Shown piece by piece: positions 1-24,826 of a stretch of DNA of 24,826 bases. The notes under the pieces are model-generated. The model was given only the letters and a program-made list of their open reading frames with translations. It was not told where the DNA came from and searched no databases. Numbering within the stretch: the first letter of the stretch is position 1; each line of letters begins with the position of its first letter. The stretch comes from a virus. The stretch covers positions 1-24,826 of IMG/VR virus record IMGVR_UViG_3300030102_003002. One strand, 5' to 3'. A program made the position numbers and the translations under genes.

Positions 1-227
1 TCGATGTCATAACGGAGTTTAGAACCATGTAGATAGATCTGATGACCAGCTTTGAGATTAGCTAGTTGATCTACCTGTTTTCCATAAACTGTAAGTTGTA
101 TTTTTGTAGGTGCTTTGTTTCCTATTGGAGGAAGCATCACCGTACATGTTGCGTTTGAAGATGACTCACTTGTGTAAACCCTTTTAGGATCATCAGCAAG
201 TTGAGCACATAAGAAAGCTAAGTTCAT
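1..227 (-). CDS. SSB-like OB-fold protein, truncated by window edge
   Basis: The first 75 residues of a protein are present; its 3' part lies outside the window. The order of elements fits a bacterial or phage single-stranded DNA-binding OB fold: an N-terminal strand with LADDPKRV, a central IQLTVYGKQVDQL strand and helix, then LKAGHQIYLHGSKLRYD, which matches the usual 'kkG..v.v.G.l.yd' SSB pattern. Such proteins coat ssDNA during replication and recombination. It follows the DNA polymerase by about 50 bp on the same strand, which supports a replication role. The ATG is the only good start after an in-frame stop at about 257; no clear Shine-Dalgarno is visible. The family call is inferred from the pattern alone. 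Confidence 0.65.
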   Translation of the reverse strand, partial: MNLAFLCAQLADDPKRVYTSESSSNATCTVMLPPIGNKAPTKIQLTVYGKQVDQLANLKAGHQIYLHGSKLRYDI

Positions 228-279
228 AAAATTAGTAGCTATGTGAAAGGCAGTTTAATGTCTTACCAGGGACAAGTAA

Positions 280-2148
280 TTAATGTGTATCAGCCCAGTT
301 GGAACCGATCTTTGAATCACCTTCGATCTTGCATTTAAAACCGAAGAAAGCCTGTGCTTCCGGAAAAGCATTTAAGGCTTGTTCATTTATTTTATCTGTA
401 TATTTAGGATTGCAAGCCAGCTGTACTTCATCATGTATCATTAGCATCTGGAACCAGTCACGACCGTACTCCAGACCTAAGTTATCTTTGATGTTTCTAT
501 TTATATTGATCACTACCTGCTTCATAAGTATTGCTCCAGCTGACTGAAGTAATACATTTAATCCTTTGAATGCGGATCTGCAGTGCAGTGAACGTCTGTC
601 CAATCCAATGAGAAAGCCACGGGTTGCAATAGTTTCTTCTACTTGATCTTTGAGTTTGCGTAATGCAGGAACTCCTCTCAGGAAACCATCAATCGCATTC
701 CGACCTAACACCCTCAACTTCTCCTCACTCTTCTCCTTAGGATCTATAATCGTGCCAGCCTTCGCCGCACCACACCCGTAAAGCATGGCATACAGTAGAC
801 GTTTGGCTATATCTCTGGTGGCAACACCGAACTTCTCTTGGTTGTAGGTGTGAATATCTATCTCTGGATTGACAACCAGTGAGGCATACTCACCATCATC
901 CCATAAAGCTAGATAACCAGCCAGTGTGCGTATCTCTAATCCCTTTGCATCTATACCGAGTTGATCCCAGTCATAAGGTGCATGGAATAAAGATCTACAT
1001 TCTTTACCATATGGTGAATAAGATGCTACTACTTGACCAAGATTGGGAGATTTATGGGAACATCTAGCAGTGATACACCCGTTGGTGATTACATTGCCGT
1101 GCATTCTGCCTGTCTGATTGTTAACCATCTTCAGCCAAGCATTCTTGCCGTCCGCTATCTGACCTAATCTCTTCTTGACTAGCATGTATTCCGCCAGTTG
1201 CTTAGCTTCTGGGAAAGGTAACTGCTCGAGGACATCATCGTCAAGTATTGGATTTCCTTTATCAGTTGTTTTCTTTGGGGTCCATCCGTACTTTTGTTGT
1301 AAACGTTCCACAATTTGTTGACGTGATCCAGGATTGAATTGCTCATACCTAATTTTTTCGAAGGGGACATCTTTTACGTAACCTCTTTTTGTGTTGTTTA
1401 CCTTGGGAGTGAACCACTCAGAGTATTTTACAGGAGGAAAGATCTCCTTCAGTTCCCCTTCCAGTCTTTCTTGCTTTGCTCGTAGAACATCCACGAGATC
1501 AATAGCTCCATCAATATCAAATGGAACTCCTGCTCTAATCTGTTTGTTAATGTAGTAAGCAAATTCATGTTCAATGGCTAACGAAGGTTGCGGATAATTT
1601 TGTTTAACTATGTGAAGTAATAATTTCTTTGTTACGTTCACGTCCTGAACACAATATTCAAGCATCTCTTCTGTGTATTGTGAAAAGTCCTTGAAGTCTA
1701 TTTTGTGATCAGCTAAACGATAGCCCCATGCTTTTAATGAGGCTGATCCTTTTAGTCTGGGAGGAACATTCCTTGTGGATGAATAATCCAGTTCAGTTAG
1801 TTTCTCCTTTGGCCATATCAACCTCGTGCATACAAGAGTATCTATGACCTTACAGTTGAAGCTAGTGCCATATAATTTGGTCAACAACGGTATGTCATAA
1901 AACATAATATTGTGACCAATTAATGTATCAGCAGATGCTAAATGTTCTAGTGCTTCAGTTATACTTTCAGGACCATATCTATACGTCTTATCTAACACTA
2001 AATCATGACAAACTATGCAGTAAACCTGCGTAGCATCATCATAAAGTCCGTCTGATTCTAAGTCGAATATCAACCATGTTTCATCTTTGGTATCGGGCTG
2101 CAGGTTGAACCTCAAGGTTTTTACTGGCGAGAGCGGGATCGTTTTCAT
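280..2148 (-). CDS. T7-type family A DNA polymerase with 3'-5' exonuclease
   Basis: This is a 622-residue replicative polymerase. The N-terminal proofreading exonuclease shows Exo I FDLESDGL (D29, E31), Exo II IGHNIMFYD (N80, D85) and Exo III YCVQD (Y165, D169). The polymerase domain has motif A GIDAKGLEIR (D400), motif B RDIAKRLLYAMLYG (K449, Y453, Y457) and motif C HDE (572-574), so both activities should be intact. The residue matching E. coli F762 / T7 Y526 is Tyr. It is somewhat shorter than T7 gp5 (704 aa), consistent with missing or reduced insertions. It lies just upstream of an SSB-like gene. The first codons overlap the end of the preceding small gene by 68 bases, and no strong ribosome site is visible, so the exact start is uncertain. 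Confidence 0.96.
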   Translation of the reverse strand: MKTIPLSPVKTLRFNLQPDTKDETWLIFDLESDGLYDDATQVYCIVCHDLVLDKTYRYGPESITEALEHLASADTLIGHNIMFYDIPLLTKLYGTSFNCKVIDTLVCTRLIWPKEKLTELDYSSTRNVPPRLKGSASLKAWGYRLADHKIDFKDFSQYTEEMLEYCVQDVNVTKKLLLHIVKQNYPQPSLAIEHEFAYYINKQIRAGVPFDIDGAIDLVDVLRAKQERLEGELKEIFPPVKYSEWFTPKVNNTKRGYVKDVPFEKIRYEQFNPGSRQQIVERLQQKYGWTPKKTTDKGNPILDDDVLEQLPFPEAKQLAEYMLVKKRLGQIADGKNAWLKMVNNQTGRMHGNVITNGCITARCSHKSPNLGQVVASYSPYGKECRSLFHAPYDWDQLGIDAKGLEIRTLAGYLALWDDGEYASLVVNPEIDIHTYNQEKFGVATRDIAKRLLYAMLYGCGAAKAGTIIDPKEKSEEKLRVLGRNAIDGFLRGVPALRKLKDQVEETIATRGFLIGLDRRSLHCRSAFKGLNVLLQSAGAILMKQVVININRNIKDNLGLEYGRDWFQMLMIHDEVQLACNPKYTDKINEQALNAFPEAQAFFGFKCKIEGDSKIGSNWADTH

Positions 2149-2314
2149 TAATCCAGTTTAAAATTGAAAGTGCGTTTGTGTTGTGTGGTGGTGCGAATAC
2201 TCTGTTTAAATCATGTTGGTTTTTTATTGGTGTTAATTCAAAACATTTCTTCTCCATATTTGTTTTAATACAATAGACAGTGCCATCAATCTCCGTAGAA
2301 ATTACATATGTCAT
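2081..2314 (-). CDS. Small hypothetical protein overlapping polymerase start
   Basis: A 77-residue open frame from an ATG, with a GTG 15 bases earlier as alternative start. It is not recognised. It begins with a beta-like stretch (MTYVISTEIDGTVYCI) and is polar at the C-terminus. Its last 68 bases overlap the first 23 codons of the DNA polymerase in another frame, a longer overlap than elsewhere in this arm. Either this gene is real and the polymerase start is embedded in it, or the polymerase starts further in. The last 20 or so residues look unstructured, as expected for an overprinted tail. Confidence 0.5.
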   Translation of the reverse strand: MTYVISTEIDGTVYCIKTNMEKKCFELTPIKNQHDLNRVFAPPHNTNALSILNWINENDPALASKNLEVQPAARYQR

Positions 2315-2387
2315 CAGTTTAAATATCACATAGATAAATGATAATTTAAACTAACGAATTAGCAATAGTTTGTATTACTTTTTGTAG

Positions 2388-2540
2388 TTAATCGTCCTGC
2401 CATTCTGGATATTTTTCATCGGCTAAATCTGTTAAGTTTATCCAATGTAATTTGTCTTCAGAACAGGCAATCAGATCTTCTACTGGTGCTTCATCATCGT
2501 TATTAATACCAACGTTGGTGATGCTTTTAACTTTAGTCAT
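2388..2540 (-). CDS. Small acidic hypothetical protein (50 aa)
   Basis: This is an unrecognised acidic protein (MTKVKSITNVGINNDDEAP...). The ATG is chosen because it follows an AGAGG Shine-Dalgarno with about 6 bases of spacing and overlaps the stop of the preceding gene (AATGACTAA), which is typical coupling. An open frame continues upstream, but that part lies inside the neighbour and lacks a ribosome site. It is the last of a three-gene coupled run below the Gp88 gene. Confidence 0.65.
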   Translation of the reverse strand: MTKVKSITNVGINNDDEAPVEDLIACSEDKLHWINLTDLADEKYPEWQDD

Positions 2541-2763
2541 TGCAATCCTCTTTAATTTCTTTAATGATGTCAGGGAAATGATCATCCCAATAATCTTCTG
2601 CTTGACGTAGAACTTCTTTGTCTGATAAATCTTTAAAGTATTTTGTAAGATCATCAGTTACATAAGCAACTAAATCTTCAGTTGACTTGTTATCGACTAT
2701 TCTTTCAACTAATAAGTCTTTAAGATAGTCGATCTGTTTTGATGTTAAATCATTTTTTGTCAT
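2533..2763 (-). CDS. Small acidic hypothetical protein (76 aa)
   Basis: A 76-residue, probably helical, acidic protein (MTKNDLTSKQIDYLKDLLVERIV...). It starts at an ATG preceded by a very strong AAGGAGG Shine-Dalgarno. The start lies inside the end of the upstream gene and the stop overlaps the start of the next gene. The first residues MTK resemble those of the following gene, a common start in this cluster. No family is recognised; repeated YLKDLL and YFKDL patterns suggest amphipathic helices. Confidence 0.75.
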   Translation of the reverse strand: MTKNDLTSKQIDYLKDLLVERIVDNKSTEDLVAYVTDDLTKYFKDLSDKEVLRQAEDYWDDHFPDIIKEIKEDCND

Positions 2764-3001
2764 TAGAAATCCTCCTTTTAGCATCTTCAATAGTTTGTAT
2801 CTCTTCATCAAGAGGCCAGTTCATTTGTTTTAATAATCTAAAACAAGTGTAGTTTTCTATTCTTTTAATCTCTTCGAGATTACCTTCATAGAATTCAAGA
2901 TAAGAAACTAGTTCACGATTTAATACTTCTGAAAGTATATCTCTATCATCTTCAGTAAGAGATAACAAGATTAAATCATTTTCATTTTCATTTTTTGCCA
3001 T
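2750..3001 (-). CDS. Small acidic hypothetical protein (83 aa)
   Basis: An 83-residue protein beginning MAKNENENDLILLSL, rich in Asp and Glu, predicted mostly helical (ILSEVLNRELVSYLEFYEGNL). The start is placed at the ATG overlapping the Gp88 stop (ATGGCAAAAAATGA), with an AAGGGGG purine tract about 10 bases before it. It is not recognised. Acidic small helical proteins next to replication genes in phages are often host-takeover or DNA-mimic proteins, but nothing here proves that. Confidence 0.7.
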   Translation of the reverse strand: MAKNENENDLILLSLTEDDRDILSEVLNRELVSYLEFYEGNLEEIKRIENYTCFRLLKQMNWPLDEEIQTIEDAKRRISNDKK

Positions 3002-3761
3002 AACCAACAAAGCCCCCTTCTTTCTTACGTTGTGCAATTGCCGCACTTGCATCAGAGCCAGCCGGTTGACTGCCATGAACTAGCAGTGCAAAAGGTTTGT
3101 CACCAAAACAATGAGAATCATCATGGTCAATCTCCAGTCCACGTTCTTCGGCTTCTTGTTTGGTATACACTACATAACAGATACGTTTGTACAGCTCGGG
3201 AAATTTCTGGAGCATACGATCTTCATCACCACCATAAGATGCAGTGAGATAAAAGTTGTCAGGGATTTCATCCCGTAGGTTGTACCACATTGTCAGAGAT
3301 TTGGTGTAGGCATAGAACTTCTGGTGTGGACGTTCTTCGGCTGCCAACATCCATGCTTTCATGTAGTGTTGTGACCAGAAATCACCTGATCCATGAATAC
3401 GTACTAGCTCTCGCTTAGGTTGTGCTTGCAAGGAAGATGAGATTAGATCTTTGATACCCATATAATATTTAGTTGGATCATTGTGTTGATCTACATAGAT
3501 ATTTCTGGCTGCTTTGAGTTGATCAAAGTTGTACCATCTAGACTTGCGAACTGAAGGAAGCCTAGCTTCATCCATAGCTGCATAGCAACGGTACTCCGGA
3601 GATTCACTACAGCCATGTGGATTGTCCATGATCTTACCGGTAGTACGATTGGCAAACGTGTGGCATTTACCAGCATGAGGACAGGTATAACCTGCCGGAA
3701 TAGAAAAGATAAGGGTATCTACCAACTTGGCATTACCCTTACTGAATTTAAGAAGATCCAT
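2988..3761 (-). CDS. Gp88-family protein (Cys-rich phage protein)
   Basis: A 257-residue protein resembling the phage 'gene product 88' family. Landmarks are an N-terminal Cys cluster (TCPHAGKCHTF, C27 and C33, then C51 and C59 in HGCSESPEYRCY), a central RIHGSGDFWSQHYMKAW (residues about 121-137), FYAYTKSL, YLTASYGG and a late CYVVYT with H/C residues (HDDSHCFG). The Cys/His arrangement suggests a metal or Fe-S site, and the GSGDF plus YTKS layout recalls radical-SAM-like proteins, but no CxxxCxxC SAM motif is present. The biochemical function is unknown. It sits at the head of a coupled run of acidic micro-genes and follows a small gene by only 4 bases. Confidence 0.75.
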   Translation of the reverse strand: MDLLKFSKGNAKLVDTLIFSIPAGYTCPHAGKCHTFANRTTGKIMDNPHGCSESPEYRCYAAMDEARLPSVRKSRWYNFDQLKAARNIYVDQHNDPTKYYMGIKDLISSSLQAQPKRELVRIHGSGDFWSQHYMKAWMLAAEERPHQKFYAYTKSLTMWYNLRDEIPDNFYLTASYGGDEDRMLQKFPELYKRICYVVYTKQEAEERGLEIDHDDSHCFGDKPFALLVHGSQPAGSDASAAIAQRKKEGGFVGYGKK

Positions 3762-3765
3762 ACTT

Positions 3766-4050
3766 TTAATAAATCACAGGAGCTAAAGTTTCTCCACCTT
3801 TGGGAGGATTGGAGATGTACAGGGCACCTCCATCATTACCTTCATCATCCATCTGGGGAATCAAAGCCTGTCCATCATTTAGTTCAATGATGATAGGAGC
3901 TTTGTACCATCCCTCCAGTTCTTGAGTAGCCATATATCTGACATTGAGGATGGTTTTTCCAACCAGTTGTTTGCGTAATTTCTCAGCCCATTCGTTTTTG
4001 AGTTTGTACTGAGGATCATCTTCTAATTGGATTAGCTTTTCTTTAGCCAT
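3766..4050 (-). CDS. Small hypothetical protein (94 aa)
   Basis: A 94-residue protein starting MAKEKLIQLEDDPQYKL. The N-terminal half is helical and charged; the C-terminal half is beta-rich (TILNVRYM, PIIIELNDGQALIPQMDDEGNDGGALYI) and looks like a small folded domain. It is not recognised. No Shine-Dalgarno precedes the ATG; instead the decamer ATTCAATTCA lies 10 bases upstream, shared with other leftward genes that also lack a ribosome site. It ends 4 bases before the Gp88 gene, so the two are probably co-transcribed. Confidence 0.75.
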   Translation of the reverse strand: MAKEKLIQLEDDPQYKLKNEWAEKLRKQLVGKTILNVRYMATQELEGWYKAPIIIELNDGQALIPQMDDEGNDGGALYISNPPKGGETLAPVIY

Positions 4051-4060
4051 GGTTTTAAAT

Positions 4061-4070
4061 TGAATTGAAT
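4061..4070 (-). promoter_or_regulatory. Repeated leader decamer ATTCAATTCA
   Basis: On the minus strand the decamer ATTCAATTCA lies 10 bases before the ATG at 4050. The same ten bases occur before the starts at 13286 and 14182, with one mismatch before 11391. It may be a promoter element or an mRNA leader signal; its role is inferred only from recurrence and position. Confidence 0.35.
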
Positions 4071-4076
4071 TAGTGA

Positions 4077-4655
4077 TTAACCCCACTGATCTGCCATTGC
4101 ATCAGCGATACCCTGAAAGGTACGGGAGCGTATCTTCCAGCGGTCTTTTGATGGGGGCAGATAGTGAAGACGTTGTCTTTGTTTGTCAGGTAAACCTGAG
4201 ACATCTATGTATTTAGTGCCTACTAATTTAGGTAAACCCTTCAACCAAAAACCTGTTTTCTTTTGTTCGGCATGACCAAACTCGTATGGTTGTACATACT
4301 GTGTGGCCTTACCAAGTTTTGATCTGGAAGACAGAGCACCGACAGGATTCTCGATACAAATCCTCGGACACTCTGAATCCCATATCGTCTCAACGAACTT
4401 AATAGCTGCGGGCTGTCTGCCGTCTGCTACCTTCTCAGCCCATCGAGCTGCACCACTTACGGATAAATGAGTGCAGGGTGGATGAGCTATGATCAGATCC
4501 CAGTCATCATTAAGAATTGGAAGTACATCTCCTTCTATATGTTTCTTGCTGGGTTGTTCTGTGGGAAGAAGGTCGCATGACCAGGCGTCGTGTCCTCTAG
4601 CTTTGAAAGCATTGCGAACAATACCTGAATATTCACAAGCTACTAAGACTTTCAT
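4077..4655 (-). CDS. Short DNA cytosine methyltransferase-like protein
   Basis: A 192-residue protein with the core layout of C5-cytosine methyltransferases in a compact form: a SAM-site-like MKVLVACEYSGIVRNAF at the N-terminus, CDLLP at 27-31, DLIIAHPPCTHLSVSG with the PPC catalytic motif at 59-61, and IENPVG at 102-106 (equivalent to the ENV motif). The C-terminus RTFQGIADAMADQWG resembles the end motif of these phage proteins. It lacks the long target-recognition region of typical enzymes (usually over 300 aa), so specificity may be low, or it may act on another substrate. It could protect phage DNA from restriction; that is inference. The start is taken at MKVLV; upstream codons look non-coding. 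An operator-like dyad lies 60 bases upstream. Confidence 0.8.
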   Translation of the reverse strand: MKVLVACEYSGIVRNAFKARGHDAWSCDLLPTEQPSKKHIEGDVLPILNDDWDLIIAHPPCTHLSVSGAARWAEKVADGRQPAAIKFVETIWDSECPRICIENPVGALSSRSKLGKATQYVQPYEFGHAEQKKTGFWLKGLPKLVGTKYIDVSGLPDKQRQRLHYLPPSKDRWKIRSRTFQGIADAMADQWG

Positions 4656-4716
4656 TCGTTTAGAAAATAGATATCTAAATAATAGATTCATTGTTTCTAG
4701 TAAGATGTAAAGAAAA

Positions 4717-4732
4717 TGTAACAAGTGTTACA
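4717..4732. promoter_or_regulatory. Perfect dyad TGTAACA-AG-TGTTACA, operator-like
   Basis: A perfect 7-bp inverted repeat with a 2-base centre lies in the gap between the methyltransferase-like gene (minus) and the DUF4278-like ORF (plus). TGTTAC half-sites also occur at 14899 and 15031 in the noncoding hub and at 15579 near the divergent start. A regulator site is plausible; no regulator gene is identified in the window. Confidence 0.35.
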
Positions 4733-4794
4733 GCGTGAACTACAGTTTCTTGAGAAAGGTATTAATATGATTCAGTAACAACCGATACCAAATC

Positions 4795-4875
4795 ATGACC
4801 CAACTTGTATATCGTGGCATTCCCTACACAATTGGTGGGAAAGACACAAAAGACACAAAAAAAGCCCCAAATTAA
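4795..4875 (+). CDS. DUF4278-like micro-protein (26 aa)
   Basis: This is the only plus-strand gene proposed inside the leftward arm. It encodes MTQLVYRGIPYTIGGKDTKD... and ends shortly after. The core LVYRGIPY matches the LxYRGxxY signature of DUF4278, short proteins common in cyanobacteria and cyanophages, with unknown function. The tail contains a KDTKDT repeat from a 9-base tandem duplication. Its stop lies inside an intrinsic terminator shared with the converging gene. No strong Shine-Dalgarno is seen; a TATGAT at 4766-4771 might serve as a -10. The motif match is good but the ORF is tiny, so chance cannot be excluded. Confidence 0.5.
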   Translation: MTQLVYRGIPYTIGGKDTKDTKKAPN

Positions 4876-4886
4876 TCGGGGCATTT
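4857..4886. terminator. Bidirectional intrinsic terminator
   Basis: A GCCCC/GGGGC stem with a 9-base AT-rich loop lies between converging genes. Read on the minus strand it is followed by seven T, ideal for ending leftward transcription after the 119-aa gene. On the plus strand it is followed by ATTTTACTTT, which would be weaker. Confidence 0.75.
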
Positions 4887-4890
4887 TACT

Positions 4891-5250
4891 TTAAGCAGCT
4901 GGTTGAGTTTCTATTACTTCACCAGCATTGGCTTCCTCCATTTTGTTCATCATGTTCTGTGCGATTTCAGCACGACGTGCCGTCTCTTCAAAGAAAGTTT
5001 GAGCCTTGTCAGCACCGCAGGTATGTTCGGTGCCATTGGCTGTTACAAACTTCCAACTACCATCTGGTTGAAGTGTACCGTTAGTTAGAGCAAGTTTCTC
5101 GCTGTTACGTACATAACGTAGACTTACATTATGACGATCGGTAAGACCCAAGTCGTCAACAAAAGTGACACCAACATTGTAATTGCGGTCTTCACCAAGA
5201 AACGCATGGGGTTGTGGAATAAATGGCTTGATTGCGGATAAGAATTGCAT
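4891..5250 (-). CDS. Hypothetical protein (119 aa)
   Basis: A 119-residue protein from MQFLSAIKPFIPQPHAFLG. The body looks beta-rich (YNVGVTFVDDLGL, HNVSLRYVRN, GSWKFVTANG), followed by a helical, Glu-rich C-terminal third that ends in TQPAA. No family is recognised. The chosen ATG starts a conserved-looking hydrophobic stretch; an upstream in-frame start exists but adds an unlikely basic leader. No Shine-Dalgarno is visible. The gene is followed by a clear intrinsic terminator and preceded by about 50 bases without a gene, so it may be the last gene of a leftward transcript. Confidence 0.7.
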   Translation of the reverse strand: MQFLSAIKPFIPQPHAFLGEDRNYNVGVTFVDDLGLTDRHNVSLRYVRNSEKLALTNGTLQPDGSWKFVTANGTEHTCGADKAQTFFEETARRAEIAQNMMNKMEEANAGEVIETQPAA

Positions 5251-5300
5251 AGCATTTGATTTAATTTTTAATGTGCACAAACTGGGGATAGACTTACATC

Positions 5301-5399
5301 TTACGAAAGCCCAGACGAATCATATACTCTAATTTTTATATCTCTTAAACTTATAAACGAAGTCAGCCTACCAATTGTTTTAGTGGTATCGGTGGCCAT
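5301..5399 (-). CDS. Possible 32-aa micro-protein
   Basis: A short frame (MATDTTKTIGRLTSFISLRD...) starts inside the end of the 134-aa gene, 20 bases before its stop, behind an AAGAGA Shine-Dalgarno with good spacing. That placement mirrors other coupled genes in this arm. Composition is ordinary and no family is recognised. The open frame extends upstream through the neighbour, so codon openness alone is weak evidence. Confidence 0.4.
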   Translation of the reverse strand: MATDTTKTIGRLTSFISLRDIKIRVYDSSGLS

Positions 5400-5784
5400 G
5401 TGATTCTCTTTTACTATCGAGAGAGTTCCAGGCACGTTCTTGTGCAGATATTGGAGGCTCACCTCCCGTATCGTCATAGAGATACTGTGGGGTAGGATCG
5501 ACATCATAAGGCATGTCATAATCATCGTAGTCATCAGCACATTCATCCCACCAAGTATTGATAAGATCAACGTCCTCTGCATCAATTACGTTAGGCATTT
5601 CCTCTGGTCTGTCGGAATAGAAATTGTGATACCATTCTTGGAAAGCATCAATCAGATCTGTGTAAACATCATTCTGTTCACAAATTTCTTTTGCTTGTTC
5701 GTAGCAATGATCTTTGAATAATTGATTTTCATAATCAATGTCTTTCTGACGCATGACTTGATCTGGTAGTGGATTGTCAATCAT
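5380..5784 (-). CDS. Acidic Asp/Tyr-rich hypothetical protein (134 aa)
   Basis: A strongly acidic 134-residue protein. It contains two charged helices (MRQKDIDYENQLFKDHCYEQ, LIDAFQEWYHNFYSD) and a striking Asp/Tyr block ADDYDDYDMPYDVDPTPQYL near residues 90-110. Such density of negative charge is seen in DNA-mimic and other host-interfering phage proteins, but there is no specific family match. Its ATG overlaps the stop of the 47-aa gene, indicating coupling. Confidence 0.75.
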   Translation of the reverse strand: MIDNPLPDQVMRQKDIDYENQLFKDHCYEQAKEICEQNDVYTDLIDAFQEWYHNFYSDRPEEMPNVIDAEDVDLINTWWDECADDYDDYDMPYDVDPTPQYLYDDTGGEPPISAQERAWNSLDSKRESHGHRYH

Positions 5785-5920
5785 AATAAGTAATTCCTAG
5801 TTCTAAATTGTCAATCCCATCTAATTCTGATGAGATAATATTTTGAATTTTATGTATTGCTTCATCAGATAACTGACGAGTTACACTTTCTTTTGGATCG
5901 TATTTACGTTTGTTAGTCAT
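5777..5920 (-). CDS. Small hypothetical protein (47 aa)
   Basis: Starts MTNKRKYDPKESVTRQLSDE and reads as a basic N-terminus followed by an amphipathic helix and an acidic end. The start is chosen for its overlap with the stop of the 72-aa gene and the CAGG purine tract before it. Not recognised. Confidence 0.6.
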   Translation of the reverse strand: MTNKRKYDPKESVTRQLSDEAIHKIQNIISSELDGIDNLELGITYYD

Positions 5921-6131
5921 CGTAACCTGGAATAAATTGTCTGGGAGGGCATGTAGGATAACCAGTATCTGTTTCATCTATTGTGGTTCCAATATTATTT
6001 TTATCTACATAATCAGCTAATTTTTTAACTATATTTTTAAAGTCTCTTTCTTCTTCTTTGTTGAACTCAGATGCTTGCTGTTCACAACAATACAAGATGA
6101 GATCGTATTCGTTTTTAGTTAATAAATTCAT
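5913..6131 (-). CDS. Small hypothetical protein (72 aa)
   Basis: A 72-residue protein with a helical first half (MNLLTKNEYDLILYCCEQQA) and a Pro/Cys-containing end (TGYPTCPPRQFIPGYDD). It is preceded by an AGAGAG tract and its ATG overlaps the upstream stop by four bases (ATGA). Part of a coupled series with the 50-aa and 47-aa genes. Not recognised. Confidence 0.65.
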   Translation of the reverse strand: MNLLTKNEYDLILYCCEQQASEFNKEEERDFKNIVKKLADYVDKNNIGTTIDETDTGYPTCPPRQFIPGYDD

Positions 6132-6280
6132 TGTGCTCTCTCCCAGAAACGTTTTTCTGCTCTCTTTGCAGCGACATGTTCTGTCTGTGCGTTAGTAAGT
6201 TTTGGAAATCGTTTTTGAACTTTTTCTATTTCTTCTTCGAAGAAGTAGAGTACCAGTTCAGTGTTACTGTTGTGACTCAT
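6128..6280 (-). CDS. Small helical hypothetical protein (50 aa)
   Basis: A 50-residue protein (MSHNSNTELVLYFFEEEIEK... ending KRFWERAQ), very likely one long charged helix. Evidence is strong for its size: an AAGGAGG Shine-Dalgarno 7 bases before the ATG, and ATGA overlaps at both ends with its neighbours. Function unknown. Confidence 0.75.
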   Translation of the reverse strand: MSHNSNTELVLYFFEEEIEKVQKRFPKLTNAQTEHVAAKRAEKRFWERAQ

Positions 6281-6453
6281 GAGTTTTCCTCCTTTAAATT
6301 AATTACAATACCCTTTAATCTGTCAACAACATCTGAAAGGGTGGTTCCTTCATTGTCTATATCATCACAAACATTCTTACAATTTTTTCTCCAATAATGG
6401 ACGGCTTCTTCAAGCCAATAATGTTCATGTGGATAAAGATGTACGTTATTCAT
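6277..6453 (-). CDS. Small hypothetical protein (58 aa)
   Basis: A 58-residue protein (MNNVHLYPHEHYWLEEAVHY...) with an aromatic and His-rich N-terminus, two Cys (KNCKNVCDD) and a helical C-terminus. It has a GAGGAGG Shine-Dalgarno and ends in the ATGA overlap with the next gene. Not recognised. Confidence 0.75.
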   Translation of the reverse strand: MNNVHLYPHEHYWLEEAVHYWRKNCKNVCDDIDNEGTTLSDVVDRLKGIVINLKEENS

Positions 6454-6465
6454 TAGTCGTCCTCC

Positions 6466-6651
6466 TCACTCATTGGGTACCTCCCGTTGTCTGTTTTGAT
6501 TTGTTTTGATGTGTTGGTCTAGTATTTTGTTGTAGACTTTCACGAGTTTAGGATTGTCCTTGGCAGAATCACCCGAGATCAAAAAACGATCCAAATGATT
6601 CTCCAACACTCCCAACTCTTCTCCCGTAAACCTAATAGCGTATTTAGACAT
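6466..6651 (-). CDS. Small hypothetical protein (61 aa)
   Basis: MSKYAIRFTGEELGVLENHL... is a beta strand followed by helices and a polar basic tail. A second ATG six bases upstream is possible; the inner one gives better spacing from the AAGAAG tract. It overlaps the end of the upstream 72-aa gene by 8 bases. No family recognised. Confidence 0.7.
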   Translation of the reverse strand: MSKYAIRFTGEELGVLENHLDRFLISGDSAKDNPKLVKVYNKILDQHIKTNQNRQREVPNE

Positions 6652-6862
6652 CTTCATCTTCTTTCACTAGGTATGAAGAACGTAAGTTAGACCAGTCCCT
6701 TTCTATGAAAGGTTGCTTGTGTCCTTTGTGTTTCATCTCGTTGTACACGTATTCTTCGAAGCCTTCGAGAGATGGTTTGGTACCATTGTCTTCACAATGT
6801 TGTACATATTCATGGGGCTCAAAGTATACTGTTGCCTTGAGAGGGATTAAGTTGATAGCCAT
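6644..6862 (-). CDS. Small hypothetical protein (72 aa)
   Basis: A 72-residue soluble protein (MAINLIPLKATVYFEPHEYV...) with a strand, then helices and an acidic EDEDV end. The ATG lies within the last codons of the 26-aa membrane miniprotein, so the two are coupled; no separate Shine-Dalgarno is visible. Not recognised. Confidence 0.65.
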   Translation of the reverse strand: MAINLIPLKATVYFEPHEYVQHCEDNGTKPSLEGFEEYVYNEMKHKGHKQPFIERDWSNLRSSYLVKEDEDV

Positions 6863-6927
6863 TTTGATAATAGATAGAAGTAATAGAAAACTGCCAAGAT
6901 ACAGGCAAGTGTCATTAAAGATTCCAT
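6847..6927 (-). CDS. 26-aa single-span membrane miniprotein
   Basis: The frame encodes MESLMTLACILAVFYYFYLL followed by a short polar basic end (SKWLST). Residues 4-20 form one hydrophobic, aromatic-rich span. It has an AAAGAGGA Shine-Dalgarno and starts immediately after the AcrVA2-like stop (TAAATG). Its stop lies within the start of the next gene. A membrane role is inferred from hydropathy only. A second 26-aa membrane miniprotein occurs at 13917-13997. Confidence 0.7.
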   Translation of the reverse strand: MESLMTLACILAVFYYFYLLSKWLST

Positions 6928-8055
6928 TTAAGTTTCCTCTTTAATTAAATCTACTTGCTTATGTCCTTTGATGAAAGTAGGTTTGAACCATTTCATAGTT
7001 CTTTGTTTCCTACCTGGCCCTTGCAGGATTGTATGCCAGTGTCCTCTTCTCCAGTGAGATTTCTTTGGACTACAGCCTTGAGGTTCACTGTTGTTTGTTT
7101 TGGATTCAACCACTCTGGTAGTAAAGTGTTCTCCAAGCCAATGCACGTTGGGTACATTGTTAATCTTTTCAGAACCAAAGCCTTTGTTATTGGTTGCTGT
7201 GTAGTTAGATGTAGGACTTTGGACAGTAATGATCTCAGGTTGCTGAGTCATAAGACAGAGTAAGTTAATTACAAAACGATATGGTCTATTTAAATCTTTT
7301 ATAAATTCATTTATTATTTCTTCTGCTTGTTCATGTTTTATAACTGGAACTCTACATTTCACATGACCTTTATTAGATAAAGAAGCTACACCTTTACCAA
7401 CAAATTCATCAGTGACAGCATGAGCATCATCTCTTGCGATTAAGTGAGACGATTTCATAACTTGAAAGTAATTATATTCTAATAAGTTTTTATGAAAATG
7501 TTCCCGTGTGTCACAGAACATACAGTGACCATCACCTTTAAAAGGTATGAAAAATTTTACAGGAATATCAAGACCTAAATTTGGTACCGCTCGTCTGTAA
7601 TACACATCAACTGTTATACCCTCACTATTCTGAGACATACTTATTGTGTGATATTTATCAAACTTTTTAGAGAATGTAACTTCAATTGAAGGTAGCACTT
7701 CGAGGTTGAGTTCCATATGTTCAGGTGGCTCTGTTTGTATTAAAGAGTTAGCTAGATCATCAGTGATGTAATAGGTAGGACAAAGAAAGCCTTTTCCAAA
7801 GCCTTGTCCTACATACTGACCACCACTCTTATTTTTAATAGCTGTATTTACAACTTCAGAATTGAATTGATACATAGACATCCCTTTCTCAATTAAAAGA
7901 GCTTGATGAGAAGGGTATCCATAGGGAGCTATTTCTTTATCGTAAAGAGTAATAGCTTCTTCTTTGGATAAATGATGTTCACTATTCTTAAGTTGTTTGT
8001 TTATTACTTCGACTATTCGGAGAAACAATTGTTTGTTCTTTGATAATGTTTTCAT
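6928..8055 (-). CDS. AcrVA2-like protein
   Basis: A 375-residue protein whose C-terminal third follows the anti-CRISPR AcrVA2 of Moraxella bovoculi as I recall it: a hydrophobic helix ending in a '..P-E/D-I' turn (INLLCLMTQQPEI, about 263-275), then a 'GE' strand (VHWLGEH, 304-310), then the signature SHWRRGHWHTILQGPGRKQR near residues 333-352 and WFKPTFIKG. AcrVA2 has HIRRGHWHGYWQGTGQ at the same place. AcrVA2 reduces Cas12a production by acting on its mRNA; most relatives in phages are untested. A GDGHCMFC...HFH segment at 175-188 could bind a metal and appears extra. The gene has a strong AAGGAG Shine-Dalgarno and ATGA overlap with the 85-aa gene. Superfamily membership is well supported; anti-CRISPR activity is not shown. 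Confidence 0.8.
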   Translation of the reverse strand: MKTLSKNKQLFLRIVEVINKQLKNSEHHLSKEEAITLYDKEIAPYGYPSHQALLIEKGMSMYQFNSEVVNTAIKNKSGGQYVGQGFGKGFLCPTYYITDDLANSLIQTEPPEHMELNLEVLPSIEVTFSKKFDKYHTISMSQNSEGITVDVYYRRAVPNLGLDIPVKFFIPFKGDGHCMFCDTREHFHKNLLEYNYFQVMKSSHLIARDDAHAVTDEFVGKGVASLSNKGHVKCRVPVIKHEQAEEIINEFIKDLNRPYRFVINLLCLMTQQPEIITVQSPTSNYTATNNKGFGSEKINNVPNVHWLGEHFTTRVVESKTNNSEPQGCSPKKSHWRRGHWHTILQGPGRKQRTMKWFKPTFIKGHKQVDLIKEET

Positions 8056-8309
8056 TTCTTAGACTCCTTTTCATTATCATCGCAAGTACAAAGAAGATTT
8101 AACTTTGATAGTTTATCTCTTAGTTCTTGGAAAGGTTTATCTCTTTTGATAACTTCTTCAGCTAAGAAGACTACTACTTCTTCCAATCTGTTGTCGTTGG
8201 TCAGCTCTGCACAAGTGTCTGATAATCGTATGATTGCAGTCCATCTTTCTTGACCAAGTTTTTCATAAGCTGATTTAAGTTCTTTAGCGTCTGGGTTTGG
8301 TTGTGTCAT
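8052..8309 (-). CDS. Small helical hypothetical protein (85 aa)
   Basis: An 85-residue, probably all-helical protein (MTQPNPDAKELKSAYEKLGQ... with a CTC near the end). AGAGG Shine-Dalgarno; ATGA overlaps with the 56-aa gene before it and the AcrVA2-like gene after it. Its coupling to the AcrVA2-like gene suggests joint expression. Not recognised. Confidence 0.75.
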   Translation of the reverse strand: MTQPNPDAKELKSAYEKLGQERWTAIIRLSDTCAELTNDNRLEEVVVFLAEEVIKRDKPFQELRDKLSKLNLLCTCDDNEKESKK

Positions 8310-8476
8310 TTGGATACCTCTGTTTTAATTAGATCGTCAATTTGTTTGTCGATATTCTCTTTGAGAAACTCAAGAGTTTTTATGTAGTCTTCTGGATAGA
8401 AACAGGTGATGTTTGCTTCATTGTGCATGGTTAATACTTTGAGTACGAACTCCAGTGTTGCTTGTGCTTTATCCAT
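8306..8476 (-). CDS. Small helical hypothetical protein (56 aa)
   Basis: MDKAQATLEFVLKVLTMHNE... is a two-helix protein with a hydrophobic first helix and a charged second (YIKTLEFLKENIDKQIDDLI). GGAGGA Shine-Dalgarno about 8 bases before ATG; start overlaps the preceding stop (TAATG) and the stop overlaps the next ATG. Not recognised. Confidence 0.75.
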   Translation of the reverse strand: MDKAQATLEFVLKVLTMHNEANITCFYPEDYIKTLEFLKENIDKQIDDLIKTEVSK

Positions 8477-8703
8477 TAGCATTCCTCCAGAGGTTGACCG
8501 CCTACTTCTTTATAGGCTTCTTCACACAAGGCTGAGTAATCTCCTTTAAGATCATGTTCATCATTCCAGTACAGATCAGTGCTGTAATGTATGGTGTGGT
8601 ATTTATCACAAGAGTTTAATACCTCTTGGTCATGACAATAAAATTCTTTTTCTGCTGATGTAAGATCATCAACACGTCTATATAAAAGTTGTTTAATTTT
8701 CAT
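8476..8703 (-). CDS. Small hypothetical protein (75 aa)
   Basis: A 75-residue protein (MKIKQLLYRRVDDLTSAEKE...) with several His, Tyr and Cys residues (FYCHDQEVLNSCDKYHTIHY), perhaps a small metal-binding or partner-binding fold. GAGG precedes the ATG, which follows the upstream stop directly (TAAATG). Not recognised. Confidence 0.7.
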   Translation of the reverse strand: MKIKQLLYRRVDDLTSAEKEFYCHDQEVLNSCDKYHTIHYSTDLYWNDEHDLKGDYSALCEEAYKEVGGQPLEEC

Positions 8704-8970
8704 TTAATAACCTCCTCTGTTATAGGCTTGCATGGCCTGGGTCTCCCTGAGACTTGGTCGTCTTGGATAAGACTTCTTCTGTTGGTTTAGATTCTTCAAT
8801 GCCTTTTGAGATTCGGCAATGATACCCAATTCCCATTCTGTTTCTTGTTTGATGTGCATGGCTAATTCGGGATTACCAGAACGTTTTTTCCATTTGTTCT
8901 GTAATGATTTAACTTCTCTTTCTCTTTCAGATAAGAGAGAATCGATGTATGCAATGAATTGTTTGTCCAT
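8704..8970 (-). CDS. Small coiled-coil hypothetical protein (88 aa)
   Basis: Highly charged helices (SLLSEREREVKSLQNKWKKR, ETEWELGIIAESQKALKNLN) suggest a coiled coil in the first 65 residues; the end is basic and Tyr/Gly-containing (RRPSLRETQAMQAYNRGGY). GAGGAAC Shine-Dalgarno; coupled by TAATG to the preceding 44-aa gene. Not recognised. Confidence 0.75.
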   Translation of the reverse strand: MDKQFIAYIDSLLSEREREVKSLQNKWKKRSGNPELAMHIKQETEWELGIIAESQKALKNLNQQKKSYPRRPSLRETQAMQAYNRGGY

Positions 8971-9104
8971 TAGTTTTGTTCCTCATACTTTTGTTTAATC
9001 ATTCCTATGGCTAGTTCATAAGAACAATCTTTATCAGACATATATTCATACTCTTTACCGAATAGAATAGCCATGATTTCGTCAACGAATTGTGATTGAT
9101 TCAT
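8970..9104 (-). CDS. Small acidic hypothetical protein (44 aa)
   Basis: MNQSQFVDEIMAILFGKEYE... ending MIKQKYEEQN; a helical acidic micro-protein. It has GAGAGG upstream and is joined by ATGA to the preceding gene and TAATG to the next. Not recognised. Confidence 0.65.
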   Translation of the reverse strand: MNQSQFVDEIMAILFGKEYEYMSDKDCSYELAIGMIKQKYEEQN

Positions 9105-9235
9105 TTGTTTGGTACCTCTCGGTTTTCTAGAATTGCTAATTGGTTTTGTAATTTAAGTTTGATAACTTTCTCATCAGCATGTGTGACTAAGAATAGAAGT
9201 TTTCGATACTCGTTTGGAGTTAGATTATTTTTCAT
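9101..9235 (-). CDS. Small basic hypothetical protein (44 aa)
   Basis: MKNNLTPNEYRKLLFLVTHA... is one long helix, probably a coiled coil (KVIKLKLQNQLAILENRE). GGAGGA Shine-Dalgarno lies inside the end of the PcfJ-like gene and the ATG overlaps its stop by four bases (ATGA). Not recognised. Confidence 0.7.
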   Translation of the reverse strand: MKNNLTPNEYRKLLFLVTHADEKVIKLKLQNQLAILENREVPNK

Positions 9236-11391
9236 TTGGATTCCTCCTCTGGTTGTAGTTGAGTTGTGATTAATTGCAGGGCACGTCCGATACCGTGCTC
9301 TACAAACTGTTTCTCTTCATCGTTCAATCTTTTGTTAGCTATGTCAGCTATCTGATCTACGAGAAGAGTGCCGTCACTTAGCTTGAGCTGAATGGTGAAC
9401 CTAGGTTTGTGGTCAACCATAGCCAAGACAATGAAGTAACGTTTCTGTTTAATGGAGTTTGCATAGCTGGAGTTACCGACGCAATTACGTACGGCTCTAC
9501 CCCAGTCAGCCAACTGGTGTGATGTTATTGGTTGGAAGAAGGTCATGACTGAATCTTCATGTTCATGCCAATCTATTAGTTCACCTCTTTCATCAGCAAA
9601 TGCCTCTTTCCATGTAACTTTGATGGGCTTGGCAAATAGATCCTGTGGCAAATTAAAGTTCTCATTGTTCTCTTTCCATTGCATTCCCATTACATGATCA
9701 TGCAGTTCAGTTAAACGCCAACGACGTGGAGAATCTAGCTTCCTTAGTTTTGGTTTAGGTTCTAATTTATCCCATCTTTCCATTACTTCATGCTGTGATC
9801 TGACAACAGATTCGAGCATATTTACAGTGTCTTTCCATTCTCTGAAATCCCAGACTTCTCTACTCATACGAGTTTCATAATCATAGTTACTGTACCTCCT
9901 GTCCTTTTCTGCTTCCATCTCTTCAGTACGTTGTTCACTGTATTTCTTTATAGCCTCTAGAAAAGTTTTTACAGGCATACGACCGAAGTATTCTCTTTTC
10001 TTGGAAGCAATCTCCATTACTATCTCTTCAGTATTGGCATAACGATAATAACCAATGTCATTCATGCGGGGTGGTACGCTCACAGTATAGAAGTATTGTT
10101 CATAACTCTGGAAATAATCAACAGGAGTATCTGGCCAGACATCCAATACATAGTCGATCCATCTAATCAGATGATGTACACGTTCAATGGGAGATGTAAC
10201 CCAATGCATGCTTTTGTTATCGGATTCTTCTAATCTTTTGTTGGCAGATTCAAGTGACTTGTGCAACATCTTTCTAAAGAAAGGTTGCTCTATCCAGCCA
10301 TCGGGTTTCCATAGAACATGACCGATGTTATGTCTGCGTTCATTAAGATTAAGAGGAACAGTATTGCTCAAACGGAACAGTAAAGACTTGAGACTTTCCA
10401 CATCCCATTTCTTTGTTGTTTTTAGACAGAGATAACCTTTGCGGTCAGCGTCATGAGCATGCGTCCAGTTAGCCTGTCTTTCCTCATAGTTCTTCTTGAT
10501 CACATAACCCAAGGTGTTCTGTTCAGGAAGAATACGATTAAACAATTCACTGTAAGAAGGATCACTGCTACGTCCATACTTTTCTGATTCGGGACTGACC
10601 CAGTGAGGTATGGTGCCAGCCAAGCATCTTCCCCAGTCTTTTAGCTCTGATTTCAAGTATCTTGACTTGTCATGCCAAGTTTCTATGCTTCTGTGATGGA
10701 ATATACCACTGGTCAGGTTGTAAGTATGTCCCTGTCCGATCATTTGTTTGGTTACATACACTGTCTTGTAACGCCACCAAGATCTATCTACTTTTATACG
10801 TTCACAATCATTCCAGCTGTAACCTGAGAATAGATTTGGGTCATCATTATCAACGTACTGTCGGTGGTATGGAACACAAAAGACTTTGCGATTTTCACCG
10901 TCAGCATACATCTCACATTCGAAACGAGTTCTGTTTGCTTTAGTTTCCTTGTAAGCAAAACTATAACCGTATACATATTTATTGCTATGTGGTATCCATA
11001 GACATGTCCACATGCCTTCGAAATGATACAGAAGTATTCTTCGCTGTATTCTCATCCCTGACGAATTGTGTATCAACTTATCAGACTTTTTAAATGTCAG
11101 AGGTTTACCGTTAGGGTATGCCGGATTACCATCTTTATCATTGGGAGGATACTGTGTATTTATATATCTTTGATTAAGATCACTGAAAGTGATTCTTTTA
11201 ATCAGCTCTTCTCTATTGAAATTCTTTGGCAGTACATCGTTCGGAATCAATTGTTCCAATGGAGGAAGACCAAGAGAAAAAGGTTTGGACTGTCGTCTGA
11301 TTACTCTTTTCTTCTCTGATTCTTTTGCACGACGCACCTGATCATAAGGTGTGAGTTTCTCTTTCAAGACACTCGGAAGTTGAAATTCCAT
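9232..11391 (-). CDS. PcfJ-like protein
   Basis: A 719-residue protein, the largest of the leftward arm. Its C-terminal region (about 624-705) carries the PcfJ-like signature: HQLADWGRAVRNCVGNSSYA, then YFIVLAMVDHKPRFTIQL and a GTLLVDQIADIANKRL block, with the conserved RNC-V-G Cys near 637. PcfJ was first named from an enterococcal conjugative plasmid, and homologs are common in phages; the function is unknown. The N-terminal part is polar and aromatic-rich with no recognised domain; it may be a separate module. There is no Shine-Dalgarno; a one-mismatch copy of the ATTCAATTCA decamer lies 14 bases upstream and a perfect hairpin further up. It heads the coupled run leading to the AcrVA2-like gene. 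Confidence 0.8.
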   Translation of the reverse strand: MEFQLPSVLKEKLTPYDQVRRAKESEKKRVIRRQSKPFSLGLPPLEQLIPNDVLPKNFNREELIKRITFSDLNQRYINTQYPPNDKDGNPAYPNGKPLTFKKSDKLIHNSSGMRIQRRILLYHFEGMWTCLWIPHSNKYVYGYSFAYKETKANRTRFECEMYADGENRKVFCVPYHRQYVDNDDPNLFSGYSWNDCERIKVDRSWWRYKTVYVTKQMIGQGHTYNLTSGIFHHRSIETWHDKSRYLKSELKDWGRCLAGTIPHWVSPESEKYGRSSDPSYSELFNRILPEQNTLGYVIKKNYEERQANWTHAHDADRKGYLCLKTTKKWDVESLKSLLFRLSNTVPLNLNERRHNIGHVLWKPDGWIEQPFFRKMLHKSLESANKRLEESDNKSMHWVTSPIERVHHLIRWIDYVLDVWPDTPVDYFQSYEQYFYTVSVPPRMNDIGYYRYANTEEIVMEIASKKREYFGRMPVKTFLEAIKKYSEQRTEEMEAEKDRRYSNYDYETRMSREVWDFREWKDTVNMLESVVRSQHEVMERWDKLEPKPKLRKLDSPRRWRLTELHDHVMGMQWKENNENFNLPQDLFAKPIKVTWKEAFADERGELIDWHEHEDSVMTFFQPITSHQLADWGRAVRNCVGNSSYANSIKQKRYFIVLAMVDHKPRFTIQLKLSDGTLLVDQIADIANKRLNDEEKQFVEHGIGRALQLITTQLQPEEESK

Positions 11392-11405
11392 GGCAAATTG
11401 TAAGT

Positions 11406-11415
11406 TGAGTTGAAT
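11406..11415 (-). promoter_or_regulatory. Leader decamer, one-mismatch copy (ATTCAACTCA)
   Basis: On the minus strand this reads ATTCAACTCA, 14 bases before the PcfJ-like start, one mismatch from the decamer seen before 4050, 13286 and 14182. Confidence 0.25.
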
Positions 11416-11418
11416 TAT

Positions 11419-11437
11419 CTGCGTGTAGGATACGCAG
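11419..11437. promoter_or_regulatory. Hairpin CTGCGT / ACGCAG in leader of PcfJ-like gene
   Basis: A perfect 6-bp stem with a 7-base loop sits in the 75-base gap between the 111-aa gene and the PcfJ-like gene. No T-run follows on the minus strand, so it is not a canonical terminator; it could be a leader structure, a processing site or an operator. Confidence 0.45.
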
Positions 11438-11466
11438 CCCCCATAAGATAAAAACTATCTACACAC

Positions 11467-11802
11467 TCAAAGTTTCTCTTCCTTAAACATGATACCAGGA
11501 GAGACCTCTTCGTAACCTTCTTTCAAAAGGTCAGGTTTACGATTACGTTTGGGCATCTCCACAGGCAACAAGCGATGTTGCATATGTCTGGTACCGGATG
11601 CGGAACCTGAGTCATCCCATTTCACAGAATAATAATAGTCGACTCTGCCATTGGCTTGAGTACGTTTGTCAACAGATTCGACGATACCGTAACGTGGTTT
11701 GTAAGACTTATTCAGCATACGTTCCTGTGGTATGCTTGGAGTCTTCTTGAGTACACGGTCACCTATCTGGTAACGTTGACCAACTTTCTTGTAATTAGGC
11801 AT
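11467..11802 (-). CDS. Hypothetical protein with SH3/KOW-like barrel (111 aa)
   Basis: A 111-residue basic protein. YQIGDRVLKKTP near the start, then YGIVESVDKRTQANGRVDYY and SVKWDDSG...HMQHRLLPV, has the 'GDRV..G.V......Y.VKWDDG...h...L' rhythm of small SH3, Tudor or KOW-type barrels. The match is to the fold pattern only. Start chosen at MPNYKKVGQRY, inside the end of the 100-aa gene and about 12 bases after an AAGGAGG Shine-Dalgarno. Its function may be nucleic-acid or protein binding. Confidence 0.7.
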   Translation of the reverse strand: MPNYKKVGQRYQIGDRVLKKTPSIPQERMLNKSYKPRYGIVESVDKRTQANGRVDYYYSVKWDDSGSASGTRHMQHRLLPVEMPKRNRKPDLLKEGYEEVSPGIMFKEEKL

Positions 11803-12097
11803 CAGGTTTCTTTTCCTCCTTTGGTTCTGTTTTAGGTTTAGATGGTTCTTTGCTGTGCAAAGTGTATTGTTTTGACAGGCCAGTACCGGATACAGATGTA
11901 AGACCCTGCACTGTCTGTTTGTGTAGGTTGTAGTTGATATTGCTCTGCAGCTTGCCAAGTTTACCTTGAGCTGTAATAGATTCAATACCATGACTCATAG
12001 AAAGATTGACTTTGACATCACCCAGTCCGAATGGAAGTTTGATGATGGGTACTCTTTTCTTGAATCGAAAACCTTTAGTAGGTCTGTCTTTAGCCAT
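11795..12097 (-). CDS. Hypothetical basic protein (100 aa)
   Basis: MAKDRPTKGFRFKKRVPIIK is followed by beta-like alternating segments (GDVKVNLSMSHGIESITAQG, LQSNINYNLHKQTVQGLTSV) and a Lys/Pro/Glu-rich disordered tail. The whole looks like a small beta protein with flexible ends. AGAGGA Shine-Dalgarno; overlaps both neighbours by 8 bases. Not recognised. Confidence 0.7.
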   Translation of the reverse strand: MAKDRPTKGFRFKKRVPIIKLPFGLGDVKVNLSMSHGIESITAQGKLGKLQSNINYNLHKQTVQGLTSVSGTGLSKQYTLHSKEPSKPKTEPKEEKKPDA

Positions 12098-12341
12098 TAG
12101 GTTCCTCTGGTTTGTGGTCATCAGGCAGGAGGTTGTCTGTAAGAGATGATAGGTCTACGCCGTCGGGTAAGTTGTCCATCTGGAACAACTCCCCCGTCTT
12201 CTCGTCATAGTATCCTCCTACAAACCCCATTCCTTTCTGATCCGCAAACTCTTTCATCTTGGCAACCAGCTGCATCCTCTTTAGCCTGTTGTGATCAATG
12301 GCATCGGGTATGCGTGGCTTGTTGTCTTTGCCTTTAGTCAT
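12090..12341 (-). CDS. Hypothetical protein (83 aa)
   Basis: MTKGKDNKPRIPDAIDHNRL starts an 83-residue protein with a helical basic segment, a GMGFVGGYYDEKTGELFQM hairpin and an acidic end (DDHKPEEPNG). AGAGG Shine-Dalgarno; overlaps the 56-aa gene's stop by 8 bases. Not recognised. Confidence 0.7.
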   Translation of the reverse strand: MTKGKDNKPRIPDAIDHNRLKRMQLVAKMKEFADQKGMGFVGGYYDEKTGELFQMDNLPDGVDLSSLTDNLLPDDHKPEEPNG

Positions 12342-12504
12342 TGGGTTTACCTCTGGGTTGTTGTAAGCGTTTAAATTTGAATTCGTTGGTGATACCAGGT
12401 GCTAGTACAATGCTGACGACTACAGCATCATCTTTGATAAACACACTGGTATGACTTGGATTTGAGAAATCGTATTGCTGAGGTTCAGACTTTGTATCCT
12501 TCAT
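12334..12504 (-). CDS. Small hypothetical protein (56 aa)
   Basis: MKDTKSEPQQYDFSNPSHTS then VFIKDDAVVVSIVLAPGITN, a likely beta hairpin protein, ending basic. Its stop overlaps the next ATG (AATGACTAA), which supports it; no Shine-Dalgarno is visible, and an AT-rich stretch precedes it. Not recognised. Confidence 0.6.
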   Translation of the reverse strand: MKDTKSEPQQYDFSNPSHTSVFIKDDAVVVSIVLAPGITNEFKFKRLQQPRGKPND

Positions 12505-12565
12505 TAATTATAAAAAACAATAGGAGAATAGTACAGAGAAAATTCAGTGATTTCTACCTATGTTT

Positions 12566-12790
12566 TCATATGGAAGTAAAAGATTTCCTTTCGTAATAAT
12601 CAGTCATTTTATCCTTGAAGTCTTTCACCGAGACACACGAAGAAACCAACACGAAATCCATGGTGACCCATGAATTACCTCTGAGTTTTTGATACTCAAG
12701 AGTGTAAGGTTTCTTACTGGGTACATGCATTACTCTGTCGGGTGTGTTATTTTCCCGAGGGTAATACCAAGGTCGAATAGTAGGTGCCAT
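12566..12790 (-). CDS. Small hypothetical protein (74 aa)
   Basis: MAPTIRPWYYPRENNTPDRV then LEYQKLRGNSWVTMDFVLVS and a helical, charged end. The ATG is chosen because the codons upstream read as a non-conserved hydrophobic leader that overlaps no ribosome site. Start spacing is poor for a Shine-Dalgarno. Not recognised. Confidence 0.55.
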   Translation of the reverse strand: MAPTIRPWYYPRENNTPDRVMHVPSKKPYTLEYQKLRGNSWVTMDFVLVSSCVSVKDFKDKMTDYYERKSFTSI

Positions 12791-12863
12791 AAAAATGTAT
12801 GTAGTTTGAATAAGAAACTGGGACTTACAGATGATGTTTGGGGTCATCATCCTGCCCAGTGTA

Positions 12864-13286
12864 TTACCACCAAGAGGTGTAGATAACTTTGTAACCTTTG
12901 CTTAGAGCTTTCTCTGCTCTGTCACAGAATTCGATATCGGTTTCTCTGTAGTATTCATCTGCATTATCACCGAAGAAAAATCCTGTGGTGTCACCATGTC
13001 CACCGTTAAGAGATCTGTTGTTGATATCTAAACGCAAGCGTTGAATATCTTCTAGAGTTAGTTCTACCTCTTCATTGTTGAATGGATCAGCTAGATAGGT
13101 TTGATTGCTGTAACCCTCTCCGGTTTTTGGATCAGGATTCTTGGAGTCACCATACTGTTTAGTTCTCCACAGGCGTTCCATCCATCCCTGTAGGTTGGGA
13201 TGTTTACGCCATGACACGAGTGGTTCATCTGACTCATCGTTTTTAGCAGCAGCAGGTCTGCTGTAAGTCATTTGATCTAGTCCCAT
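12864..13286 (-). CDS. Phage MGLD-family protein
   Basis: A 140-residue protein of a widespread but uncharacterised phage type: MGLD at the very start, WRKHPNLQGWMERLW at 26-40, a central Leu/Asp-rich helix (LTLEDIQRLRLDI), TGFFFGDNADEYY at 101-113 and an aromatic end YTSWW. Homologs usually keep the MGLD start, the 'RKH...W' box, the 'FFFG' box and the Trp-terminated C-terminus. Function unknown. The exact decamer ATTCAATTCA lies 11 bases upstream on the minus strand, with no Shine-Dalgarno. It follows a hairpin after the OB-fold gene. Confidence 0.8.
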   Translation of the reverse strand: MGLDQMTYSRPAAAKNDESDEPLVSWRKHPNLQGWMERLWRTKQYGDSKNPDPKTGEGYSNQTYLADPFNNEEVELTLEDIQRLRLDINNRSLNGGHGDTTGFFFGDNADEYYRETDIEFCDRAEKALSKGYKVIYTSWW

Positions 13287-13297
13287 AATCTTAGTAA

Positions 13298-13307
13298 TGA
13301 ATTGAAT
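13298..13307 (-). promoter_or_regulatory. Repeated leader decamer ATTCAATTCA
   Basis: Exact copy of the decamer, 11 bases before the MGLD-family start. See the copies at 4061 and 14196. Confidence 0.35.
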
Positions 13308-13349
13308 AATGACCTGGCATCATCAGGGCAGGGCGGTCAGTTCCTACCG

Positions 13350-13365
13350 ACTCCCCGAAGGGAGT
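13350..13365. terminator. Hairpin with UUCG tetraloop after OB-fold gene
   Basis: On the minus strand ACTCCC-TTCG-GGGAGT forms a 6-bp stem with a stable UUCG tetraloop, 9 bases past the end of the OB-fold gene. No U-tract follows, so it may act as an mRNA 3'-end stabiliser or a weak terminator. A second shorter stem (CGGT/ACCG) follows. Confidence 0.55.
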
Positions 13366-13373
13366 TTCGCCAG

Positions 13374-13814
13374 TTACTTGGCAGCTTCTAACTCAGCTTG
13401 CTCGAGAGCTTCTTCTTGTTCGATTTCAGCTCTTAACTCTTCAAGCTCAGTTTCAGATAGCTTTGGTGGTGCAACTTGTGCAGGCTTAGTAGATACACGC
13501 TCGGTGTAAGCATAATTGAGTTTGATCTCAGGGTGCTTACGTGTTTTGTTCACACCATCTTGGGTGTAATGAGAGCTAATACCTTCTGGACTGAGGTCAA
13601 TGTCACCATGAACAACTACACGTAAGCCAGTAAGGTTGTCTCCATTTTGGACAGCCTTGAGCATACCGTTGTTGTCGGTGTATTTGACACGGATACTGTT
13701 CTTCTTGCTGTCTTCGCAAGCGACAGTAACAGCAAGGAAGGTATCGTACTTGTCTTTAACACCATCGACGACTTTGACATTGATGATGTTGCCAGTAATA
13801 GTAGCTTTCTGCAT
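13374..13814 (-). CDS. OB-fold ssDNA-binding-like protein with acidic tail
   Basis: A 146-residue protein. The first 105 residues alternate as beta strands (QKATITGNIINVKVV, YDTFLAVTVACEDSKKNSIR, LRVVVHGDIDLSP, HPEIKLNYAYTERV) in an OB-fold-like order. Residues 115-146 form a strongly acidic Glu-rich tail (ETELEELRAEIEQEEALEQA), the hallmark of ssDNA-binding proteins that recruit partners, as in T7 gp2.5. It is distinct from the SSB-like fragment at the window start, so two OB proteins may be encoded. A single ATG start is clear, no Shine-Dalgarno. Function is inferred. Confidence 0.6.
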   Translation of the reverse strand: MQKATITGNIINVKVVDGVKDKYDTFLAVTVACEDSKKNSIRVKYTDNNGMLKAVQNGDNLTGLRVVVHGDIDLSPEGISSHYTQDGVNKTRKHPEIKLNYAYTERVSTKPAQVAPPKLSETELEELRAEIEQEEALEQAELEAAK

Positions 13815-13860
13815 TTGAATTACAGTTGATTAGGTGGTGCCCATCTCCACGGGGGGCAAG

Positions 13861-13899
13861 GACGAGGGAGGGAATCGAACCCTCCACTGGTGAACCAGT
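13861..13899 (-). other. tRNA 3'-end relic or attachment-site-like sequence
   Basis: On the minus strand a perfect variable-arm-like hairpin (ACTGG-TTCA-CCAGT, 13886-13899) is followed by one base and a perfect T arm, GAGGG-TTCGATT-CCCTC (13868-13884), then CCTCGTC in the place of the 3' acceptor strand. This is the 3' half of a class II tRNA (Leu/Ser/Tyr type). No matching 5' acceptor strand (G-A/G-C/T-G-A/G-G-G), D arm or anticodon arm is found upstream, so it is not a complete tRNA. It could be a decayed tRNA or a tRNA-derived attachment site. Confidence 0.5.
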
Positions 13900-13916
13900 T
13901 CCAACATCTCGACTAT

Positions 13917-13997
13917 CTATCTCCCATACGCTCCAACGTTCTTAAGGAATATATAGAGCAGGATGGTGATACAGATGATGACGATGAGTGTAGTCAT
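13917..13997 (-). CDS. 26-aa single-span membrane miniprotein
   Basis: MTTLIVIICITILLYIFLKN plus VGAYGR: nearly the whole chain is one hydrophobic span with a short basic end. The ATG overlaps the stop of the 62-aa gene by four bases (ATGA), indicating coupling. Same length and plan as the miniprotein at 6847-6927, without sequence similarity. Its role is unknown; phage membrane miniproteins can serve lysis, superinfection exclusion or other roles. Confidence 0.6.
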   Translation of the reverse strand: MTTLIVIICITILLYIFLKNVGAYGR

Positions 13998-14182
13998 AAC
14001 ATGAAGTCAGGATCACTGAGTACAGTTAAACCGCATTGCATAACTTTGGCAAGATCCTTGTCACACTCTGGCATATCTTGAATCTGGAAAGACCAGAACA
14101 GGAAGTTATCTGGATTGTGACCTAACTGTTGTACCTCAGATAATATCTGGGTAAGTTCTGGAGTTAGTGCAGCAAGAGACAT
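13994..14182 (-). CDS. Small hypothetical protein (62 aa)
   Basis: MSLAALTPELTQILSEVQQL then an acidic helical body ending LSDPDFML. AGAGG Shine-Dalgarno six bases before the ATG, and the decamer ATTCAATTCA just upstream. Coupled to the 26-aa membrane miniprotein. Not recognised. Confidence 0.65.
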   Translation of the reverse strand: MSLAALTPELTQILSEVQQLGHNPDNFLFWSFQIQDMPECDKDLAKVMQCGLTVLSDPDFML

Positions 14183-14195
14183 AGTTACCTCTGGA

Positions 14196-14205
14196 TGAAT
14201 TGAAT
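14196..14205 (-). promoter_or_regulatory. Repeated leader decamer ATTCAATTCA
   Basis: Exact third copy, 13 bases before the ATG at 14182, here combined with an AGAGG Shine-Dalgarno between decamer and start. Confidence 0.35.
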
Positions 14206-14212
14206 TGATTTA

Positions 14213-14228
14213 TGAGGGGAATCCCTCA
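14213..14228. terminator. Hairpin TGAGGG / CCCTCA
   Basis: A perfect 6-bp stem with a 4-base loop lies between the 82-aa gene and the 62-aa gene. No T-run follows on the minus strand, so termination is only a possibility. Confidence 0.4.
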
Positions 14229-14250
14229 GTCTGCCTCGAGAGAAGCAGAA

Positions 14251-14269
14251 GGAGAGAATCGAATACTCC
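14251..14269 (-). other. Second, diverged tRNA T-arm-like sequence
   Basis: Nineteen bases match the T arm at 13867-13885 at 16 positions, and include TTCGATTC. The T stem is imperfect (four pairs, then mismatches). It lies just past the stop of the 82-aa gene. A weak ATGT/ATAT stem with a 7-base loop containing TTT lies inside that gene's end, but is not convincing as an anticodon arm. Likely a tRNA relic. Confidence 0.35.
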
Positions 14270-14274
14270 AATAT

Positions 14275-14523
14275 TTAAATCACATACCGTTCGGAGCGAA
14301 GCCAACCGGTACCTTCTTTAAACTCTTGGATTACAACACCTTTCATACGAGTAGCTTTGAGCCACTTCCAGGCCCCAACTATTGAGGCATCTCTTCCTTT
14401 ATATGCTTTAACTAGCACTCCAGAAGAGTCAAATTCGGTGCCATCATGGATAGCTTTATCCTCATCAATAAAGAATTGAAAAGATGAACCATCGGGATGT
14501 AAATAGCGTCTAGCTTCTAACAT
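14275..14523 (-). CDS. Small hypothetical protein (82 aa)
   Basis: MLEARRYLHPDGSSFQFFID... with a C-terminal half rich in Lys, Trp and Gly (WKWLKATRMKGVVIQEFKEG). Looks like a small beta-plus-helix domain. No Shine-Dalgarno; the ATG follows an AT-rich leader with repeated TTTA. Not recognised. Confidence 0.65.
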   Translation of the reverse strand: MLEARRYLHPDGSSFQFFIDEDKAIHDGTEFDSSGVLVKAYKGRDASIVGAWKWLKATRMKGVVIQEFKEGTGWLRSERYVI

Positions 14524-14615
14524 GATTGATAAATAAATAAATAGTATCGAGTACTCAAAAATTTAAATCCCATACACATCTGCGAGTGGGCAAATGGTGT
14601 ACAGGATCTAATTTA

Positions 14616-14690
14616 CGAGCGACCAACGGGAGCGAGTGGCAGCCAGTTGTTATATACAACAGCAGCTCGCGTTAGCGAGCGGGGTGCACG
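14616..14690. repeat. GC-rich repeat, copy 1, with internal hairpins
   Basis: Begins with CGAGCGACCAACGGGAGCGA (14616-14636, 21 bases with one mismatch to 15092-15112) and ends with GGGGTGCACG, as copy 2 does. Between them this copy holds extra sequence with two perfect hairpins: GTTGT-TATAT-ACAAC and GCTCGC-GTTA-GCGAGC (14665-14680). It overlaps the last codons of the 52-aa gene. The GC-rich composition contrasts with the AT-rich surroundings. Confidence 0.6.
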
Positions 14691-14830
14691 TCAAGCACTT
14701 CTGCTGCCCGATGCATCTTCTGAGATACATACTTACGACTAGTGTCCAGCCAGGCGGTGCCGGCTGAACGTGTCTTAACGTACATAGGCTTGAAGTCAGC
14801 CTTGAGACCTTTAATAGTGTTGGAAAACAT
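14672..14830 (-). CDS. Small basic hypothetical protein (52 aa)
   Basis: MFSNTIKGLKADFKPMYVKT followed by RSAGTAWLDTSRKYVSQKMH and a short end. The protein is basic and well balanced in codon use; a longer reading frame on the same strand covers the same bases but gives a Cys-rich unlikely product, so this frame is preferred. The ATG follows TTTATTGCC, a leader type shared with the PcfJ-like gene (TTTGCC before ATG). The stop lies inside the GC-rich repeat. Not recognised. Confidence 0.6.
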   Translation of the reverse strand: MFSNTIKGLKADFKPMYVKTRSAGTAWLDTSRKYVSQKMHRAAEVLDVHPAR

Positions 14831-15313
14831 GGCAATAAATGTTAACGATGTAATGATTTGGTTAAGCTCGAAGACGTAACCTGAGTAGTAGCAACGTTTG
14901 TTACAGGTGATTACAGTTCTATCTCGGCTCTGCTGAGCGGAGGATCTTGACCTAATTTCGTGCGGGAATCAAGGGAAACTCGACGAAAACTCGGCGAAAG
15001 ATCAAAGAAAGTAACTAATTGTAAACAAATGTTACTATCATTAACTCTATTCTTCTAATCCCATAGATATATGCCGAAGTTAAGTACCTAGCGAGCGACC
15101 AACGGAAGCGAGCGGAGCGAGGGGTGCACGGTACTTCTTTTTTTTCTATACGGTATGTGCAACGGGCGGGTGGGTGGAGAAGAGTCGAGTAATTTTGTAC
15201 CCTATTTGGAGCTATAAGGAGCCGATTTTGTAGTAAAAAACCCTAATTAGCCCAAAAAATCACCCAAAAGTGCCGACCTTCAGGTGATTAAAGTTTCGAT
15301 TATTAGATATTAG
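14831..15313. other. Gene-poor hub with repeats and inverted repeats
   Basis: About 480 bases with no credible gene. Contents: a loose inverted repeat GTAAC (14877) to GTTAC (14900); a GCTC-TGCT-GAGC hairpin with flanking CTC/GAG; a tandem 11-mer at 14979-15000 (9 of 11 identical); an AGTAAC...GTTACT inverted repeat (15010-15036); the GC-rich repeat copy 2 within a long stem and T-run; a G-rich stretch near 15164-15180; and ggagc direct repeats near 15210-15222. It lies close to the divergence point of the two arms and could be a replication origin, a regulatory hub or an RNA-coding region. No function is proven. Confidence 0.5.
15082..15145 (+). ncRNA. Candidate structured RNA end with terminator; repeat copy 2
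   Basis: AAGTACC (15082-15088) and GGTACTT (15130-15136) form a perfect 7-bp stem that closes over the GC-rich repeat copy 2 (15092-15130), and the stem is followed by C and eight T on the plus strand. That is the layout of a structured RNA 3' end or of a large intrinsic terminator reading rightward. No plus-strand gene lies upstream within 200 bases, so either it ends a small RNA or it stops stray transcription before the virion module. Confidence 0.35.
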
Positions 15314-15526
15314 TTATTTTTCTTTGCTTTTCTTAAATTTACCGGCTGCTTTTGCCGCTTTACTGAATGCTTCCTCATCTGGAACTTGAAATGCCAGTTC
15401 TTTCTTAGCATTTGTAACAAAATCACGTACTTCCAGGGAGTCTTTACCCTGTGCTGCCATGTCTAAAGCTTTGTTTTTAATAGCTTCTAGCCCATCAACT
15501 TTATTTTGGCGGGATTCAACATCCAT
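15314..15526 (-). CDS. Small Lys/Ala-rich hypothetical protein (70 aa)
   Basis: MDVESRQNKVDGLEAIKNKA... is a highly helical, charged protein with a Lys-rich end (KAAGKFKKSKEK). It may bind nucleic acid, by composition only. Start coupled by TAATG to the 20-aa frame before it. It is near the head of the leftward arm. Not recognised. Confidence 0.65.
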   Translation of the reverse strand: MDVESRQNKVDGLEAIKNKALDMAAQGKDSLEVRDFVTNAKKELAFQVPDEEAFSKAAKAAGKFKKSKEK

Positions 15527-15588
15527 TATTGGTATTTTCTAAGTAATTTCCCTGATTTAATGCTATCACGAGTAGATTTGTTACTCAT
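15526..15588 (-). CDS. Possible 20-aa basic leader peptide
   Basis: The frame MSNKSTRDSIKSGKLLRKYQ ends in a TAATG overlap with the 70-aa gene. It is basic and would be the first leftward gene, 37 bases from the first rightward gene. No Shine-Dalgarno; support is the exact coupling only. Confidence 0.35.
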   Translation of the reverse strand: MSNKSTRDSIKSGKLLRKYQ

Positions 15589-15625
15589 AGAATGGACAGA
15601 AGAGAAATGTGACGGCTAAGTGTAG

Positions 15626-16207
15626 ATGTCTTCCTCATATCAGGCACAATATTATTCACAACAGCCAGATAATAACAATCTGGGGGTTTTAGCAACTGGA
15701 ACCCTAGCAGGAGGTGGTCTTGCTACTCTTGCAGCTTTAACTTTGATGAGAAGAGGTAAAAATCTCTCTGCAACAACGGATCTTAGTCAGAAAGGTGCGT
15801 CTGCTATATCAAATGTAGCTGGAAAGAAATATACTGTAAAAAAACCAGGTCCAGTACCGCCTAGCACACCTGCAGAAAATGTATTTACTAATATTCCTGA
15901 AGGACAAACTCAACCTGTGGTAAGACCAGGTGATACTGTTCTAGCTCCAGGTAGATCTCTTCTGTCAGGACCGGCTTTATCTCGAGCTGGTAAACCTAAT
16001 GAACTTCCAAAACCTGTTGCAGGATCTATACAAGAAAGAGAAGCTCAAGATAATTTAAGAAGATATATAAGTACGGTACAAGCAGGGATATTAGCTAAAG
16101 ATGAAACGTATTATGCAGCACTTAAACAAGCTAAAGATTTAGGTATAGGAGTTCCTTTAGATCCGTCTATGAAACGTACAAATAAAGGCAATAAAAGAAG
16201 ATCATGA
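15626..16207 (+). CDS. Virion-type protein with membrane segment (193 aa)
   Basis: First gene of the rightward arm. A polar Gln/Tyr-rich N-terminus (MSSSYQAQYYSQQPDNNN) is followed by one Gly/Ala/Leu hydrophobic segment at 19-41 with a basic flank (MRRGKN). The rest is Pro/Gly/Thr-rich and probably extended, ending in a basic tail (KRTNKGNKRRS). It overlaps the 743-aa gene by four bases (ATGA). Position and composition suggest a virion or ejection protein; no family is recognised. Confidence 0.7.
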   Translation: MSSSYQAQYYSQQPDNNNLGVLATGTLAGGGLATLAALTLMRRGKNLSATTDLSQKGASAISNVAGKKYTVKKPGPVPPSTPAENVFTNIPEGQTQPVVRPGDTVLAPGRSLLSGPALSRAGKPNELPKPVAGSIQEREAQDNLRRYISTVQAGILAKDETYYAALKQAKDLGIGVPLDPSMKRTNKGNKRRS

Positions 16208-18435
16208 GTATTCAACAGGTATTAGCTGTTATAAAACAAGGAAATTCTGCTAGTTTCCCTAATCAGCAGGCTCAACGGGTCTTTACTAACTTGCGTCGTA
16301 ATCCACGCAATTCTATGGAGCAGATAAATATGTCTGCATCTATGGCTGATCAGTATCTACAGAGCCAAGTTACTCGTAATAAAGAATTTTTGAAGAGCCA
16401 AGATATACCAATGATGAAAGCTCCTTCTGTTGATGCAGGAGCTAATACTGCTTCTCTTCAGGCGACTGGGAAGGTTCTTCCTGATCAGGCTGAGTTAACG
16501 GCAACTGGGCAAGGATTTGTGAAAGAGAAACAAAACCTTCAGAACGCTGGTCTTCCTGGGAGTTCATTGGAAAATAATGTTAGTTCTGCTAGTGTAGCAG
16601 TTAATCAGCTAGCTGGGGTAAAAGATTTACAAAGAAACAGAGAACTTATACAACAAGAATTACAATACCAAGTAGACACAGGTAAGTTAAAAGTACCTAT
16701 AAGTAAGACTCTTAATCTTTCTAGTTCTAAAGCTTTAGCAGATGCATCTGGACAAAACAGAGTATTACAGACTGTTCCTCCTAGTCTTGTAGAAAAAGAA
16801 CTGGCTCGTTTATATCAAAAAGACTCTGGTAAATTAGCCGGTAAATATGGAATAGATAAGATTGAGCAAACACAACGTAAACAGAATCTACAATTATATA
16901 CTCTGACAGGTGATAAAAGACTGCTTAAGGATGTACCGCCAACTTCTATTCGTATGGCTGGACAGAATATATCAGTTCTCCCAGTAACCGATTTTACCTA
17001 CAATCCGAATATTAGAGCATTGACCAGCAGGCTTCTAGACAGTAAACCTGTTAAGGGAGAAGGAGGAAAGCTAATATATGGTCAAGGTAAGTTAGCTGAA
17101 TTATCGGATAGGACTGAAAAATTATATCAACTTAGAAGTAAGTTCCAAGAGTTAGGAGGTCAAACTGCAAAAGAAAAAATTGCTGGCATAGATACAGAGC
17201 TGAAAAAGATTGATAATTTTTATAAAGGATTACAAGAAAGAGGATTAGCTCTATCAACTACTGGTTATACAGGTGCTCCTTTTATAAGTGGAGATTCTCA
17301 GATAAGTTTAAAAGTACCGTCAGTAGGAGAATTAACTGGACCAAAGACCGCTGAACGTTTAGCTGAAAGAAAACAAAAAGCTAGAGCTAAACAGGATGAA
17401 TATCAAGCAACAGAGTTACCTAAACTTAGAGCTGAATATAAACAATTACAAATAAAAGAAACAGATTTGTTAAAAAAAGGTTATTCAACATCTTCACCAG
17501 AATATATAAGTAACAAAGCTAAGATGTTAAAAATATATAATCCAGCAGGAACTAAATTCAACAGAAGTAATCAGGATAAAGGAAGAGTAGCAGGTTTAAT
17601 ACGTACTAGTGAGGGATTCGCAAAAAATTATAATCAGAAACCTCCAGTTGAAGTTGGAGCTTATCAACAAGGTATAAGGTTATATGCAGAAACATATTCA
17701 CCAACTGGTTCAAAAGTTGGAACGGCAAAGGCAGGCACCGCTGGTGAAGGTGGACAGGTATCTATGCAGAATCTTTCTAGTCAACTTTCTATAAATCCTG
17801 CAACTGTACAAGTAAGACAGGAACGTAAGATTAAAGACACCAAATCAAAAGGTGGGGGAGGCAGGAATGTAGCTGAGTATGTTGGTGGAGAGATGGGTGA
17901 ACAGGAAGACACAGCCAGAGCTTTTATGGCTGAACTTTTAAATGCTCAGAAACGTTCTACCACAGGCACTTCAGTTAATAAGATGAACCCTAATGTTCTT
18001 TATACGAAAGCAAGACGTCCTCGTGTAACTGGCCGTGAATCTGTCGAAAACTTGTCTGGTGAACCTGCAGTGATCGCTTCTAACTTACAAGGTTATAGTT
18101 CTCCGAAAGGAACAGTTCAAAGGATAGTACAAGGAGGCACTACAGAAGCTGCAGGCATGAGAGACTATGATGTGGTGACAGGTAAAACACCTGAACAATT
18201 CCAAGGAGATAAAACTCAGGCTGGATATGTAAAAGATATTTATGGACTCCGTAAAGAGTCTTATCCAAAAGATGATCCTAAAATAAAACCATCTCAAATG
18301 GTTAGAGCAACAGGAGCACAAAATCAGAAAGCAAGTGAAAAAGCGAAGGAGATAATGCAGAGAGCACTGGAAATGAGTGAAGCTAAAAGAAGAGGTAGAA
18401 TTGAAGGGAAGCCTCAATTCTTCTACTTACCCTAA
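16204..18435 (+). CDS. Large virion-associated protein candidate (743 aa)
   Basis: A 743-residue, Gln/Lys/Ser-rich, hydrophilic protein with no hydrophobic segment. Central region about 300-430 has helical, charged stretches (ERLAERKQKARAKQDEYQAT, LPKLRAEYKQLQIKETDLLK) that could form coiled coils; the C-terminal 80 residues are basic (EKAKEIMQRALEMSEAKRRG). It is the longest gene of the arm and starts inside the 193-aa gene. By place and size it could be an internal virion protein or a scaffold-like component. No family recognised; function open. Confidence 0.7.
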   Translation: MSIQQVLAVIKQGNSASFPNQQAQRVFTNLRRNPRNSMEQINMSASMADQYLQSQVTRNKEFLKSQDIPMMKAPSVDAGANTASLQATGKVLPDQAELTATGQGFVKEKQNLQNAGLPGSSLENNVSSASVAVNQLAGVKDLQRNRELIQQELQYQVDTGKLKVPISKTLNLSSSKALADASGQNRVLQTVPPSLVEKELARLYQKDSGKLAGKYGIDKIEQTQRKQNLQLYTLTGDKRLLKDVPPTSIRMAGQNISVLPVTDFTYNPNIRALTSRLLDSKPVKGEGGKLIYGQGKLAELSDRTEKLYQLRSKFQELGGQTAKEKIAGIDTELKKIDNFYKGLQERGLALSTTGYTGAPFISGDSQISLKVPSVGELTGPKTAERLAERKQKARAKQDEYQATELPKLRAEYKQLQIKETDLLKKGYSTSSPEYISNKAKMLKIYNPAGTKFNRSNQDKGRVAGLIRTSEGFAKNYNQKPPVEVGAYQQGIRLYAETYSPTGSKVGTAKAGTAGEGGQVSMQNLSSQLSINPATVQVRQERKIKDTKSKGGGGRNVAEYVGGEMGEQEDTARAFMAELLNAQKRSTTGTSVNKMNPNVLYTKARRPRVTGRESVENLSGEPAVIASNLQGYSSPKGTVQRIVQGGTTEAAGMRDYDVVTGKTPEQFQGDKTQAGYVKDIYGLRKESYPKDDPKIKPSQMVRATGAQNQKASEKAKEIMQRALEMSEAKRRGRIEGKPQFFYLP

Positions 18436-18449
18436 GAGTAAAAATAAAT

Positions 18450-18671
18450 ATGGCTGAAAAGAAAAAGAAAAAAAAGAAAAAGTTTATACAAGACGCTATA
18501 AAGCGACCTGGTGCTTTCACAGCCAAAGCTAAGAAGAAAGGTATTACCAGTGCTCAGCTACAAGAGAATGTTTTAGCTAATCCAGAAAAGTATGATGAAC
18601 GTACTGTGAAACAGGCACGGCTTCGTAAAACATTGGTAGGATTAAATAAGAAAAAGAAATCTAAAAAATAA
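18450..18671 (+). CDS. Lys-rich KRPGAF protein, likely DNA-binding
   Basis: A 73-residue highly basic protein. A run of Lys at both ends brackets a core FIQDAIKRPGAFTAKAKKKG, then a helix with NPEKYDERTVKQARLRKTLV. This core recurs in many phage and larger-virus proteins of the 'K.PGALT.KAK..G' type, often near virion genes. A role in DNA compaction or virion DNA binding is inferred from charge and neighbourhood. Joined by TAATG to the next gene. Confidence 0.7.
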   Translation: MAEKKKKKKKKFIQDAIKRPGAFTAKAKKKGITSAQLQENVLANPEKYDERTVKQARLRKTLVGLNKKKKSKK

Positions 18672-19339
18672 TGGTAAGAGACGCTCGTTTAGATCTTGGT
18701 AGATATATAACCAACCCTTTCAATCGAAGAGGGGATATAACCAAGCGTTTGGATTTTGATGATTTATTTACCACTAAGTCTGCAACAGGAGAATATCCTT
18801 TTAACCCTTCTAGATTTGAAAGTAAAGATTTAACTAAACATGCAATGTCACGCAAGTTGACTCAGAATCCAGGTTTGAACTTTACACCTAACACACCATT
18901 TTTTGATGACAACGACGAGGTTACTTCTGACTACCAGCTCTTCGAAGGATTAGGCAGATTTAATCGAGCTATGGATTATGATTTTGATGAAGGCAGACCA
19001 CTTACATATCAACGTCCACAGGATCAACCTGACTACAATCCAAACTGGATGAAGGCGTATGGAATAAGTCCAACCGTAGATCCTGGTAAAGCATCTAAAA
19101 ATCCAATGCCTAGATTACGTAATCCTGATCCTAAGGGTTACATTATGGGACAGGCTAAGGGAAGAGCAGAGAATGAAGCCGAAGGTAATAAATCTGTAGC
19201 TCAGTTGTTAGCAGAACAGAAATCTTTACCGGAACCTAAAAAAGAAAAGATAGAAAAGAAAGAAGAGGCACAAGGAGAGAAGACTGAAGAAATAGAAAAG
19301 AAAGAAACGCCGAACCAAGAATCACCCCAAGTAAAATAA
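18671..19339 (+). CDS. Hypothetical virion-arm protein with Lys/Glu tail (222 aa)
   Basis: A 222-residue soluble protein. The first 170 residues are Asp/Asn/Pro-rich with aromatic residues (YNPNWMKAYGISPTVDP) and look extended. The last 50 are almost only Lys, Glu and Gln (KKEKIEKKEEAQGEKTEEIE), a flexible charged helix. It is coupled to the basic 73-aa gene; the acidic and basic proteins might interact. Not recognised. Confidence 0.65.
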   Translation: MVRDARLDLGRYITNPFNRRGDITKRLDFDDLFTTKSATGEYPFNPSRFESKDLTKHAMSRKLTQNPGLNFTPNTPFFDDNDEVTSDYQLFEGLGRFNRAMDYDFDEGRPLTYQRPQDQPDYNPNWMKAYGISPTVDPGKASKNPMPRLRNPDPKGYIMGQAKGRAENEAEGNKSVAQLLAEQKSLPEPKKEKIEKKEEAQGEKTEEIEKKETPNQESPQVK

Positions 19340-19357
19340 ATACATCAAGGTAACGAA

Positions 19358-20026
19358 ATGAAAACTGCCGGAAAACTAGCTTTCCCAATTCCAGACATGA
19401 TGCCTATGGCCGGTAGGTTTGGGAATATTAAAGATTTGGCAAGATCTTCATTATTTGGTGCTGGTGTTACTGGATTATTAACTACTTTAAATACTGGCAA
19501 TCCATTAGCAGGTTTAACAGTAGCGGGAGCTGATATTTTAGGTAGCACAGCATTAGCAGCTGGTATTGGAAAATTAGGAAAGAAAAAAATATTTGGTAAG
19601 ACAGTTAACTTTGATGGGGGACCAGCTATAAATATCAGAGCAGGAAATGTACCTAAAGAAGTTATGGATGAGATGAGGGCACAAAAGGTTGGTCCAAACT
19701 TCATGAATTTTATGGCACAGAATACATCTTTTGCACCTTCTTTTCCTCAGCAAGTGGGACAATTTGCTGGAAGTTATGGAGCATTAATGACTATAGAACC
19801 TTTATTTTATCCAAAAGATCAGGGTGATATTGTTCAACAACAGTTATTCCAAAGATATGGTACTAGCCAATTAATGACTAATCCTCAAGCTGCTATAAGT
19901 AATTTGACATATCTTTCTAGGGATATAAAGGGAGATGAAGTTAGAGATAGACAGAACATGAATCTCGCCCCTGGAACTTTATATCAATACACTAATTTAG
20001 CTGGGAATCCAATGGGAGGTATGTGA
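19358..20026 (+). CDS. Hydrophobic virion-type protein (222 aa)
   Basis: A 222-residue protein with a Gly/Leu/Ala-rich membrane-active region at about 31-71 (SLFGAGVTGLLTTLNTGNPL...AGIGKLG) followed by a basic KKK, and a soluble C-terminal half. AAGG ribosome site. Neighbouring genes have similar hydrophobic, glycine-zipper-like segments, so these may form the ejection channel of the virion. Inference from composition only. Confidence 0.65.
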   Translation: MKTAGKLAFPIPDMMPMAGRFGNIKDLARSSLFGAGVTGLLTTLNTGNPLAGLTVAGADILGSTALAAGIGKLGKKKIFGKTVNFDGGPAINIRAGNVPKEVMDEMRAQKVGPNFMNFMAQNTSFAPSFPQQVGQFAGSYGALMTIEPLFYPKDQGDIVQQQLFQRYGTSQLMTNPQAAISNLTYLSRDIKGDEVRDRQNMNLAPGTLYQYTNLAGNPMGGM

Positions 20027-21021
20027 TGAATCCTCTTCAGTTTTTACGTAATTTTAGATCCGATTTTATAAAAGGTGTTGATGCACAGGATTTAATAAAT
20101 ATATCTAAAGATAAATATCGCTACACAGTATTCGATCCTGAAGTAGCTAAAGCTGCTCAGAAAGGATATGAAGGCACGTCCGCAGCGGATTTTGTTTCTA
20201 AAGCTACTGGACAATCTTATGCGGTAGGTGATCCCGTAAAAGTTGAGAAAGCAAAGAATGTAGCTGAATATTTAGGACGCTATTCTGCACAGTTAGCAAC
20301 TGATATATTATCAGATGGAACTAGACAGTTTTATTGGAGATATAATCATCCTCTTGCTATAGGACAGAAAGTAATAGAAACTAATGTCCCAGGATTAAAG
20401 AACTTAAAAAGTCCTTTAGATAGAGCACTTCTTGGAGGAGCTGTTGGAGCACCTATAGCCGCTTCTCTTGGAATATTTGATATTACTAATCCCGGTGAGC
20501 TATTTAGACCGAAAGGTTACGCACAGTCTTATGCAGAGAAAGGGTCACAGGATAGAAGAAAGACTGCAGAACCAGGATTGGAAATGTTTGAAAGATTCTT
20601 TTTAGGAAGAAGAGGTAGACCTTTAAAATATGAAACAGCTAAACAGGATATACCTAGCCTTACTCCACAAAGGTATGCCAAAGCACTGCGTAGTCAGTAT
20701 CAGGATCGTGGTGTATTAGGCATGGGTTTACTTAAAGGAACCACTGAAAATATAGAAGGCTATCCTGAGGTCAGGGTTGTAGGTTTTCCTGTTGGATTAC
20801 AAGCTGTTGGAGCTACTGCGGGAGGTATTACCGGTCTTAAAACAGCAGGCAAGTTAGGTTTAGTAAGTCCTATTGCAAGTAGAAAGAGTATTATCAAAGG
20901 AGCAGCAGTAACTTTAGCAGGATCACTTGGTGGTGCAGCTACAGGTAAGACTTTAAATATGGCAATAGCCAGTGCTAACAGACCTAAGTATTTAACTACC
21001 TCAGATTATATGCAGGGCTGA
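20026..21021 (+). CDS. Virion-type protein with two Gly/Ala hydrophobic regions (331 aa)
   Basis: 331 residues. The start is the ATG that overlaps the previous stop (TGATG) and follows GGGAGG by six bases; a GTG three bases earlier is less likely. The N-terminal half is soluble with helices (DAQDLINISKDKYRYTVFD), with a first hydrophobic patch near 132-150 (GGAVGAPIAASLGIF) and a second near 255-315 (GATAGGITGLKTAGKL, AAVTLAGSLGGAATGK). Likely a structural or ejection protein; not recognised. Confidence 0.65.
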   Translation: MNPLQFLRNFRSDFIKGVDAQDLINISKDKYRYTVFDPEVAKAAQKGYEGTSAADFVSKATGQSYAVGDPVKVEKAKNVAEYLGRYSAQLATDILSDGTRQFYWRYNHPLAIGQKVIETNVPGLKNLKSPLDRALLGGAVGAPIAASLGIFDITNPGELFRPKGYAQSYAEKGSQDRRKTAEPGLEMFERFFLGRRGRPLKYETAKQDIPSLTPQRYAKALRSQYQDRGVLGMGLLKGTTENIEGYPEVRVVGFPVGLQAVGATAGGITGLKTAGKLGLVSPIASRKSIIKGAAVTLAGSLGGAATGKTLNMAIASANRPKYLTTSDYMQG

Positions 21022-21030
21022 TGATAGTAC

Positions 21031-21039
21031 TGATAAAAT
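21031..21039 (+). promoter_or_regulatory. Extended -10 promoter-like TGATAAAAT
   Basis: The TGN-TANNNT layout of an extended -10 element lies in a 49-base gap before the 216-aa gene, with the ATG about 30 bases downstream. No clear -35 is needed for this class. Confidence 0.4.
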
Positions 21040-21070
21040 TAAAAGATAAGAACAGAGAGAAGATCTAGCA

Positions 21071-21721
21071 ATGGCTAAAGGTAAATCAGCTTTTGACTTT
21101 GGTGATTATTTAAATCAACTGGGGGTTCAAGCTAGTCCTTACGTAACGCAAGCTAATAGATTTATATATGGAATGGCTCCTCAAACAGCAGCAAAAGCAG
21201 CAGGGTACACGGGTAAAGGACTACTAACTCCCGCTATGTTACAGAGGGGAGCAATGGGAGTAAGCACTCTAGGGGCAAGGAGATTTCCTCTAGTAGCCGG
21301 TGGTTTGCAAGCATTAGGCGGAGATCCAATAGGAGGAATAGGCACAGCTGGAGGAGGTTTTGCTGGAGCTGCGTTAGGAACTAAATTAGGCATGGCCGGA
21401 GGACCACCAGGAATGTTAGCAGGTGCTTTAATAGGTGGTGCCATAGGCGGAGGCGTTGGACAGGGTCTCACTAGGTCTGTAACAGGTATTGATGTAAACA
21501 ACCCGTTAACAGGACCAGATATCAGTCTTGGACCAATTCCATTAACTCCATACGCTAAGACTAAGAAAGGTGTTAAGAGAGCAGCTGAATTAGAAGCGTT
21601 AAGGCTGAAAGAAATATTACCTATAATGGAGAAAGCTAGACAACAACAGTTCCAAAGAGATTTAATTGGAAGTCAAGTTCAGATGGCTGGACAACTTCTC
21701 GGTAATATTTATCCTAGGTAG
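21071..21721 (+). CDS. Glycine-zipper virion-type protein (216 aa)
   Basis: 216 residues, with a long Gly/Ala/Leu region at about 83-132 (GGIGTAGGGFAGAALGTKLG, MLAGALIGGAIGGGVGQGL) typical of glycine-zipper membrane segments. The C-terminus is helical and charged (AAELEALRLKEILPIMEKAR). AGAGAGAAG leader before the ATG. Consistent with a membrane-penetrating ejection protein; unproven. Confidence 0.65.
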   Translation: MAKGKSAFDFGDYLNQLGVQASPYVTQANRFIYGMAPQTAAKAAGYTGKGLLTPAMLQRGAMGVSTLGARRFPLVAGGLQALGGDPIGGIGTAGGGFAGAALGTKLGMAGGPPGMLAGALIGGAIGGGVGQGLTRSVTGIDVNNPLTGPDISLGPIPLTPYAKTKKGVKRAAELEALRLKEILPIMEKARQQQFQRDLIGSQVQMAGQLLGNIYPR

Positions 21722-21726
21722 TTAAA

Positions 21727-22389
21727 ATGGTTTTTCCGAATTATTCATCAACTCCATTCGTACCCGGCTCTGAGATGGGTAACATGATGGCTTTTATGCA
21801 GCCTGAGATGCTTATTGCTAATAATGCTAATAGAAAAAAATTGATTGAACAAAGATCAAAGCAAAGAAACTCAACTGAAGAACGTGTAGTAACTGAACCT
21901 GTAAATAAAGCTGTAGATAAAACTAAGGATCAATATTCTCCAAGTCTTTTTGATCGGGTTATAGGAGGTTTTAAAATGGGAGCCCAAGGTTATGGGAATG
22001 TGTTTCAAGGTAGACCCGTATACACCGGTGTAGATGAAATAAGAGAGGATATGGAAAAAGGTATTGTAAGAGATAGTGAGGGAGAGATACTTTATGAAGG
22101 TGGGGAAAAAGTAGTACCAAAAGATGATGAGGATAAGTATTTAAAACAAAATAAAGAGCTATTAAAAGATATAGCAAGGTTAGGTGAAGAAGCTAGGGGT
22201 CGAGATTTCGTAAGAGAGGGAATAAGAACTCTTGCAAATGCACCTCTGATAGGAGCACAAGCTCAGTTAGCAGCGGCTGAAGGAATTAATAGATTAACTA
22301 TAGGAAACATGGGAGCTATGGCTGCTCAAAACAGAGTGCTAGAAGCAAATCCACCGAAACAAAGAATAGCTGGTAAATATTTCAGGTAG
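21727..22389 (+). CDS. Hypothetical virion-arm protein (220 aa)
   Basis: 220 residues, beginning MVFPNYSSTPFVPGSEMGNM, with a Met-rich start, a Lys/Arg/Glu middle (NRKKLIEQRSKQRNSTEERV) and a Gly/Ala-rich helical end (LIGAQAQLAAAEGINRLTIG). It starts five bases after the previous stop with only a weak TAGG ribosome site. Not recognised; its place suggests a virion component. Confidence 0.6.
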   Translation: MVFPNYSSTPFVPGSEMGNMMAFMQPEMLIANNANRKKLIEQRSKQRNSTEERVVTEPVNKAVDKTKDQYSPSLFDRVIGGFKMGAQGYGNVFQGRPVYTGVDEIREDMEKGIVRDSEGEILYEGGEKVVPKDDEDKYLKQNKELLKDIARLGEEARGRDFVREGIRTLANAPLIGAQAQLAAAEGINRLTIGNMGAMAAQNRVLEANPPKQRIAGKYFR

Positions 22390-22426
22390 TAGAATGGAAT
22401 CATGTTTGAAAGGAGGATAACATAAT

Positions 22427-22864
22427 ATGGCTATTCCTTATTTAGGCATGGCTGCGATTGGCGGAGGCTTTGGTTTACTCGGTAATATTTTTGGTGCTCG
22501 TTCTGCAGCATCTGCGGCACAGGCTCAGATGAATGCTGCTGCTGATCAGCTAAAGACTAATGTAATGCTGAATAGAGAAGCTAGGAAAGGAAACCTAGCT
22601 AAATTCATCGGACAGAATGTAGCAGATTATGGATATGGAGCAGATTTAGATTTTGAAAGACAGAAGAAAGCTAGCATTTTTGATTCAACTAGGAAGCGTG
22701 ATTTAGACAGAGGGGCAAATATAGCAGACTTCAGAGCACAGTTAGGATTAAGAGAAGACCCGTTATATCGAGAACAGCGACAGAGGGAGAAGAGATTTGA
22801 ACTTGATAAAATTACAAAAGAAAGACAGGCCGCTATGGAAGGCATGTTCGGTAGGATAGCTTAG
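22427..22864 (+). CDS. Internal-virion-like protein (145 aa)
   Basis: A Gly-rich hydrophobic N-terminus (AIPYLGMAAIGGGFGLLGNI) leads into an Ala/Gln helix (SAASAAQAQMNAAADQL) and a long charged helical C-terminus. This plan resembles small internal virion proteins of T7-like and P22-like phages (T7 gp14 type: hydrophobic start plus A/Q helix). AAGGAGG Shine-Dalgarno seven bases from the start. Similarity is of layout rather than of proven homology. Confidence 0.6.
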   Translation: MAIPYLGMAAIGGGFGLLGNIFGARSAASAAQAQMNAAADQLKTNVMLNREARKGNLAKFIGQNVADYGYGADLDFERQKKASIFDSTRKRDLDRGANIADFRAQLGLREDPLYREQRQREKRFELDKITKERQAAMEGMFGRIA

Positions 22865-22872
22865 GAGGAATC

Positions 22873-23835
22873 ATGGGAAGTAAAACAGTATACAATGCTC
22901 CGAAAATAGAAAAAGACGATAGTTTTGAAAAGTATTTAGAGTATCAGAAAGATCGTGAAGCTAAATTAGATGAACGTGCTGCAGCAGAAAAAGCGGATGC
23001 GGATGCTCGTGACTTAAGGAGAAGACAGACTGGAGCAAAAGGTCTAGGAGATTTATACACACGTACTAAGGGTCAGTTAGAATCTGGTTTAATTGGTTTT
23101 CAAGGAGCACAGGATAAGTTACAGAGTTATATAGATAAATACGATTTATCCTCTGGATTTAAAGACACAGAGTTCGATCCCGGTTATGCAGATCCTACTA
23201 AAGGAGCATCGCAGTATATAAGTAACCTACAGAATATTTATCAGGGAGAAGGTGGACTACTAGATAAGAGGCGTAAGTCTGGTATAAACCTTGCTTATCA
23301 GGATCTACTAGGGCGACAAGCAACAGAGGATGAAGTGTCTGGGGCTATGTCTAATTTACAACTGCAAGCCTACGGAGGAGCTGGTATACAAGGCTTGAGA
23401 GATTCCCTTAAGTCTTCACAGGAATATACTAAGAAATTTAATGATAATTACTTAGATAACTACTATGACACCATGTATGGTAAACAGACTGTAGATGCGG
23501 AAGGAAATAGAACTAAGAAGCGTAAGTTTACTTTCGATGCATCATTACTCCCCGGATATAGAGGAGATTTAGCAGACAGAACTAAGGTAGATATTACCAC
23601 TGGTGAGGATTTTGCTAATTACTTTAAAGAGGGCAGATCTATTAAAGAATTAGAGGCTGGAGAACAGAATATTAAAGACACCAGAAAATTCTTATTCAGT
23701 GCTGGTTTGACTGAACTTCAAGGTGATATTGATAAAGAGACCCAAAAGATCAAAAATCAAGGTGCTAAAGATATTGCGAAGATACAACAAGAAGGTTCAA
23801 TTTACGGCCAGTTGTTAGGTGGATTTAATTTTTAA
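22873..23835 (+). CDS. Structural protein candidate with DUF4214-like segment (320 aa)
   Basis: A 320-residue protein. The first 60 residues are a charged coiled-coil-like helix (SFEKYLEYQKDREAKLDERA). Residues about 138-190, INLAYQDLLGRQATEDEVSG and then LRDSLKSSQEYTKKF, match the DUF4214 layout 'lYrdlLGRepdeeG...l..S.Ey', known from bacterial surface and secreted proteins. The C-terminus is helical (GDIDKETQKIKNQGAKDIAK) and ends in GGFNF. Strong TAGGAGGA Shine-Dalgarno, nine bases after the previous gene. Function unknown; a virion or adsorption role is inferred. Confidence 0.65.
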   Translation: MGSKTVYNAPKIEKDDSFEKYLEYQKDREAKLDERAAAEKADADARDLRRRQTGAKGLGDLYTRTKGQLESGLIGFQGAQDKLQSYIDKYDLSSGFKDTEFDPGYADPTKGASQYISNLQNIYQGEGGLLDKRRKSGINLAYQDLLGRQATEDEVSGAMSNLQLQAYGGAGIQGLRDSLKSSQEYTKKFNDNYLDNYYDTMYGKQTVDAEGNRTKKRKFTFDASLLPGYRGDLADRTKVDITTGEDFANYFKEGRSIKELEAGEQNIKDTRKFLFSAGLTELQGDIDKETQKIKNQGAKDIAKIQQEGSIYGQLLGGFNF

Positions 23836-23847
23836 AAGAATACCTGT

Positions 23848-23856
23848 TGTTATAAT
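23848..23856 (+). promoter_or_regulatory. Extended -10 promoter TGTTATAAT
   Basis: A perfect extended -10 (TG-T-TATAAT) lies in the 47-base gap after the 320-aa gene. Initiation near 23863 would give a leader of about 20 bases before the ATG at 23883. No good -35 is visible, which extended -10 promoters tolerate. Confidence 0.55.
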
Positions 23857-23882
23857 AAATTGAGACGTAAATTCTTAATTCC

Positions 23883-24041
23883 ATGGAAGAGAATACAGAC
23901 AATTATTTTGACATTACAAGATTTTCAGACTTACTAGAAAAGTTAGAAGCTTCTAAAAAGAGACAGCAAAGACAGAAGTCTGTAGAAGGTCGTAGAGACA
24001 TCTTCGCAGGTGGTCTTGCTAACATGATGAGCAACTTCTAA
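23883..24041 (+). CDS. Small charged hypothetical protein (52 aa)
   Basis: MEENTDNYFDITRFSDLLEK with a Lys/Arg/Gln middle (KKRQQRQKSVEGRRDIFAGG) and end ANMMSNF. Codons are clean and it lies just after the strong extended -10. No Shine-Dalgarno; TTAATTCC leader. Not recognised. Similar short charged proteins occur before terminase genes in other phages, but no specific match is claimed. Confidence 0.65.
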   Translation: MEENTDNYFDITRFSDLLEKLEASKKRQQRQKSVEGRRDIFAGGLANMMSNF

Positions 24042-24043
24042 TT

Positions 24044-24052
24044 TGGTATTAT
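24044..24052 (+). promoter_or_regulatory. Weaker extended -10-like TGGTATTAT
   Basis: TG-G-TATTAT lies 18 bases before the ATG at 24070. That would leave a very short leader, so this is less convincing than the site at 23848. Confidence 0.25.
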
Positions 24053-24069
24053 TAGCATAGGTTACTAAA

Positions 24070-24309
24070 ATGGCTGTCGACAAAACTTACGAATCAGATG
24101 ATTACTTTGATCTGGATAAGTACAGACAAGCAGCTGGCGTAGCCTACGAATTTTCCAAAAAGAAAGTGGAGGACGCTGGTGAACAAGAACGGAAAACGAT
24201 CGGCAAAGGTGGTGAAGAGACCAGAGAAACCGCTGCCCAGCAACAACAGTTCCGAGAAAGAGACGAAGAAAGAGACCGTAAACAGGCACAATCAGCGTAT
24301 AGATATTGA
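24070..24309 (+). CDS. Small charged repeat-like protein (79 aa)
   Basis: MAVDKTYESDDYFDLDKYRQ followed by a charged helical region with ERKTIGKGGEETRETAAQQQ and RERDEERDRKQAQ, a pattern of 'G..GEE.R.T' that recalls short, repetitive proteins in the structural arm of cyanophages. About 40% of its codons also encode the N-terminus of the next protein in another frame. It ends 28 bases before an intrinsic terminator. Function unknown. Confidence 0.65.
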   Translation: MAVDKTYESDDYFDLDKYRQAAGVAYEFSKKKVEDAGEQERKTIGKGGEETRETAAQQQQFRERDEERDRKQAQSAYRY

Positions 24310-24796
24310 TCTATTTGATAATTGGGTAGATAACTTAGACTCCGCTACACAGGAGTCTTTTTGCTCTTTTGTGTCTGATAATAATTCGATAATAGAATCT
24401 TATCTTTATTCAAGATTTCTTGGATATGAGGGCACTGTCGCTCCATGTGAATTATGGATAAAAAGCAATTATAAGAAACCAGATCATCGCAAAAAGTTGT
24501 TATATGAAATTGACGAAATGCAGGAGGATATAAGAAAGCTTAGAGAGGAGATTGAGAATGGCACTGTTAAAAGAGATGCGGGAGTAGGAAGAATTGCACA
24601 GATGCAAAAGGAATTAAGAAGCACAATATCGGAGATAGAAAACTTTACCAACATGAGAGATCGTAAAGGTTTGCTTATGGCTGGAGCAGATCGTGCAATA
24701 AGAGAATTAATGTTTATCTTCAAAGATGATCCTATAGAAACACCCTTGGAAGAAGCAACAATGAGTGTCTGGGCAAGAATGCAGCTAGAGGAGTAG
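24179..24796 (+). CDS. Terminase small subunit-like protein
   Basis: A 205-residue frame from a GTG with a perfect GGAGG six bases upstream, all inside the 79-aa gene (overlap 131 bases, +1 frame). The first 45 residues are Lys/Arg/Ser-rich and low in complexity, as expected for overprinted code. The rest looks like a folded protein: FCSFVSDNNSIIESYLYSRF, a helix pair (YEIDEMQEDIRKLREEIENG, VGRIAQMQKELRSTISEI), then RKGLLMAGADRAIRELMFIF and KDDPIETPLEEATMSVWARM. That C-terminal order recalls cyanophage proteins encoded just before the large terminase. A GTG at 24371 would give a shorter 141-aa form. Terminase assignment is inference. Confidence 0.55.
   Translation: MNKNGKRSAKVVKRPEKPLPSNNSSEKETKKETVNRHNQRIDIDLFDNWVDNLDSATQESFCSFVSDNNSIIESYLYSRFLGYEGTVAPCELWIKSNYKKPDHRKKLLYEIDEMQEDIRKLREEIENGTVKRDAGVGRIAQMQKELRSTISEIENFTNMRDRKGLLMAGADRAIRELMFIFKDDPIETPLEEATMSVWARMQLEE
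24337..24362 (+). terminator. Intrinsic terminator inside the small-terminase-like gene
   Basis: A perfect 7-bp stem AGACTCC / GGAGTCT with an 8-base loop is followed directly by four more T. It lies 28 bases after the 79-aa stop, and in the downstream frame its bases code for LDSATQESF. It would cut rightward transcription between the virion genes and the packaging genes. Confidence 0.75.
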
Positions 24797-24816
24797 TGCA
24801 GTTAAAATAAGAAGAA

Positions 24817-24826
24817 ATGAATAAAT
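24817..24826 (+). CDS. Possible start of next gene, cut by window edge
   Basis: An ATG (reading MNK) follows an AAGAAG tract 20 bases past the previous stop. If the gene before it is a small terminase, the large terminase would be expected here, but only three codons are visible, so nothing can be said about the product. Confidence 0.2.

Follow-up and report, generated by a model that had tools for sequence, protein, structure and literature searches.

Known Systems and the Setting of the Gap

In lytic phages, early control regions place promoters ahead of small, exchangeable takeover genes. The primary origin of T7 is built from promoters plus AT-rich DNA. In cyanobacteria, the sequence TTTTCCACA is the DnaA box (PMC4674748). 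For the S-EIV1-like cyanophages, no description of how the early genes are switched on was found in a limited literature search.

The locus considered here belongs to this group. The linear viral contig that holds it measures 29.7 kb, of which 24.8 kb (24,826 nucleotides) make up the whole stretch referred to as the window. When positions 13000–17000 were used as the query, Synechococcus phage S-EIV1 was the only DNA match among phage records, and the gene order around the region is common to the window and S-EIV1. For most of 46 IMG/VR loci, the family A DNA polymerase shares ~60–73% identity with that of the window. The genes of the window are split by strand, with leftward genes to the left of the region and rightward genes on the structural side.

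The gap itself comprises 483 nt (14831–15313) between a 70-aa gene of unknown function (15314–15526, minus strand) and a 52-aa gene (14672–14830, minus strand). The first-pass annotation described this interval as gene-free, which holds, as the longest open reading frame wholly inside it encodes 32 aa or less and the interval aligns as noncoding in near relatives; no credible hidden small gene was identified there. The 70-aa gene, which borders the region, is kept in 31 of 44 relatives and adjoins the conserved element described below wherever both are seen. The 52-aa gene is the first leftward gene behind the region and shows 65% and 88% identity in the relatives L081 and L083, respectively; homology of its protein to the early-gene families of relatives was sought and not found. 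The gap had also been placed next to the divergence point, which is correct only to within one gene, since transcription orientation actually diverges further to the right, at 15527–15625. A conserved rightward ATAGAATG is found, in the window and its relatives, in this short spacer that separates the 70-aa gene from the structural operon; it resembles a late promoter when compared by eye and is likely the -10 element of one.

A Single-Copy Element behind the 70-aa Gene

Behind the 70-aa gene, the relatives examined share one order of features, namely a terminator-like hairpin (in most), then Box A, and then Box B/C. The hairpin at the terminator position is a GC-rich CCGGGG...CCCCGG-T6 structure in most relatives. 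In the window, the probable transcription terminator of the 70-aa gene is AATCACC...GGTGATTTTTT (15254–15289, minus strand), the pairing of which was assigned by eye and was not picked up by a terminator scan. Box A, TTTTTTGGGCTAATTAGGG (15241–15259, minus strand), has a TTTGGG that is nearly invariant in the alignment of relatives, and the box is repeated in one genome (G023). An AT-rich stretch of variable length separates it from Box B. The single-copy conserved core, Box B/C, spans ~83 bp with the form AAATAGGGTACAAAATTACYYGAC.CTTCTCC...GTATAGAAAAAAAAGAA (15135–15217, minus strand).

Apart from the leave-out profiles and the recruitment of contigs by the leader LDR1, motif classes were assigned by eye and counted in the very sequences that had served to define them, and locus counts include near-duplicates unless stated otherwise. 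A Box B DNA pattern matched 34 viral contigs once each, and a Box B/C profile gave one strong match per genome in nine complete or near-complete genomes as well as in the window. The position of Box B/C is constant across S-EIV1 and the relatives examined, again with one copy per genome. A profile built free of the window lineage still recovered 15135–15217 (E 2.6e-16), and a profile with S-EIV1 left out recovered the S-EIV1 copy (E 1.3e-11). The segment 15186–15270 is 96.5% and 100% identical to L081 and L083, respectively, for which the corresponding values of the 70-aa gene are 79% and 83%. Two other views of the element were discarded. With one strong profile match per genome, Box B/C does not form a repeated promoter class, and the two pattern matches in bacterial genomes (L167 and L168), which are near-identical stretches, one of them inside a long reading frame, are attributed to chance, as the profile does not find the element there.

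In S-EIV1 (KJ410740), the equivalent gap lies at ~44032–44705, with the 70-aa homologue AHV82204 as neighbour, Box B/C once on the same strand, and an LDR1-like leader further left. It differs from the window in that a palindrome sits directly behind Box C and in that the record annotates a small ORF (44548–44709, plus strand; L049) over the terminator/Box A side, which is probably spurious and not a gene.

No conserved base pairs were found in the core on either strand, and its mean folding z-score is -0.35; therefore, Box B/C appears to act, and to be read, as DNA. By the same evidence, the reading in which the core itself encodes a noncoding RNA or a structured leader is already disfavoured and is the least probable of those considered. 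An Rfam search returned no match, and although hairpins in the downstream spacer are more stable than chance would predict (mean z -1.5, +182 to +302), the core shows none of this structure.

A packaging signal, at which the terminase would make its first cut, would suit a single-copy element, and the contigs that carry Box B/C do end more often than expected within 1 kb to its left (12 ends versus 2.0 expected, with 1 on the other side). However, these ends are scattered over 58–865 nt, near-complete contigs run through the site, and the terminase gene is ~10 kb away in S-EIV1. Moreover, the spacer is variable and rich in repeats, on which assemblies break, and structural genes are over-represented on short contigs. 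The enrichment to the left of Box B/C reflects either assembly breaks or DNA ends, and a pac site is considered improbable.

Leaders and Exchangeable Cassettes

The modules behind Box C in the relatives are all leftward, mostly less than 1 kb away and at most ~2.7 kb. They include a palindrome, GATACGAATTCGTATC, or DnaA-like TTTTCCACA boxes, a second promoter-like module termed module D, and the leaders LDR1, LDR2 or LDR3, which are placed just upstream of a start codon. In the window, module D, GAAATTAGG...TCCNCCGC...GATAGAACTGTAAT, lies at 14907–14970 (minus strand). It is present in single copy, and in relatives it too has leaders after it. A -10-like TATAAG was noted by eye ahead of the leader in many relatives.

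When LDR1 was used as an independent bait for recruiting contigs, Box B/C was found on the same strand in nearly all of them, with LDR1 23–32 nt behind it in most. In 46 distinct loci, LDR1 starts 25–27 nt behind Box B/C in 40 cases, and the first ATG is found at 71–76 nt, likewise in 40; with duplicates included, LDR1 is close behind Box B/C in 70 of 142 loci. The position ~73 nt behind Box C is the start of three unrelated protein families. This spacing to the leader, together with the swapped genes, gives the pattern of a fixed control element with exchangeable gene cassettes behind it. Both variable stem pairs of LDR1 are Watson–Crick in all 73 rows, which are not phylogenetically independent, and the inner GCG/CGC pairs were set by the search pattern. 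Since the variable pairs hold with changes on both sides (C-G to A-T and T-A; T-A to C-G), LDR1 is taken to be an RNA.

The window lineage has no LDR1 cassette at the region, and a GC-rich repeat stands in its place. As Box B/C is kept without LDR1, in the window included, it is not only the promoter of the LDR1 leader and may do more than serve one promoter; either it influences module D from a distance or its role is a different one. An LDR1-type hairpin occurs elsewhere in the window, at 11419–11442 (minus strand), ~28 nt upstream of a PcfJ-like gene (9232–11391).

Repeats and Short Motifs in the Gap

The short features for which the gap had been singled out in the first-pass annotation are mostly weak and mostly distinct from the conserved ones. 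A tandem 11-mer (ACTCGRCGAAA, two units, 14978–14999) is real; a tandem of at least 11 nt with no more than one mismatch arose in 0.3% of shuffles (P 0.003). However, it is local, as neither L081 nor L083 retains it, and it occupies a site where relatives carry the palindrome or DnaA boxes. The GC-rich repeat also exists, as two 24-nt copies of 92% identity, of which copy 1 (15092–15115) is variable and lies where many relatives have the LDR1 leader, but copy 2 (14616–14639) falls outside 14831–15313. GC-rich CGCTCACTGCGTTCGCT-type repeated units were seen in the same spacer of L155, L157, L163 and others. The G-rich tract is present at ~15160–15180, within the conserved Box B/C. The proposed TGTTAC half-sites amount to two copies (14899 and 15030) and are marginal, with a local P of 0.02 for a motif picked from among many possible ones, and the whole window contains 17 against 13.2 expected. 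The several inverted repeats were not recovered: a search for perfect 6-nt arms with loops of 3–12 nt gave no case, compared with 1.5 expected by chance, and inverted repeats of at least 12 nt were likewise absent.

A Probable Control Region versus a Possible Replication Origin

Two functions had been suggested for the gap, a master control region and a replication origin. The former is borne out by a single-copy, strongly conserved, leftward DNA element with adjoining promoter-like modules and 5′ leaders. We consider that the region probably controls the leftward early genes of an S-EIV1-like cyanophage, where the term early would follow from position and gene type. Judged from the sequence, Box B/C and module D are candidate promoters or activator sites, transcripts would start in the region, and a protein would bind at Box B/C. 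The leaders and genes after the region are all leftward. Like the early regions of lytic phages, the locus combines promoter-like modules, short leaders before small variable genes, and an operator-like palindrome. In contrast to them, the locus shows a lone conserved core in single copy instead of several similar promoters in a row, and no match to the sigma-70 -35/-10 consensus was found inside the region. Box B/C and module D each occur in single copy, which sets them apart from most phage promoter classes and counts against the control-region reading.

The leading alternative, which we regard as possible but rather unlikely, is that Box A–C forms a single replication start site, at which the Box A repeats and nearby AT-rich DNA would melt, possibly coupled to an early promoter as in T7. 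A single copy at a fixed place in noncoding DNA, conserved to an extreme even where the cassette behind it changes, would be expected of such a site, as would the variable-length AT-rich DNA that separates Box A from Box B, and these phages encode their own polymerase A, primase and SSB. Additionally, TTTTCCACA is ~60 times denser in the spacers of relatives (25 in 31.5 kb) than in whole genomes (10 in 767 kb). As in cyanobacterial oriC (PMC4674748), such boxes occur in the spacer of some relatives, in one to three copies; however, the window and most relatives have no DnaA boxes, several boxes fall inside genes or leaders (LDR3), and no dnaN neighbour was seen. The comparison with the T7 primary origin is similarly divided: both are gene-free and promoter-like with AT-rich stretches, whereas here a phage RNA polymerase promoter was not identified and GC skew leaves no mark at the site.

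The GC-skew test, which the first-pass annotation had itself put forward, gave no support for the origin proposal. Across nine complete or near-complete genomes, the skew minimum lies 7–31 kb from the element, and the element, with a mean relative skew of 0.54, does no better than random points (0.49; P 0.72). Skew is a weak test of origins, because it also follows transcription in phages with strand-split genes. The rigid spacing from element to leader to start codon points instead to transcription. As a separate observation, the minimum lies on average ~13% of a genome length leftward of the element, towards the DNA polymerase gene, and in several of the nine genomes it lies ~9–19 kb to the left.

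A still more tentative proposal joins the two functions. Box A–C would serve as both an origin and a switch for early transcription, present only once in each genome, and unrelated early genes would be exchanged behind it together with 5′ leader RNAs of a new class (LDR1–3).

Proposed Mechanism and Implications

Under the control-region reading, transcription of the 70-aa gene would end at its terminator, and Box A with Box B/C would form a fixed linear DNA site that is read by a phage or host protein, which would drive or activate leftward transcription. Exchangeable cassettes would follow this site, comprising module D, a 5′ leader hairpin, a small early gene and, optionally, an operator in the form of a palindrome or DnaA boxes. 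That of the window lineage would consist of the GC-rich repeat, the tandem 11-mer, module D and the 52-aa gene.

The S-EIV1-like phages are represented here by dozens of environmental contigs, and a combined origin and switch, if true, would be found across a widespread phage lineage. The covarying leader hairpins may represent a new RNA motif. If the arrangement of a fixed element with exchangeable cassettes is correct, the element would mark the entry site of takeover genes in these phages and would provide a handle for finding such genes.
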